Positions 1 to 64,000 of a stretch of 64,000 bases of DNA are shown here, piece by piece. The notes under the pieces are model-generated. The model did not search any database, had not been told where the DNA came from, and saw only the letters and a program-made list of their open reading frames with translations. Location of the stretch: NCBI GenBank assembly GCA_947482825.1, contig CANKMT010000014.1, positions 1 to 64,000 on the forward strand, in the 5' to 3' direction. The DNA is from Betaproteobacteria bacterium (GTDB lineage Bacteria > Pseudomonadota > Gammaproteobacteria > Burkholderiales > SG8-39). The translations under genes and the position numbers were made by a program. Within the stretch, counting starts at the first letter, position 1. The number at the start of each line of letters is the position of its first letter.

Positions 1-129
1 ATGGCTGTTCGCCTTTCGATTGCCTTTGATACTTCCGCAGAAAGCTGGATCAATCAACAGACGCAGTATGACTTGTGGCATGCGGAGCAAGGTCGCAAGC
101 AGCTTCGCGTACTCAGACTCGCTGCGTGA
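1..129 (+). CDS. HigA-family antitoxin, C-terminal fragment (5' end outside window)
   Basis: The first 42 codons read as the tail of a HigA/VapI-type antidote protein. The pattern is a Met-Ala-x-Arg-Leu helix, then Ser-Ala-Glu-Ser-Trp, then Gln-x-Tyr-Asp-Leu-Trp, which in this family follows the Xre-type helix-turn-helix. The helix-turn-helix itself lies upstream of the window, so the ATG at position 1 is probably an internal methionine (family pattern Pro-Glu-Met-Ala). HigA binds and neutralises the HigB mRNA interferase and represses its own operon; higB would normally be just upstream. An attC-like structure begins 6 bases after the stop, so this may be an integron cassette gene. Confidence 0.7.
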   Translation: MAVRLSIAFDTSAESWINQQTQYDLWHAEQGRKQLRVLRLAA

Positions 130-356
130 AGCGCCGCCCAACACTTTAGGTGGAAAGGACGGGCCGAATCGGGCTTGCGCTCCGTAAGTAACCATCACCT
201 CTGCCCGCCTCTAACCACGACGTTGGGTTCGCCGTCGGCTCCTGGCCGATTTCGGCCGGTCAGTTGAGCGTTAAAAAATATCCAAAGAGTGCCCAGTTTT
301 GACCGGTTCGGGGACCTAAGTTCTCCCCGTTACCCCCCTCCTTGATCAGCCCGCGG
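130..356. other. Intergenic stretch without a recognisable gene
   Basis: Apart from the attC-like element there is a 14-base palindrome, GGCCGA-TT-TCGGCC, near 244-257, and an A-rich patch near 271-280. No ORF with coding character, tRNA or clear terminator is visible here. Confidence 0.6.
136..228 (+). other. attC-like recombination site (integron cassette end), tentative
   Basis: A GCCCAAC box at 136-142 fits the attC R'' consensus RYYYAAC, and GTTGGGT at 222-228 fits R' (GTTRRRY). The 93-base element starts 6 bases after the antitoxin stop codon, as in a gene cassette. The two ends can pair: CCCAAC with GTTGGG, GTGG (150-153) with CCAC (215-218), and a deeper CGGGC/GCCCG stem with bulges. 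Spacer lengths are not canonical and only one site is visible, so this is a structural suggestion. Confidence 0.35.
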
Positions 357-1055
357 CTACGATGCGGCACCGCCCTTGCCGTGGCAATTCTTGAACTTCT
401 TCCCGCTGCCGCAGGGACACGGATCGTTGCGGCCGGTCTTGGGTGCCTCGCGCCTCACCGTCGTCGGACGCCGCCGCAAAGCGCTGCCGTAACGGAAGGT
501 GGCCACCACCGAGGGCCACAGTTCGTCGGCGCACTCGGTCAGCAGCTTGGCCCATTCCTTGTCACCGAATCGCTTGCGTTCGTTTTCGTCGAGCGCGCCG
601 GCCAGGACGCGCACGGGGAACAGGAGCTCGTCGACCTCGTCCGGGTCGCCGACCGTTTCGAGCGGTTCCGAGGCGACTTCGAGCCCATCGAGGAATCCGA
701 TGCACCAGTACTCGAAGCGGTTCGAGGTTTCCGGCGTTTCGTCGTAGAGCACCAACGAGGCGTCCTCTCGCGCTTCGAGGCTCGGGATCTGTTGGCGGTA
801 GAAGCGCTTGGCCAACTCGAACCATTCGGCCGCTTCAGGCCGGGTGTCCGGCCAGCTCTCGATGCCGAAAGCCCAGGGCAACCAGTCTTCGGGCTGGAGG
901 TCTTCCGGGGCGCTAGCCGCGCCGCAGAGGAACCCCTGCAGCATGTCGAAGGGCATCGGCTGCCAGCCGAAATCGTTCTCGCCTTCGACAAAATTCTCAA
1001 GGCGATCCTGCTCCTGCCCGGAGAGGGGCCGGTCCGACCGGTCGGGAGCCGTCAT
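357..1055 (-). CDS. UPF0149/YecA-family protein with C-terminal SEC-C zinc motif
   Basis: This 232-residue protein belongs to the YgfB/YecA (UPF0149) family. The helical N-terminal domain contains the conserved Met-Leu-x-Gly-Phe-Leu-Cys-Gly stretch near residues 38-46. The C-terminus (about 208-227) carries an SEC-C motif, [10 protein letters not shown]-x-Lys-x-Cys-His, like the zinc-binding tail of SecA. The biochemical role is not established; SEC-C tails often bind ribosomes or partner proteins. It lies 10 bases downstream of lgt on the same strand and may share its transcript. Confidence 0.85.
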
Positions 1056-1065
1056 GTCGCCGCCT

Positions 1066-1851
1066 TCATTTGGATGAGGGCTTGCGGTAGGCCCACGCGA
1101 TCATCGCCACGCCGGCGACCACCATCGGCGCCGACAGCCATTGCCCCATCGTCAAGTCGAGCGCGAGCACGCCGAGGAAATCGTCCGGCTCGCGCGTGTA
1201 CTCGCACGCGAAGCGCGCCAGCCCATAGCCGATGAGGAAAAGTCCGGACACCGCGCCACGCGGCCGCGGTTTCGCGGAATAGAACCACAGCAGGGCGAAC
1301 AACAAGAGACCCTCGGCCGCCATTTCGTAAAGTTGGGACGGATGGCGGGGCACCGAACCCCCGCCACGAAAGATCATTCCCCAGGCGACGTCGGTCGCGC
1401 GGCCCCAGAGTTCGCCGTTGATGAAATTCCCCAGACGTCCCGCCGCAAGGCCCAGCGGCACCAGGGGGGCGACGAAATCCATCACGTCGAGCCAATGCGT
1501 CGCGTGCCTGCGCGAGAACCACGCCATCGCAAGGAGAACGCCGAGAAAACCGCCGTGGAACGACATGCCGCCCTGCCAGAGCGCGAAGATCTCCAGTGGA
1601 TGGGCAGCGTAGTACGCGGGCTTGTAGAAAATCACATAGCCAAGGCGCCCGCCGAGGATCACGCCGAGGATCCCGTAGAAGAGGAGATCGTCGAACTGCT
1701 CACGCGTGACCGAGGCCTTGCCGCCGGCGATGCGCCGCGTTCCGAGGAACCAGAACGCCGCGAAAGCGGTGAAGTACATGAGGCCGTACCACCGGATCGC
1801 GAGCGGGCCGATCGAGATCGCGATTGGGTCGAAGTTCGGATGGATCAGCAT
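1066..1851 (-). CDS. lgt: Prolipoprotein diacylglyceryl transferase
   Basis: Lgt moves the diacylglyceryl group of phosphatidylglycerol onto the lipobox cysteine of prolipoproteins in the inner membrane. The 261-residue protein has the family's several hydrophobic helices, the His-Gly-Gly block (Met-Ser-Phe-His-Gly-Gly-Phe) and the Lgt signature Gly-Arg-x-Gly-Asn-Phe-Ile-Asn-Gly-Glu with the essential Arg and Asn. The start is the ATG at 1849-1851, giving the usual Met-Leu-x-His-Pro-x-Phe-Asp N-terminus; an in-frame ATG seven codons upstream would add an atypical basic leader. Lipoproteins in this window that would be substrates include LivK, LptM and PilP. Confidence 0.96.
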
Positions 1852-1879
1852 GGGACCCCTGCCCCGGCGCAATGACGTC

Positions 1880-3312
1880 TCACTTTGGGGCGGGCTCGCA
1901 GGGGTCGATTCGGACGATTTCGAAGTCGGCGCCGCGGCTCTTCAGTTCGGCGAGCCTGACCGGCACGATCTGCTTGTTGTGCCAGAGGTCCGCGTCGCGT
2001 TTTGCCGCATACCAACCGTAGGGCAGGACGAGGTGCACGTGCGGCGGTTCCATCACGACGAAGGCCGGTCCGACCGACTGGTATTGCCCTTGCTGCAGAC
2101 CATGGATGCGTTGGTGGCGGCGCAGCCGGGCGCCTTCCGAGTGCCTCTTGGCCCGCATGCCCGCGTCGCTGTGGTCGCGGACCTTCCATCGCTCGGGCGG
2201 CACCTCGCGGTCCTTTTCGAGGACCACGTCGGTCTTGCCGTCGTTTTGCGACCCCTTGCGATAGTCCCAGATCTCGAACTCAGGAGGTGGATGTAGGGTC
2301 TCCCCGGATCGAAGCGCGCGCTGATGCTGCTGAAGCCGACGGTCACGGTCGCCGTCTCGCGCAGCGAGGTGCGCTGTGTTTCGCGGATTTCCCCGGTTCC
2401 GCACCAGATGCGGCGCAGGCGCGGCAGCACGTTGTTGAGGTCGGCGTTCGCAACGTGGCCCAGGCCGACCTGCTCGGCTGTCTGGCCGGCCGCAAGGTTC
2501 TGAATGAGGGCGCCGAGCGCCGCATCCACTTTGGTGGTGTTGACCAGGTGCGTCGCACCGCCGGCGCCGACCACACGGATTCGTCCGGTGCGCTGGATGC
2601 CGACGCCCCCGGTGACGCCCTGCGCCATCGGCGGCGCCTTGCCCGGGTCCTGATCCATGATGGTTACGTCGACCAGATCGGCGAACATTGCGGTGAGCGC
2701 CAGGGTGGCCTCGAGATTGCGCTGTGCCATGGCGCCGGCCTGCGCAATCGAAAGCAGCAGCGCCCGGCCGTAGGCGCCCAGCGGGGTGACGGTGCCGCGC
2801 GGATCCAGCGGATCGGCTACGCGCGTCGCATTCAGCTTTTCCCCGGTGCCGGTCTGCAAGTGGCGCTGCAACCGCTTCCAGAGGCCGGCCTCCACCGTCT
2901 GGCGGCCTCGGTAGTGCTCGATCATCTGGCTCACCATGCTCGTCATGCAGCGTTGCAGCGCCTGCGCCCGGAGACTTTTCGCGGGATCTGTCGGCGCGGC
3001 CTCCGTGGCCTCGTCGTAGATCCGGCGGTACAGCGAAACGAGATGGTCAAGCAGGCTCATCGCATTGCCGAAGCGGCGCGACTCCTGCTCGCCGAATGGC
3101 AGGGCCCGATCGGCGTAACCGGTGCGGTAGTCGAACACCACGAAGTCGACCGACGGTCGCACGACCTCGGCGATTTCGAAGAGCGCTTTCGGCCCGATCT
3201 CCGGGGAATCCAGCTGGGCCAGCACTTTCAGGACGGCCGATCGCGCTTCATCGGCGTTTGCCTTCGTCACCGCCGCAATGATGTCCGATGCCTGCTTTGC
3301 CGTCTTGATCAC
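1880..3312 (-). pseudogene. PilZ-like signalling protein, broken by a frameshift
   Basis: Two minus-strand frames together make one protein of about 477 residues. Frame one starts at the ATG at 3310-3312 and encodes a long helical region ending near Phe-Asp-Pro-Gly-Arg-Pro-Tyr. Around 2285-2300 coding continues in another frame (Pro-Pro-Glu-Phe-Glu-Ile-Trp-Asp-Tyr-Arg) to the stop at 1880. The C-terminal part has a PilZ-like pattern, Trp-x-Val-x-Asp-x-Ser-x-x-Gly-x-Arg, seen in large betaproteobacterial proteins with a helical N-terminus and a possible c-di-GMP-binding tail. That assignment is from remembered resemblance and is weak. A single-base indel in sequencing or assembly would look identical to a true mutation. 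Confidence 0.6.
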
Positions 3313-3348
3313 GACTTCCCCGCGAGTCCGAAAACAGACCGCGCCCCT

Positions 3349-4296
3349 TCAACGCTCGAGTCGGCGTCGCGCAGGGCGCGGGTTCAAAGGAGCGGAGTCT
3401 ACCAACCCCGCGCTTGCCCGGGCGAAGGCAACGAAACGCGCGAGCGTCGCCGAATGGGAGTCGCGCCGCCACGCCACGCGCAGCTCGATCCTCGGATGGG
3501 CGTCACGCACGGTGCGATACACCACGCCGCTGCGGCGCAGGTTCAGGAGCGATTCGGGCACGATCGCCACGCCAAGGCCGCTGGACACCAGGCTCACCAC
3601 GGTCTGCATCTGCACTGCCTCCTGCGCCACCCGCGGCGCGAATCCGGCGCGGGTGCACAGCCCGAGCACGACATCCGAGAGGCCGCGCGCGAGGTTCGAC
3701 GGCACCATCACGAAAGGCTCCTCGGCGAGTGCCTTGATTGCCAGCGGTCCGCGCCCGATTGCCAGCGGATGATGCTCGTGCAGCGCGACCACGAGTTTCT
3801 CCCGGTTCACCGCGAACGATTCGACTTCGCGCGACGGGAGCGGCGGGAGTACAAACCCCAAATCCAGTTCGCCCGCGGCAAGCGCGTCGAGTTGCGCCTC
3901 GGTCACCAGTTCGCGCAGGCTCATCGAAACGCCTGGGTTGGCCGCCTTGAAGCGGGTGAGCAGCCCGGGCAGGACGCTGTAGTCGGCGATCGTCACGAAG
4001 CCGATGCGCAGCGCTCCGGCGCCGCCGGCGGCGAGGTCGGCCATCGCCCGGCTCGCCCGCTCCAGCCTGGCGATCACCTGGCGCGCCTCCTCCAGGTACC
4101 ATGCGCCGGCCGGCGTGAGTTCGACCTTGCGCCGCGAGCGCTCGAAGAGCCTCGCCCCCAGCCTGGCTTCGAGGTCCTGGATGCTCCGCGACAAAGGCGG
4201 CTGCGAGATGTGCAGCGCATCGGCCGCACGCCCGAAGTGCAGGTGCTCGGCCACCGCGATGAATTGGCGAAGCTGCCGGAGATCGGGGATTGTCAT
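3349..4296 (-). CDS. LysR-family transcriptional regulator
   Basis: This 315-residue protein has the LysR winged helix at residues 5-65 (Leu-Arg-Gln-Phe-Ile-Ala-Val-Ala-Glu, then Ala-Ala-x-x-Leu-x-x-Ser-Gln-Pro-Pro-Leu-Ser) and a type 2 periplasmic-binding-like effector domain from about residue 90. It is transcribed divergently from ilvD with 88 bases between the start codons, so it may control ilvD and itself. A T-N11-A palindrome overlaps its start codon. The effector cannot be read from sequence. The C-terminus ends in an Arg/Pro-rich tail. Confidence 0.93.
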   Translation of the reverse strand: MTIPDLRQLRQFIAVAEHLHFGRAADALHISQPPLSRSIQDLEARLGARLFERSRRKVELTPAGAWYLEEARQVIARLERASRAMADLAAGGAGALRIGFVTIADYSVLPGLLTRFKAANPGVSMSLRELVTEAQLDALAAGELDLGFVLPPLPSREVESFAVNREKLVVALHEHHPLAIGRGPLAIKALAEEPFVMVPSNLARGLSDVVLGLCTRAGFAPRVAQEAVQMQTVVSLVSSGLGVAIVPESLLNLRRSGVVYRTVRDAHPRIELRVAWRRDSHSATLARFVAFARASAGLVDSAPLNPRPARRRLER

Positions 4297-4309
4297 ACCT
4301 TGAAAGTAT
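4295..4309. promoter_or_regulatory. Candidate LysR operator (T-N11-A palindrome)
   Basis: ATAC-N7-GTAT is an inverted repeat carrying the LysR-type T-N11-A core. It overlaps the LysR gene's own start codon and faces the ilvD promoter region. That position suits autorepression together with control of the divergent gene. No second half-site is obvious. Confidence 0.4.
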
Positions 4310-4384
4310 CAGAACAGGGCCAAAATGATATTGGCAGGAATAACGCTGGGGCGCTAGCCTGCACCCATTCAAAGGGAGTGACCC

Positions 4385-6073
4385 ATGGCTGACCAAAAAA
4401 ACTGGCGTTCGAAGTCGATTACCGGCGGCGTTGCCCGCGCGCCCAATCGCGCGATGTTGCGCGCGGTCGGATTCAAGGACGGCGACTTCGACAAGCCCAT
4501 CGTCGGCGTGGCCAACGGCCACTCGACGCTGAACCCGTGCAATGCCGGGATCCAGCCGCTGGTGGACCGCGCGATCGCGGCGCTCGAATCGGCCGGCGCC
4601 AAGCCGCAGATGTTCGGCGTGCCGACGATCACCGACGGCATCGGCATGGGCACCGAGGCGATGAAGTATTCGCTCGTGTCTCGCGAGGTGATTGCGGACG
4701 CGATCGAGACTTCGGTCAACGGCCAGGCGATGGACGGCGCGCTGGTGGTCGGTGGCTGCGACAAGAACATGCCCGGCGGAATGATGGCGATCGCACGCAT
4801 GAACGTGCCGGCGATCTACGTCTATGCCGGGACCATCAAGCCCGGCAAGTGGAAGGGGGTCGACCTCACGGTCGTGTCGGTTTTCGAGGCGGTCGGCGCC
4901 TACTCCGCCGGCCGGATGTCGAAGGCAGACTACGACGGCATCGAGCGCAATGCCTGTCCGTCGGTGGGCGCCTGCGGGGGCATGTTCACCGCCAACACGA
5001 TGTCCTCCTCGTTCGAGGCCCTGGGCATGAGCCTGATGGGTTCGTCTCAGATGGCTTCTCCGGATGCGGAAAAAGCCGACTCCGCCGCGGCTTCGGCCAA
5101 GGTGCTGGTCAGCGCGATTAAGAACAACCTGCGGCCGCGCAAGATCATTACAAGGAAATCGATCGAAAATGCGGTGGCGTTGGTCATGGCCACCGGTGGA
5201 TCGACCAATGCGGTTCTGCACTACCTCGCGATCGCCGCTGCGGCCGAAGTGAAATGGACGATCGACGACTTCGAGCGCGTGCGCCGCAAGGTGCCGGTGC
5301 TCTGCGACCTCAAGCCTTCGGGCAAGTACGTGGCGGTCGACTTTCATCGTGCGGGTGGCGTGCCGCAAGTGCTCAAGATCCTGCTGGCCAACGGCTTGCT
5401 GCACGGTGACTGCATGACCATTACCGGCAAGACCATGGCCGAGGAGTTGAAAAACATCCCGGCCCAGCCGCGCAAGGACCAGGATGTGATCCGTCCGTTC
5501 AACGCCCCGATCTACAAGCAGGGCCACCTTGCGATCCTCAAGGGCAACCTCGCCCCCGAAGGCTGCGTGGCCAAGATCACCGGGCTGAAGAACCCTTCGA
5601 TTACCGGGCCGGCGCGGGTGTTCGATTCGGAACCCGACTGCATGAAAGCTATCATGGCCAAGAAGATCAAGCCGGGCGACGTGGTGGTGATTCGATACGA
5701 AGGACCCAAGGGCGGGCCGGGCATGCAGGAAATGCTAGCGCCCACTTCGGCATTGATCGGCCAGGGGCTGGGTGAATCGATCGGCTTGCTGACCGACGGC
5801 CGGTTCTCGGGCGGCACCTGGGGCATGGTGGTCGGGCATGTCGCGCCGGAAGCCTTCGTCGGCGGGACGATTGCGCTGGTCAAGGAAGGCGATTCGATCA
5901 CCATCGATGCGAAAAAGCAGCTGATCCAGTTGAACGTGCCCGCCAAGGAAATCGCCGCGCGCCGCAAGAAGTGGACGCAGCCCAAACCCCGCTACACGAG
6001 GGGGTTGCTAGCCAAATATGTGAAGCTGGTATCCACAGCAAGCAAGGGCGCGGTTACGGACTGGGACGACTGA
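4385..6073 (+). CDS. ilvD: Dihydroxy-acid dehydratase
   Basis: IlvD dehydrates 2,3-dihydroxy-3-methylbutanoate and 2,3-dihydroxy-3-methylpentanoate, the penultimate step of valine and isoleucine synthesis. The 562-residue length is typical. The Fe-S cluster cysteines are visible: Cys52 (Asn-Pro-Cys-Asn), Cys125 (Gly-Gly-Cys-Asp-Lys-Asn-Met-Pro-Gly) and Cys197 ([12 protein letters not shown]). The C-terminal signature Leu-Thr-Asp-Gly-Arg-Phe-Ser-Gly-Gly is present. A GGGAGTG ribosome site precedes the ATG. It is divergent from a LysR gene. Related sugar-acid dehydratases share the fold, but the residues and length favour IlvD. Confidence 0.94.
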
Positions 6074-6093
6074 CAGGCCCGGATTGCTGGCGC

Positions 6094-6657
6094 TCAGAAG
6101 CCAGAGCCGGGCTGCTTCAGGAACTCGGTTTCCTCGGGGGTGCTTTCGCGACCGAGGGCCGCGTTGCGGTGGGGAAACCGCGCGAAGCGCCTGACGATGA
6201 CACGATGCTTTTCGGAATATTCGACTGCATCGGCGGTCTCGGGAAAGTCGTTCAGCGGCGCGAACAATGCGCAGGACCGGTCTTGGTCTTCGAGCACCTC
6301 GCTGTGCTCGAAAGGCAAGTACACGAACATGCGTTCGACCGGCAGCATCGACTTGTCCCAGCCTTGGTCGATCGCGCGGCGCGCGGCCGCAAGTGCCATC
6401 GCGTCGGTTGAAAATGCGCGGCCGCTCCCCCGGAACAAGTTGCGCGGAAACTGGTCGGTGAGCACGATCAGAGCAAGGGTCCCCTCGGCGGTTTCAGTCC
6501 ATGCGGCGAGCGCCCCGCTGGCGGCGGCATTGTGAAAGGTGAGGAACTGGGAGCGAATACTCTCGTCGAACAACGCACTCTTCACGAACCACGCCTTGCG
6601 GCGCGGCCCTGGCGGCGTGCCGAACCAGAAATCGAGGACACTTTGGTCAGGATGCAT
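6094..6657 (-). CDS. DUF924-family protein
   Basis: The 187-residue protein opens with the DUF924 pattern Val-Leu-x-Phe-Trp-Phe-Gly and has the internal Asp-Gln-Phe-Pro-Arg-Asn-x-Phe-Arg-Gly motif and the Phe-x-Tyr-x-Pro-Phe-Glu-His-Ser-Glu block. The family folds as TPR-like helices and has no agreed function. It converges on ilvD and is divergent from the YyaL-like gene. Its start codon is 19 bases from a 50-bp palindrome, so its promoter probably overlaps that repeat. Confidence 0.9.
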   Translation of the reverse strand: MHPDQSVLDFWFGTPPGPRRKAWFVKSALFDESIRSQFLTFHNAAASGALAAWTETAEGTLALIVLTDQFPRNLFRGSGRAFSTDAMALAAARRAIDQGWDKSMLPVERMFVYLPFEHSEVLEDQDRSCALFAPLNDFPETADAVEYSEKHRVIVRRFARFPHRNAALGRESTPEETEFLKQPGSGF

Positions 6658-6676
6658 GTCGGATAATGACGCCCTT

Positions 6677-6726
6677 AAATGGTGTCAGAGTCCATTTTCG
6701 GCCGAAATTGGACTCTGACACCATTT
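6677..6726. repeat. 50-bp near-perfect palindrome in a divergent intergenic region
   Basis: The two 25-base halves are reverse complements with one mismatch; the arms contain GGTGTCAGAGTCCA and TGGACTCTGACACC around a TTTCGGCCGAAA centre. It fills most of the 87 bases between the DUF924 and YyaL-like starts. It resembles, from memory, REP-type hairpins mobilised by Y1/IS200-like (RAYT) transposases; no transposase is present in the window. Confidence 0.85.
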
Positions 6727-6744
6727 TTCCCGGATTCCGTCCCA

Positions 6745-8811
6745 ATGCCCAACCGCCTCGCGCAGGAAACTTCGCCTTATTTACAGCAGCACGCGCAGAA
6801 CCCAGTCGACTGGCATCCTTGGGGTAAGGAAGCGCTCGCACTTGCGGGCGCGTCCAACATCCCCATCCTGCTTTCGGTGGGCTATTCCGCGTGTCACTGG
6901 TGCCACGTGATGGCGCATGAGAGTTTCGAGGACGACGAGACCGCGGCATTGATGAACAAGCTCTTCGTCAACATCAAGGTAGATCGCGAGGAAAGACCGG
7001 ACCTCGACCAGATCTACCAGACCGCGCACCAGATGCTCACCCAAGCCACCGGCGGTTGGCCGCTGACGATGTTTCTTGCACCGGACGGCACGCCATTCTT
7101 CAGCGGGACTTATTTTCCGAAGACCTCGCGCTACGGGTTGCCCGGATTTCGCGAACTGCTCGAGCGGGTCGCGGCGATCTGGCGCGAGCGCCGTGCCGAG
7201 GTCGATGCGCAAGGCGAGCAAGTGCGCCTTGCATTCTCGCGCATGGAGGTCGGTGGCGGCGCGTCCGCGGGCCGTCCGGCGCATGCCTCTGACTTTGATG
7301 CGCAGCCGATAGTCGAGGCAATGGCCAACCTGCGCGAGAACTTCGATGCCGATGAGGGCGGGTGGGCGCAGTTACCCCAGCGCGCGCCCAAGTTCCCGCA
7401 CCCGACGGACATCGAGCTTTGCCTGCGACGCTACGCCCAGGACGGCGATGGCCAGGCCCTCCAGATGGCCGACCTCACGCTGGAGAAAATGGCGCAAGGC
7501 GGCGTCTACGACCAACTCGGCGGCGGCTTTGCCCGCTACAGCACCGATGCAACCTGGACGATCCCGCATTTCGAGAAAATGCTTTACGACAACGGACCAC
7601 TGCTTGCCCTGCTGGCCGATGCGCATTCAGCCACCGGGAAGCCGATCTACGAACGTGTTGCCAAGGAAACCGCGGGGTGGGCAATCCGCGAGATGCAGTC
7701 GCCCGAGGGTGGTTACTACTCGAGCCTGGACGCGGATTCGGAGGGTGTCGAGGGTAAGTTTTATGTCTGGGATCGCGACGAAGTGCAGGGGCTGCTGTCG
7801 GCGGACGAATACGCGGCCTTCGCAAGACGGTACGGCCTGGACCGGGATCCCAATTTCGAGGACAAACACTGGAACCTCGTCCTTGCGCACGAAGCGCAAG
7901 GCGGGGAAGCGGCCGAACTGATCGCTTTGGCGCGGGCGAAAGTCTTTGCTGCGCGTGAAAAGCGCGTGCGGCCGGGCCGCGACGAAAAAATCCTCGTTTC
8001 GTGGAATGCGCTCATGGTGCGCGGCATGGCGAGGGCCGGGCGAGTTTTCGGCAACCGCATATGGATCGATTCGGCCCGCAGGTCGCTTGAATTCATCCGC
8101 GGGACGATGTGGAAGGACGGCCGGCTGTTGGCCACCTACAAAGACGGCCGCGCGCACCTCAACGCCTATCTCGACGACTACGCGTTCCTAATCGACGCGC
8201 TGACGGAATTCCTCCAGACGCAGTTCGAAGTCGAGTGGCTCGACTTCGCCGAACAGATCGCCGATGCAATGCTCGACCAGTTCGAGGATGCCGACCGCGG
8301 CGGGTTCTTCTTCACCGGGCGCGACCACGAGCAATTGATCCACCGCCCCAGGCCCGGGCACGACAATGCGACCCCCTCGGGCAACGGAGTGGCTGCCTTT
8401 GCCCTGCAAAGACTTTCGGCGCTCACCGGCGAGGATCGCTACCGGGACGCAGCCGAACGCACCCTCGAGTGTTTCTACCCCACGATGCGCCAATACCCAG
8501 CCGGGTTCGGCTCGTTGATGATCGCTCTGGAGGAGTCGCTCGGGCCGCCGACGACGGTGATTCTGCGGGGCGAAGAGGCTGCATTGGCTGGTTGGACCCG
8601 GACATTGGCGCGGGAATACTGGCCTTCGACCCTGGTGCTGGCGATCCCGGCGGAGGCAACCGGACTCCCGCCGGTGCTCGACAAGCCGGTGGGGAACCCC
8701 GGGGACCAAAGCGCGGTCAACGCATGGGTATGCCAAGGCGTTACCTGCTTGTTGCCGGTGTCGGACCTGGAAACCCTGCGCAGCACTTGCAAACAGGGCG
8801 CCGCGAGGTAG
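6745..8811 (+). CDS. YyaL/SSP411-type thioredoxin-domain protein
   Basis: This 688-residue protein matches the YyaL/SPATA20 family: an N-terminal thioredoxin-like domain with Cys50-His-Trp-Cys53, followed by a large alpha/alpha-toroid similar to N-acylglucosamine 2-epimerases and glycosidases. The opening Asn-Arg-Leu-Ala-x-Glu-Thr-Ser-Pro-Tyr-Leu-x-Gln-His and Asn-Pro-Val-Asp-Trp are hallmark residues. The true start is the ATG at 6745; an upstream in-frame ATG at 6679 lies inside the palindrome and would add a translated repeat. The cellular role of the family is unknown. Confidence 0.93.
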
Positions 8812-8890
8812 TTTTTGGGGTAAATTGTCGCCCCGCCAAGGCACCAGAAAGCGTTCAACCACAGAATTCGCAATTGTCCAAGGAGCATCA

Positions 8891-9202
8891 ATGAAACTCG
8901 CCACCCTCGCCGCCGCCCTCGCCGCCGGAGCCATCTTTTCGATGCCGGCAAAGGCCAGCGACGAGCTTGCCAAGAAGTACATGTGCCTGACCTGCCACAC
9001 GCAAGACAAGAAACTGGTCGGCCCCTCGTATCGCGATGTCGCCGTCAAGTACAAAGGTGACAAGGCCGCCGAAGCGAGGCTGGCGGAGAAGATCAAGAAA
9101 GGCGGAGTCGGCGCTTGGGGGCAGATCCCGATGCCGCCGAACGACAAGGTGCCGGACGCCGACCTCAAGGCCATGGTCACGTGGATCTTGTCCACGAAAT
9201 AG
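8891..9202 (+). CDS. Small class I cytochrome c (c551/c552-like)
   Basis: The 103-residue precursor has a Sec signal peptide (residues 1-22, ending Ala-Lys-Ala), one heme c site Cys32-Leu-Thr-Cys35-His36, and a likely axial methionine in Ile-Pro-Met-Pro-Pro near residue 80. It should be a soluble periplasmic electron carrier. AAGGAG at 8879-8884 fixes the start. A strong terminator follows at 9222-9248, so this is a one-gene unit or the end of the YyaL unit. Confidence 0.93.
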   Translation: MKLATLAAALAAGAIFSMPAKASDELAKKYMCLTCHTQDKKLVGPSYRDVAVKYKGDKAAEARLAEKIKKGGVGAWGQIPMPPNDKVPDADLKAMVTWILSTK

Positions 9203-9221
9203 ATCGCGAAACGTAATCCTT

Positions 9222-9248
9222 AAAGCCGGGCAATTCCCGGCTTTTTTA
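9222..9248 (+). terminator. Rho-independent terminator after cytochrome c
   Basis: AAAGCCGGG-CAATT-CCCGGCTTTTTTA forms a 9-bp stem with a 5-base loop and a T-run, 19 bases past the cytochrome stop. Confidence 0.9.
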
Positions 9249-9278
9249 TTGCCGCGCGGAGCGGGCCGCGGCTATCAT
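9249..9278 (+). promoter_or_regulatory. Candidate sigma-70 promoter for livK
   Basis: TTGCCG (9249-9254), an 18-base spacer and TATCAT (9273-9278) resemble a housekeeping promoter. Transcription would begin near 9285, giving a 40-base leader before livK. It sits directly after the upstream terminator. Confidence 0.45.
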
Positions 9279-9324
9279 TTCACCCTTGCACCAGCCTTTC
9301 ACCACTACGTTTCCCGGAGAGCGT

Positions 9325-10668
9325 ATGAAAACCATGAATTTCGCGCCGAAGATTGCCTTAGCACTGCTTGCCGCCGCTGCCGCTTTCACGATGAGTGGTT
9401 GCGGCGAGGAAAAGAAACCCGAGCCCGTGAAGAAAGCCGAAGCGCCCCCGCCGCCGTCGATCGAGATCAAGATCGGCCACGTCGGCCCGATGACCGGCGG
9501 GATCGCGCATTTGGGCAAGGACAACGAGAACGGCGCGCGCCTGGCCGTCGAGGAAGCCAACGCGGCCAAGATCAAGATCGACGGCAAAGACGCCAAGTTC
9601 GTGTTCGTCGGCGAAGACGACCAGGCCGACCCGAAAGTCGGCACGACGGTCGCGCAGAAGCTGGTCGATGCCAAGGTGGCCGGCGTGGTCGGGCACCTGA
9701 ACTCGGGCACCTCGATTCCGGCCTCGGCGATCTACAACCAGGCGAATATTCCGGTGATTTCGGGGGCGGCGACCAATCCCAAGCTCACCGAGCAGGGTTT
9801 CAAGAACCAGTTTCGCGTGGTTGGCCGTGACGACCAGCAGGGTCCCGCCATCGCCAGCTATATGGCCGGCGATGCCAAGCCCAAGACGGTCGCAATCATC
9901 GATGACGCGACGGCCTATGGCGAGGGCCTCGCCAATGAAGTCGAGAAAACGCTGGCTGCGGCGAAGATCAAGGTTTTGCCGCGCGAAAAAGGCACCGACA
10001 AGACCACCGACTGGAAAGCCATCCTCACCAAGCTCAAGGGCAAGAAGCCGGATGCGGTGTTCTACGGCGGCATGGACGCCAGCGGCGGCCCGCTCGTAAA
10101 GCAGGCGCGCGAACTGGGCATCAAGGTCGTCTTCGCGTTCGGCGATGGTGCGTGCACGGATGAAATGGCCAAGCTCGCGGGCGACGCGGCCGAAGGGCTG
10201 CTCTGCTCGCAGGCCGGGCTTCCGGTCGCCGCGGCGGACAAGAAATTCCTCGATAACTACAAGAAAAAGTTCAATGCCGACCCGATCCTCTATGCGCCGT
10301 TTACTTATGACGCGGCGAACCTGCTGATCGAGGCGATGAAAAAAGCCAACTCGCCAGACCCGGCCAAGTACCTGCCCGAACTCACCAAGATCGACTACAA
10401 GGGCGCAACCGGCCAGATTGCCTTCGACGACAAAGGCGACCGCAAAGACGCAGAGATGACGATCTTCACCATGAAGGCCGGCAAGATCACGCCGGTCGCG
10501 GTGATCAAGGGCGGCAAGACGACGCCGATCGCTGATTTCATCGCGGCCATGTCGCCGGCGGCACCGGCGGCCGCCCCTGCTCCGGCCGCCCCCGCCCCGG
10601 CGGCCGAAGCCGCCAAGGCCCCCGAGGCCGCGAAGGAAGCCCCGAAGGCGGAAGCAGCGAAGAAGTAA
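9325..10668 (+). CDS. livK: Branched-chain amino acid-type ABC transporter substrate-binding lipoprotein
   Basis: This LivJ/LivK-type periplasmic receptor (447 residues) delivers a ligand to the LivHM permease encoded next. A lipobox (Met-Ser-Gly-Cys26) makes it a lipoprotein, followed by a Lys/Pro-rich linker and the type 1 periplasmic-binding fold starting Ile-Lys-Ile-Gly-His-Val-Gly-Pro-Met-Thr-Gly. The last 40 residues are an Ala/Pro/Lys tail that is not part of the fold. The ligand may be an amino acid or, given the aromatic genes downstream, an aromatic acid. A terminator separates it from livH, so the receptor can be made in excess of the permease. Confidence 0.92.
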   Translation: MKTMNFAPKIALALLAAAAAFTMSGCGEEKKPEPVKKAEAPPPPSIEIKIGHVGPMTGGIAHLGKDNENGARLAVEEANAAKIKIDGKDAKFVFVGEDDQADPKVGTTVAQKLVDAKVAGVVGHLNSGTSIPASAIYNQANIPVISGAATNPKLTEQGFKNQFRVVGRDDQQGPAIASYMAGDAKPKTVAIIDDATAYGEGLANEVEKTLAAAKIKVLPREKGTDKTTDWKAILTKLKGKKPDAVFYGGMDASGGPLVKQARELGIKVVFAFGDGACTDEMAKLAGDAAEGLLCSQAGLPVAAADKKFLDNYKKKFNADPILYAPFTYDAANLLIEAMKKANSPDPAKYLPELTKIDYKGATGQIAFDDKGDRKDAEMTIFTMKAGKITPVAVIKGGKTTPIADFIAAMSPAAPAAAPAPAAPAPAAEAAKAPEAAKEAPKAEAAKK

Positions 10669-10689
10669 GGCGATTGGCGTTGATCGAAA

Positions 10690-10714
10690 ACGGCACCTTC
10701 GGGTGCCGTTTTTG
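10690..10714 (+). terminator. Intra-operon terminator between livK and livH
   Basis: ACGGCACC-TTCG-GGTGCCGTTTTT is a compact stem with a stable TTCG tetraloop and a T-run. Partial read-through would explain lower livHMGF than livK expression. Confidence 0.88.
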
Positions 10715-10747
10715 CTTTGGCCCGTCCTTTGCTAGGCTTCCCCGCTA

Positions 10748-11671
10748 ATGGACATCTTCCTCCAGCAGTTGATCAACGGCCTCACGCTCGGCAGCGTGTA
10801 TGCGGTCGTGGCGCTGGGCTACACGATGGTCTACGGCATCATCCAGTTGATCAATTTCGCGCACGGCGAACTGGTCATGATCGGTGCGATGGTGGCCTTC
10901 ACGCTGATCGGCGTGCTGGTGCCCGCCGGGATGAATCCATTAGTCATCGTGTTGCTGGCCACGGCCTGCGCCATCCCGGTCTGCATGCTGATCGGATATG
11001 CAATGGAACGGCTCGCGTACCGGCCGCTGCGCCGCGCACCGCGCCTGGCTCCGCTGATCACGGCCATCGGCGTGTCGATCATCCTGCAGCACCTCGCGCT
11101 GCTGGTGTGGAGCCGCAACAACCTCGCCTTCCCGCAGATCATCAAGACCGTGTCCTACCACATCGGCGGCGCGACGATCACCAATGTGCAGATCGCGATC
11201 ATGGTGATGTCGGTGGTGATGATGGCCGGGCTCGCGCTGCTCGTGTATCGCACGCGCCTGGGGACCGCGATGCGCGCGACCGCGCAGAACGCGCAAGTGG
11301 CCGGCCTGATGGGGATCGACATCAATCGAATGATCGCCGTCACGTTCGTGCTCGGCGCCGCGCTCGCGGCGGTGGCCGGCGTGATGGTGGGCAGTTACTA
11401 CGGCATTGCGCACTACCAGATGGGCGCGCTGCTCGGCATGAAGGCCTTCGCGGCGGCGGTGCTCGGCGGCATCGGCAATCTGCCGGGCGCGATGCTGGGC
11501 GGGTTGACGCTGGGCGTGGTCGAAGCACTCGGCGCCGGATACATAGGCGACCTGACCGGCAACGTGTTCGGCAGCAACTACCAGGATGTGTTCGCCTTTC
11601 TCGTGCTGATCACGGTGCTCGTCTTCAGACCTTCGGGGCTGCTTGGCGAAAGGGTGGGCGACCGGGCATGA
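10748..11671 (+). CDS. livH: ABC transporter permease LivH
   Basis: The 307-residue integral membrane protein carries the LivH N-terminal pattern Leu-Ile-Asn-Gly-Leu-x-Leu-Gly-Ser-Val-Tyr-Ala and Asn-Phe-Ala-His-Gly-Glu, with about eight hydrophobic segments. With LivM it forms the translocation pore of a high-affinity amino acid or aromatic-acid importer. Its stop overlaps the livM start (ATGA). Confidence 0.96.
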   Translation: MDIFLQQLINGLTLGSVYAVVALGYTMVYGIIQLINFAHGELVMIGAMVAFTLIGVLVPAGMNPLVIVLLATACAIPVCMLIGYAMERLAYRPLRRAPRLAPLITAIGVSIILQHLALLVWSRNNLAFPQIIKTVSYHIGGATITNVQIAIMVMSVVMMAGLALLVYRTRLGTAMRATAQNAQVAGLMGIDINRMIAVTFVLGAALAAVAGVMVGSYYGIAHYQMGALLGMKAFAAAVLGGIGNLPGAMLGGLTLGVVEALGAGYIGDLTGNVFGSNYQDVFAFLVLITVLVFRPSGLLGERVGDRA

Positions 11672-12735
11672 GTTTCCTGAGCAGCAACCCGAAAACGAGG
11701 TGGGCTGCAGTGGCATTGATCGGCATTGTCCTGGTCGCGCTGCCCTTCGCGCTTTCGCAGGCGGGCACCGCGTGGGTCAGGATCACCAACCTCGCGATCC
11801 TTTTCACGCTGCTGGCGCTCGGGCTGAACATCGTGGTCGGCTTCGCCGGCCTGCTTGATCTGGGCTATGTCGCGTTCTATGCCGTCGGTGCTTACGCGTA
11901 TGCGCTGCTCGCCTCGCCGCACTTCGGGTTGCACTTGCCTTTCTGGGTGATCCTGCCGATCGGCGCGGCGGTCGCAGCTTTGTTCGGTGTCTTGCTGGGC
12001 GCACCGACGCTGAAACTGCGCGGCGACTACCTCGCCATCGTGACGCTCGGTTTTGGCGAGATCGTGCGCATTTTTCTCAACAACCTCGCGCGGCCGGTCA
12101 ACATCACCAACGGGCCGCAGGGCATCACGGGCATCGACCCGTTCTCGATCAGCGGGGTGAGTTTCGCGAAGACCGATACCTTCATGGGCGCGATGATCAG
12201 CGGCCCGATGAAGTACTACTGGTTCCTGCTGGTCGTGCTGGTCGCGGTGATCGCGATCAATCTGCGCCTGCAGAATTCGCGCATCGGCCGCGCCTGGGAA
12301 GCCGTGCGCGAGGACGAGACCGCCGCGCGCGCGATGGGTATCGACACCACGCAGATCAAGCTGCTCGCTTTCGCAATGGGCGCTTCGTTCGGCGGGATCG
12401 CGGGCGGCCTGTTCGCCGCGATCCAGGGCTTCATCTCGCCCGAGAGCTTCGTGCTGGTCGAGTCGATCATGGTGGTGGCGATGGTCGTGCTCGGTGGCAT
12501 GGGCAACATCTGGGGGGTGATCCTCGGCGCGCTGCTGCTGTCCTTCGTGCCGGAGATCCTGCGCTACACGGTCGAGCCGCTGCAGAAGGCGGTATTCGGC
12601 AGGATGATCGTCGAGCCCGAGGTGCTGCGCATGCTGATCTTCGGCTTTGCGCTGGTGCTCGTGATGCTGTTCCGTCCCGCGGGCCTGCTGCCCTCCGCAG
12701 TAAGGAAACGCGAACTGGCGGAGCGAAAAGCATGA
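11668..12735 (+). CDS. livM: ABC transporter permease LivM
   Basis: The 355-residue protein has the LivM pattern Gly-Leu-Asn-Ile-Val-Val-Gly-Phe-Ala-Gly-Leu-Leu-Asp-Leu-Gly and the cytoplasmic ATPase-coupling loop around Arg-x-Gly-Arg-Ala-Trp-x-Ala-Val-Arg-Glu-Asp-Glu-x-Ala-Ala. It starts at the ATG overlapping the livH stop; the frame is open further upstream but that part is antisense-like noise. It overlaps livG by four bases. Confidence 0.96.
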   Translation: MSFLSSNPKTRWAAVALIGIVLVALPFALSQAGTAWVRITNLAILFTLLALGLNIVVGFAGLLDLGYVAFYAVGAYAYALLASPHFGLHLPFWVILPIGAAVAALFGVLLGAPTLKLRGDYLAIVTLGFGEIVRIFLNNLARPVNITNGPQGITGIDPFSISGVSFAKTDTFMGAMISGPMKYYWFLLVVLVAVIAINLRLQNSRIGRAWEAVREDETAARAMGIDTTQIKLLAFAMGASFGGIAGGLFAAIQGFISPESFVLVESIMVVAMVVLGGMGNIWGVILGALLLSFVPEILRYTVEPLQKAVFGRMIVEPEVLRMLIFGFALVLVMLFRPAGLLPSAVRKRELAERKA

Positions 12736-13505
12736 GCAACGGCGGCGTACTGATCGAAGCCCAAGGCATTGGGAAGCGTTTCGGCGGCGTGCAGGCGCTG
12801 GGAGGTGTGGACTTCAACATTCTCGCAGGCGAGATCTACGGCCTCATCGGCCCCAACGGTGCCGGCAAGACCACGCTCTTCAATGTGCTCACCGGCATCT
12901 ATGCGCCCGACGCCGGGCGATTCAGTTTTCGTGGCCGGGACATCACCGGCCTCAAGTCGCACGAGGTTGCCGCAGCGGGCATCGCAAGGACCTTCCAGAA
13001 CATTCGCCTGTTCGCGAACCTGTCGGCGCTCGAGAACGTCATGATCGGCCGCCATGTGCGCACGCGGGCCGGAGTGATCGGGGCCGTGCTGCGCGACCGC
13101 GGCACGCTTGCCGAGGAAGCGGCCATCCAGGCGCGGGCGATCGAACTGCTCGAATACGTCGGCATCGCTTCGCGCGCCAACGACGCCTCCGGCAGCCTGC
13201 CGTATGGCGACCAGCGGCGGCTCGAGATCGCTAGGGCCCTGGCCACCGACCCGAAGCTGTTGGCCCTCGATGAGCCGGCGGCCGGCATGAATGCTTCCGA
13301 AACGGTCGCGCTGCGCAAACTTCTGGAACGCATCCGCGACGATGGCACCACCATCCTGCTGATCGAGCACGACATGAAGCTGGTCATGAAAGTCTGCGAT
13401 CGCGTGCTGGTGCTCGACTACGGCGAGCGGATCGCCGAGGGCGCCCCTGCAGACGTACAAAAGGATCCGAAAGTCATCGAAGCCTACCTTGGGGCGCCGG
13501 CATGA
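12732..13505 (+). CDS. livG: ABC transporter ATP-binding protein LivG
   Basis: This 257-residue ATPase has Walker A Gly-Pro-Asn-Gly-Ala-Gly-Lys-Thr-Thr near residue 36, a Gly-Asp-Gln-Arg-Arg variant ABC signature region, Walker B Leu-Ala-Leu-Asp-Glu-Pro and the LivG C-terminal extension ending in Val-Ile-Glu-Ala-Tyr-Leu-Gly. It energises the LivHM pore together with LivF. ATGA overlaps at both ends imply translational coupling. Confidence 0.96.
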   Translation: MSNGGVLIEAQGIGKRFGGVQALGGVDFNILAGEIYGLIGPNGAGKTTLFNVLTGIYAPDAGRFSFRGRDITGLKSHEVAAAGIARTFQNIRLFANLSALENVMIGRHVRTRAGVIGAVLRDRGTLAEEAAIQARAIELLEYVGIASRANDASGSLPYGDQRRLEIARALATDPKLLALDEPAAGMNASETVALRKLLERIRDDGTTILLIEHDMKLVMKVCDRVLVLDYGERIAEGAPADVQKDPKVIEAYLGAPA

Positions 13506-14221
13506 GCCTGCTCGAAGTCAAAGGCCTCGAGGTGCGCTACGGCGGCATCCGCGCGGTGAAGGGCGTCGACCTTGCGGTGGGCGAAGGCGAGCTGGTCTGC
13601 CTGATCGGCGCGAATGGCGCTGGCAAGACGAGCATCCTCAAGGCGCTTTGCGGCATGCAGCCCTCCGCGGCGGGTACGGTGAGCTACGCGGGCAAACCGA
13701 TCAACGGCGTCCCGTCATTCAGGCTGGTGCGCGATGGCCTCGTGCTGGTTCCCGAAGGGCGCGGCATCTTCGGGCAACTGACGGTGGCCGAGAACCTTGC
13801 GATGGGCGCCTTCGCACGCAATGACTCAGGCGAGGTGGCGCGCGACCTGAAAAGGATGCAGGGCCTGTTTCCGCGCCTGGCCGAGCGCAGTGGCCAGTCG
13901 GCCGGCACGCTGTCGGGCGGCGAGCAGCAGATGCTCGCGCTCGGGCGTGCCTTGATGAGCAAGCCCAGGCTCCTCCTGCTCGACGAGCCGAGCATGGGCC
14001 TCGCGCCGCTGATGGTCGCGAAGATATTCGAGGTTGTGCGCCGGATTGCTTCCGAGGGCGTGACGATCCTGCTGGTCGAGCAGAATGCCCGCATGGCGCT
14101 TGAAGCCGCGAGCCGTGCGTACGTGATGGAGTCGGGGTCGATTACGCTGGCAGGCGATGCGAAGGACCTGCTGGCCGATCCGCGCGTGCGGGAAGCTTAC
14201 CTGGGCGAAGAAGCGGCCTAA
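13502..14221 (+). CDS. livF: ABC transporter ATP-binding protein LivF
   Basis: The 239-residue second ATPase has Walker A Gly-Ala-Asn-Gly-Ala-Gly-Lys-Thr-Ser, the signature Leu-Ser-Gly-Gly-Glu-Gln-Gln-Met and Walker B Leu-Leu-Leu-Leu-Asp-Glu-Pro-Ser. The LivF-typical Val-Pro-Glu-Gly-Arg-x-Ile-Phe motif is present. It closes the transporter part of the unit; an extradiol dioxygenase gene follows after 34 bases on the same strand. Confidence 0.96.
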   Translation: MSLLEVKGLEVRYGGIRAVKGVDLAVGEGELVCLIGANGAGKTSILKALCGMQPSAAGTVSYAGKPINGVPSFRLVRDGLVLVPEGRGIFGQLTVAENLAMGAFARNDSGEVARDLKRMQGLFPRLAERSGQSAGTLSGGEQQMLALGRALMSKPRLLLLDEPSMGLAPLMVAKIFEVVRRIASEGVTILLVEQNARMALEAASRAYVMESGSITLAGDAKDLLADPRVREAYLGEEAA

Positions 14222-14255
14222 CGAATTGGCCCCCCGAATCGGAGAGAATGCCGTC

Positions 14256-15161
14256 ATGAACCGACCCCTCGTATCCGGCTTGCGTAGTGCCGAAATCGGC
14301 GTGCCCGATGTCGCTGCCGCCGAGAAGTTCTATACCGACACCTGGCTGCTTAGCGTAGCGGCGCGCACTGCGTCTACGGTGTATCTGCGAGGCACCGGCG
14401 CGGCGCACCACCTGTTGTCCCTCACGCAAAGCGAACAACCGCAGATGCTGGCGGTGACGCTCAACAGCGCCTCACGCAAAGAGATCGACGCCCTGGCCGA
14501 ATCGGTGCCGGCTCACGGCGGAAGTATCCTTCGCGCGCCCGGCCCGATCGACGAACCCTGCGGAGGCTACGGCCTCACCTTCAATGACCCGCAGGGCCGC
14601 ATCCTCCGTGCCGTCTGCGAAGACGCGCGCCACGCCGACGCGGCAGTCGTGCGTGATCGTCCCGAGCGCCTCGCCCACGTGGTCATGAACAGCCGCGACA
14701 CGCCGGCGGCGCAGGCCTTCTATGAGAATGCGCTTGGCTTCAAGCTTTCCGACCGCACGCGCATCATGGCCTTCATGCGCTGCTGCTCCGACCACCACAG
14801 CATTGCGTTTGCCGATGCGGACAACGATTGCCTCAACCACATCGCCTTCGTGATGCTCGACCTCGATTCGGTGATGCGTGGTGGTGGTCGCCTCAAGGAA
14901 GCGGGCTATCCAATCGAGTGGGGACCGGGCCGTCATGGCCCCGGCAACAACCTGTTCAATTATTTTCTCGGGCCGTCCGGCTTCGCAATCGAGTACACGG
15001 CCGAGGTCTCGCAGGTGGACGACAGCTACCGTACCGGGATGCCGGAGGACTGGAAGTGGCCGCCGGGGCGCATCGACCATTGGGGGATCGCAGCCGGGCC
15101 GAGTGCCGACCTCAAAGCGGCGCAACGTCAGATTCGCTTCGCGAGCGCGCCCAAGGCTTGA
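14256..15161 (+). CDS. Extradiol ring-cleavage dioxygenase (two-domain VOC family)
   Basis: The 301-residue protein has two vicinal-oxygen-chelate modules like catechol and 2,3-dihydroxybiphenyl dioxygenases. The second carries the Fe(II) triad His141, His195 and Glu246 plus catalytic His181 and Tyr247, at spacings close to the biphenyl-diol enzyme. It should open a catecholic ring next to a hydroxyl group (meta cleavage). Its stop overlaps the TTG start of the FAD hydroxylase, which would make the catechol-type substrate. The exact aromatic compound is unknown. Confidence 0.85.
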   Translation: MNRPLVSGLRSAEIGVPDVAAAEKFYTDTWLLSVAARTASTVYLRGTGAAHHLLSLTQSEQPQMLAVTLNSASRKEIDALAESVPAHGGSILRAPGPIDEPCGGYGLTFNDPQGRILRAVCEDARHADAAVVRDRPERLAHVVMNSRDTPAAQAFYENALGFKLSDRTRIMAFMRCCSDHHSIAFADADNDCLNHIAFVMLDLDSVMRGGGRLKEAGYPIEWGPGRHGPGNNLFNYFLGPSGFAIEYTAEVSQVDDSYRTGMPEDWKWPPGRIDHWGIAAGPSADLKAAQRQIRFASAPKA

Positions 15162-16687
15162 GCGCGGATTTCGACGTTGCGATTGTCGGCTTCGGGCCGG
15201 CCGGCGCTACCCTCGCCTGCCTGCTCGGCGCGAAAGGCCTGCGCACGTTTGTCGTCGACCGGCTCACCGGGGTCTACGACAAGCCGCGCGCCTTCGCGAT
15301 GGATCACGAGATCATGCGCGTGTTCCAGAATATCGAGCTGGCCGAGGCGCTCGCGCCGCATGTTGCGCCCTTCTCGGCCTCGGAGCATTACGGGGCGAAC
15401 GGCCAGTTGATCCGCCGCCTCACGATGGTCGATCCGCCGTACCCGTTGGGCTGGACGCCTTCGATGGTGTTTCGCCAGCCGCCGCTGGAGGCCGCGTTGC
15501 GCGAGAAGGCGCGCGAAACGCCCGGCGTGGTCGTCTCGCTCGGCGAAGAGCTGGTGTCTCTTGCCCAGGACAAAGGCAAGGTGACGTTGTCGCTGCAGCG
15601 GGACGGCGGAACGCGGGAGATTACCGCGCGCTACGTCGTCGGTTGCGACGGCGCCTCGAGCACCGTGCGGCGTATCCTCGGCATCAAGCATGAAGACCTC
15701 GGCTTCGACGAGCCCTGGCTGGTGGTCGACGTGGGGGTCAACGCCGGGGGCGCGGCCAAATGCCCTGCGACCAGCGCCCAGTTCTGCGAACCATCACGAC
15801 CGACCACCTTCCTGATCGGCGTGGGCGAGCACCGTCGCTGGGAAATCATGCTCTTGCCCGGGGAGTCGCCGCAGGAGGTCGAGAACGACGCAGCCGTGTG
15901 GAAACTTCTGTCGCGTTGGCTGACACCGCAGGATGGCACGCTGTGGCGCCGCGCGAGTTACCGCTTCCATGCGCTGGTGGCCAGCCGTTGGCGCGAGGGC
16001 CGGGTGTTTCTTGCCGGCGACGCGGCGCACCAGCAGCCGCCTTTCCTCGGGCAGGGCATGTGCCAGGGTATCCGCGATGTGGCCAACCTGGCATGGAAAC
16101 TTGCGGCCGTGCTGCAAGGCCGTGCCGGTGATGCCCTGCTCGACACTTATGGCGCGGAACGCAGTTCGCACGTCAAACGCCTCACCGCCACCATCGAGCA
16201 CATCGGCCGCAATATCTGCGAGCGAGACCCCGAGAAGGCGCGCATACGCGATGCCGACCTGATCGCGCTAGCCGGCGGCAGCGTGAAAAGCGTTCCCCGC
16301 CAGGACCTGATTCCGCCGCTCGACTGCGGGCTGCTCGTGCCGCAGGCCGCCGCAGGCACGCTGTTTCCGCAACCCCGCGTAACGGTCCAAGGCAAGAAAG
16401 TGTTGCTCGACGACATCGCCGGCAATGGCTTGCGATGGGTGCTCGGTGCCCAAGCCGATGCCGGCCGGGTCGCTGCGCTCGAGGCTGTCAGGCTATCCGG
16501 CGCCCGGATCGTGCAAGTTGGCGGCGAAGGCTGGCCGGAAGCCGACGGGATCGTCGCCGGTTGGTTCACCCGGCATGGCGCGATCGCAGCGCTGGTACGC
16601 CCGGATCATTACGTTTACGGAGTGGCTTCCACGCTCGAAGGGATCAACGCGCTCGCGACGTCTTTCGATGCCGCGTGCCGCATTTGA
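15158..16687 (+). CDS. FAD-dependent aromatic hydroxylase (MhpA/PheA-like)
   Basis: This 509-residue class A flavoprotein monooxygenase has the FAD motif Gly-Phe-Gly-Pro-Ala-Gly at residues 11-16, the Cys-Asp-Gly-Ala-Ser-Ser-x-Val-Arg NAD(P)H/FAD motif near 165 and Phe-Leu-Ala-Gly-Asp-Ala-Ala-His near 285. It resembles 3-(3-hydroxyphenyl)propionate and resorcinol hydroxylases and probably inserts an ortho hydroxyl into a phenolic acid. The start is TTG at 15158-15160, sharing a TTGA overlap with the dioxygenase stop; no nearby ATG fits the conserved N-terminus. Confidence 0.88.
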   Translation: MSADFDVAIVGFGPAGATLACLLGAKGLRTFVVDRLTGVYDKPRAFAMDHEIMRVFQNIELAEALAPHVAPFSASEHYGANGQLIRRLTMVDPPYPLGWTPSMVFRQPPLEAALREKARETPGVVVSLGEELVSLAQDKGKVTLSLQRDGGTREITARYVVGCDGASSTVRRILGIKHEDLGFDEPWLVVDVGVNAGGAAKCPATSAQFCEPSRPTTFLIGVGEHRRWEIMLLPGESPQEVENDAAVWKLLSRWLTPQDGTLWRRASYRFHALVASRWREGRVFLAGDAAHQQPPFLGQGMCQGIRDVANLAWKLAAVLQGRAGDALLDTYGAERSSHVKRLTATIEHIGRNICERDPEKARIRDADLIALAGGSVKSVPRQDLIPPLDCGLLVPQAAAGTLFPQPRVTVQGKKVLLDDIAGNGLRWVLGAQADAGRVAALEAVRLSGARIVQVGGEGWPEADGIVAGWFTRHGAIAALVRPDHYVYGVASTLEGINALATSFDAACRI

Positions 16688-16774
16688 AATTACCGTCCTG
16701 AATGTACCGGTAACGACAAAAATTTCCGCTACGAGCCAATATTGGCGCGGGGTCCAGGAAAAATTGTCTTGAAA

Positions 16775-17806
16775 TCAGGCGCGGCCGGCGTGCTCCGTGC
16801 GCAGGATCTTCGCCGCCGCGACCATCGAGCGCAGCTTGCCATCGGCCACGATCCGCGGCAGGTATTTCATGCCGCAGTCGGGCGCGAGGATCACGTCCTC
16901 GGGCTTCATGTAGCGCAGCGCCTTGCGGATCCGCTCCGCGATCACCTCGGGCGTCTCTACCGTGAGGTCCAACAGGTCGACGCAGCCGACCATGATCTGC
17001 TTGCCGGGCAGCGTTTCGAGGACCTTGCAATCGAGCCTCGACTGCGCCGTCTCAATGGAGATCTGGTTGCAGCGGCAGCCGGCCAGTTCGGGCAGGAAGG
17101 AGTAGCCCGACGGGCGCGCGTGGATGATGGCCGCATAGCCGAAGCAGATGTGCAGCGCCGTCGTGCCCGTGATGCCTTCGAGCGCGCGATTGGTCGCGGC
17201 CAGTCCGAACTCGCGCGCTTTCTCCGGCCGTGCCTGCATGTACGGCTCGTCGACCTGCACGATGTCGGCGCCCGCCGCGAAAAGGTCCCGGATTTCCTCG
17301 TTGACGGCGACCGCGTAGTCCATCGCGCATTCGGCGTCGCTCTTGTAGAAATCGTTCTGCGCCTGCTGGCTCATCGTGAACGGGCCGGGTACGGTGATCT
17401 TCACCTTGCGCGTCGTGTGCGCCTTGAGGAACTTGAGGTCTTCGACTTCCACCGCGTGTTTCCGGCGAATGCGGCCGGTGACGCGGGGCACCGGGTTTGG
17501 ATGCCCCGAACGGTCGAGCGCGGTGCCAGGATTGTCGATGTCCACGCCTTCGAGCGCGGTGGCGAAGCGGTTGGAATAACTTTCGCGCCGGATCTCGCCG
17601 TCGGTGAGGATGTCCAGGCCAATCTCCTCCTGTGCGCGGATCGCCACCAGCGTGGCGTCGTCTTGCGCCTCGGCGAGGTACTGCTCCGGGATGCGCCACA
17701 ACTCCTTTGCGCGTACCCGCGGCGGAAAACGGCCGGCGAGTTTCTTGCGATCGATCAGCCACTCGGGCTGCGGGTAACTGCCGACCAACGTGGTGGGGAA
17801 GAGCAT
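16775..17806 (-). CDS. Core-type MetE-like (cobalamin-independent methionine synthase fold) methyltransferase
   Basis: The 343-residue protein is only the catalytic (C-terminal) barrel of MetE, lacking the N-terminal domain of the ~750-residue enzyme. Zinc ligands are retained: His219-x-Cys221, Glu252 and Cys311 (Asp-Cys-Gly-Met-Lys). The N-terminus Thr-Thr-x-Val-Gly-Ser-Tyr-Pro is typical. Such short forms may transfer methyl groups to homocysteine or another thiol using an unknown donor; many sit in catabolic clusters. It is divergent from a Bug receptor with 43 bases between starts. Confidence 0.82.
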   Translation of the reverse strand: MLFPTTLVGSYPQPEWLIDRKKLAGRFPPRVRAKELWRIPEQYLAEAQDDATLVAIRAQEEIGLDILTDGEIRRESYSNRFATALEGVDIDNPGTALDRSGHPNPVPRVTGRIRRKHAVEVEDLKFLKAHTTRKVKITVPGPFTMSQQAQNDFYKSDAECAMDYAVAVNEEIRDLFAAGADIVQVDEPYMQARPEKAREFGLAATNRALEGITGTTALHICFGYAAIIHARPSGYSFLPELAGCRCNQISIETAQSRLDCKVLETLPGKQIMVGCVDLLDLTVETPEVIAERIRKALRYMKPEDVILAPDCGMKYLPRIVADGKLRSMVAAAKILRTEHAGRA

Positions 17807-17849
17807 CAGCCGAGACTAGCAGGGCGTGCGCACGTGGGCAATCCGTGCT

Positions 17850-18830
17850 ATGAAACGGCGCATGAAGAAGCCGATCCTCTCCCTGCTCCTGCTTCTTGCT
17901 GCGGTGCTTGCAAACGCTGTGCATGCGCAGCCCTATCCCGCAAAGCCCGTTCGCCTGATCGTGCCTTTCGCGCCGGGCGGCACCACCGATGTGCTCGCGC
18001 GGTTGTTGGCACAGAAGCTCACCGATTCGCTCGGCCAGCAATTTATCATCGAGAACAAACCCGGCGCCGGCGGCAACATCGGCACCGAACTCGCGGTGAA
18101 ATCGCCGGCCGACGGGTACACGCTGGTCATGAGCTTCGATGGCACGCTGGCAATCAACCCGAACACCTACGCGAAGATGCCGTTCGATCCGCAGAAGGAC
18201 CTCGTTGCGGTAGCCAATGTCGCTCAGGTGCCGCTTCTCATCGTTGTCCATCCGGGCGTCGCGGCGACAAACATCGCGCAGTTCGTTGCGCTTGCGAAGA
18301 CGAATCCGGGACGGATCAACTATTCCTCGGCCAGCCACGGCAGCACCGGGCATCTGACCGGCGAGCTGTTCGGCGCGCGCGCCGGCCTGTCGATCGTGCA
18401 TGTTTCATACAAAGGCGGCGGGCAGGCCGTGCAGGATCTGCTGGGCGGCCAGATCCAGATGCTCGTCACGGCGTTGCCGACGGTGGAAGGCCACCTGAAG
18501 GGCGGCAAGCTGAGGGCGTTGGCATTTACATCATCGAAGCGAGTCCCGGGTGCTCCCGAAGTGCCGACGCTGGCCGAGTCCGGCTATCCGGGCCTGGAAG
18601 TGCTCTCGTGGTACGGCATCCTTGCGCCGGCGGGCACGCCGCAGGAAGTCGTGCGCAAGCTGAATGCCGAGACCAACAAGATCCTGCAGGCGCCGGACGT
18701 GCGTGAGCGCCTCGCTGCTCTCGGGACCGAACCGACTGGCGGAACGCCCGAGCAGTTTGCGCAGGTGATCCGGGCTGATACCGTGCGCTGGGCGAAAGTC
18801 GTGTCCGATGCAGGGATCCGGATAGAGTGA
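17850..18830 (+). CDS. Bug-family (tripartite tricarboxylate receptor) periplasmic binding protein
   Basis: A 326-residue Bug/TctC receptor: signal peptide ending Val-His-Ala, then the family start Tyr-Pro-x-Lys-Pro-Val-Arg-Leu-Ile-Val-Pro-Phe-x-Pro-Gly-Gly-x-Thr-Asp and Asn-Lys-Pro-Gly-Ala-Gly-Gly-Asn-Ile-Gly. Bug proteins bind small carboxylates or amides in the periplasm. No TctA/TctB membrane partners are nearby, as for most orphan Bug proteins. ATG codons at 17850 and 17862 are both possible; neither has a clear ribosome site. Confidence 0.92.
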   Translation: MKRRMKKPILSLLLLLAAVLANAVHAQPYPAKPVRLIVPFAPGGTTDVLARLLAQKLTDSLGQQFIIENKPGAGGNIGTELAVKSPADGYTLVMSFDGTLAINPNTYAKMPFDPQKDLVAVANVAQVPLLIVVHPGVAATNIAQFVALAKTNPGRINYSSASHGSTGHLTGELFGARAGLSIVHVSYKGGGQAVQDLLGGQIQMLVTALPTVEGHLKGGKLRALAFTSSKRVPGAPEVPTLAESGYPGLEVLSWYGILAPAGTPQEVVRKLNAETNKILQAPDVRERLAALGTEPTGGTPEQFAQVIRADTVRWAKVVSDAGIRIE

Positions 18831-18837
18831 TCAGGTC

Positions 18838-18945
18838 ATGACCGCGAATATTCGACGCCGTCGCCTGTTGCTCGCGGGGTGCGCGTTCTTCTTGCCCCAG
18901 GCAAGCCGGGCGGCCGACTATCCGGCACTCAAACCGGCCGACTAG
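18838..18945 (+). pseudogene. 35-codon secretion-signal remnant, unrecognised
   Basis: An ATG 8 bases after the Bug stop opens a 35-codon frame with a basic start (Arg-Arg-Arg-Arg), a hydrophobic Leu-Leu-Leu-Ala-Gly-Cys-Ala-Phe-Phe segment and an Ala-x-Ala-type cleavage site, ending right after what should be the mature N-terminus. It looks like the front of an exported protein whose body has been lost. It could also be noise. Confidence 0.3.
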
Positions 18946-19001
18946 GGCATGGCTGCGCTAAACGCGCAGTGAATTGCCGGAGGTAGAGACGCAGCCCGGC
19001 G

Positions 19002-20459
19002 CTAGCGGCGCCAGAATCCCGGCGTGAAAACCACGACCAGCGTGAACAACTCCAAGCGTCCAAGCAGCAGCGTAGCCGTGCATACCCAGGTCTGGAAGTC
19101 GGTCAGCACCGCAAAGGTGGTCGCGGGTCCGACCTGGTTCAGTCCGGGGCCCATGTTGTTGATGCATGCGAGGGACGCAGAGAACGCCGATATGATGTCC
19201 AGCCCGGTCGCCGCGAGCAACAGCGTGGACAGCGTGACCGTGGCACCGTACATCAGCATGAACGCCAGCACTGCGAAGATGATTTTGCCATCGACCGGCT
19301 GACCGGACAGCTTGACCGGTACCTGCGCGCGGGGGTGGATGATGCGGGTCATTTCACGGAATGCCTGATGGAACATCAGGCGCGCGCGAATCATTTTGAT
19401 GCCGCCCCCGGTTGAACCCGAGCAGGTGCAGAAGCAGGACAGGATCAGCATCCACACCGGGACGAACACCGGCCAGACGTTGAAATCGGTGTTCGCATAC
19501 CCGGTGGTGGTCGCCACGGACACCACGTTGAACGCGGAATAGCGCAATGCCGTCCAGAACTCCGGATACACCGCCGTGTGCTGCAGGTAGAGCGCGACGC
19601 CCAGGACGCTTACCGCCAGGACACCGAGAAGCGCCGTGGCTTCCGGATCGCGGCGGTAGATTCTCGTGCCGCTGCCGCGAAGAAACTGGAAGTGCGTAGC
19701 GAAGTTGATGCTTGCCGCGATCATGAATGCGATGCCGACGAACTCGATGGCGGGAGAGTCGAAGTGGCCGAAGCTCGCGTCGTGAGTTGAGAATCCGCCC
19801 AGGCCGGTAGTCGTCAGCGCATGCATCAGCGAGTCCAGCCAGTTCATGCCGGCAAGACGGTAGGCAAAGATGCAGGCTATGGTCAGGCCGACATACACCA
19901 ACCACAGTCCCTTCGCCGTCTGCGCCATGCGCGGGGTAAGCTTGGTGTCTTTCATCGGGCCGGGCGTTTCCGCTTTGAAGACTTGGCTGCCGCCGACCCC
20001 CAGCAACGGCAGGATGGCGACGGCCAGGACGATGATTCCCATTCCGCCGACCCAAACCATCAACCCCCGCCACAGGTTGATCGAAGCCGGCAGCGCATCG
20101 AGCCCGGTGAGTACTGTGGCGCCGCTCGCGGTCAGTCCGGAAACGGCCTCGAAGTAGGCGTCGGTAACGCTCAGGCCGGGGATGTGCAGAAGTAACGGCA
20201 ACATTGCGAAGACAGGCAACACCGTCCAGACCAGCGACACCAGCAGGAATCCATCGCGCGTCTGCAGTTCCTGATTATGCTTGTGTACCAGCAGCCACAA
20301 CGCGATCGCCGCCAACCCCGTGATTGCGATCGCCCTGAGGTAGGCGTTCGCCGCGCCATCATCGATCAACAGCGACACAGCGAGCGGCAAAGCCATGAAA
20401 AGCGCAAGCAGCATCGCGGCAAAGGCCAGCAGGTAGAGAACCGGCTTTACGCGAACCAT
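19002..20459 (-). CDS. trkH: Trk potassium uptake channel subunit TrkH
   Basis: The 485-residue membrane protein has four M1-P-M2 repeats typical of TrkH/KtrB. Selectivity-filter loops are visible (Thr-Ala-Ser-Gly-Ala-Thr, Thr-Thr-Gly-Leu-Gly-Gly-Phe-Ser, Thr-Thr-Thr-Gly-Tyr-Ala, Asn-Asn-Met-Gly-Pro-Gly) as is the Gly-Ser-Thr-Gly-Gly-Gly-Ile-Lys gating-loop motif. It imports K+ under control of cytoplasmic TrkA, encoded 28 bases upstream on the same strand. Confidence 0.96.
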   Translation of the reverse strand: MVRVKPVLYLLAFAAMLLALFMALPLAVSLLIDDGAANAYLRAIAITGLAAIALWLLVHKHNQELQTRDGFLLVSLVWTVLPVFAMLPLLLHIPGLSVTDAYFEAVSGLTASGATVLTGLDALPASINLWRGLMVWVGGMGIIVLAVAILPLLGVGGSQVFKAETPGPMKDTKLTPRMAQTAKGLWLVYVGLTIACIFAYRLAGMNWLDSLMHALTTTGLGGFSTHDASFGHFDSPAIEFVGIAFMIAASINFATHFQFLRGSGTRIYRRDPEATALLGVLAVSVLGVALYLQHTAVYPEFWTALRYSAFNVVSVATTTGYANTDFNVWPVFVPVWMLILSCFCTCSGSTGGGIKMIRARLMFHQAFREMTRIIHPRAQVPVKLSGQPVDGKIIFAVLAFMLMYGATVTLSTLLLAATGLDIISAFSASLACINNMGPGLNQVGPATTFAVLTDFQTWVCTATLLLGRLELFTLVVVFTPGFWRR

Positions 20460-20487
20460 CGGCGCTGCATCCCCAAGGGCTTCGCTT

Positions 20488-21852
20488 TCACAGGAAGCTG
20501 ACGCTCACCTGGAACAGCTTCTCGACTTTTGGCAGCATCTTCTTGTCGGTCACGAACACGATGACGTGATCCCCGGCCCGCACTTCGGTGTCGTGATGCG
20601 CCATGATTACTTCGTCGCCGCGGACCAGCGCGCCGATCGTCGTGCCGGACGGCAATTCTATCTGCTCCACGCGGCGATTGACCAACCTGCACGACTCGGA
20701 GTCGCCATGAACCACAGCCTCGAGCGCTTCGGCCGCCCCGCGCCTGAGGCTGTGTACCTGGGCGACGTCCCCGCGGCGCACATGCGCGAGGAGCGTACCG
20801 AGCGTCGCCTGGGCGGGCGAGACCGCAATGTCGATCCGCCCGGATTCGAGCAGTTCGACGTAACGGCGCCGGTTGATCAAGGCCACCACGCGGCGCGCGC
20901 CCATGCTCTTGGCCAGCAGGCAGGCCATGATGTTGTTCTCGTCGTCGTTGGTGACGGCGATGAAGATATCCATTTCTGCGACGTTCTCGGACTCGAGTAG
21001 CGCCTCGTCGGTGACGTCGCCCTGCAGCACCAGTGTCTTTTCCAGCTGCGCGGCGAGCAATTCACACCGGCGCTTATTGTGCTCGACCACCTTGACCACA
21101 TAGTCCCGGTCCAGGGTCTGGGCCAGGCGCAGGCCGATGTTGCCGCCGCCGGCGATCATGACTCTGCGCACGGGCTTGTCCATGCGGCGCAGTTCGCGCA
21201 TCACGTCGCGGATATTGCGCGTGGCGGCAAGGCAGAACACCTCATCGCCGGGCTGCACCACGGTATTGCCCTCGGGAACAATGGCCCGGTCGTTCCGAAA
21301 GATCGCCGCCACGCGCACGTCCACGTTCGGCAAGTCGGTGCGCAACTGGCTCAAGGGGCGTCCGACCAGCGGCCCGCCCTCGAAGGCGCGCACGGCGACG
21401 AGGCTTACCCGGCCGTCGGCGAATTCAAGCACCTGGAGGGCCTCCGGAAATTCGATCAGCTTGACCAGGTAGTCGGTGACGACCTGCTCGGGGCAGATGC
21501 ACAGATCGACCGCGAACCCGTCGGGCCCGAGGATGCGCTCGCTTTCCATGTACTCGGTGGCGCGGACGCGGGCAATGCGCGTGGGCACGTTGAACAGCTG
21601 CGCAGCGATCTTGCAGGCGACGAGATTGACTTCGTCGCTTTGCGTAACCGCAATGAGCATGTCCGCGTCTTCAATGCCTGCATCGACCAGCACCGAAGGA
21701 TAGGACGCGTTGCCGGCCACGGTCCGTAGGTCGAACCGGTCCTGCAGCACGCGCAGCCGGGGCTCATCGACATCAACGATCGTGATGTCGTTCTGTTCCG
21801 AGACCAGGCTCTCGGCCAGCGAGGCGCCGACACGCCCGGCGCCGAGGATCAC
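20488..21852 (-). CDS. trkA: Trk potassium uptake regulatory protein TrkA
   Basis: TrkA is the peripheral nucleotide-binding subunit that gates TrkH. The 454 residues contain two TrkA-N Rossmann modules (Ile-Leu-Gly-Ala-Gly-Arg-Val-Gly at the start, Ile-Ala-Gly-Gly-Gly-Asn-Ile-Gly near 225) and two TrkA-C domains. I choose the GTG at 21850-21852, which shares one base with the upstream stop (TAGTG); the next in-frame ATG at 21951 would add 33 atypical residues inside the VOC gene. Part of a reductase-VOC-trkA-trkH unit. Confidence 0.94.
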   Translation of the reverse strand: MILGAGRVGASLAESLVSEQNDITIVDVDEPRLRVLQDRFDLRTVAGNASYPSVLVDAGIEDADMLIAVTQSDEVNLVACKIAAQLFNVPTRIARVRATEYMESERILGPDGFAVDLCICPEQVVTDYLVKLIEFPEALQVLEFADGRVSLVAVRAFEGGPLVGRPLSQLRTDLPNVDVRVAAIFRNDRAIVPEGNTVVQPGDEVFCLAATRNIRDVMRELRRMDKPVRRVMIAGGGNIGLRLAQTLDRDYVVKVVEHNKRRCELLAAQLEKTLVLQGDVTDEALLESENVAEMDIFIAVTNDDENNIMACLLAKSMGARRVVALINRRRYVELLESGRIDIAVSPAQATLGTLLAHVRRGDVAQVHSLRRGAAEALEAVVHGDSESCRLVNRRVEQIELPSGTTIGALVRGDEVIMAHHDTEVRAGDHVIVFVTDKKMLPKVEKLFQVSVSFL

Positions 21853-22463
21853 TATTCTGATTTTGCTGCTCCCAGTCGGCCAGGCAAGGTCGTGTCCTGC
21901 CCCTCGGGCGGGTTTGCAATCGCGTCCTCGAGAGACTGCTCTTCGCGCCACTGCTCCGGCGGGCGCACGCGGCCGTCGCTGCTGACCTGGTCAAGACCCC
22001 AGAAGATTTCGAGGCAGTGTCCGTCCGGGTCACGGAACTCGACCGCCACCTGGCAGCCCGCGCGGCGCCGCCCATCGAAGTCGATTATCACGCCGTGGCG
22101 CTGCAGGTGCTCGCGCGCTCGCACGACTTCTTCGAGCGTCGCAACCTCGAAGGCGAGGTGGTGCATTTCGCGGCTTCCGGAGGGGGCCTGCGCCCCGCCT
22201 ACGAGGGCGACGCCGTGGTGATCGGCATTGCAGCGCATGAACACCATCCCGCCTTTCATCATGCTCTCGGGGTAGACGTCGGAGACGCGAAAACCCAGTA
22301 CCTCGTTGTAGAAATCGACCGAGCGCTTGAGGTCGGTGACCTTCAGGACCACATGGCCGAGCTTGGTGACCTTGAAGGGCAGGCCGGAGGGCGGAGCAAT
22401 GCGCCGCAGCGCTTCGGCTGCGGGACTGCGCAGCCCCTCAAGATCGAAGACCCCCCTGGGCAT
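21852..22463 (-). CDS. VOC-family (glyoxalase/dioxygenase-like) protein
   Basis: The 203-residue protein contains one VOC module pair: Leu-Gly-His-Val-Val-Leu-Lys-Val near residue 35 and Met-His-His-Leu-Ala-Phe-Glu-Val near 100, with Gly-His-Cys-Leu-Glu-Ile-Phe near 155. His and Glu metal ligands of the fold are kept. The substrate is unknown. It overlaps trkA by one base and follows a ferredoxin-type reductase by 18 bases, an unusual partner for a K+ channel. Confidence 0.85.
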   Translation of the reverse strand: MPRGVFDLEGLRSPAAEALRRIAPPSGLPFKVTKLGHVVLKVTDLKRSVDFYNEVLGFRVSDVYPESMMKGGMVFMRCNADHHGVALVGGAQAPSGSREMHHLAFEVATLEEVVRAREHLQRHGVIIDFDGRRRAGCQVAVEFRDPDGHCLEIFWGLDQVSSDGRVRPPEQWREEQSLEDAIANPPEGQDTTLPGRLGAAKSE

Positions 22464-22481
22464 GACGGCCTCCTGGCGGCT

Positions 22482-23510
22482 TCAGGTCTTCGCGAGGTCC
22501 GCGGCGGTGGTGAAGCTGTCGGCATAGAACTCATCTTCCGGCAGCTTGCAGTGCGCGATGAAGTCGGAGCGCGCCGAATCGACCATGATCGGCACGCCGC
22601 ACGCATAAACCTGGAAGCCCGAAAGGTCCGGGAAATCCTCCATGACCGCGCGATGAACAAAGCCGGTGCGCCCCTGCCAGTTGTCTTCCGAAGCGGCCTC
22701 CGAGATCACCGGCACATAGGCGAAGAAAGCGCCGAACTCCCCCGCCCACTTCTGCGCGAGCTCATGCATGTAGAGGTCGCGCGGCCGCCGGCCGCCCCAG
22801 TAGAGCGTCATTGGCCGCACGATCTTCTTCTCCATCGCGTATTCGATGATCGACTTGATCGGCGCGAAGCCGGTGCCCGAGGCGACGAACACGATCGGTT
22901 TCTCGGACTCTTCACGCAGGAAGAAGGTGCCCAGCGGCGCTTCGAAGCGCAGGATGTCCTTTTCCTTCATCTTGCCGAACACGTGGTCGGTGAACTGGCC
23001 GCCCGGCACGTGGCGCACGTGGACCTCGACAAGTTCGTCGTCGTGCGGTGCGTTGCCCATGGAGAAGCTGCGGCGCGTGCCGTCGCGCAACAGGAACTCG
23101 AGATACTGGCCGGCCAGGAACTGCAATCGCTCGCTGGCTGGGAGCTTCAGCTTCAGCACGATGACGTCGTCGGTGAGCTTTTGCATCGAATGGATGCGGC
23201 AGGGCAGCGTCTTTATCGGGATGTCGCCGGCCTTGCCGACCAGGCGCGCCTCGAGCACGCAGTCGGTCAGCGGCTTGGCCTGGCAAAAGAGTGCCTTGCC
23301 CTGTTCGCGTTCGGCCGCCGGCAGAGCTTTTTCCTGGTAAGTCCCGTAGTCGATGCTTCCGGAGACGATCTTGCCTTTGCACGAGCCGCAGGCGCCGTTC
23401 TTGCAGCCGTAGGGAATGACAAGTCCCGAGCGCAACGCCGCAGTGAGGACCGACTCGCCGTCCTCGACCTGGAAGGCCTGGCCGCCGGGGGAAAGGGTTA
23501 CGGTGTGCAT
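22482..23510 (-). CDS. CDP-6-deoxy-delta-3,4-glucoseen reductase-like ferredoxin-NAD(P)H reductase
   Basis: A 342-residue iron-sulfur flavoprotein: an N-terminal plant-type [2Fe-2S] domain with Cys36-x4-Cys41-x2-Cys44 and Cys76, then an FAD domain (Arg-x-Phe-Ser-Met-Gly-Asn near residue 140) and an NAD(P)-binding domain (Gly-Thr-Gly-Phe-Ala-Pro). In betaproteobacteria this protein is usually named after AscD of dideoxysugar synthesis, but with no sugar genes here it more likely serves as a generic electron-transfer reductase. The start is the ATG at 23508-23510, giving the normal short beta-strand N-terminus. Confidence 0.85.
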   Translation of the reverse strand: MHTVTLSPGGQAFQVEDGESVLTAALRSGLVIPYGCKNGACGSCKGKIVSGSIDYGTYQEKALPAAEREQGKALFCQAKPLTDCVLEARLVGKAGDIPIKTLPCRIHSMQKLTDDVIVLKLKLPASERLQFLAGQYLEFLLRDGTRRSFSMGNAPHDDELVEVHVRHVPGGQFTDHVFGKMKEKDILRFEAPLGTFFLREESEKPIVFVASGTGFAPIKSIIEYAMEKKIVRPMTLYWGGRRPRDLYMHELAQKWAGEFGAFFAYVPVISEAASEDNWQGRTGFVHRAVMEDFPDLSGFQVYACGVPIMVDSARSDFIAHCKLPEDEFYADSFTTAADLAKT

Positions 23511-23528
23511 GGTGCGTAAAATGGCGGC

Positions 23529-24362
23529 ATGAAACGCCTGTTGGTCATCGGTTTTGGCGACATCGCCCATCGTACTGCCGCGCTGCTGCCGAAAGGAGTC
23601 GAGGTGCGCGCTGTTTCGCGCAAAACCGGCTTCGACCTGGATCGTCCCGAAACGCTGGGTGCGCTGGGCGGGTGGGCCGACAGCGTGCTGCATTGCGCCC
23701 CTCCCCCTGCCGCGGGGAATACGGACCCGCGGACCGCCGCGCTTCTTGGCGCGCTCGAAACGGGGGGCATTCTACCAAGGCGGCTCGTGTACATCGGCAC
23801 CAGCGGTGTTTATGGGGATTGCGGTGGGGCGCTCGTGGACGAGTCGCGCGCCGTGAATCCGCAAACCCCGCGCGCCGTGCGTCGGATCGACGCGGAAAGG
23901 CAGCTGGCCCAATGGAGCGAGTTGCACGGGGCTGCGCTGGTCGTCCTGCGTGCCCCCGGCATCTATGCGGCCGATCGACTCCCGGAGGCGCGCCTCGCGC
24001 AAGGAATCCCGATCCTGGCCGACAAAGACGATGTGTATACGAACCATATCCATGCCGACGATCTCGCGGTGATTGCGCTTGCGGCAATGAACCCCGAGGC
24101 GCCGGCCGGCTTCTACAATGCTTCGGACGACACGCACCTGAAGATGGGTGAATGGTTCGACCTGGTTGCCGATAGGCTGGGGTTGCCGAAGCTCATGCGC
24201 GTGAGTCGGGCGGAAGCGGCGCAGCGGATCCCGGCCCCGATGCTTTCCTTCATGAGCGAATCGCGGCGGCTCGTAAATCGCAAGATGAAGGAAGCGTTGG
24301 GTGTCGAACTGCGCTACCCAAGTGTCCGCGAAGGCGTGCCGATCAGGCGGCGGGCGGCATGA
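23529..24362 (+). CDS. NAD(P)-dependent epimerase/dehydratase-like protein (YeeZ type)
   Basis: The 277-residue short-chain-dehydrogenase-like protein starts with a Rossmann motif (Leu-Val-Ile-Gly-Phe-Gly-Asp-Ile-Ala) and has Thr-Ser-Gly-Val-Tyr-Gly near residue 97, although the usual Tyr-x3-Lys catalytic pair is not evident. It resembles YeeZ-type proteins of unknown substrate. Its start is only 18 bases from the divergent reductase start, so promoters overlap. Its stop overlaps cutA (ATGA). Confidence 0.82.
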   Translation: MKRLLVIGFGDIAHRTAALLPKGVEVRAVSRKTGFDLDRPETLGALGGWADSVLHCAPPPAAGNTDPRTAALLGALETGGILPRRLVYIGTSGVYGDCGGALVDESRAVNPQTPRAVRRIDAERQLAQWSELHGAALVVLRAPGIYAADRLPEARLAQGIPILADKDDVYTNHIHADDLAVIALAAMNPEAPAGFYNASDDTHLKMGEWFDLVADRLGLPKLMRVSRAEAAQRIPAPMLSFMSESRRLVNRKMKEALGVELRYPSVREGVPIRRRAA

Positions 24363-24724
24363 GCTGCGAGAACGGTGGCGACAGCGATGCCGCCCAATCC
24401 GGCGTGCTGGTGGTGATCACCAATCTCCCGGATCGCGCGGCCGCCGAGAAGCTTGCGGCGACACTCGTCGAATCCCGTCTGGCGGCGTGCGTGAATATCC
24501 TGGCGCCCTGCCGTTCGGTCTACCGCTGGAAGGATGCGATCCAGCACGATGAGGAGCACCCGATGCTGGTCAAGACCACGGTCGAGCGTTACCCTGCGCT
24601 CGAGTCGGCCATCCGTGCCGGGCATCCCTACGAACTTCCCGAAATCATCGCTGTCCCAGTCTCGGCAGGATTGCCTGCCTACCTTGATTGGGTCCGGGAC
24701 GAGACCCGCGAGCCACGCCAATGA
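24359..24724 (+). CDS. cutA: Divalent-cation tolerance protein CutA
   Basis: The 121-residue protein has the CutA1 fold marks: Val-Val-Ile-Thr-Asn-Leu-Pro-Asp, Leu-Ala-Ala-Cys-Val-Asn-Ile, Ser-Val-Tyr-Arg-Trp-Lys and His-Pro-Tyr-Glu-Leu-Pro-Glu-Ile. CutA is a very stable trimer linked to copper tolerance, though its mechanism is unsettled. It precedes dsbD with an ATGA overlap; a cutA-dsbD pair is common in proteobacteria. Confidence 0.94.
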   Translation: MSCENGGDSDAAQSGVLVVITNLPDRAAAEKLAATLVESRLAACVNILAPCRSVYRWKDAIQHDEEHPMLVKTTVERYPALESAIRAGHPYELPEIIAVPVSAGLPAYLDWVRDETREPRQ

Positions 24725-26370
24725 TTGCAGCCCCCGTGCTACGCCAGCTGATGGCCCCGTTGCTCGCCCTGCTGTTCGCGATTTTCGCGGGCTTGGCCAA
24801 CGCGGTGTCCGAAGCGGATCTGCTTGAGCCCGAGAAAGCCTTCCTCATGAAGACGCGTGTGCTGGACGATCGCGCGCTCGAGGTGACTTTCACGATCGCG
24901 CCGGGCTACTACATGTATCGCGAGCGCTTCCAGTTCGCTGTCGATGCAGGGTTTAGCGCGCCATTTGCGCTCGGTAAGCCCGAGTTCCCGGCGGGCACGC
25001 GCAAGAAGGATGAGTTTTTCGGCGAAGTCGAGACCTACCGCAGGCAAGTGGCGATCCGCGTGCCGGTGGAAAGGCCGGCCGGCGGAGGGGACCAGTTCAG
25101 GCTGGTGGTGACTTCGCAGGGCTGCGCGGACGTTGGCGTGTGCTATGTGCCGATGCAGAGCAAGGCGAACATCAGGCTCGCCGCCGCCGGCTCGGCAGGC
25201 TCGGGTGCGCCGTCGTTCACGCAAGGCCCCGATTCGGTCCCGCCCTCGTCTTACAAGGCTTCGCGGCTTTCTTCTTCGGCCAGCGACTTCGATATCGTCG
25301 CGCTGTTCGAGTCGGGCAGCTTCTGGCTGGTGCTCGCGAGCTTCCTCGGATTCGGGCTGCTGCTCGCTTTCACGCCCTGCATGCTGCCGATGATCCCGAT
25401 CCTTTCGGGCATCATCGCGGGCGAAGGCCGCGACCTCAACAAGGTGCGCGCGCTGATCCTGTCCACGGCCTATGTGCTCGGCATGGCGGTGACCTACGCG
25501 ATCGCCGGCGTGGCCGCGGCCTACTCGGGCACGCTGATCGCGGCCGCTTTGCAGAACCCGTGGGTGCTGACCACGTTTGCGCTCGTGTTCGTCTGGCTCG
25601 CGCTGTCGATGTTCGGGTTCCACGACCTGCAATTGCCGGCCTTCCTGCACGACCGATTGTCTTCCACGCACTACAAGCTGCGCGGCGGCCACGTGGCTTC
25701 GGTCGCGGCGATGGGGGTGCTCTCGGCGATCATCGTGAGCCCATGCGTCGCGGCGCCACTCGCCGGTGCATTGCTCTACATCAGCCAGACGCGCGACGTG
25801 GTGCTGGGTGGCGGTGCTCTTTTTGCGATGGCGCTTGGCATGGGCGCTCCGCTGGTCGTGGTCGGCGTGTCGGAGGGCGCGTTCCTGCCGAGATCGGGCC
25901 CCTGGATGGAGGGCGTCAAGAAATTCTTCGGCGTGCTCATGCTCGCGGTCGCGGTGTGGATCGTGTGGCCGGTGGTGTCGCCTTTGCTCACCCCCAAGCC
26001 CCCCCCGCACGGCCTGGCGTTCCAGCGCGTCAATTCGGTCGCCGAGCTGAACGAGAAGCTGCGCGCGCCGGGCAAGCCCGTGCTGCTCGACTTTTACGCC
26101 GACTGGTGCGTGTCGTGCAAGGAGATGGAGTCGTTCACTTTCACCGACGCCCGCGTGAAAGCGAAGATGCAGGGCATGCTGCTGCTGCAGGCCGACGTGA
26201 CGGCGAACAGCGACGAGCACAAGGAACTGCTCAAGCGCTTTTCGCTCTTCGGGCCGCCGGGGATCATCTTCTTCGATGCGTCCGGCGCTGAGATCCGCGG
26301 CCTGCGCGTGATCGGCTACCAGAAGGCCGACAGTTTCCTCTCCGCACTCGACCGGGCCGGCGGAAACTGA
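24721..26370 (+). CDS. dsbD: Thiol:disulfide interchange protein DsbD
   Basis: DsbD carries electrons from cytoplasmic thioredoxin to periplasmic DsbC, DsbG and CcmG. All three redox pairs are visible in the 549 residues: Cys135/Cys141 in the N-terminal periplasmic domain, Cys220/Cys342 in the membrane domain (Phe-Thr-Pro-Cys and Ser-Pro-Cys) and Cys463-Val-Ser-Cys466 in the C-terminal thioredoxin domain. A signal peptide ends near Ala-Asn-Ala (residue 28). Its role fits the cytochrome c genes in the window, which need reduced CXXCH before heme attachment. Confidence 0.95.
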   Translation: MIAAPVLRQLMAPLLALLFAIFAGLANAVSEADLLEPEKAFLMKTRVLDDRALEVTFTIAPGYYMYRERFQFAVDAGFSAPFALGKPEFPAGTRKKDEFFGEVETYRRQVAIRVPVERPAGGGDQFRLVVTSQGCADVGVCYVPMQSKANIRLAAAGSAGSGAPSFTQGPDSVPPSSYKASRLSSSASDFDIVALFESGSFWLVLASFLGFGLLLAFTPCMLPMIPILSGIIAGEGRDLNKVRALILSTAYVLGMAVTYAIAGVAAAYSGTLIAAALQNPWVLTTFALVFVWLALSMFGFHDLQLPAFLHDRLSSTHYKLRGGHVASVAAMGVLSAIIVSPCVAAPLAGALLYISQTRDVVLGGGALFAMALGMGAPLVVVGVSEGAFLPRSGPWMEGVKKFFGVLMLAVAVWIVWPVVSPLLTPKPPPHGLAFQRVNSVAELNEKLRAPGKPVLLDFYADWCVSCKEMESFTFTDARVKAKMQGMLLLQADVTANSDEHKELLKRFSLFGPPGIIFFDASGAEIRGLRVIGYQKADSFLSALDRAGGN

Positions 26371-26375
26371 TTAGC

Positions 26376-26605
26376 GTGAACCTGCGCGTCCTCGGCAAGG
26401 CCAACGTGGCGCTGCTGTCGAACGAAACGGTCCTTTCGGCGATATCGCCGGCCATTGTCGCGAGAGTGAACCTGCAGATGCTGTTTTTCGCCGTGCTGGC
26501 TGCGCTCCACTGGACTTGAAACTCGCCACCGGACTCTTCGTGCTGGTGACGCTCGCGCTGCCGGCACTGAAGCGCGGCAGCGAGCCGGAGCGGATGCGCG
26601 AGTAA
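26376..26605 (+). pseudogene. Decayed small membrane-protein gene, frameshifted
   Basis: A frame from the GTG at 26376 encodes a mixed then hydrophobic stretch (Met-Leu-Phe-Phe-Ala-Val-Leu-Ala-Ala-Leu-His) and stops at 26519. A second frame opening at 26510 continues with another hydrophobic helix (Leu-Phe-Val-Leu-Val-Thr-Leu-Ala-Leu-Pro-Ala-Leu) and a charged tail, stopping at 26605. Joined, they make a 70-80 residue protein with two membrane helices. I do not recognise the family. A one-base indel near 26505-26515 would reconcile them. Confidence 0.4.
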
Positions 26606-26650
26606 GGCAACGGCATACAACCAAACGAATCACGACGGAGGGTCGGCGGC

Positions 26651-28500
<1,850 letters not shown>

Positions 28501-28551
28501 TTAATTATGGGTTTCGTCAGTCTACTGATTTTGTAAGAGAAATATTTTCTT

Positions 28552-28580
28552 GGAACTTTTCGCATTGGAGGCCACTCATA
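28552..28580 (+). promoter_or_regulatory. Candidate sigma-E (RpoE)-type promoter
   Basis: GGAACTT at 28552-28558 is an exact match to the E. coli sigma-E -35 element; TCATA at 28576-28580, after a 17-base spacer, fits the TCxxA -10 element. It points into the hemB-engB gap on the plus strand, where no protein gene starts. Transcription would begin near 28586. Confidence 0.5.
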
Positions 28581-28585
28581 TCCAC

Positions 28586-28690
28586 AGGCGATGCGATTCG
28601 TCTCCCGCTTCTCCTCCCTGAGCGGGAAGCCTTAATTCCAAGTTAAGGCGTTTTAGCCCCCGGTTTACTCCCCTTTACCGGGGGTGTTTT
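28586..28690 (+). ncRNA. Candidate small RNA with CU-rich anti-Shine-Dalgarno loops
   Basis: About 105 bases fold into three consecutive hairpins: TCCCGCT/AGCGGGA (28603-28627) with loop TCTCCTCCCTG, a perfect GCCTTAA/TTAAGGC (28629-28649), and the terminator stem CCCCCGGT/ACCGGGGG (28657-28684) with loop TTACTCCCCTTT. Two loops expose CU-rich runs complementary to Shine-Dalgarno sequences, as in trans-acting sRNAs with CCUCCUCCC motifs. A sigma-E-like promoter lies just upstream and two plus-strand terminators follow, yet both flanking genes are on the minus strand. I know no named family that it matches. Confidence 0.5.
28657..28690 (+). terminator. Rho-independent terminator, plus strand, of the sRNA candidate
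   Basis: CCCCCGGT-N12-ACCGGGGG followed by TGTTTT. The T-rich side exists only on the plus strand; on the minus strand the stem is followed by CTAAAACG, so it does not serve engB. Confidence 0.8.
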
Positions 28691-28696
28691 GTCTTC

Positions 28697-28730
28697 CCCG
28701 CGAGCCGTTAATTCGGCTAGCGGGTTTTTT
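28697..28730 (+). terminator. Second plus-strand terminator overlapping the engB 3' end
   Basis: CCCGCGAGCCG-TTAATT-CGGCTAGCGGG followed by six T residues; one mismatch in the 11-bp stem. It covers the engB stop codon but is oriented on the opposite strand, backing up the first terminator. Confidence 0.75.
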
Positions 28731-29343
28731 CTTCCTCCAGCCACCCGTCGATGTGGTCCCGGGCCTCTTCGACGCTCTGCCGGGTCTGGCTGGAAAAAAG
28801 CATGCACTCACCGTGGATGCCCAGCGCGGCAAGGTCCTTGCGCGCAGCGGCAATCGTGCGGCCCTGCTCGCTCTTGGTCAGCTTGTCGGACTTCGTGAGC
28901 AGCACGAGCAACCGCCGCTGCAACGGTACCAGCCATTCGAGCAATTGGCGGTCCAAAGACGTGAGCGGACGGCGCGAGTCCATCAGCGAGACGACGCCAA
29001 GCAGCGTGCGGCGTGTCTGCAGGTAGCCTGCTACAAGTTTGCCCCAGTCGTCCCGCACGCCATGCGGAACCTTGGCGTAGCCATAGCCCGGCAGGTCCAC
29101 CAGCCTTGCATGCTCGCCGAAAGAAAAGAAATTGATCAGCTGGGTGCGGCCCGGCGTCTTGCTGACGAATGCAAGGCGGCGCCTGTTGGCCAGCACGTTC
29201 AGCGCGCTCGATTTGCCGACGTTCGAGCGGCCGACAAACGCCACTTCCGGAAGCTCGTCCTGCGGCAAGCCTTCGAGCTGGCTTGCCGAGATCAGGAAAC
29301 GAATGTCCGAAAATGCGCGGGAGAGCGGCTTGGGTGCGGCCAT
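28717..29343 (-). CDS. engB: Ribosome-biogenesis GTP-binding protein EngB (YihA/YsxC)
   Basis: The 208-residue GTPase has G1 Gly-Arg-Ser-Asn-Val-Gly-Lys-Ser-Ser near residue 37, G3 Asp-Leu-Pro-Gly-Tyr-Gly, G4 Thr-Lys-Ser-Asp and G5 Ser-Ser-Gln-Thr. EngB is needed for late 50S subunit assembly and is usually essential. It is divergent from the cytochrome c4 gene, a neighbour pairing common in proteobacteria. Confidence 0.96.
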   Translation of the reverse strand: MAAPKPLSRAFSDIRFLISASQLEGLPQDELPEVAFVGRSNVGKSSALNVLANRRRLAFVSKTPGRTQLINFFSFGEHARLVDLPGYGYAKVPHGVRDDWGKLVAGYLQTRRTLLGVVSLMDSRRPLTSLDRQLLEWLVPLQRRLLVLLTKSDKLTKSEQGRTIAAARKDLAALGIHGECMLFSSQTRQSVEEARDHIDGWLEEEKTR

Positions 29344-29370
29344 TGGGGAAACGATAAGATGTTATAGAAT
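29343..29370 (+). promoter_or_regulatory. Candidate promoter for cytochrome c4
   Basis: TTGGGG (29343-29348), a 16-base spacer and TAGAAT (29365-29370) resemble a sigma-70 promoter in the 59-base engB/cytochrome c4 gap. A TATAGA reading two bases upstream is an alternative -10. Confidence 0.4.
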
Positions 29371-29402
29371 AACGGGTTTAGACCGCTATCGATGGAGAAA
29401 TC

Positions 29403-30056
29403 ATGAAGCGATTTCTGGCGCTCGCCGCCGGCGCGGCCCTGATCGCCGCAGGTTCGGCCCTTGCCGCGGATGCCCCCGCGAAGAAGGAAGCGCCCAAGGC
29501 GGACCCGGCCAAAGGCCAGGCGATCGCGACCCAGGTCTGTGCCGCGTGCCACTCGGCCGACGGCAACAGCGTGGCGCCCGCCAACCCCAAGATCGCGGGG
29601 CAGTTCCCCGAGTATCTGCACAAACAGCTTGCCAACTTCAAGCCGCAGAACGGCAAGAAGGCCGAACGCGAGAATGCGGTGATGGGGGGCATGGTGGCCA
29701 ACCTGTCGCCGGAGGACATGAAGAACCTCGCCGCGCATTACGCCGGCCAGAAGCTCAAGCCCTCGGCGGCCAAGGACAAAGCCCTCGCCGCTGCCGGCCA
29801 GAAGCTCTGGCGCGGTGGCAACGCGGCCACCGGAGTGCCTGCGTGCGCAGGCTGCCATGGGCCGGATGGCCTGGGGATCCCGGCACAGTACCCGCGGATC
29901 GCCGGGCAATACGCCGAATATGTCGAGCTGCAGTTGAAGTCCTTCCAGGCGGGCCAGCGCGCCAATGACGCCAACGGCATGATGCGCGGAGTTGCAGCGC
30001 GCATGACCGAGAAGGAAATGAAGGCGGTGGCCGAGTACGCGGCCGGATTGCGTTAG
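29403..30056 (+). CDS. Diheme cytochrome c4
   Basis: The 217-residue precursor has a signal peptide (1-21, ending Ala-Leu-Ala), a short Lys/Pro/Ala linker, and two class I heme modules: Cys46-Ala-Ala-Cys-His50 and Cys148-Ala-Gly-Cys-His152. Axial methionines lie in Met-Gly-Gly-Met (about 94-97) and Met-Met-Arg-Gly. Cytochrome c4 is a periplasmic, often membrane-associated carrier feeding cbb3-type or other terminal oxidases. Confidence 0.94.
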   Translation: MKRFLALAAGAALIAAGSALAADAPAKKEAPKADPAKGQAIATQVCAACHSADGNSVAPANPKIAGQFPEYLHKQLANFKPQNGKKAERENAVMGGMVANLSPEDMKNLAAHYAGQKLKPSAAKDKALAAAGQKLWRGGNAATGVPACAGCHGPDGLGIPAQYPRIAGQYAEYVELQLKSFQAGQRANDANGMMRGVAARMTEKEMKAVAEYAAGLR

Positions 30057-30196
30057 CGCCCGCGGGTTAGCAGGACACAGGCCCCGCTGGGCGAGGTGAG
30101 AAGGGGCGGGCCGGCACCTGTTCGGCCTGCCCTTCTTGCGTCTGGCGAGCGGGCCTTGGAATAAACTGCGCGAATCCGATGTTCGGAGGGGGGGCT

Positions 30197-30874
30197 ATGA
30201 GTGAACCGACACGCGCGGTCAAGGTATGGGACCTGCCCGTCCGCCTCTTTCATTGGCTGCTGGTGGCGCTGTTCCTGTTCAGCCTCCTGTCCGGGAAGAT
30301 GAAGGGCAACTGGATGGAGTGGCACATGTATTCGGGTTTTGCCATCCTCGCACTGGTGATTTTCCGCATCCTCTGGGGATTCGCCGGCAGCACGCACGCG
30401 CGCTTTTCCAGTTTTTTGGCCGGCCCCGGTGCCTGCCTGCGCTTTGCCAAAAGGTTACTTTCGAAGGCGCCAGCCTACGTCGCCGGCCACAACCCGATCG
30501 GCGGCTGGATGGTGATCATCCTGCTGCTTTCCCTGCTCTTGCAGGCGGGGACGGGCCTTTTCGCCAACGACGACATCTCCATCGAAGGACCACTCTACAA
30601 GTTCGTGAGCAAGGAAATGTCCGACCGCCTGACGGCGATCCACTACTACAATTTCAACGTGATGGTCTTCTTCGTGTTCACGCACGTAGCCGCGGTCGTT
30701 TTCCACGTTTTCGTGAAGAAAGAAAACCTCGTGTCGGCGATGTTCACTGGCACGAGAAACCTCGACGCGGCCACCGAAGTGCCGGCCGCGAGGTTTGCCA
30801 GTTCCTGGCTTGCGTTGATCCTTTTCGCGTTGGCGCTTGTCGCCGTTTACCTGGTCGTCAAACGACCTTTCTGA
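30197..30874 (+). CDS. Cytochrome b561-family membrane protein
   Basis: This 225-residue protein opens with Val-Trp-Asp-Leu-Pro-Val-Arg-Leu-Phe-His-Trp, the first heme b helix of the b561/hydrogenase b-subunit group, and has about four transmembrane helices with paired histidines (His-Trp, Trp-His, Ala-Ile-His-Tyr, Thr-His). It probably moves electrons between the quinone pool and a periplasmic partner; a cytochrome c' gene follows after 10 bases. Superoxide oxidase (CybB) is a related possibility. The start is the ATG at 30197, preceded by GGAGG. Confidence 0.88.
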   Translation: MSEPTRAVKVWDLPVRLFHWLLVALFLFSLLSGKMKGNWMEWHMYSGFAILALVIFRILWGFAGSTHARFSSFLAGPGACLRFAKRLLSKAPAYVAGHNPIGGWMVIILLLSLLLQAGTGLFANDDISIEGPLYKFVSKEMSDRLTAIHYYNFNVMVFFVFTHVAAVVFHVFVKKENLVSAMFTGTRNLDAATEVPAARFASSWLALILFALALVAVYLVVKRPF

Positions 30875-30884
30875 GGAGATTCGA

Positions 30885-31340
30885 ATGAAGAAGAAGATGG
30901 TGATGATCGCCGTAGTTGCCGCGCTGGGCGCGGGCGCGTCTTTTCAGGCCGCGGCGCAGGCCAAGCCCGAGCAGCTCGTCAAGCAGCGCCAATCGGCGAT
31001 GGTGTTGATCGGCTGGTACTTCGGCCCGATCGGCGCAATGATGCGCGGCGACCGTCCGTTCGACGCTGCCGTCGTAGCGCGCAACGCCGGCTACCTCGAA
31101 GTGCTTTCGAAACTGCCGGCCGAAGGCTTCCAGCCGAGCACCAAGGACGAGAAAACCAAGGCTAAGCCCGAGGTCTGGAGCGACAAGGCCAAGTTCGACA
31201 AGGCGATGGAAAACATGCAAGGCGAGATCGGCAAGCTTGCGCAGGTGGCCAAGGGCGGCGACATGGGCGCAATCAAGACCCAGTTCGGCGCCACCGGCAA
31301 GTCTTGTGCGGCGTGCCACGACGATTTCCGGATGAAGTAA
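30885..31340 (+). CDS. Class II cytochrome c (cytochrome c')
   Basis: A 151-residue precursor with a signal peptide ending Ala-Ala-Ala-Gln-Ala, a helical body, and the heme site Cys141-Ala-Ala-Cys-His145 at the extreme C-terminus, the arrangement of cytochrome c'. These four-helix proteins bind NO and CO and often give resistance to nitrosative stress. The gene is paired with cytochrome b561 and ends the unit with a strong terminator. GAGGAG precedes the start. Confidence 0.93.
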   Translation: MKKKMVMIAVVAALGAGASFQAAAQAKPEQLVKQRQSAMVLIGWYFGPIGAMMRGDRPFDAAVVARNAGYLEVLSKLPAEGFQPSTKDEKTKAKPEVWSDKAKFDKAMENMQGEIGKLAQVAKGGDMGAIKTQFGATGKSCAACHDDFRMK

Positions 31341-31362
31341 GCCGTTCCGCTGGTCTGCGAAG

Positions 31363-31396
31363 AGCCCCGCCGGCGACCCCGGCGGGGCTTTGCTTT
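31363..31396 (+). terminator. Rho-independent terminator after cytochrome c'
   Basis: AGCCCCGCCGG-CGAC-CCCGGCGGGGCT-like stem followed by TTGCTTTT; very stable and 22 bases past the stop. Confidence 0.88.
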
Positions 31397-31425
31397 TGTG
31401 CCGTCGTCCACCGGAAAGCGCGGCG

Positions 31426-31450
31426 GGAATAAGAGGCGGCGCCCCCTGTT
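31426..31450 (+). promoter_or_regulatory. Candidate ECF-type autoregulated promoter
   Basis: GGAAT (31426-31430), a 16-base spacer and TGTT (31447-31450) resemble the GGAAC-N16-CGTT class recognised by ECF sigma factors. It lies 62 bases before the sigma-factor start, a normal distance for autoregulation. Both elements depart from consensus by one base. Confidence 0.35.
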
Positions 31451-31511
31451 AGCCGGGCATCAAGGGTTTTTCTGAGATCGAATCCATGCCGCGCCGGGTG
31501 ATAATCGATCC

Positions 31512-32012
31512 GTGAACGATGGCCAGCGAATCATCGAACTTATTCCGCGCCTGCGGCGCTACGCGCGCGCGCTGGTCGGGGATCGCGCGCGAGCCGACGA
31601 CCTCGTGCAGGACACGCTCGAGCGCGCGTGGAACAAGTTCCACCTCTGGCGACCGGGTTCGGACCTGCGCGCCTGGTTGTTCACGGTCATGCATAACGTC
31701 CACGTAAATCAGGTGCGCGCCTCGCGCGATCACGCAACTCTCGATGACGAAGGCGAAGAGATGGCCGTGGCGCCGGTGCAGGGGGCAGCGCTCGAGATTC
31801 GCGACCTCGAGCGAGCGCTCGCGCTGATCCCCGCCGAGCAGCGTGAAGTGCTGCCCCTGATCGCTCTCGAGGACATGAGCTACGCCGAAGTCGCGAGCGC
31901 GCTTGGTATCCCGATAGGCACGGTCATGTCGCGCCTTTGCCGCACGCGAGAGAAGCTGCGCGGGATGATGTACGGCGTACCCGTGAATACAAAGCTGCAA
32001 CTGGTCAAATGA
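31512..32012 (+). CDS. ECF sigma factor (RpoE-like)
   Basis: The 166-residue protein has only sigma regions 2 and 4: region 2 with Arg-Ala-x-Asp-Leu-Val-Gln-Asp-Thr-Leu-Glu-Arg-Ala-Trp and Leu-Phe-Thr-Val-Met-His-Asn, region 4 with Ala-Glu-Gln-Arg-Glu-Val-Leu, Tyr-Ala-Glu-Val-Ala-Ser-Ala-Leu and Gly-Thr-Val-Met-Ser-Arg-Leu. The start is GTG. It overlaps the anti-sigma gene by four bases and is followed by msrPQ, so its regulon probably includes periplasmic protein repair. Confidence 0.93.
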   Translation: MNDGQRIIELIPRLRRYARALVGDRARADDLVQDTLERAWNKFHLWRPGSDLRAWLFTVMHNVHVNQVRASRDHATLDDEGEEMAVAPVQGAALEIRDLERALALIPAEQREVLPLIALEDMSYAEVASALGIPIGTVMSRLCRTREKLRGMMYGVPVNTKLQLVK

Positions 32013-32788
32013 ACGTCAACGTGCATTCGTCAGTCACCGAAGCCGAGTTGCTCGCGTACGTGGACGGCCAGTTGCCCGGGACGCGGGTGCCCGACGTGGA
32101 AACGTGGCTCGCCGCTCACCCTGAAGAGGCCGAGCGCATCGCCGCGTACCGGCGCCAGAACGAGGAATTTCGCGCGCTGTTCAACCCGGTGCTCGACGAG
32201 ACCGTGCCGGCAAGGTTGCAGCAGGTGGCCACGCGCGCTTCACGGTTGCGAAATTACGCGGTCGCTGCTGGATTCACGTTGCTAGGACTCGCCGTTGGCA
32301 TCATGGCCGGATGGCATTTGCATGCGCAGCGTGCACCAGCCGCGGCCAGCGGCATCGGCAGTGCAAGAAATGCCGCGGTCGCGCACGCGACCTACTCACC
32401 CGAAGTCCGGCATCCCGTCGAAGTCGGCGCCGACCAGGGAGCGCATCTCACTGCGTGGCTCTCCAAGCGGCTCGGCACAACACTGCGTGCGCCAAAGCTC
32501 GAGGCCAATGGGCTCAACCTCGTTGGCGGGCGCCTGCTGCCTGGGGAAGCCACGCCCGCAGGCGGACCTTCACCGGTGGCGCAGTTCATGTACCAGACGC
32601 AAGGCGGGCGCCGGCTCACGCTGTATGTGCGTACCGAGGCGGCGAACAACCAGACCGCGTTCCGCTACGCGACCGAAGGCAACGTCGGTGTGTTTTACTG
32701 GATCGATCGCAACGTGGGCTACGCGCTCTCGTCGGCGGACCTGAACCGGGAAGAACTTCTAGCGGTCGCCAATACGGTCTACAAGTAG
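32009..32788 (+). CDS. Membrane anti-sigma factor without cysteines
   Basis: The 259-residue protein has a cytoplasmic helical N-terminus starting Glu-Ala-Glu-Leu-Leu-Ala-Tyr-Val-Asp-Gly-Gln-Leu, a single transmembrane helix at about 83-102, and a periplasmic domain of about 155 residues. This is the layout of RsiW/COG5662-type anti-sigma factors. There is no cysteine in the whole protein, so the His-x3-Cys-x2-Cys zinc switch of ZAS anti-sigma factors is absent and the signal must be sensed otherwise, for example by the periplasmic domain or proteolysis. Confidence 0.85.
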   Translation: MNVNVHSSVTEAELLAYVDGQLPGTRVPDVETWLAAHPEEAERIAAYRRQNEEFRALFNPVLDETVPARLQQVATRASRLRNYAVAAGFTLLGLAVGIMAGWHLHAQRAPAAASGIGSARNAAVAHATYSPEVRHPVEVGADQGAHLTAWLSKRLGTTLRAPKLEANGLNLVGGRLLPGEATPAGGPSPVAQFMYQTQGGRRLTLYVRTEAANNQTAFRYATEGNVGVFYWIDRNVGYALSSADLNREELLAVANTVYK

Positions 32789-32936
32789 CTCAATCCCTGA
32801 TTCGCGCGCATGTCGATGGCGTTCGACGGCGCGGTCCGGGCGTATCATTTTGCGTAATCGAAGCAGTCCTCGCGCGACCAACGCTTGAACCTGTCGCGAA
32901 GATCCGCCTTGCAGACTTTTTTCGGAGCCAGTGCGC

Positions 32937-33917
32937 ATGCTGATCAAGAAGCCGTCGGACATCCTTTCGTCTGAAATCACCCCGCGGGACTTATACCTTC
33001 GTCGGCGCGAGTTCCTGCAGCAGGCCACTGCGCTCGGGCTTGCCGGTACCCTTTTCCCGGCGAGCGGTGCGCTTGCCCAGCCAGCCGTGCCGGTGACAGA
33101 ACCAGGCAAGCTCGCAAAGCTTCCCGGCAAGCCCTCGCCGTTGTCGGCGACCGACAAGAAGACGCCCTACAAGGATGTGGTCACCTACAACAATTACTAC
33201 GAGTTCGGCACCGACAAGGCCGAGCCCGCGCAGTACGCGCACAAGTTGAGGACGCGTCCATGGTCGGTGACCATCGACGGCGAAGTCAGGAACAAGAAGC
33301 CGATCGATATCGAAGATCTCCTGAAGCTCGCGCCGATGGAGGAGCGGGTCTATCGCATGCGCTGCGTGGAGGGGTGGTCGATGGTGATCCCGTGGGTCGG
33401 CTACCCGATGGCCGAACTCATCAAACGCGTGGAGCCGACCGCGAAGGCCAAGTTCATCGGGTTTACGACGGCGACGCAGCCGGACACGATGGTCGGACTT
33501 CGCCTGCCGGTGCTCGAGTGGCCGTACGTCGAGGGATTGCGGATGGATGAGGCCATGCATCCGCTCACGATCCTGGGCTTCGGCCTGTATGGCGAAGTGC
33601 TGCCGAACCAGAACGGCGCGCCGGTCCGCCTAGTCGCGCCTTGGAAATACGGGTTCAAGAGCATCAAGTCCATCGTGCGAATCACGTTCATGGAGTCGAT
33701 GCCCAAGACATCCTGGAACGTCGCCGCGGCCCATGAGTACGGGTTCTATTCGAACGTCAACCCGGCCGTCGACCATCCGCGCTGGAGCCAGGCGACCGAA
33801 CGCCGCATCGGCGAGGACGGGTTCTTCCAGCCCAAGAGGAAGACGCTGCTGTTCAACGGCTATGCCGACCAGGTCGCGGGTCTATACACGGGGATGGACC
33901 TCAAGAAGCTCTTTTGA
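32937..33917 (+). CDS. msrP: Periplasmic protein-methionine-sulfoxide reductase, molybdopterin subunit MsrP
   Basis: MsrP (YedY) reduces methionine sulfoxides in periplasmic proteins. The 326-residue protein has a twin-arginine signal (Leu-Arg-Arg-Arg-Glu-Phe-Leu near 21-27), the sulfite-oxidase-like Mo domain with ligand Cys143 (Arg-Met-Arg-Cys-Val-Glu-Gly-Trp) and the MsrP-type C-terminus. The start is the ATG at 32937 with GGAG at 32924-32927. MsrQ is encoded 13 bases downstream, and an ECF/anti-sigma pair precedes it. Confidence 0.96.
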
Positions 33918-33930
33918 CGAATCGCTTCTG

Positions 33931-34554
33931 ATGCTTGGGTGGTCCCGCTTGGTGCCCGGGTCCGGCCAGTCTGGCTGGATCAAGGCGGGTGTATTCGCGT
34001 TGTGCCTCGTGCCGTTCGGACGTCTTGTCTACGGCGCATTCGCCAACAGCCTCGGCGCCAACCCGATCGAGACCATCACGCGTTCGACCGGGTGGTGGAC
34101 GCTGTTCCTCCTGACCGTGACTTTGGCCGTGACGCCTCTGCGGAAGGTCTCCGGCGCCCACTGGCTGCTCAAGCTGCGGCGCATGCTGGGGCTGTTCGCT
34201 TTCTTCTACGCCTGCGCGCATTTCATCACCTTCATCTGGTTCGACCACTGGTTCGACGTCGCGGCAATCCTGAAAGACGTCGTGAAGCGCCCCTTCGTCA
34301 CGATCGGCTTTGCGGCCTTCCTGCTCCTCGTGCCGCTTGCGCTCACCTCCACCGACGCGATGGTGCGCAGGCTGGGCCGGAACTGGGCGCGGTTGCATCG
34401 GCTGGTCTATGCGATCGCCGTGCTTGGGGTGGCCCACTACTGGTGGCTCGTTAAACGCGACCTGACCGAGCCTGTGATCTTCGCGACGGTCGTGGCCGGG
34501 TTGTTGGGACTGCGGCTGTACTGGCGAAGCAAAGGGCGGCCGCAAGAACGATAG
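33931..34554 (+). CDS. msrQ: Heme-binding membrane subunit MsrQ
   Basis: MsrQ (YedZ) is a b-type heme membrane protein that passes electrons from quinones or flavin reductase to MsrP. The 207 residues form about six helices with the conserved Gly-Trp-Trp, Arg-Arg-Met-Leu-Gly-Leu-Phe-Ala-Phe-Phe-Tyr-Ala-Cys-Ala-His and Arg-Leu-His-Arg-Leu-Val-Tyr motifs that include heme histidines. The start is the ATG at 33931. Confidence 0.95.
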   Translation: MLGWSRLVPGSGQSGWIKAGVFALCLVPFGRLVYGAFANSLGANPIETITRSTGWWTLFLLTVTLAVTPLRKVSGAHWLLKLRRMLGLFAFFYACAHFITFIWFDHWFDVAAILKDVVKRPFVTIGFAAFLLLVPLALTSTDAMVRRLGRNWARLHRLVYAIAVLGVAHYWWLVKRDLTEPVIFATVVAGLLGLRLYWRSKGRPQER

Positions 34555-34710
34555 AGAATCCGGCACCGCGCGGGCCAGGCGCAAGCGGGCGGCTCGTCGC
34601 AGAGCCGAAATTCGATACTTTCGTTCTTAAAGACCTAATCCGGGTGCGAACTTCAGGCCAATAGTCATCATTGATCTATTATAATTGGGAGGACGCGGAC
34701 CGGTCGCCTC

Positions 34711-37700
34711 CTATTTCTGCGGTCCGCGCGGACCCGCAGGGAAAGCCACCCCCCCAGGCGGCAGGGTCATCGTGGCGTCCGCGTCCGGTACCGGCACTTC
34801 CGGCTTGCCCACCCCGCGACGCGCGTCGAACCAGAGTTGCAGGCGCTCGAAGTAGATATAGACCACCGGCGTGATATAGAGTGTCAGCACCTGGGAGAGC
34901 AAGAGCCCGCCGACGACGGCCAGTCCCAGAGGCATGCGCGCGGCGCCGCCCGCGCCGAAACCCATTGCGATCGGCAGGCTGCCCATCAGCGCCGCCGCGG
35001 TGGTCATCATGATCGGCCGGAAGCGAACGATGCCCGCCTCGTAGATCGCCGCCTCGGCGGTCTTGCCCGCTTTCTTCGCCTCGATCGCGAAGTCGATCAT
35101 CAAGATCGCGTTCTTCTTGACGATGCCGATCAGCATGATGATGCCGACGAAGGCGTACATGTTGAGCTCGACGTTGAAGGCCATCAACGTGACCAGCGCC
35201 CCCAAGCCCGCCGTAGGCAGGCCCGACAGGATCGTGAGCGGGTGAACGAAGCTTTCGTACAGGATGCCAAGCACCAGGTAGATCACGAATACCGACAGCA
35301 GCAGCAGCCAGCCCATGCCCTGCAGCGAGCTTTGGAAAGCCTGCGCCGTCCCGCCGAATGTCGCATTGATCGTGGCCGGCACCTGCAGGGTGGCAACGGC
35401 CGCCCTGACCTCGTCGATCGCCTGGGACAGCGCCACGCCGGGCCGCAGATCGAAAGAGAAGGTCACCGACGGTAGTTGTCCGAGATGGGTTACCGAAAGC
35501 GGGCCGACGCTTTGGGACAGGCGCGCGACCGACTCGAGCGGTACCAGTGCACCGCCGGTGGACCGCACGTAAAGAAGGCCTAGGGCGGAGGGGTCGCGTT
35601 GGAAACGGGGCTCTAGTTCGAGGATGACCCAAAACTGGTTTGTCGCGGTGTAGATGGTCGAAACCTGCGAGGATCCAAACGCGTAGTTGAGGGTGTTCTC
35701 GATCTGTTGCGGGGATACGCCGAGCGCGGCGGCCCTCTCCCGGTCTATGTTGACGTTGACCTGCGGCCGAGCGATCTGCAGGTCGGACGACACGTCGATG
35801 ACCCCGGGTAGCGTGCGCAGCTTGGCTTCGATGCGGGGCGCCCACTGGTACAGCTGCTCGGTGTTTGCGCCTTGGATTACGTACTGGTAGGGGCTCTTGG
35901 TGAGTGACCCGATCCGGATGGCCGGCACGTTCTGGACGAAGGCCTTCATGCCGACTACCCGCGCAAGTTTCGGGCGCAGTCCTCGCACCACTTCGTCGGC
36001 AGGCTTGCGCTGGCCGTAGGGCTTGAGCGCGATCGTGATCCGCCCGCTATTCATCGCCGGGTTGAAATTGCTCGCCCCGACGAACGACATGATGGCTTCG
36101 ACGTTTGGGTCGCTGCGCACGATATTGGCGACCTGTTTTTGAAGCGCCACCATTCCTTCGAACGACACATCCTGGGGGCCTTCGGTGAACACGAACAGCT
36201 GTCCCGAATCCTCGCTCGGCAGGAACCCTTTGGGCGCGCGCGAAAACAGCACGCCGGTTGCAACGACAATGGCCAGGAACACAATCATCGTGAAGCGTTG
36301 GTGGGCGAGGACCCATCGCAACGTGTAGGCATACAGATCGCGGAACGCGTCGAATCCGCGCTCGAAGGCCATGAACACCGCGCCGTGCTTGCGGTCCGGA
36401 TCGTGGGGCTTGAGGATCCGGCTGCACATCATCGGCGTGAGGGAGAGCGATACGAATCCCGAGATCAGCACCGAGACGATGATAACCACCGCGAACTCGT
36501 GCAGGAGGCGCCCCAGGATGCCGCCCATGAAGAACACCGGGATGAACACTGCGGCGAGCGAGATGGTCATGGACAGGATGGTGAACGCGATTTCCTTCGA
36601 TCCGTCCAGCGTGGCCTGCATCACGCTCTTGCCCATCTCGATGTGGCGGCTGATGTTCTCGAGCATGACGATCGCGTCGTCGACCACGAAACCGACGCAC
36701 AGGATGAGCGCCATCAGCGAGATGTTGTTCACGCTGTAGCCACACAGGTGCATAACGCCGAAAGTCCCCACGATCGACAACGGCAGGGCTACGCTGGGGA
36801 TGATCGTCGCCGGCACGTTGCGCAAGAACACGAAGATCACCATCACCACCAGGGCGAGGGCCAGGATCAACGTGAACTCGACCTCCGCTACCGACGCCCG
36901 GATCATGACTGTGCGGTCGTAGAGAATCTCGATGGCGATGGATGGGGGCACCTCCGCGCGGAAAGTGGGAAGGAGTTTCTTGATCGCATCGACAACTTCA
37001 ATGGTGTTGGTGCCCGGCTGGCGCTGGATGGCCAGAACGATTCCGCGCTTGTCCTTGAACCACGCCGCGACCTTGTCGCTCTGCACGCTGTCGATCACAG
37101 TGCCGAGCTCGCCCAAGCGAACCGGCGAGCCGTTGCGGTACGAGACGATGATCTGCTTGAACGCCGCGGCGTCGTAGAGCTGGCCGGTCGCCTGCACTGC
37201 GAACATGCGGTCCTTGCCGTGGAGCGTCCCGGTGGGGAGGTTCACGTTCGATGTGGCCACCGCCTGTTGGACCTCGTTCATGCTCACACCGCGGGAAGCG
37301 AGCGCGCTCGGGTCGACCTGCACGCGGACCGCATATTTCTGCTGTCCGAAGATCTGGACCTGGGCCACGCCGCTGATGGTCGAGATGCGCTGGGCGAGGT
37401 AGGTCTCCGCGTACTCGTTGACCGTCGAGATCGGGAGCGTCTCGGAGGTCAGCGCGAGGAAGAAAACCGGGAAATCCGCCGGGTTTACCTTGCGGAACGA
37501 GGGTGGGGTCGGCATGGATGGCGGCAGCAGGCGAGCGGTGGCCGCAATCGCGGAGTTGACGTCCTGCGCCGCGGCGTCGATGTCGCGATCGAGGTTGAAC
37601 TGGATCGTGATCGAGGTGGCGCCCTGGCCGCTGACCGAATTCATCGAGTCGACGCCCGCGATGGTCGAGAACTGCTTTTCGAGCACGGTGGCCACTGCAG

Positions 37701-37881
37701 AAGCCATGGTTTCCGGCGCCGCGCCGGGCAACTCGGCGACCACCTGGATCGTGGGGTAGTCGATGCTCGGCAGTTGGCTCACCGGCAAAAGGCGGAAGGC
37801 CGCTATGCCGAATATGAGGATGCCGAGCATGACGAGGATCGTCATGACCGGGCGGCGAACAAAGATCTCGGAAATGTTCAC
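34711..37881 (-). CDS. RND multidrug efflux permease (AcrB/MdtBC-like)
   Basis: The 1056-residue inner-membrane pump subunit begins Ile-Ser-Glu-Ile-Phe-Val-Arg-Arg-Pro-Val-Met-Thr and has 12 transmembrane helices with two large periplasmic loops. The proton-relay helix reads Val-Gly-Phe-Val-Val-Asp-Asp-Ala-Ile-Val-Met-Leu-Glu-Asn, with the paired aspartates. It works as a trimer with the adaptor encoded just upstream and an outer-membrane channel that is not encoded nearby. The start is GTG at 37879-37881, overlapping the adaptor stop (GTGA). Confidence 0.93.
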   Translation of the reverse strand: MNISEIFVRRPVMTILVMLGILIFGIAAFRLLPVSQLPSIDYPTIQVVAELPGAAPETMASAVATVLEKQFSTIAGVDSMNSVSGQGATSITIQFNLDRDIDAAAQDVNSAIAATARLLPPSMPTPPSFRKVNPADFPVFFLALTSETLPISTVNEYAETYLAQRISTISGVAQVQIFGQQKYAVRVQVDPSALASRGVSMNEVQQAVATSNVNLPTGTLHGKDRMFAVQATGQLYDAAAFKQIIVSYRNGSPVRLGELGTVIDSVQSDKVAAWFKDKRGIVLAIQRQPGTNTIEVVDAIKKLLPTFRAEVPPSIAIEILYDRTVMIRASVAEVEFTLILALALVVMVIFVFLRNVPATIIPSVALPLSIVGTFGVMHLCGYSVNNISLMALILCVGFVVDDAIVMLENISRHIEMGKSVMQATLDGSKEIAFTILSMTISLAAVFIPVFFMGGILGRLLHEFAVVIIVSVLISGFVSLSLTPMMCSRILKPHDPDRKHGAVFMAFERGFDAFRDLYAYTLRWVLAHQRFTMIVFLAIVVATGVLFSRAPKGFLPSEDSGQLFVFTEGPQDVSFEGMVALQKQVANIVRSDPNVEAIMSFVGASNFNPAMNSGRITIALKPYGQRKPADEVVRGLRPKLARVVGMKAFVQNVPAIRIGSLTKSPYQYVIQGANTEQLYQWAPRIEAKLRTLPGVIDVSSDLQIARPQVNVNIDRERAAALGVSPQQIENTLNYAFGSSQVSTIYTATNQFWVILELEPRFQRDPSALGLLYVRSTGGALVPLESVARLSQSVGPLSVTHLGQLPSVTFSFDLRPGVALSQAIDEVRAAVATLQVPATINATFGGTAQAFQSSLQGMGWLLLLSVFVIYLVLGILYESFVHPLTILSGLPTAGLGALVTLMAFNVELNMYAFVGIIMLIGIVKKNAILMIDFAIEAKKAGKTAEAAIYEAGIVRFRPIMMTTAAALMGSLPIAMGFGAGGAARMPLGLAVVGGLLLSQVLTLYITPVVYIYFERLQLWFDARRGVGKPEVPVPDADATMTLPPGGVAFPAGPRGPQK

Positions 37882-39044
37882 GAAGCTGCGCCCGGGTCCT
37901 GGATCGAGACTTTGGAGCCTGGTGCGAGACGCAGCGCGCCGCGGACCACGACTTTCTCGTCCTTGGCAAGAACACCGTCTGCAATGACAGAAAGTTCGCC
38001 CTGAGTGCGCATTACCGTGACTTTGCGCATCTCGGCCGTCATGTCCGGCTTGATTACATACACGAACTGTCCGGCCGGGCCGGTCTGCAGCGCGCGCGAG
38101 GGCACCACGGTCGCGTTTTCCTGATCGTAGAGCTTGACACGAACCGTGACAAACTGGCCCGGCCAAAGCGCGACCCCGCTATTGTCGAACACGGCGCGCA
38201 CCTTGATCGTCCCGGTCGTCTGGTCGACGGCATTGTCGAGGAAGGCGATGCGTCCGGCCGCCAGCGGCTTGTCGGTTCCGGGCGTCGCGACTTCCACGCT
38301 CAGCGGATTCTTGCGCATGAGTTCGCGCACTACCGGCAGTTGCTGCTCTGGGATGGCAAAACTCACGTAGACCGGCTTGACCTGATTGATGATGACCAGC
38401 GAGATCGTGTCGTTCGCCTTGACCATGTTGCCGGCCTGCAGCAACGCGCGGCCGACGAACCCGTCGATCGGGGCGCGAATCACCGTGTAGTCGAGGTTGA
38501 GTTTCGCGTTCTCCAGGGCGGCCTGGCTTGCTCGCGATGTGGCCTCCGCGGTGGCTGCATTGGTGCGGAACTGCGCAAAGGCATCTTTCGATACAAAATT
38601 CTTGTCCAGCAATTCCTGGTAGCGCTTCTCTTGCGAGGCGGCCTGGTCGCGGCTCGCGATATCGCGCAGGGCCTGCGCCTCGGACTGCCTGAGCGAGGCC
38701 TCAAAAGGGCGCGGGTCAATGCGGAACAGGATGTCACCTTTCCTCACCTCCTTGCCTTCCTGGAAGTCGACCGCAAGGATCTGCCCGTCGATGCGCGCCT
38801 TGAGCGCGACACTGGTGTAGGCCTCCACGTTGCCGATCGCCTGGACCGTCACGGCCAGGGTCTGTTGCACGGCAGCCACCACCAGCACGGGTACGGTGCC
38901 GGCACCTTTTCCCGGCCCTTTGCCGCTCTTTTCCTTGTTGGGGACTTCCTTTGCGCGGGAATCCTTGACGATATACGTGGCTGCGCCCGCCCCTGCCAGA
39001 ACCACAACCAGCAAAGCACCGAAGAAAACGCGTTTGGATGACAT
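37878..39044 (-). CDS. RND efflux periplasmic adaptor (membrane fusion protein)
   Basis: The 388-residue AcrA/MdtA-type adaptor has an N-terminal membrane anchor (residues 6-22), a lipoyl half (Gly-Asn-Val-Glu-Ala-Tyr-Thr-Ser-Val, Val-Arg-Lys-Gly-Asp-Ile-Leu-Phe-Arg-Ile-Asp-Pro-Arg-Pro-Phe), a coiled-coil hairpin (about 110-175), the second lipoyl half with Tyr-Thr-Val-Ile-Arg-Ala-Pro-Ile-Asp-Gly, and a beta-barrel. A Lys/Gly-rich linker follows the anchor. It bridges the RND pump and an outer-membrane channel. Confidence 0.93.
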   Translation of the reverse strand: MSSKRVFFGALLVVVLAGAGAATYIVKDSRAKEVPNKEKSGKGPGKGAGTVPVLVVAAVQQTLAVTVQAIGNVEAYTSVALKARIDGQILAVDFQEGKEVRKGDILFRIDPRPFEASLRQSEAQALRDIASRDQAASQEKRYQELLDKNFVSKDAFAQFRTNAATAEATSRASQAALENAKLNLDYTVIRAPIDGFVGRALLQAGNMVKANDTISLVIINQVKPVYVSFAIPEQQLPVVRELMRKNPLSVEVATPGTDKPLAAGRIAFLDNAVDQTTGTIKVRAVFDNSGVALWPGQFVTVRVKLYDQENATVVPSRALQTGPAGQFVYVIKPDMTAEMRKVTVMRTQGELSVIADGVLAKDEKVVVRGALRLAPGSKVSIQDPGAAS

Positions 39045-39087
39045 CTGAATTAAACCCGCAAGAGTAGGCTGCGAAAAAGAGGAAAAA

Positions 39088-40329
<1,242 letters not shown>

Positions 40330-40339
40330 TGCGTATTCG

Positions 40340-40531
40340 TCAGTCCCGCTTGTCCGGACCGGCCGCATCTGCGGGGTAAGGGACCGGCTTGGGCGCGGCA
40401 GGCTTGGGTATCTTGGTCCCGGCCGGCGGGTTTTCGCCCAGGTACAGAGGTCCTTTTTGGCCGCATGCGCAGAGAAGAGCCAAGGACAGCATCGCGGCCA
40501 GCGCCGCAGGGAAAAGACGCAAGGAGCGCAT
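40340..40531 (-). CDS. lptM: LPS translocon maturation chaperone LptM (YifL lipoprotein)
   Basis: A 63-residue lipoprotein: a signal peptide with lipobox Leu-Cys-Ala-Cys, then the invariant Gly-Gln-Lys-Gly-Pro-Leu-Tyr-Leu and a Pro/Lys-rich tail. LptM (YifL) assists disulfide isomerisation and assembly of the LptD/LptE translocon at the outer membrane. Conserved synteny with lysA and cyaY supports the call. An ATG six codons upstream is a less likely start. Confidence 0.92.
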   Translation of the reverse strand: MRSLRLFPAALAAMLSLALLCACGQKGPLYLGENPPAGTKIPKPAAPKPVPYPADAAGPDKRD

Positions 40532-40589
40532 GGGTGGACGTAAAATCATGATGTTAGCATGAGGACTTCGCCGCGAAGGACCTTTTACG

Positions 40590-40931
40590 ATGGGCATGAC
40601 CGAGTCTGAATTCGAGCGCATTGCAACCGAAACGCTGGCTGGCATCGAAGCGTCCGTAGAGGCCGCCGCGGAATCGGCTGAACTCGACATCGAACTCCAG
40701 ATGAAGCCGGGTGGCGTCCTCGAGTTGGAATTCGAGGACGGCAGCAAGATGATTGTGAACCGGCAGGGCGCCGCCCGCGAAATCTGGGTCGCGGCGAAGT
40801 CCGGCGGGTACCACTTTCGCTACGACGGCAATCGTTGGGTGGACACCCGCGACGGAGGCGAGCTTTTTGCGGCGCTTTCGCGCATGGTGAGTGCCCAGGG
40901 CGGTGCCGCCGTTATTCTCGCGCCCCGCTAG
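40590..40931 (+). CDS. cyaY: Iron-sulfur assembly protein CyaY (frataxin)
   Basis: The 113-residue protein has the frataxin acidic first helix (Glu-Ser-Glu-Phe-Glu-Arg, Ile-Glu-Ala-Ser-Val-Glu) and the sheet with Gly-Val-Leu-Glu-Leu-Glu-Phe, Ile-Val-Asn-Arg-Gln and Ile-Trp-Val-Ala-Ala-Lys-Ser-Gly-Gly-Tyr-His-Phe. CyaY binds iron and modulates IscS. It is divergent from lptM, and its last four bases overlap the convergent PBP1A gene. Confidence 0.95.
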   Translation: MGMTESEFERIATETLAGIEASVEAAAESAELDIELQMKPGGVLELEFEDGSKMIVNRQGAAREIWVAAKSGGYHFRYDGNRWVDTRDGGELFAALSRMVSAQGGAAVILAPR

Positions 40932-43291
40932 GCCGCACTCCCGGGTCGCTGGAGCGACGGTTTCGTTTCGAGCCTCCCGACCGAAGGGACCGGCTTCAAA
41001 GCGGGCTCGCCCGGGGGAATGGGTGGCGCACGTTCACGGTCCGGCGCGTGCTCGGGCGAAACAGGCGGAAGCGCTTCCCGGTAGAAGAATTCCTCCTGAC
41101 CTCCGCGGCCTTCGGAGTCGACCTTGTGGGTGACTACGCCCTCGGGCGCCACGCGCGTCACTTCGGGCATGCCCCTGAGGGCCTTCTCCATGTAGGCGAT
41201 CCAGATGGGGAGCGATACCGCGCCACCGGTCTCGTTGCGCCCCAGCGTGCGCGGCTGGTCGAATCCGATCCATGCGACGCCGACAAGGCCTGGCGAATAT
41301 CCGCAGAACCAGGCGTCCAGGAAGTCATTCGTCGTACCTGTCTTGCCGGCGAGATCCTTGCGACCCAGTTTCGAGGCGCGCGCCGCCGTCCCGTAGCGCG
41401 TCACGTCCTGGAGCATGCTGTCCATGATGAAAGCGTTGCGAGCGTCGATCACGCGCAGCGACTCGTCCCCGGCATGTTGCGGATTGGCCGTGCCCAGGCT
41501 GTTGCCCCGGTCATCGACGATGCGTTGGATGTAATACGGCTGGATCAGGAAGCCGCTATTGGCGAAAACGGCGTAAGCACGTGCCATCTGCCACACAGTG
41601 ACCGAACCCGCGCCGAGGGCCATCGTGAGATAGGGCGGGTGCTTGTCGGCGTCGAACCCGAAGCGCGTGACGTAGTCCTGGGCATATTTTGTCCCGATCC
41701 CTTTCAGGATCCGGATCGAGACCATGTTCTTGGACTTGGCGAGTGCCGCGCGCATGCGCATCGGCCCCTCGAACTTGCCGTCGTAGTTCTTCGGTTCCCA
41801 GCGCTGGCTCCCGGTGACGTCGGCTTCGACGACGATCGGTTCGTCGGGGATGACCGTGGCTGGTGTGTATCCTTTCTCGAGGGACGCCGAGTAGATGAAG
41901 GGCTTGAAAGAAGAGCCCGGCTGGCGCCACGCCTGAGTAACGTGGTTGAACTTGTTGCGGTTGAAGTCGAACCCGCCGACCAACGCGCGAATGGCTCCGT
42001 TGGCCGGATCGACCGAGACAAAGGCCGACTCCGCCTCGGGCAACTGCACGATCTGCCAGATCTTCTTATCGTCCATCTGCACCCGGATGATCGAGCCGCG
42101 GCGTACCTTCTTTTGCGGCAGCGCCTTCTCATCGAGCGAGCGCGCGACGAATTTCAGGCCGTCGCCCGCAATCGCGACAGTCTCGCCGGCCTTGGTGACC
42201 GCGCGGACCTCCTTGGGGCTCGCGGCAATCACGATCGCGGCGAGCATGTCATCGCTGTTGCTGCGCTCCGAGAGCGCCTCGTCATAGTCGTCTTCAGTGG
42301 CGTTGTCGGCTAGTTCGACGAATGCTTCGGGTCCCCGGTAGCCGTGGCGCCGGTCGTAGTCGAGCACGCCGCGCCGCAGCGCGGCGTACGCGGCCTCCTG
42401 GTCGGCTTTCCTGATCGTCGTGTAGACGCGGAATCCCCGGGTGTAAACATCGTCCGGGTATTGCTCCTGCACGGCCTGGCGAACCATTTCGGCAACATGC
42501 TCGGCGTGGACGGTGAATTCGCTGGATTCCCGCTTGACGGCCAGCGGGGTCTTGGCCGCGTCCGCGAACTGCTGCTCGCTGATGTGCCCGAGGTCCTTCA
42601 TGCGCCGGAGCACATACTGCTGGCGTTGTTTGGCGCGCTGCGGATTGACCACCGGGTTAAAGGACGAAGGGGCCTTTGGCAGGCCGGCCAGCATCGCCGC
42701 TTCAGGGAGCGTCAGCTTGTCGAGCGACTTGCCGTAGTAGATCTGCGCCGCCGCAGCGAACCCGTAAGCCCGCTGGCCGAGGTAGATCTGGTTGACGTAG
42801 AGTTCGAGGATCTGGTCTTTTTGCAGGCTGTGCTCGATCTTGAAGGCCAGCAACGCCTCGTAGAGCTTGCGGGTGAGGGTCTTTTCCGAAGAAAGGAAAA
42901 AGTTTCGCGCCACCTGCATCGTGATCGTGCTTGCCCCCTGCCGCCGTCCGCCGGAAGTCAGGTTGGAGAAAGCAGCGCGCAAAACACCTTGGTAGTCGAT
43001 GCCCGCATGCTGGTAGAAGCGTTCGTCCTCGGCCGCCAGAATCGCTCGCTTGAGGGTTTCGGGAATCTCCGCGATTTTCACCACGGCGCGCCTTTCCTCG
43101 CCAAATTCGCCGATCAGGACGCCTTCGGTCGTATAGACCCGCAGCGGAATCTTGGGCTGGTAGTCGGTAAGGACTTCAAGCGAGGGCAGGTTAGGCCAGG
43201 CGAGAACAACCACCAGGCCAATCGCGCATACGCCTATCGCCGCCACGCCCGCCAGCAAGGCCAGCGGAAATGCCAAAAAACGGAGCCACAT
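40928..43291 (-). CDS. mrcA: Penicillin-binding protein 1A (bifunctional peptidoglycan synthase)
   Basis: The 787-residue class A PBP has one N-terminal membrane helix, a GT51 transglycosylase domain (Ala-Glu-Asp-Glu-Arg-Phe-Tyr-Gln-His, Thr-Ile-Thr-Met-Gln-Val-Ala-Arg-Asn, Glu-Leu-Tyr-Val-Asn-Gln-Ile-Tyr-Leu-Gly), an OB-like insert, and a transpeptidase with Ser-Ser-Phe-Lys, Ser-Lys-Asn and Lys-Thr-Gly-Thr-Thr-Asn-Asp. It polymerises and crosslinks peptidoglycan. It is divergent from pilM, a standard proteobacterial arrangement. The C-terminus is Pro-rich. Confidence 0.95.
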   Translation of the reverse strand: MWLRFLAFPLALLAGVAAIGVCAIGLVVVLAWPNLPSLEVLTDYQPKIPLRVYTTEGVLIGEFGEERRAVVKIAEIPETLKRAILAAEDERFYQHAGIDYQGVLRAAFSNLTSGGRRQGASTITMQVARNFFLSSEKTLTRKLYEALLAFKIEHSLQKDQILELYVNQIYLGQRAYGFAAAAQIYYGKSLDKLTLPEAAMLAGLPKAPSSFNPVVNPQRAKQRQQYVLRRMKDLGHISEQQFADAAKTPLAVKRESSEFTVHAEHVAEMVRQAVQEQYPDDVYTRGFRVYTTIRKADQEAAYAALRRGVLDYDRRHGYRGPEAFVELADNATEDDYDEALSERSNSDDMLAAIVIAASPKEVRAVTKAGETVAIAGDGLKFVARSLDEKALPQKKVRRGSIIRVQMDDKKIWQIVQLPEAESAFVSVDPANGAIRALVGGFDFNRNKFNHVTQAWRQPGSSFKPFIYSASLEKGYTPATVIPDEPIVVEADVTGSQRWEPKNYDGKFEGPMRMRAALAKSKNMVSIRILKGIGTKYAQDYVTRFGFDADKHPPYLTMALGAGSVTVWQMARAYAVFANSGFLIQPYYIQRIVDDRGNSLGTANPQHAGDESLRVIDARNAFIMDSMLQDVTRYGTAARASKLGRKDLAGKTGTTNDFLDAWFCGYSPGLVGVAWIGFDQPRTLGRNETGGAVSLPIWIAYMEKALRGMPEVTRVAPEGVVTHKVDSEGRGGQEEFFYREALPPVSPEHAPDRERAPPIPPGEPALKPVPSVGRLETKPSLQRPGSAA

Positions 43292-43403
43292 CAGGGTGAT
43301 CGGGAGATCCCAGGGGGATGTTGCACGAGGTGGGAGAGCGGCGCATTATAAGCTCTCTCCGGCTGTGAAGAGCTGTGAAGAATTTACTTTACAGGCGGGG
43401 GGC

Positions 43404-43433
43404 TTGTTGCTAGCATTTCATGTAAATTATACG
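43404..43433 (+). promoter_or_regulatory. Candidate promoter of the pilMNOPQ operon
   Basis: TTGTTG (43404-43409), an 18-base spacer and TATACG (43428-43433) form a plausible sigma-70 promoter about 38 bases before the pilM start, within the divergent PBP1A/pilM gap. Confidence 0.5.
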
Positions 43434-43471
43434 TATTGCGCCTAACCGGCGATCGTGGAAAGGAATTTTCC

Positions 43472-44545
43472 TTGCAAGTCGATCTCTTCAATCCGAAGGC
43501 ACCACCCCTATTCGGGCTGGATATCAGCTCGTCTTCGGTCAAGATGGTCGAGATCGTCGATGCTGGCAAGGGAGCGCAAAGGGTCGAGCGCTACGCCATC
43601 GAGCCGTTGCCGCGCGACGCCGTGGCCGACGGCAACATCAATAACCTTGAGGCGGTCACCGAAGCCGTCAAGCGGGGCTGGAAGAGGCTTGCGACGCGCA
43701 CCAAGCACGTTGCCATGGCGGTGCCTTCTGGCGCGGTCATCACCAAGAAGATCATCGTCCAGGCCGGCCTGCGAGAGTCGGAGCTGGAGCTGCAGGTCGA
43801 GACCGAGGCGAACCAGTACATCCCGTTTGCGCTGGAAGAAGTCAACCTCGACTTCCAGGTGATCGGCCCGGCCCCGTCCGGCCCGGCTGAGGAAGAAGTT
43901 CTAATCGCTGCCACCCGCAAGGAAAAGGTCGAGGACCGGATCGCCGTCGCGGAGGCTGCGGGCCTGAAGGCGTCGGTCATGGACGTCGAATCCTATGCGC
44001 AGCAGTCGGCCCTCGTGCTGGTGTGCCAGGCACTCCCGGGCGCGGGCAAGGATCAGAACATCGCCGTTGTGGATATCGGCGCCAACGTGATGGCCATCAG
44101 CGTGTTACGCAACGACCAATCGGTGTACTCGCGCGAACAGCCTTTTGGCGGCAACCAGCTCACCGCTGACATCCAGAACCGCTACGGGATGAGCCCGGAG
44201 GATGCGGAAAACGCCAAGCGCTCGGGCGGCCTGCCGGATGACTTCGAGTCCGAGGTGCTGAGGCCTTTCATGGAAAACCTGTCGATGGAGGTGCAGCGCG
44301 CGCTCCAGTTCTTCTTCACTTCGACCCAGTTCAGCAGCGTCGACCATATCCTGCTTGCCGGCGGCTCGGCAGTGATCCCCGGGCTCGAAGAGGTGGTTAA
44401 TACGCGCACGCAGGTCAACACGCTCGTGGCCAATCCGTTCGCGACGATGGAAACCTCGCCGCGCATCCAGCTGAAAAAGCTGGTGCTCGACGCCCCCTCG
44501 CTCATCGTGGCGTGCGGCCTCGCCCTGAGAAGGTTCGATCCATGA
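43472..44545 (+). CDS. pilM: Type IV pilus inner-membrane platform protein PilM
   Basis: PilM is an actin-like cytoplasmic ATP-binding protein that recruits PilN. The 357 residues show Pro-Leu-Phe-Gly-Leu-Asp-Ile-Ser-Ser-Ser-Ser-Val-Lys, Val-Val-Asp-Ile-Gly-Ala-Asn and Leu-Ala-Gly-Gly-Ser-Ala nucleotide loops. The start is TTG at 43472, seven bases after AAGGA; the frame is open further upstream, but only this start has a ribosome site. First gene of pilMNOPQ. Confidence 0.95.
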   Translation: MQVDLFNPKAPPLFGLDISSSSVKMVEIVDAGKGAQRVERYAIEPLPRDAVADGNINNLEAVTEAVKRGWKRLATRTKHVAMAVPSGAVITKKIIVQAGLRESELELQVETEANQYIPFALEEVNLDFQVIGPAPSGPAEEEVLIAATRKEKVEDRIAVAEAAGLKASVMDVESYAQQSALVLVCQALPGAGKDQNIAVVDIGANVMAISVLRNDQSVYSREQPFGGNQLTADIQNRYGMSPEDAENAKRSGGLPDDFESEVLRPFMENLSMEVQRALQFFFTSTQFSSVDHILLAGGSAVIPGLEEVVNTRTQVNTLVANPFATMETSPRIQLKKLVLDAPSLIVACGLALRRFDP

Positions 44546-45171
44546 GCACCCGCATCAACCTTCTGCCGCACCGCGAAGAACGCAGGAAGGCGGCGCGCAA
44601 GCACTTCGCGGTCGTCGCAGCGATGACGGCGGTGCTCGGGGGCGCCATTGTGCTCCTGGTGCACGGTTTCTACGCCACCAAGGTCAACGAGCAGGTCAGC
44701 CGCAACGAATTCCTCAAGAAGGAAACCGTAAAGCTCGACAAGGACATCGAGGAAATCAAGAAGCTGAAGGACGAGATCGTGGCCCTGCTTTCGAGGAAGC
44801 AGGTGATCGAAACGCTGCAGGCCGATCGGGCCCAGACCGTGTACCTGCTCGACCAGCTCGTGCGCCAGCTGCCCGAAGGCATCTACCTCAAGTCGATCAC
44901 GCAGAAGGGACCGCGCGTAAGCCTCGTGGGCTACGCGCAATCCAACGCGCGGGTCTCGACCCTGATGCGCAACATCGAATCGTCGCAGTGGCTCGAGAGC
45001 CCGAAGCTGAACGAAATCAAGGTTGCAATCGTGAACAGCAAACGGGTTTCGGAATTCAATCTGGATCTTGGGCTGAAGCGCGCCGCCCCCGACAGCGCAA
45101 AGGATTCGGGGAAAGCGCCTGCCAAGGGTGCGGCCGCCGCACCTGCCCCGGCGGCGGCGGCGAAGAAATAG
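44542..45171 (+). CDS. pilN: Type IV pilus alignment protein PilN
   Basis: The 209-residue bitopic protein starts Thr-Arg-Ile-Asn-Leu-Leu-Pro-His-Arg-Glu, the PilM-binding motif, followed by a membrane helix (about 24-43), a coiled coil (50-95) and a ferredoxin-like periplasmic domain. The last 30 residues are a Lys/Ala/Pro tail. It heterodimerises with PilO. ATGA overlap with pilM. Confidence 0.95.
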   Translation: MSTRINLLPHREERRKAARKHFAVVAAMTAVLGGAIVLLVHGFYATKVNEQVSRNEFLKKETVKLDKDIEEIKKLKDEIVALLSRKQVIETLQADRAQTVYLLDQLVRQLPEGIYLKSITQKGPRVSLVGYAQSNARVSTLMRNIESSQWLESPKLNEIKVAIVNSKRVSEFNLDLGLKRAAPDSAKDSGKAPAKGAAAAPAPAAAAKK

Positions 45172-45181
45172 GGCGAAGCCG

Positions 45182-45835
45182 ATGGCAATCAACCTGAACA
45201 AGTTCGCCGAGGACTTCAAGTTTCTCGATCCCAAGGACCCAGGCACCTGGCCAGCGATCCCGAAGCTCGTCGCGCTGATCGCCATCCTCTCAGGCATCCT
45301 GGTCGGGGCGTATTTTCTCGACTGGTCGGCGCAGATCGAGGAGATCGAGAACGGCGTGAAGCAGGAAACGAAACTCAAGGAAGATTATCTCGACAAGAAG
45401 AAGCAGTCGATCAACCTCGACCTGCACAAACAGCAGCTGCGCGAGATCGACCAGTCCTTCGGAGCGCTGCTCAAGCAGTTGCCAAACCGGGCGCAGATGG
45501 ACGCCTTGTTGGTTGACATCAACCAGGCGGGCCTCGGCCGCGGCCTGCAGTTCGAACTTTTCAAGCCGGCCGGCGGCGAATCGGCAAAGGAGTTCTACGC
45601 CGAACTGCCGATCCAGGTCAGGGTGGTGGGCAATTACCACGACATGGGGGCTTTCGCGAGCGACCTCGGGCAGCTTTCGCGCATTGTCACGCTGAACGAC
45701 GTGAGCATCGCTGCAAGCAAGGAAGGCGGTCAGCTTCAGATGGACGCCACTGCCCGCACATTCCGCTATCTCGACGACGAAGAGGTCGCAGCGCAGCGCA
45801 AGTCCGCCAAGGCCGCCAAGGCGCCCAAGAAATGA
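45182..45835 (+). CDS. pilO: Type IV pilus alignment protein PilO
   Basis: The 217-residue partner of PilN has a membrane helix at about 28-47, a coiled coil and a periplasmic domain with Leu-Leu-Lys-Gln-Leu-Pro-Asn and Glu-Leu-Pro-Ile-Gln-Val-Arg-Val-Val-Gly-Asn-Tyr-His. A Lys/Ala tail ends the protein. It helps couple the inner platform to the secretin complex through PilP. Confidence 0.95.
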   Translation: MAINLNKFAEDFKFLDPKDPGTWPAIPKLVALIAILSGILVGAYFLDWSAQIEEIENGVKQETKLKEDYLDKKKQSINLDLHKQQLREIDQSFGALLKQLPNRAQMDALLVDINQAGLGRGLQFELFKPAGGESAKEFYAELPIQVRVVGNYHDMGAFASDLGQLSRIVTLNDVSIAASKEGGQLQMDATARTFRYLDDEEVAAQRKSAKAAKAPKK

Positions 45836-46368
45836 AACGCCGCATCCCTAATGTGCTTGGTGCCGCCGTCCTCGGGCTTTTCCTCGCAGCCTGCGGCGGC
45901 GAGCAATATGGCGACCTCCGCAAGGAACTCGACCTGCTCACGAAGGACCTGCGTGGCCGCGTCGATCCCTTGCCGCAAGTCAGGCCCTATGAGCCAGTGC
46001 CCTACAAAGCATTCGAGGAGATCGACCCGTTCAAGCCAACGAGGCTGGACGTGGTGGCCGCGGGCGCGGTGGCGGGCGCTTCGGGAATCAAGCCCGATGT
46101 GGACCGGCCCAAGGAACCCCTCGAGGCGTTCGCGCTCGAGACGCTCCGCATGGTCGGCACGCTTTCCCAGCAGAAGGAAACGTTCGGCCTGATCAGGGCA
46201 GGAGCCAACCTTTTTCGGGTGAAGAAAGGCAATTACATGGGATTGAACTTCGGTGTGATCACGCAAATCGACGAGAACGAGATCAAGCTGAAGGAGCTCG
46301 TGCAGGACGGCGGCGGAGACTGGGTAGAACGCGTCAGCTCGCTGCAACTGGTGGAGGCACAACGATGA
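45832..46368 (+). CDS. pilP: Type IV pilus lipoprotein PilP
   Basis: The 178-residue lipoprotein has the lipobox Leu-Ala-Ala-Cys21, an extended linker and a beta-sandwich with Leu-Arg-Met-Val-Gly-Thr-Leu and Val-Lys-Lys-Gly-Asn-Tyr-Met-Gly. PilP contacts PilN/PilO and the N0 domain of PilQ. Overlaps pilO and pilQ by four bases each. Confidence 0.95.
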   Translation: MKRRIPNVLGAAVLGLFLAACGGEQYGDLRKELDLLTKDLRGRVDPLPQVRPYEPVPYKAFEEIDPFKPTRLDVVAAGAVAGASGIKPDVDRPKEPLEAFALETLRMVGTLSQQKETFGLIRAGANLFRVKKGNYMGLNFGVITQIDENEIKLKELVQDGGGDWVERVSSLQLVEAQR

Positions 46369-48464
46369 ACCGAAATACATTCTCCGCGCGGATCCTTTGC
46401 GCTTTTCTTGTTGCCGGCCTGTGGCTGGCAGGAATGGGCGTTGCGTTCGCGCAGGCGAACAGCATCGAGGCTTTCAATGTCACGCAGCAGGGCGGCAAGG
46501 TCACGGTGCGCATCCAGACAAAGCAGCCGCTCGCCGGGATTCCGCCGAACTTCACCGTCGCGAGCCCGGCGCGCATCGCGTTCGATTTTGCCGGGGTGAG
46601 CAACAACCTCGGCCGCAATTCCCAGGACATCGGCGAAGGCGAGCTGCGCAGCATGAACATGGTGCAGGGCTCGGACAAGACGCGCCTGGTCCTGAACCTG
46701 CGCCGTGCCGTCGCGCATGAAGCCGCGGTCGATGGCAACAGCCTGGTCATCACGCTCACTTCGCTCCCGCCGGTGGCCGGCACCAACGTGTCGCATTTCG
46801 CGGAAGGGCGCGCCGACTCCAAGCATGCGGTGCGCGACATCGATTTCCGTCGGGGGCGCGCCGGGGAGGGACGCATCATCGTCGACCTCTCGGATACCAC
46901 CACCGGCATAGACATCCGCCAGCAAGGCCAGAACCTGGTGGTCGAATTCATGAAGACCGCACTGCCGGAAAACCTGCGCAAACGCCTGGACGTGGTCGAT
47001 TTTTCCACCCCGGTGCAGACGATCAACACCTTCGCGCAGGGTGAGAACGTGAGGATGGTGATCGAGCCCAAGGGCCAGTGGGAACACAACGCCTACCAGA
47101 CCGACACCCAGTTCGTGATCGAGGTCAAGCCGATCAGCATCACCTCGGCGGCCGCGCAACGGGGCCGCTACACGGGCGAGAAGCTTTCGCTCAACTTCCA
47201 GAACGTTGAAGTCCGCGCGGTGCTCAACGTGATCGCCGACTTCACCGACCTTAACATCATCACGAGCGACACGGTCACCGGCAACATCACGCTGCGCCTG
47301 AAAGACGTCCCCTGGGACCAGGCGATGGACATCATCCTGCAGACCCGCGGCCTGGACATGAGAAAGAACGGCAACGTGATCTGGGTCGCGCCGCGCGACG
47401 AGCTTGCCACGCGCGAGAAGCTGGCCCTCGAAGCCCAGCAGCAGATCGGCGAACTCGAGACCACGCGGACCGAGTCGTTCCAGATGAATTACCAGAAAGC
47501 GGCCGACGTGCAGAAGCTGTTGGGCGACAAGAACCAGCCGATCCTGTCCAAGCGCGGCAGCGTCGTGGTGGACACCAGGACCAATACACTCTTCGTCCAG
47601 GACGTGCCGGCCCGCCTCGAAGATGTGAGAAAACTCATTGCCAAGATCGACATCGCGGTCCGCCAGGTGGTGATCGAGGCGCGCATAGTGATCGCTGACG
47701 ACAGCTTCTCCAAGAACCTGGGCGCGCGTCTGGGTTACAACTCGCTCAACTCGCAGATCCCGGGCGGCGGGGCCGAAAAGCGCAACCTGAATGTAAATAT
47801 GGGATCCGACCTGGTCACGAACCAGGCTGCACTTGGCTCGACTACTTTGCTTGGGACGACCACGACCAACCAGGTCAACCTGCCGGCCTCCGGCCTGAAC
47901 GGTTTCAACCCGGGCACCTTCTCGCTCCTGCTGTTCAACAATGCGTTCACGCGGATCATCAGCGCGGAGATCACTGCGATGGAAGCCGACGGCAAGGGCA
48001 AGACCGTTTCCAGCCCGCGCGTGCTGACTTCCGACGGTGTTGAAGCGGTGATCGAGCAAGGCACTGAAATTCCGTACCAGCAGGCGTCTTCGTCCGGCGC
48101 CACTTCGGTCTCTTTCCGCAAGGCCAACCTGGCTCTCAAGGTCAAGCCCCAGATCACGCCTGAAGGCAACGTGATCATGGACCTCGATGTCAACAAGGAC
48201 GAGCCCGGCGCGACAACGACAGCAGGCGTGCAGATCAGCACCAAGCATGTGAAGACTTCCGCCCTGGTCGAAAACGGGGGAACGGTCGTGATCGGCGGCA
48301 TCTACGAAGAGACCGAGCGCCAGGACCTGACGCGCGTGCCCTTCTTTGGCGAGCTGCCCTACATCGGATTCTTCTTCCGGAACAACACGCGCTCGACCAG
48401 AAAAACCGAGCTGCTGATCTTCATCACCCCACGCGTCGTGAGCGAACGGTTGACGGTGCGATAG
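46365..48464 (+). CDS. pilQ: Type IV pilus secretin PilQ
   Basis: PilQ forms the outer-membrane gate for the pilus. The 699 residues comprise a signal peptide, two AMIN domains (about 30-260), an N0/STN domain with Ser-Leu-Asn-Phe-Gln-Asn-Val-Glu-Val-Arg-Ala-Val-Leu, an N1 KH domain, and the secretin barrel with Gly-Gly-Ile-Tyr-Glu and Val-Pro-Phe-Phe-Gly-Glu-Leu-Pro-Tyr-Ile-Gly-Phe-Phe-Phe-Arg. A strong terminator ends the operon. Confidence 0.96.
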   Translation: MNRNTFSARILCAFLVAGLWLAGMGVAFAQANSIEAFNVTQQGGKVTVRIQTKQPLAGIPPNFTVASPARIAFDFAGVSNNLGRNSQDIGEGELRSMNMVQGSDKTRLVLNLRRAVAHEAAVDGNSLVITLTSLPPVAGTNVSHFAEGRADSKHAVRDIDFRRGRAGEGRIIVDLSDTTTGIDIRQQGQNLVVEFMKTALPENLRKRLDVVDFSTPVQTINTFAQGENVRMVIEPKGQWEHNAYQTDTQFVIEVKPISITSAAAQRGRYTGEKLSLNFQNVEVRAVLNVIADFTDLNIITSDTVTGNITLRLKDVPWDQAMDIILQTRGLDMRKNGNVIWVAPRDELATREKLALEAQQQIGELETTRTESFQMNYQKAADVQKLLGDKNQPILSKRGSVVVDTRTNTLFVQDVPARLEDVRKLIAKIDIAVRQVVIEARIVIADDSFSKNLGARLGYNSLNSQIPGGGAEKRNLNVNMGSDLVTNQAALGSTTLLGTTTTNQVNLPASGLNGFNPGTFSLLLFNNAFTRIISAEITAMEADGKGKTVSSPRVLTSDGVEAVIEQGTEIPYQQASSSGATSVSFRKANLALKVKPQITPEGNVIMDLDVNKDEPGATTTAGVQISTKHVKTSALVENGGTVVIGGIYEETERQDLTRVPFFGELPYIGFFFRNNTRSTRKTELLIFITPRVVSERLTVR

Positions 48465-48501
48465 GCAAACAGTTGCCGGACGAAGTCAGGGACTCTGACT
48501 T

Positions 48502-48531
48502 GAGGCCGGGCTCGCCCGGCCTCTGTTTTTT
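48502..48531 (+). terminator. Rho-independent terminator after pilQ
   Basis: GAGGCCGGG-CTCG-CCCGGCCTC (9-bp perfect stem) followed by TGTTTTTTT, 37 bases past the pilQ stop. aroK therefore needs its own promoter or read-through. Confidence 0.9.
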
Positions 48532-48603
48532 TCGAGGCTCGGCGCAGGGGCCTTCGCCGGCTGGAGGCGCGGCAGTGCCAGGGCCGGCGGTTACAATATT
48601 GGC

Positions 48604-49143
48604 GTGAAAGAAGGCGCCAACAGCAATATCTTCCTCGTGGGCATGATGGGTGCGGGCAAGACAACGGTCGCGCGCCTCCTCGCCGGGCGCCTCAACCGCA
48701 CTTTCATCGATTCGGACCATGAGCTCGAAGCCCGCTGCGGCGTCAAGGTGCCGGTGATTTTCGAGATCGAAGGCGAAGAAGGTTTTCGCAACCGCGAAGC
48801 CGCCGTCCTCGACGAACTCACCGCCCGGTCCGGCGTCGTTCTCGCTACCGGGGGAGGAGCGATTCTGCGCGAGGAGAACCGTCGCCGGCTTGCCGAAAGG
48901 GGCCTGGTGATCTACTTGCGCGCCCAGCCGCACGACCTCTTCATGCGCACACGCCATGACAAGAACCGCCCGCTCCTGATGACGCCCGACCCGCAGAAGC
49001 GCCTCGGGGAACTGTTCGCGCATCGCGATCCCCTCTATCGCGAGGTTGCGGATCTCGTCATGGACACCGGGCGACAGGGCGTGCAGGTGCTGGTCAAACA
49101 GATCCTCTCGACATTGGCCGAGCAATGGCAAGTATCCGCGTAG
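48604..49143 (+). CDS. aroK: Shikimate kinase
   Basis: AroK phosphorylates shikimate at the 3-OH. The 179 residues have Walker A Gly-Met-Met-Gly-Ala-Gly-Lys-Thr-Thr, the shikimate site Asp-Ser-Asp-His-Glu-Leu-Glu and Phe-Arg-x-Arg-Glu, Gly-Gly-Gly-Ala and the lid Arg-Asn-Arg-Pro-Leu-Leu-like sequence. The start is GTG. It overlaps aroB by 19 bases. Confidence 0.95.
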
Positions 49144-50213
49144 CGCTGGGCGATCGCTCGTACGACATCGAAGTCGGCGCCGGCCTGATCGGCGATCCGG
49201 GCCGGTATCGGCCGCATCTCATGGGCCGCAAGGCGGCGCTGGTCTCCAACGCGGTCGTCGCGCCGCTGTACCTGGAGCGCGTTTCGAGGGCGCTGAAATC
49301 CGCCGGGGCCGAGGTGGTTGAAGTCGTCCTGCCCGACGGCGAGGAGAAAAAGACCTGGCAGACGCTGAACCTCGTCTTCGATGCGCTGCTCGCGGCGCAA
49401 TGCGACCGGCATACGACGATCGTGGCGCTTGGGGGCGGCGTGGTCGGCGACATCGCGGGCTTCGCAGCAGCCGTCTACCAGCGCGGCATCCCTTTCATCC
49501 AGGTGCCGACGACGCTCCTGGCACAGGTCGACTCCTCGGTCGGCGGAAAGACCGCCGTCAACCACCCTCTCGGCAAGAACATGATCGGCGCGTTCCACCA
49601 GCCTCGCGTGGTCCTCGCCGACGTCGCCACGCTCGAAACCCTGCCGGTTCGCGAGTTGCGCGCCGGCCTGGCCGAAGTCATCAAGCACGGCGCGATTCGG
49701 GATCCGGTGTTTTTCGACTGGCTCGAGGCGAACCTGGACCGCCTGCTCGCGCGGGAACCGGACGCGCTGGTCCACGCCGTGGTCCGCAGCTGTGAGATCA
49801 AGGGCGAAATCGTCGGCCAGGACGAGCGCGAGACCGGGTTGCGCGCCATCCTCAATTTCGGCCACACGTTCGGACACGCAATCGAGTCCGGATTGGGCTA
49901 CGGGCAGTGGGTTCACGGCGAGGCGGTCGGCGCAGGCATGGTCATGGCGGCCGACCTTTCGGCACGGACCGGCATGATTTCCGGCGCGCAAGCCACGCGC
50001 ATCCGCGACCTGGTCGCGCGCGCCGGATTGCCGGTGGCGGGACCCTCCGGCCTGACTGCGGACCGGTACCTCGAGCTGATGGCGGTGGACAAGAAAGCCG
50101 CGGCCGGGAAAATCCGTTTCGTCCTGCTGGAAAAACCCGGCTCAGCAGTTGTGCGCGCTGACATTCCCGAACGCGACGTCCGGGCCACGCTTCGAGCCTG
50201 CACGGCCGCCTAG
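49125..50213 (+). CDS. aroB: 3-Dehydroquinate synthase
   Basis: AroB converts DAHP to 3-dehydroquinate using NAD+ and a divalent metal. The 362-residue protein shows Gly-Gly-Gly-Val-Val-Gly-Asp, [17 protein letters not shown], Lys-Asn-Met-Ile-Gly-Ala-Phe and the metal ligands in Gly-His-Thr-Phe-Gly-His. In many betaproteobacteria a dGTPase gene sits between aroB and gltB; here that slot holds only a 107-base gap. Confidence 0.96.
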
Positions 50214-50240
50214 TCCCTGCCGTGTCGAGGGTCTAAGCCC

Positions 50241-50269
50241 TTGAAGCCGAAGGTTTCCGAGGGTATATT
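50241..50269 (+). promoter_or_regulatory. Candidate gltBD promoter
   Basis: TTGAAG (50241-50246), a 17-base spacer and TATATT (50264-50269) form a good sigma-70 promoter in the 107-base aroB/gltB gap, with transcription expected near 50276. Confidence 0.6.
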
Positions 50270-50341
50270 CCCCGGTTCGCCCAAATATTTTGTGCGGGGC
50301 CGCAATCGCTTGCCGGCCGAATGAATTCCCAGAGGCTTAAC

Positions 50342-54994
<4,653 letters not shown>

Positions 54995-56452
54995 ATGGGA
55001 AAAATCACCGGATTCATGGAGTACCAGCGCCTCAACGAGGCCGCAGAAGCGCCCGAGGCGCGCAAGAAGCACTATCGCGAGTTCGTTGTGCACCTTACCG
55101 AGGAAGAAGCCAAGGTGCAGGGCGCTCGCTGCATGGACTGCGGCATCCCGTTCTGCATGAGCGGCTGCCCGGTCAACAACATCATCCCGGACTTCAACGA
55201 TCTCGTTTTTAGGGCCGACTGGCAGCGTGCCATCGAGACCCTGCACTCGACCAACAACTTTCCGGAGTTCACCGGCCGGGTGTGTCCCGCCCCGTGTGAA
55301 GAGGCCTGCACGCTGCGCATAAACAGCGACCCGGTGGGCATCAAATCGATCGAGCACGCCATCATCGACCGCGCCTGGGAAGAAGGCTGGGTGCTGCCTC
55401 AGCCGCCCAAGGCGAAGACCGGCAAGCGCGTTGCAGTCGTCGGCTCCGGCCCTGCCGGGCTAGCGGCAGCGCAGCAGCTTGCACGCGCCGGGCACAGCGT
55501 GGTGCTGTTCGAAAAGAACGATCGCATCGGCGGGCTGCTGCGCTACGGGATCCCCGACTTCAAGATGGAAAAAGGCCTCATCGACCGGCGCGAAAAGCAG
55601 ATGCAGGCCGAAGGCGTCGAGTTCCGAACCAACCATGTCATCGGCAAGGCGCCGGTAGGCGCAGGCAATTCGGGCGCCACGGTGCTCGACCCGGCCACGA
55701 TTGCAGATGAATTCGATGCCGTGGTGCTCGCCGGTGGTGCGGAAGCCCCGCGTGACCTGCCGGTTCCCGGACGCGACCTCGACGGCGTGTTTTTCGCGAT
55801 GGATTTCCTGCCGCTGCAGAACCGCCGCGTCGCCGGCGACAGCGAGGTCCGGGACCTGTGGGCCACCGGAAAACACGTCGTGATCATCGGCGGAGGCGAT
55901 ACGGGTTCCGACTGCGTAGGCACCTCCAACCGTCATGGCGCAGCGTCAGTGAGCCAGTTCGAGTTGCTGCCCATGCCGCCCGACGTCGACAAGAATCCGG
56001 TGTGGCCCTACTGGCCGCAGCGCCTGCGCACATCTTCCTCGCACGAAGAAGGCGCAGAGCGCGACTGGGCCGTGGCGACCAAGCGGCTCGAAGGCGAGGG
56101 CGGCAAGGTGAAGAAACTCATCGCCGCGCGCGTCGAATGGAAGGATGGCAGGATGCAGGAAGTCCCCGGCTCGGAATTCGAGATGCCGGCCGACCTCGTG
56201 CTGCTGGCCATGGGGTTCGTCTCGCCGGTGCAGTCGATGCTCGACTCGTTCAAGGTCGACAAGGACGCGCGCGGAAACGCCAGCGCGCCCACCGATGGCC
56301 CCGGCTGCTACGCAACCAGCGTGCCCAAGGTCTTCGCCGCCGGCGACATCCGGCGCGGCCAGTCGCTGGTGGTCTGGGCGATTCGCGAAGGGCGGCAATG
56401 CGCGCGCGCCGTCGACGAATTTTTGATGGGCACCTCGGATCTTCCGCGCTAG
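54995..56452 (+). CDS. gltD: Glutamate synthase small subunit
   Basis: GltD takes electrons from NADPH through FAD and two 4Fe-4S clusters to GltB. The 485 residues have Cys-Met-Asp-Cys-Gly-Ile-Pro-Phe-Cys and Cys-Pro-Ala-Pro-Cys-Glu-Glu-Ala-Cys cluster motifs, FAD-binding Gly-Ser-Gly-Pro-Ala-Gly and NADPH-binding Gly-Gly-Gly-Asp-Thr-Gly-Ser-Asp-Cys. Its ATG directly abuts the gltB stop. Confidence 0.96.
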
Positions 56453-56461
56453 ATTCTTCTC

Positions 56462-56566
56462 ATGGCCTTCATGACAATTAGCCCGGCAGCCAAGGCACGC
56501 GATGCGCGACGCAACGATCGTCGCACTGCGCGACGACGAGCCGCGGCCATGCGAGGCACCGTGTAA
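56462..56566 (+). CDS. Arginine-rich 34-residue ORF, possible leader peptide
   Basis: An ATG 9 bases after gltD opens a 34-codon frame with nine arginines, most packed between residues 13 and 26 (Arg-Arg-Asn-Asp-Arg-Arg-Thr-Ala-Arg-Arg-Arg); five of the nine use the CGA codon. It is followed by a terminator and then an argD-like gene, the layout of an amino-acid attenuator. There is no good ribosome site, and GC-rich DNA yields Arg-rich frames by chance, so this is speculative. Confidence 0.3.
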   Translation: MAFMTISPAAKARDARRNDRRTARRRAAAMRGTV

Positions 56567-56592
56567 CCTGAAGGCAGCATCCCAGTTACTCC

Positions 56593-56628
56593 AAAGCCCC
56601 AGACCGCAAGGTCCGGGGCTTTGTTTTT
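56593..56628 (+). terminator. Terminator/attenuator abutting the argD ribosome site
   Basis: AAAGCCCCAGACC-GCAA-GGTCCGGGGCTTT (one mismatch) followed by GTTTTTT. The T-run runs straight into GGAGG, the ribosome site of the next gene, so no promoter fits between them and the downstream gene depends on read-through or antitermination. Confidence 0.85.
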
Positions 56629-56641
56629 TGGAGGCAGAAAA

Positions 56642-57808
56642 ATGCACGCAACCGATTCGCTGATGTTCATCACCAGCCGCCCCGAAGTCACCTTCGTGCG
56701 CGGCGAAGGCTCATGGCTCTTCGATGCCGAAGGACGCAGGTACCTCGACTTCATCCAGGGCTGGGCGGTCAACTGCCTTGGTCATTCGCCGAGGGTGATC
56801 GTCGATGCGCTCGCCGCGCAGGCCGCGAAAGTCCTCAACGTGAGTCCCGCGTACTACAACGAGCCGATGCGCAAACTCGCCGCGCGCCTGGCTGAGCTCT
56901 CCGGCATGGAAAAGGTGTTCTTCACCAACAGTGGTGCAGAAGCCAGCGAGGGCGCGATCAAGCTCGCGCGCAAGTGGGGATCGCTCAAGAGAAATGGCGC
57001 CTACGAGATTCTGACCTTCGAGAATGCCTTCCACGGGCGCACGCTTGCGACCATGAGCGCTTCCGGCAAGCCGCAATGGGACCACCTCTACGAGCCCAAG
57101 ATCCCGGGCTTTCGCAAGCTGCCGGTGAACGAGATCGAAGCGGTGCGCGCCGCGATCGGCCCAAGGACCGTGGCAGTGATGCTCGAGCCGATCCAAGGCG
57201 AATCGGGCGTGGTCCCCTTTACGCCCGAGTTCATGAAGGAGGTTCGAAAACTGACAACCGAAGCGGGCCTGTTGCTGATCCTCGACGAGATCCAGACCGG
57301 CATCGGGCGCACCGGGAAGATGTTTTGTTGGCAGCACACCGGCGTGCAGCCCGAGATCATGACGCTCGCCAAAGGTCTCGGGGGCGGGGTGCCGCTCGGC
57401 GCGTTGGTCGCGAAGGAAAGCGTCGCCTGTTTCGAGCCGGGCGACCAGGGCGGCACCTGCAACGGGAACCCCCTGATGACCGCCGTGGGCCTCGCGGTCG
57501 TCAATGAAGTGTCGAGGCCCGCCTTCCTTGAGCAGGTGGAGGACAACGGGGGCTATCTCATGGAAAGACTGCGTGCGATGTCCGCCGCGCTGGGCCTTGG
57601 CGAGGTGCGCGGCCAGGGCCTGCTGGTTGCGCTCGAACTTGGCAAGCCCTTCGGCTCGAAGGTGGTCGACGAAGCCTTGAAGCGCGGCCTGCTGGTGAAC
57701 TCGCCCCGCCCGGGGAGCCTGCGCTTCATGCCGGCGCTCAACGTGACGCGGCCGGAAATCGATGCGATGCTCTCTACGCTGGAAACCATCCTGAAGGAGG
57801 AGACCTAG
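56642..57808 (+). CDS. argD: Acetylornithine transaminase-like class III aminotransferase
   Basis: The 388-residue PLP enzyme shows Asn-Ser-Gly-Ala-Glu-Ala, Phe-His-Gly-Arg-Thr, Leu-Glu-Pro-Ile-Gln-Gly-Glu-Ser-Gly, [11 protein letters not shown] and the Schiff-base lysine in Leu-Ala-Lys-Gly-Leu-Gly-Gly-Gly. This matches the ArgD/AstC group (acetylornithine and related omega-amino acids). The start is the ATG at 56642 with GGAGG. A GST gene follows without spacing. Confidence 0.85.
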
Positions 57809-58438
57809 ATGCTCGAGCTCTACTACGCCCCGCACACTTGCGCCCTCGCCTCGCACATAGCACTCGAGGAAGCCGGCGCGGCCTACGAGACCGTCCGAAT
57901 GAGTTTCCAGTCCGAGGACCAGAAAAAACCTGGCTACCTGAAAATCAACCCGAAGGCGCGGGTGCCTTCGCTCGTCACCGACAAGGGCATCCTCACCGAA
58001 ACGCCGGCGATCCTCGCTTTCGTCGCGCAGACCTACCCGGCGGCAGGACTCGCGGCGGTCGGCGACCCGTTCGAATTCGCGCGTGCCCAGGCGTTCAACA
58101 GCTACCTGTGCTCGACGGTGCACGTAGCCCACGCGCACCGCATGCGCGGGCATCGATGGGTCGATGAAGAGGCCGCAATCAAGGCCATGCAGAAGAAGGT
58201 GCCGCAAACGGTCGGCGACGCCTTCGCGTTGATCGAACGGGAGATGCTTGCCGGGCCCTGGGTCATGGGCAACACCTACACAATCTGCGATGCCTACCTG
58301 TTCACGCTGGCCCAGTGGCTGGAGGCTGACGGCGTGGACGTTTCCAAAATCCCGCGCGTGATCGAGCATCGTCGGCGGGTTGCCGAGCGACCGGCCGTCA
58401 AGAAGGCGATCGCCGAGGAAACGAACCTGGTGAGTTAG
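57809..58438 (+). CDS. Glutathione S-transferase (beta class-like)
   Basis: The 209-residue protein has an N-terminal thioredoxin fold starting Leu-Glu-Leu-Tyr-Tyr-Ala-Pro-His-Thr-Cys, where the cysteine matches the reactive residue of beta-class GSTs, the cis-proline Val-Pro-Ser-Leu, Leu-Thr-Glu-Thr-Pro-Ala-Ile for glutathione, and a helical C-terminal domain. Its substrate is unknown. Its ATG abuts the aminotransferase stop. Confidence 0.92.
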   Translation: MLELYYAPHTCALASHIALEEAGAAYETVRMSFQSEDQKKPGYLKINPKARVPSLVTDKGILTETPAILAFVAQTYPAAGLAAVGDPFEFARAQAFNSYLCSTVHVAHAHRMRGHRWVDEEAAIKAMQKKVPQTVGDAFALIEREMLAGPWVMGNTYTICDAYLFTLAQWLEADGVDVSKIPRVIEHRRRVAERPAVKKAIAEETNLVS

Positions 58439-58507
58439 CAATAATCATTAACTTCCAGTTCGCCGGATTCAATAGGAAAGAGCCTCTCCAGCCAGTTCGT
58501 TTTCCAA

Positions 58508-59659
58508 TTACGGAAATATCTCCCCGCGGCCGCCAGCCAGCCCCGGGCGGGCCGGAGAGAGCATCGCCGCGGTCAGTCCGAACGCCGCGATCCGTGCCGG
58601 GATCGCCGCGCCACGCACCAACGCCGCGCAGGTCTCGCCCATCGCGGGCGAGGTCTGGATGCCGTAGCCGCCCTGCGCCGCCAGCCAGAAGAAGCCTTTG
58701 AGGACCGGGTCGTAGCCGCCGACCAGGTCGCCGTCCGCAACGAATGAACGTAAACCCGCCCAAACGCGGGTCGGCCGCTGGATGCGCATTGAGGTGGCCG
58801 TCTCGATGCGCTGGATGCCCAACGCGATGTCGTACTCCTCCGGTTGCACGTCCTGCGGGTCGACCGGATCCTCGTTGGCCGGCGAGCCGAGCAGCATCCC
58901 CGCATCCGGCTTGAAATAGAACGATTCGTCGGCGCCCATGACCATCGGCCAGTTTGCGATCGAGGCGCCTTTGGGCGGCGCGAAGATGAAAGCCGAGCGG
59001 CGCTTGGGCTGCAATCCGATCGGCTTTGCGCCGGCGAGACCCGCGATCACATCGCACCAGGCGCCCGCCGCATTGATCACGACGGGGACGCGAAAGCTCC
59101 GGTCACCGGCCTCGACGTCCCATTCGGCGCCGGCTTGCTCGCATCGAGTAACTTCGGCGTCGCAAACAACCTGCCCTCCGCGCGCCCTGAGGCCGCGAAG
59201 GTAGCCCTGGTGGATCGCGTTGACGTCCATGTCCATCGGACTGTCCTCGAACACCGCTGAAAGGCCGGGGGCCAGCACTGGCACCCGGGCGCGGGCCGCT
59301 GCGGGATCGAGCCTGTGCACGTGCGGGGAGAGCTTGCGCGCGGCCTCATAGGCCTCGTCCAGAGCCCCGGCCAAGTCTGCACCGCCCACGAACATTGCAC
59401 CACGGGGCGACAGGAGCGGATACCCGGCGAAGCCCTGCGGCGGTTGCTCGAAGAACGCGCGGCTCGCACAGGTCAGCGCGCGCACCTGCGGCGTGCCGTA
59501 GTTCTCGATGAAGAGCGCCGCCGAGCGCCCGGTCGTGTGATAGCCGGGCTGCGATTCGCGCTCCAGCACGACAACGCGCCCGTGAGGCGCAAGGAAGTAG
59601 CCGATCGAGGCGCCCGCGATGCCCGCGCCGATGACCAGGAAATCCGCCGACTCGGCCAT
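58508..59659 (-). CDS. FAD-dependent amino acid oxidoreductase (DadA/glycine-oxidase type)
   Basis: The 383-residue flavoprotein has an N-terminal Val-Ile-Gly-Ala-Gly-Ile-Ala-Gly-Ala-Ser dinucleotide site, Gly-Arg-Ser-Ala-Ala near residue 44 and a C-terminal Gly-Gly-Tyr-Gly-Ile-Gln-Thr-Ser-Pro-Ala-Met-Gly-Glu FAD loop. It belongs to the DAO superfamily that oxidises amino acids or N-methyl amines. It lies nine bases downstream of the M19-like gene on the same strand, so the two probably act on related compounds. Confidence 0.87.
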   Translation of the reverse strand: MAESADFLVIGAGIAGASIGYFLAPHGRVVVLERESQPGYHTTGRSAALFIENYGTPQVRALTCASRAFFEQPPQGFAGYPLLSPRGAMFVGGADLAGALDEAYEAARKLSPHVHRLDPAAARARVPVLAPGLSAVFEDSPMDMDVNAIHQGYLRGLRARGGQVVCDAEVTRCEQAGAEWDVEAGDRSFRVPVVINAAGAWCDVIAGLAGAKPIGLQPKRRSAFIFAPPKGASIANWPMVMGADESFYFKPDAGMLLGSPANEDPVDPQDVQPEEYDIALGIQRIETATSMRIQRPTRVWAGLRSFVADGDLVGGYDPVLKGFFWLAAQGGYGIQTSPAMGETCAALVRGAAIPARIAAFGLTAAMLSPARPGLAGGRGEIFP

Positions 59660-59668
59660 CGCGATGTC

Positions 59669-60682
59669 CTACGCTCCCCACACCGCGCGCATCACGCGCA
59701 GCCAGTTCTCCCCGAGGATCTTGCGCGTCTCCGCAGGGCTGTAGCCGTGCGAGAGCAGCTTCGCGGTCAGGTTCGGGAGTTCCTTCGGCGTGGCCATGCC
59801 TTCGGGGTAGCGATGCGGCGGCGGCGGGTAGACCTCGGCGCTCCAGCGGCGCGCGGCCAGCTGCTGCTGGTACATTTTTTTCGCTTCCGCCTCGTCGGCC
59901 ACCGGGTGCATGCCTTCGTAGTAGTCGATGCCCAGCGCCGCATGGTCGATGCCGACCAACTCGACCACATGGTCCAGGTGCCGGAGGAAATCGTCGATCG
60001 TCGGGTTCGGCGAGGTGCCGAGGAAGGCCGGAAATCCGTTGATGCCGATGAGGCCGCCGGTGGCCGCCGCGGCCTTGATCTGGGTGTCGCTGATATTGCG
60101 CGGACACTGATGCACCGCCTGCACATTCGCGTGCGAGAAAACGAACGGACGGGTGGAGGCTTCGATCGCCTCGAGCGTCGTGCGCTCGCCGGTATGTGAG
60201 CCGTCGACGATGATGCGGGTTTCGTTCAGGCGCTGCACCAGGTCGCGGCCGAAGCGCGAAAGGCCGGCGTTGCCCGCCTCTTCGCAACCGTCACCGACGC
60301 GGTTGCGGATGTTGTAGGCGAGCTGCACCATGCGCACACCCAGCGCGTGGAAGGCTTCAACGAGGTCGAGGTCGTTCTCGATCGGGTCGGCGCCCTGGAA
60401 GTGGAAGACCAGCCCGAGCTTGCCCTCTTTCTTGGCCGTGGTGATTTCCTCCGCATGCTGGACAAGCAGGAGATCCTTGCGCGCGGCGATCAGCCGGTGC
60501 CAACTGCCAAGGTTTCGAAGCGTTTCTTCAGCCGAGGCCGTGCTGCCGACCGTTGGTGCACAGGCGGTGACGCCGCCCTCGATATACCAATCGACGAATT
60601 CCTTCCGGCGCAAGAGCGGGCAGGTGCCGTCGATGACGATCGTTTCGCGATGCAGTTCGGCTGCGGCGGTCGCGGTTTGCAT
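59669..60682 (-). CDS. Membrane-dipeptidase (M19)-like protein with altered metal site
   Basis: The 337-residue protein follows the renal-dipeptidase barrel: Val-Ile-Asp-Gly at the start, Val-Asp-Gly-Ser-His-Thr-Gly (His163), Phe-Ser-His-Ala-Asn (His184) and Gly-Ile-Asp-Tyr-Tyr-Glu-Gly. However the first zinc motif, normally His-x-Asp, reads Thr20-Cys-Pro22, and the bridging Glu is Gln96. So the canonical two-zinc centre cannot form. It may be a mononuclear hydrolase for another amide. The start is the ATG at 60680-60682; upstream in-frame ATGs would add an odd basic leader. Confidence 0.82.
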   Translation of the reverse strand: MQTATAAAELHRETIVIDGTCPLLRRKEFVDWYIEGGVTACAPTVGSTASAEETLRNLGSWHRLIAARKDLLLVQHAEEITTAKKEGKLGLVFHFQGADPIENDLDLVEAFHALGVRMVQLAYNIRNRVGDGCEEAGNAGLSRFGRDLVQRLNETRIIVDGSHTGERTTLEAIEASTRPFVFSHANVQAVHQCPRNISDTQIKAAAATGGLIGINGFPAFLGTSPNPTIDDFLRHLDHVVELVGIDHAALGIDYYEGMHPVADEAEAKKMYQQQLAARRWSAEVYPPPPHRYPEGMATPKELPNLTAKLLSHGYSPAETRKILGENWLRVMRAVWGA

Positions 60683-60731
60683 GGCGCATGATAGCGTCAC
60701 ACGGGTGGCACACCGTCTCCTGGGAGCGTCC

Positions 60732-61697
60732 ATGTTTCGCAAACTCGTCCTCTCCTGCATCGGCCTGGCCTTTGCGGCCGGCGCGCACGCACAAGCGCCC
60801 TGGCCGAACAAGCCGATCAAGTTCATCGTCGCCTACCCGCCCGGAGGCGGTGCGGATATCGGCGCGCGGCTGCTCGCCGAACCGCTCTCGAAAGCGCTCG
60901 GCCAAACCATTGTGGTCGAGAACCGCGCGGGCGCGGGCGGAACGATCGGCACGACGATGGTGGCGCGCGCCGACCCGGACGGCTACACGTTGCTGTTTGC
61001 TGCTTCCTCCGAAATTTCGATCGCGCCGGTCACCGTGAAGGCGCTTGCCTATGATCCGGAGAAGGACCTCCAGCCGATCTCGATGCTCGGCAAGTGGCCG
61101 CATGTGCTGGCCGCTTATGCGGGCTTTGCGCCGAACACGCTGCCCGAACTCGTTGCTTACGTGAAGGCCAACCCGCGCAAGGTCAGCTACTCGTCGTTTG
61201 GCAACAACACCGCGAACCACCTGACCGGAGAATTGTTCAAGGCGGTGGCCGGCATCGATTCGCTGCATGTGCCTTACAAGGGGAGCGGTCCCTCGATCGC
61301 CGACTTGATCGGCGGGCAGGTGCAGTACACCTTCGATTCGCCCGCCGCCGTGCTGAACCACGTGAAGGGGGGCAAGCTCAAGGCCATCGCAGTAACCGGC
61401 GCGCAGCGCCTGCCGAACGCCAACACGATTCCGGCCATGGCCGAGTCCGGCTACGGAGCGGTCATCGGAGGGGCCTGGGTCGGGCTGATTGCACCGGCAA
61501 AGACGCCAAAGGCGATCATCGACCGACTGCACGCGGAAATCGCGGCCTCCGTGCAGTCGGCGGAAATGCGTGCTTCGCTCGAGTCGCGCAGCATCCAGCC
61601 GGTAGGCGATACGCCCGAGCAGTTCGGGCGATTTATCCAGTCCGAGCTCGGCAAGTGGCGCGAGGCCGTGCCGAAACCGGGAATCAAACCGGACTGA
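60732..61697 (+). CDS. Bug-family tripartite tricarboxylate receptor protein
   Basis: A 321-residue Bug receptor with signal peptide ending Ala-His-Ala-Gln-Ala, then Trp-Pro-Asn-Lys-Pro-Ile-Lys-Phe-Ile-Val-Ala-Tyr-Pro-Pro-Gly-Gly and Glu-Asn-Arg-Ala-Gly-Ala-Gly-Gly. No TctA/TctB genes are near. It is divergent from the M19-like gene with 49 bases between starts and may capture that enzyme's substrate. The frame is open far upstream, but the ATG at 60732 gives a proper signal peptide. Confidence 0.93.
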   Translation: MFRKLVLSCIGLAFAAGAHAQAPWPNKPIKFIVAYPPGGGADIGARLLAEPLSKALGQTIVVENRAGAGGTIGTTMVARADPDGYTLLFAASSEISIAPVTVKALAYDPEKDLQPISMLGKWPHVLAAYAGFAPNTLPELVAYVKANPRKVSYSSFGNNTANHLTGELFKAVAGIDSLHVPYKGSGPSIADLIGGQVQYTFDSPAAVLNHVKGGKLKAIAVTGAQRLPNANTIPAMAESGYGAVIGGAWVGLIAPAKTPKAIIDRLHAEIAASVQSAEMRASLESRSIQPVGDTPEQFGRFIQSELGKWREAVPKPGIKPD

Positions 61698-62879
61698 CTA
61701 GCCTTTCGCGAGGCATGCGACGGCCTGCTGCACGCCGTCGCGGCCGAACGGGATGCCTTGCACGGTCATCGCGGCTTCGACGCCGGCAAGCGCGCCGAGG
61801 ATCATCGGCGCGTTGAGGTCGCCCAGGTGCCCGATGCGGAACGCCTTTCCGGTTTGCGGGCCGAGCGCGCCGGCCACCGCGACCTGGAAGCGCTCGCGAG
61901 CCACCGAGCGCATCGCTTCCGGGTCGTAGCCCTTGGCCATCTCGATCGTGGTCACCGATACCGAACGCGATTCCGGGACCCGGCAGTGGAAAGAAATCAC
62001 GCCCTCGCGGCTCCAGCATTCGACCGCTGCATGCACCGCGCTCGAAAGCAGCGCGTGCCGCGCGAAGACCTGGTCCAGGCCTTCCCGGAAGAGCAGTTCA
62101 AGCGCCGCCTCGATGCCGAAGAGGAGGTTCTGCGGCGGTGTGCCGCAGAACTTGTTATAGCTGTACGAAGCCTGCCGGCGCTTCCAGTCCCAGTAATAGC
62201 GCGGCGCCGGATTCGCGGCGGCAACCTCGCGCGCCAGCTGGTCCACCGCCACGAAGCCCAGGCCGGGCGGCGACATCAGGCCTTTTTGCGAGGCGCCCAC
62301 GACAACGTTTGCTCGCGAGTCGTCCATCGCAAACGGCGCAGCCGCAAGCGACGCGACCACGTCGACCACGAATAGCGCCGGATGGCCCGATGCGTCGATT
62401 GCGGCTCGCATCGCGGCAAGATCGTTGGTCGTGCTGCTCGCGGTGTCGGTGTGAACGGCGAACACCGCGGCGATCTCGCGCTTGGTGTCGGCGCGCAGCG
62501 CTTTCTCGATGTCGTTCGGGTCGGCCGGGTAACCTTCCTTGAACGGCGTGCGCACCGCCTTGCGGCCGCAACCTTCGGTCTGCACCGCCCACTGCTCCGA
62601 GAAGTGGCCGGTGCCCGGGATCAGCGCCGCCTGCCCGGGCGCGATGATGTTCACGATCGTCGTTTCCCACGCGCCGTGGCCGTTGGAGGCGAACATGAAG
62701 ACTTCGCCCTCCTTGGTCTGCAGCAGGCGCTTGAGGCCGGTCTCGATCGCCTCGATCGTCTCCCCCAGCCGCGCGTCCCCGTGGTCGAGCGGTTGCCGGT
62801 GCATCGCATTGAGCACCTCGTCGGGCACGTGCGTGGGGCCGGGAGAGTGCAGGGAACGATTGCCGGCGATGCGGGTCAT
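61698..62879 (-). CDS. Alanine/serine-glyoxylate aminotransferase-family protein
   Basis: The 393-residue fold-type I PLP enzyme starts Ser-Leu-His-Ser-Pro-Gly-Pro-Thr-His-Val-Pro and has the PLP lysine in Gly-Ala-Ser-Gln-Lys-Gly-Leu-Met-Ser-Pro-Pro-Gly. The family includes serine-glyoxylate and alanine-glyoxylate transaminases and 2-aminoethylphosphonate relatives. It is convergent with the Bug receptor (stops adjacent) and divergent from a LivK-like receptor. The start is the ATG at 62877-62879. Confidence 0.88.
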   Translation of the reverse strand: MTRIAGNRSLHSPGPTHVPDEVLNAMHRQPLDHGDARLGETIEAIETGLKRLLQTKEGEVFMFASNGHGAWETTIVNIIAPGQAALIPGTGHFSEQWAVQTEGCGRKAVRTPFKEGYPADPNDIEKALRADTKREIAAVFAVHTDTASSTTNDLAAMRAAIDASGHPALFVVDVVASLAAAPFAMDDSRANVVVGASQKGLMSPPGLGFVAVDQLAREVAAANPAPRYYWDWKRRQASYSYNKFCGTPPQNLLFGIEAALELLFREGLDQVFARHALLSSAVHAAVECWSREGVISFHCRVPESRSVSVTTIEMAKGYDPEAMRSVARERFQVAVAGALGPQTGKAFRIGHLGDLNAPMILGALAGVEAAMTVQGIPFGRDGVQQAVACLAKG

Positions 62880-63109
62880 GTCGTGATGAATGTCAGTAAG
62901 TTGGCTGTAGAATGGCCACAGGACTGGGGAACTATACAATAAATGTCAGTAGTGACCGGGTTCCCCCGGCGCGCTACGGAACGCAAGGGCGGCGTTGTTG
63001 CCCGGGCCGCCTTTAGCCGGTATTCTCGCCGACATTGCGCCGCGAAAGTCGCAACGTGAAAGTTGAAACGCGGCGGACTCGCATGATCATCTTAAAAGGG
63101 GATCGAGCC
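62880..63109. other. Divergent intergenic region with a direct repeat
   Basis: AATGTCAGTA occurs at 62889-62898 and again at 62942-62951, flanking a TATACA-like -10 at 62933-62938. Nothing else is recognisable. Confidence 0.4.
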
Positions 63110-64000
63110 ATGAAGAACATGAAGTGGGTCGCCGTCGCTACCGCAATCATCGCCACCACGCTGGGCTCCGGGGCCGCCATGGCCCAGGCGCTGCAGGGCG
63201 AATACAAGCTCGGCGTGCTCGAGCCGCTCACCGGCAACCTCGCCACGCAGGGCAAGCTCCACCTCGAAGGCTACGAGGTGATGCGCGACCTCATCAACAC
63301 GAAATTCGGCGGCGTGATGGGCAGGAAGCTGGTGCTCGTGACCGGCGACGCCACCGACCCGACCGCGGCTGCATCTGAGGCGGCGCGCCTGGCCACCCGC
63401 GAGGGCGTCAAGATCATCACCGGCACCTTCTCCTCGACACTCTGCGGCGCGGCCAGCGAGGCTGCCGCGCGCCAGAACGTCATCTACTGGGAAACCTCCT
63501 GCGTCGACCCGCGCTTCACCCGGCGCGGTCTCAAGACCACGTTCCGCACCGAGATCGATGGCATCGGCTTCGGCTGGTACAACATCGAGTTCACGGCCAA
63601 GTACCTCGCGGCCAAGCTGGGCAAGAAGCCGAACGAACTCAAGATCGCGTTCCTCGCCGAGGATTCCTCTTACGGCCAGAGCGTGACCGAGGCCGCGCGC
63701 GAGCGCGCCAAGAAGGAATTCGGCATGCAGGAGGTCGGCGCGCCGGAGTACTACACCTTCACCACCAACGACCTCACGCCCGTCATCCTCAAGCTGAAGG
63801 CGGCGAACCCGGACATCCTGCACCACATCGCGCGCGACCAGGACGCAATCCTGTTCTGGCGCCAGGCGCGCGAGCAGAACTTCCAGGTGAAGGCCGTGGT
63901 TCACGCCGGGGCGACGGGCTATGGAAACAACGGGTTCGGCAAGGCGTTCGGGAACGATGCCAACGGACCTTTCGTGCTGGCCGAGCCCGGCCCGGGCATC
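63110..64000 (+). CDS. ABC transporter substrate-binding protein, LivK type (3' end outside window)
   Basis: A 297-codon open frame reaches the window end. It has a signal peptide ending Ala-Met-Ala-Gln-Ala and a type 1 periplasmic-binding fold (Tyr-Lys-Leu-Gly-Val-Leu-Glu-Pro-Leu-Thr-Gly, then Gly-Thr-Phe-Ser-Ser-Thr-Leu-Cys-Gly-Ala). Unlike the livK at 9.3 kb it is not a lipoprotein, so it is a different paralogue. AAAAGGGGAT precedes the ATG. Permease and ATPase genes are expected just beyond the window. Confidence 0.9.
   Translation, partial: MKNMKWVAVATAIIATTLGSGAAMAQALQGEYKLGVLEPLTGNLATQGKLHLEGYEVMRDLINTKFGGVMGRKLVLVTGDATDPTAAASEAARLATREGVKIITGTFSSTLCGAASEAAARQNVIYWETSCVDPRFTRRGLKTTFRTEIDGIGFGWYNIEFTAKYLAAKLGKKPNELKIAFLAEDSSYGQSVTEAARERAKKEFGMQEVGAPEYYTFTTNDLTPVILKLKAANPDILHHIARDQDAILFWRQAREQNFQVKAVVHAGATGYGNNGFGKAFGNDANGPFVLAEPGPGI

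Follow-up and report, generated by a model that had tools for sequence, protein, structure and literature searches.

A putative sigma-E-controlled small RNA of the anti-hemB family between hemB and engB and its possible counterpart at the polA–engB locus

The gap between hemB and engB in a betaproteobacterial genome encodes a member of a known Rfam family of small RNAs (sRNAs), RF02837 or anti-hemB. Comparison with related genomes makes it probable that this sRNA acts in trans, that RpoE drives it from GGAACTT-N17-TCATA as a transcript of ~107 nt, held by Hfq and acting with its CU-rich loops on ribosome-binding sites, and that its locus is the counterpart of the polA–engB locus of ErsA and Spot 42. 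The family itself is nothing new; it is in Rfam, and the papers found give neither a function nor a regulator for it. What is new is the regulator proposed here by comparison, an apparent exchange of promoters between lineages and a suggested link to the sRNAs of the polA–engB locus. If this reading is correct, envelope stress can be named as the regulator of anti-hemB in many betaproteobacteria, the failure of its Burkholderia member ncS04, the only one studied, to respond is explained, and the family becomes linked to ErsA, sX13 and Spot 42. It would also provide a natural case of an sRNA whose body was kept and whose promoter was exchanged, and several separately named sRNAs may then share one old stress-controlled locus.

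The element and its family

The window, meaning the whole stretch of DNA analysed, is 64 kb long. On the plus strand of its hemB–engB gap, GGAACTT is followed by 17 nt and TCATA, next by four hairpins, the last of them a terminator, and then by a second terminator:

27484..28485, minus strand: hemB (porphobilinogen synthase), divergent neighbour (NF006762, 499.4 bits)
28552..28558, plus strand: GGAACTT, putative -35 element of a sigma-E (RpoE/AlgU) type promoter, from the sequence, with the geometry kept in relatives and the same motif before rpoH
28576..28580, plus strand: TCATA, putative -10 element 17 nt 3' of the -35; relatives have TCTTA, TCTGA, TCATA and others
28586..28692, plus strand: predicted sRNA of the anti-hemB family, ~107 nt (the promoter gives its inferred start and the terminator its end; RF02837 match; ncS04 has 105 nt)
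28586..28603, plus strand: 5' hairpin, beyond the Rfam model except for its 3' end, recognized by covariation
28604..28626, plus strand: CU-rich hairpin 1 (CCCGCTTCTCCTCCCTGAGCGGG), loop able to pair with Shine–Dalgarno sequences, from sequence and alignment
28610-28618, plus strand: TCTCCTCCC inside CU-rich hairpin 1, from the sequence
28629..28649, plus strand: hairpin 2, with both-side changes in five of seven pairs
28657..28692, plus strand: terminator with the second CU-rich loop (UUUACUCCCCUUUA); hairpin 28657-28684 with CTCCCC in the loop, then T-rich
28697..28730, plus strand: second, back-up terminator; hairpin 28697-28724, then T's; overlaps the 3' end of engB and is hardly conserved
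28717..29343, minus strand: engB (yihA/ysxC), convergent neighbour (TIGR03598, 225.1 bits)

The coordinates, the promoter letters and the signals for a plus-strand transcript are present as the original prediction described them. Its three stems are all there, but it missed a fourth, the 5' hairpin at 28586-28603. Both hairpins of its two consecutive terminators are present as well, but the second is hardly conserved, a terminator-like hairpin standing at that place in 3 of 28 sources, the window included. Folding of 28580-28735 yields -65.1 kcal/mol compared with -44.0 ± 3.4 for 200 shuffles (z -6.2). A terminator scan of 27000-30200 found six against 3.6 ± 2.0 expected, so the scan alone is weak evidence.

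From this layout, RNA polymerase carrying RpoE would start at ~28586 and transcription would stop at the terminator, ~28692, producing an RNA of ~107 nt with four hairpins. Hfq would hold the sRNA at its U tail and the two CU-rich loops would cover the ribosome-binding sites of target mRNAs, such that envelope stress would lead, via the sRNA, to less synthesis of certain proteins. The locus would be the betaproteobacterial counterpart of the polA–engB locus, the site of ErsA in Pseudomonas and, in E. coli, of Spot 42.

The sole Rfam match at cut-offs in the whole window is RF02837 ('Burkholderia RNA 7'), at 28601-28692 on the plus strand. It scores 67.1 bits against a cut-off of 49.5 and is full length, with likeness in sequence and structure over all 81 positions of the model (1-81); the 5' hairpin of the window lies beyond the model. 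The element also shares the position for which the family is named, on the opposite strand beside hemB. RF02837 is found above cut-off in 54 of 61 genomes searched, the source genome of the window included, with weak second matches in several of the 61. The candidate sRNA of the original prediction therefore stands as an sRNA, but as one belonging to an already known family, anti-hemB/ncS04. Other identities were rejected: RydC, LhrC, ar14 and c4-a1b1 were all far below cut-off, CcsR/alpha-r14 'CCUCCUCCC' RNAs being represented by ar14 at 22.2 bits against 58.8, and for Spot 42 (RF00021) the scan of the window, which returned RF02837 only, gave no match. No match to the sRNA region was found in the plasmids searched.

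The best described member is ncS04 of Burkholderia cenocepacia J2315, an RNA of 105 nt whose 3' end was mapped by RACE and dRNA-seq (PMC5688073). Like the window element, it is a plus-strand gene of about this length sitting between two minus-strand genes (PMC4603805). Hfq binding of ncS04 is cited (PMC5688073, PMC4603805), and its function is given as unknown (PMC5688073); binding of the window RNA to Hfq would follow this precedent. An 'Anti-hemB' entry is listed for B. pseudomallei (PMC3521395). In a review devoted to the sRNAs of the Burkholderia cepacia complex (PMC10987360), a word search returned neither ncS04 nor hemB, and the main text of PMC2864571 does not mention anti-hemB.

The structure is conserved. 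In an alignment of 47 sequences, 93.4% of the cells of a four-helix structure with 25 pairs are paired, and changes on both sides are seen in 16 of the 25; the shuffled mean is 7.9, none of 500 shuffles is as high, and sliding the pair partners yields at most nine such pairs. The most telling variation is in the 5' hairpin, where all six pairs have both-side changes and 94.3% of cells are paired in the 47 sequences, and hairpin 2 has such changes in five of its seven pairs. CU-rich hairpin 1 is invariant in five of six pairs and its loop is variable at two positions, a constancy due in part to selection, as it was this hairpin that served to find most of the copies. The Rfam search and the stem covariation that had been proposed as checks thus both came out in favour of the element. 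Loss of the stems and promoter in relatives with the same hemB–engB synteny had been named as grounds for abandoning it, and both are conserved there.

The promoter and its sigma factor

Upstream sequences were collected from every copy with the conserved hairpin among the matches listed of a pattern scan, giving 149 copies in 148 sources, of which one is the window and 147 come from a set of 150 loci (L011, L022 and L023 yielded none). The copies are nearly all betaproteobacterial, with group labels assigned from record titles and in proportions unlike those in nature. Two have titles that stand apart: L108, a metagenome-assembled genome whose title names Klebsiella pneumoniae, shares its sRNA region with the betaproteobacterial L030, so that its public label looks wrong, and L099 is titled Gammaproteobacteria. 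Nitrosospira briensis (L076) has two copies of the sRNA 123 bp apart.

Among these listed matches, 67 of the 146 copies with enough upstream sequence have GAAC-N17..22-TC at the right distance, and the spacing is 18 or 19 nt in 64 of the 67; dinucleotide shuffles give 4.6 ± 1.8, with a maximum of 12 in 200. Removal of four duplicates leaves 64 of 142 distinct listed copies compared with ~5 in shuffles. For the -10 element, TCTTA, TCTGA and TCATA predominate, both in relatives and in the gammaproteobacterial matches described below. By its sequence and its conservation, a putative RpoE-type promoter stands at the place expected for the sRNA. Copies of this class have hemB nearby in 58 of 65 cases (presence, with orientation untallied) and both hemB and engB in 56 of 65.

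The form is unevenly distributed. Counting the first copy per source among the matches listed, it is present in 24 of 27 members of the group of relatives, with GAAAC in two more, in 10 of 12 Rhodocyclales and in 13 of 15 Nitrosomonadales, Gallionellaceae, Methylophilales, Thiobacillus and allies. The Oxalobacteraceae have it in one of five, the other four showing GAAAC, as does the one locus from Neisseriales, and loci without a group assignment have it in 16 of 30, three of them duplicates of relatives. In contrast, it occurs in none of the 20 Burkholderiaceae sensu stricto (s.s.), which unlike the window all carry GGTATATSATASC upstream, ten of them with a GAAAC-N-TC variant. Only one of 37 Comamonadaceae has it; one has GAAAC and 29 have a sigma-70-like -10, a class whose pattern list was chosen after the sequences had been seen and which is descriptive only. 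In many Burkholderiaceae s.s. GGTATATSATASC, seen for example in L042, L054 and L057, forms part of a palindrome, GGTATATCATACC, and might serve as a promoter element or as a site for a repressor.

That the sRNA is sigma-E-driven, as originally proposed, is supported by comparison, not by experiment, through this excess over shuffles, the motif before rpoH and 31 of 39 gammaproteobacterial loci; for the members in Burkholderiaceae s.s. and Comamonadaceae such control is doubtful.

These two lineages lend some colour to another explanation, a constitutive housekeeping anti-hemB sRNA whose GGAACTT box is unused under stress. Their upstream sequences would suit it, and ncS04 measured by qPCR showed no significant change in any of the seven conditions tabulated, a behaviour unlike that predicted for the window RNA (PMC5688073). 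The same source describes B. cenocepacia sRNAs as largely uninduced by short stress exposures, SDS among them (PMC5688073). However, ncS04 comes from a lineage mostly without the GGAAC form, whereas other lineages keep GGAAC at a fixed distance far beyond what shuffles yield. The ncS04 result itself does not speak in favour of control by RpoE. We regard a constitutive RNA as improbable, and control by RpoE in the lineages that keep the form as the better reading.

The motif also stands before rpoH, the classic sigma-E target. In the source genome (5.06 Mb), GGAACTTN{16,17}TCWNA occurs three times, at the sRNA, 67 nt before the rpoH ATG and inside a 208-aa ORF; the reversed control pattern occurs seven times. 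Across 41 genomes GGAACTTN{16,17}TCTKA occurs 30 times, 11 of these at the sRNA; the reversed control is met 56 times there, so the motif is not enriched genome-wide. Of 30 relatives, 22 have GAAC-N18/19-TC upstream of rpoH, and in 13 of the 22 the form is GGAAC. In most of them the TC of the -10 falls inside a half-site, CACTC, resembling what we take to be CIRCE, and hence only GAAC and its distance are informative at rpoH. By reading, GGAAC-N-TCTAA (or TCGAA) precedes the CIRCE-like half-site in six of eight Burkholderiaceae s.s., and G/TGAAC does so in nine of ten Comamonadaceae. These lineages therefore mostly keep the motif at rpoH and have another sequence upstream of the sRNA, in keeping with the unresponsiveness of ncS04. 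The overlap or abutment of the sigma-E-like rpoH promoter with the half-site, presumably a site for HrcA, in most betaproteobacteria examined (L214-L271) suggests joint control of rpoH by RpoE and HrcA. Before rpoE itself, 30 loci were examined over 400 nt, L173 among them being misplaced; two have the motif and neither case is convincing, so that autoregulation of RpoE is not visible.

A different sigma factor of the extracytoplasmic function (ECF) group could drive the same sRNA instead of RpoE. GGAAC is a usual -35 for several ECF groups, and an ECF sigma factor gene lies 3 kb from the sRNA, at 31512, its best domain match being the PhyR sigma2 domain; at least 15 of 41 genomes have an ECF-like match on the same contig no more than 8 kb from the place of the sRNA. 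The -10 elements of the EcfG group read CGTT, though, whereas those of the sRNA are mostly of the RpoE/AlgU form. A similar promoter geometry precedes rpoH and the gammaproteobacterial copies at polA–engB, and the source genome has an RpoE gene of its own (TIGR02939, 324 bits). Another ECF factor is accordingly unlikely, if a little less so than a constitutive RNA, and RpoE is the preferred candidate. The ECF gene at 31512 is followed by an ORF without a family match, the pair extending over 31512-32788.

Possible targets

Anti-Shine–Dalgarno action of the two loops, as in the original prediction, is plausible, and RNAs of this kind typically act so; tests for a specific target class were, however, negative. 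The loop-1 complement AGGGAGGAG-N3-10-ATG was found, among the matches listed, before 70 genes from 90 loci, 11 of them for binding proteins of a group that we take to be TctC/Bug (members grouped by blastp) and 29 with signal-like N-termini. A control Shine–Dalgarno, AAGGAGGAG, gave 15 and 32, respectively, of 62 genes from 70 loci, likewise among the matches listed and with some ORFs in both sets possibly spurious; Fisher p is 0.27 and 0.29, i.e. there is no enrichment. Solute-binding proteins were thus rejected as a target class, the seeming enrichment having gone against this control. For the loop-2 complement TAAAGGGGA-N2-9-ATG, 21 genes from 30 loci were recovered and one pair only grouped together.

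MicA and RybB of enterobacteria are made under sigma-E, bound by Hfq and repress envelope genes, and their loci are unrelated to that of the window. The window RNA would work likewise, but nothing found here points to porins as its targets. The best duplex energy of loop 1 averages -11.6 at 27 starts of porins (PF13609) versus -15.0 at 29 rpoE starts, all crudely chosen. Other betaproteobacterial sRNAs with CU-rich loops, for which occlusion of ribosome-binding sites has been proposed, are S17 of Bordetella pertussis and, in Burkholderia, the RF02278 double-hairpin RNAs such as ncS27 (PMC5688073, PMC11722255). These belong to a different Rfam family, without a match in the window, and to different loci.

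The figures for rpoE are only a hint that the sRNA may feed back on it. Considering the nearest start only, the duplex energy of loop 1 is -12.6 for rpoE (27 starts) and -7.1 for rpoH (28), and complements of at least seven in a row occur, at approximate starts, in 7 of 52 for rpoE, 2 of 127 for hemB, 0 of 93 for engB, 4 of 82 for cytochrome c4 and 0 of 28 for rpoH. Outside Burkholderiaceae s.s. and Comamonadaceae, 13 of 35 rpoE starts have CAGGG, compared with 0 of 17 within these two (Fisher p 0.0045), a difference that was found after looking, was counted by reading and concerns rows related by descent in which the groups are lineages. Of 973 mechanical ORF starts 4.3% have CAGGG, and the rpoE start of the source genome (L160) is without it.

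The polA–engB locus of gammaproteobacteria

RF02837 was sought in 274 class-level genomes (Gammaproteobacteria of GTDB, betaproteobacteria included) and matched at E <= 0.001 in 124 of them, 14 above the Rfam cut-off. As 3 of 14 control genomes also match below cut-off, weak RF02837 matches alone mean little. From the gammaproteobacteria 40 loci were taken, mostly the best-scoring, and 39 counted after exclusion of L342, from the same order as the window. The sigma-E geometry is found in 31 of the 39 against 1.6 ± 1.2 (maximum 6) in 300 shuffles, and 28 of the 31 share the same distance of 18 nt. At its cut-off, Rfam assigns the sRNA to RF02837 at 11 of these loci and to no family at the remaining 28.

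The surroundings are also shared. Within the stretches taken, polA is present in 26 of 39 and engB likewise in 26, and 35 of the 39 have at least one of polA, engB and cytochrome c4, the last label being our own for a search with the di-heme cytochrome c of the window at 29403. The usual order is polA(+), sRNA(+), engB(-), inverted in L332 and L337. The window sRNA, ending at ~28692 on the plus strand with the minus-strand engB ending at 28717, is convergent with engB as at this locus; upstream, where polA would stand on the same strand, there is hemB on the minus strand. The place of polA in gammaproteobacteria is occupied in betaproteobacteria by hemB, which was found in none of the 39 gammaproteobacterial loci.

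This bears on the family name, which implies a cis-antisense regulator of hemB. The sRNA does lie upstream of hemB on the opposite strand, and hemB is near most betaproteobacterial copies, but the start of the RNA would be ~100 nt away from the hemB start codon, on its upstream side, with transcription leading away from the gene. Loci in gammaproteobacteria have polA and not hemB, and 10 of 49 copies with a sigma-70-like or unclassified upstream have neither hemB nor engB, although the stretches examined may be short. Cis-antisense action on hemB is very improbable and was rejected on the direction of transcription and the gammaproteobacterial loci; regulation in trans, by base pairing of the loops, would remain the mode of action.

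In E. coli the place is polA(+), spf(+), yihA/engB(-), so Spot 42 (spf) resembles the window RNA in locus and orientation. Unlike it, Spot 42 forms its own Rfam family, RF00021, and the E. coli stretch has no RF02837 match at the Rfam cut-off. Spot 42 is regulated by CRP. ErsA of Pseudomonas aeruginosa lies in the polA–engB intergenic region (PMC8575079) and its expression is described as 'strictly dependent on' sigma-22 (PMC7565897). It is thus alike in place, in dependence on an RpoE-type sigma factor (predicted for the window RNA) and in being a stem-loop RNA of similar size, 132 nt, a likeness drawn from place and description. An early table has an sRNA, SPA0122, beside PA5492/engB, annotated 'Spot42' (PMC3349714), which is taken to be ErsA. 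sX13 of Xanthomonas, 175 bp downstream of polA, has no sequence similarity to Spot 42 (PMC3771888). By its description it is like the window RNA in having three stems; their apical loops are rich in C and repress mRNAs that carry G-rich motifs. Unlike the RNA proposed here it works without Hfq, and no sigma-E promoter is mentioned in that description (PMC3771888).

We infer one old envelope-stress-driven sRNA locus, of which anti-hemB would be the betaproteobacterial form and which would imply common descent with ErsA. A literature search, with subscription journals mostly outside it, returned no paper with both 'anti-hemB' and 'ErsA', and among the matches listed on engB, hemB and sRNAs no title concerns such a link. 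A bolder version is held tentatively, being slightly harder to believe than to doubt. According to it, a single ancient sRNA gene, driven by an RpoE-type factor and tail-to-tail with engB, was common to beta- and gammaproteobacteria; its descendants would be anti-hemB, ErsA and many unannotated polA–engB RNAs, perhaps sX13 and Spot 42 too. The promoter would have been exchanged in Burkholderiaceae s.s. and Comamonadaceae, and in the lineages keeping sigma-E the loop (CCUCCCUGA) may pair with the rpoE ribosome-binding site (the CAGGG of 13/35 versus 0/17), amounting to negative feedback.

Other arrangements of the family were also seen. L307 and L309 have tandem RF02837 copies above cut-off with a tmRNA gene ~1.5 kb away and neither polA nor engB found, and in some gammaproteobacteria, at G259:C33 and G351:C3 (L338 and L339), weak matches to RF02837 stand in arrays, with four as the largest number.
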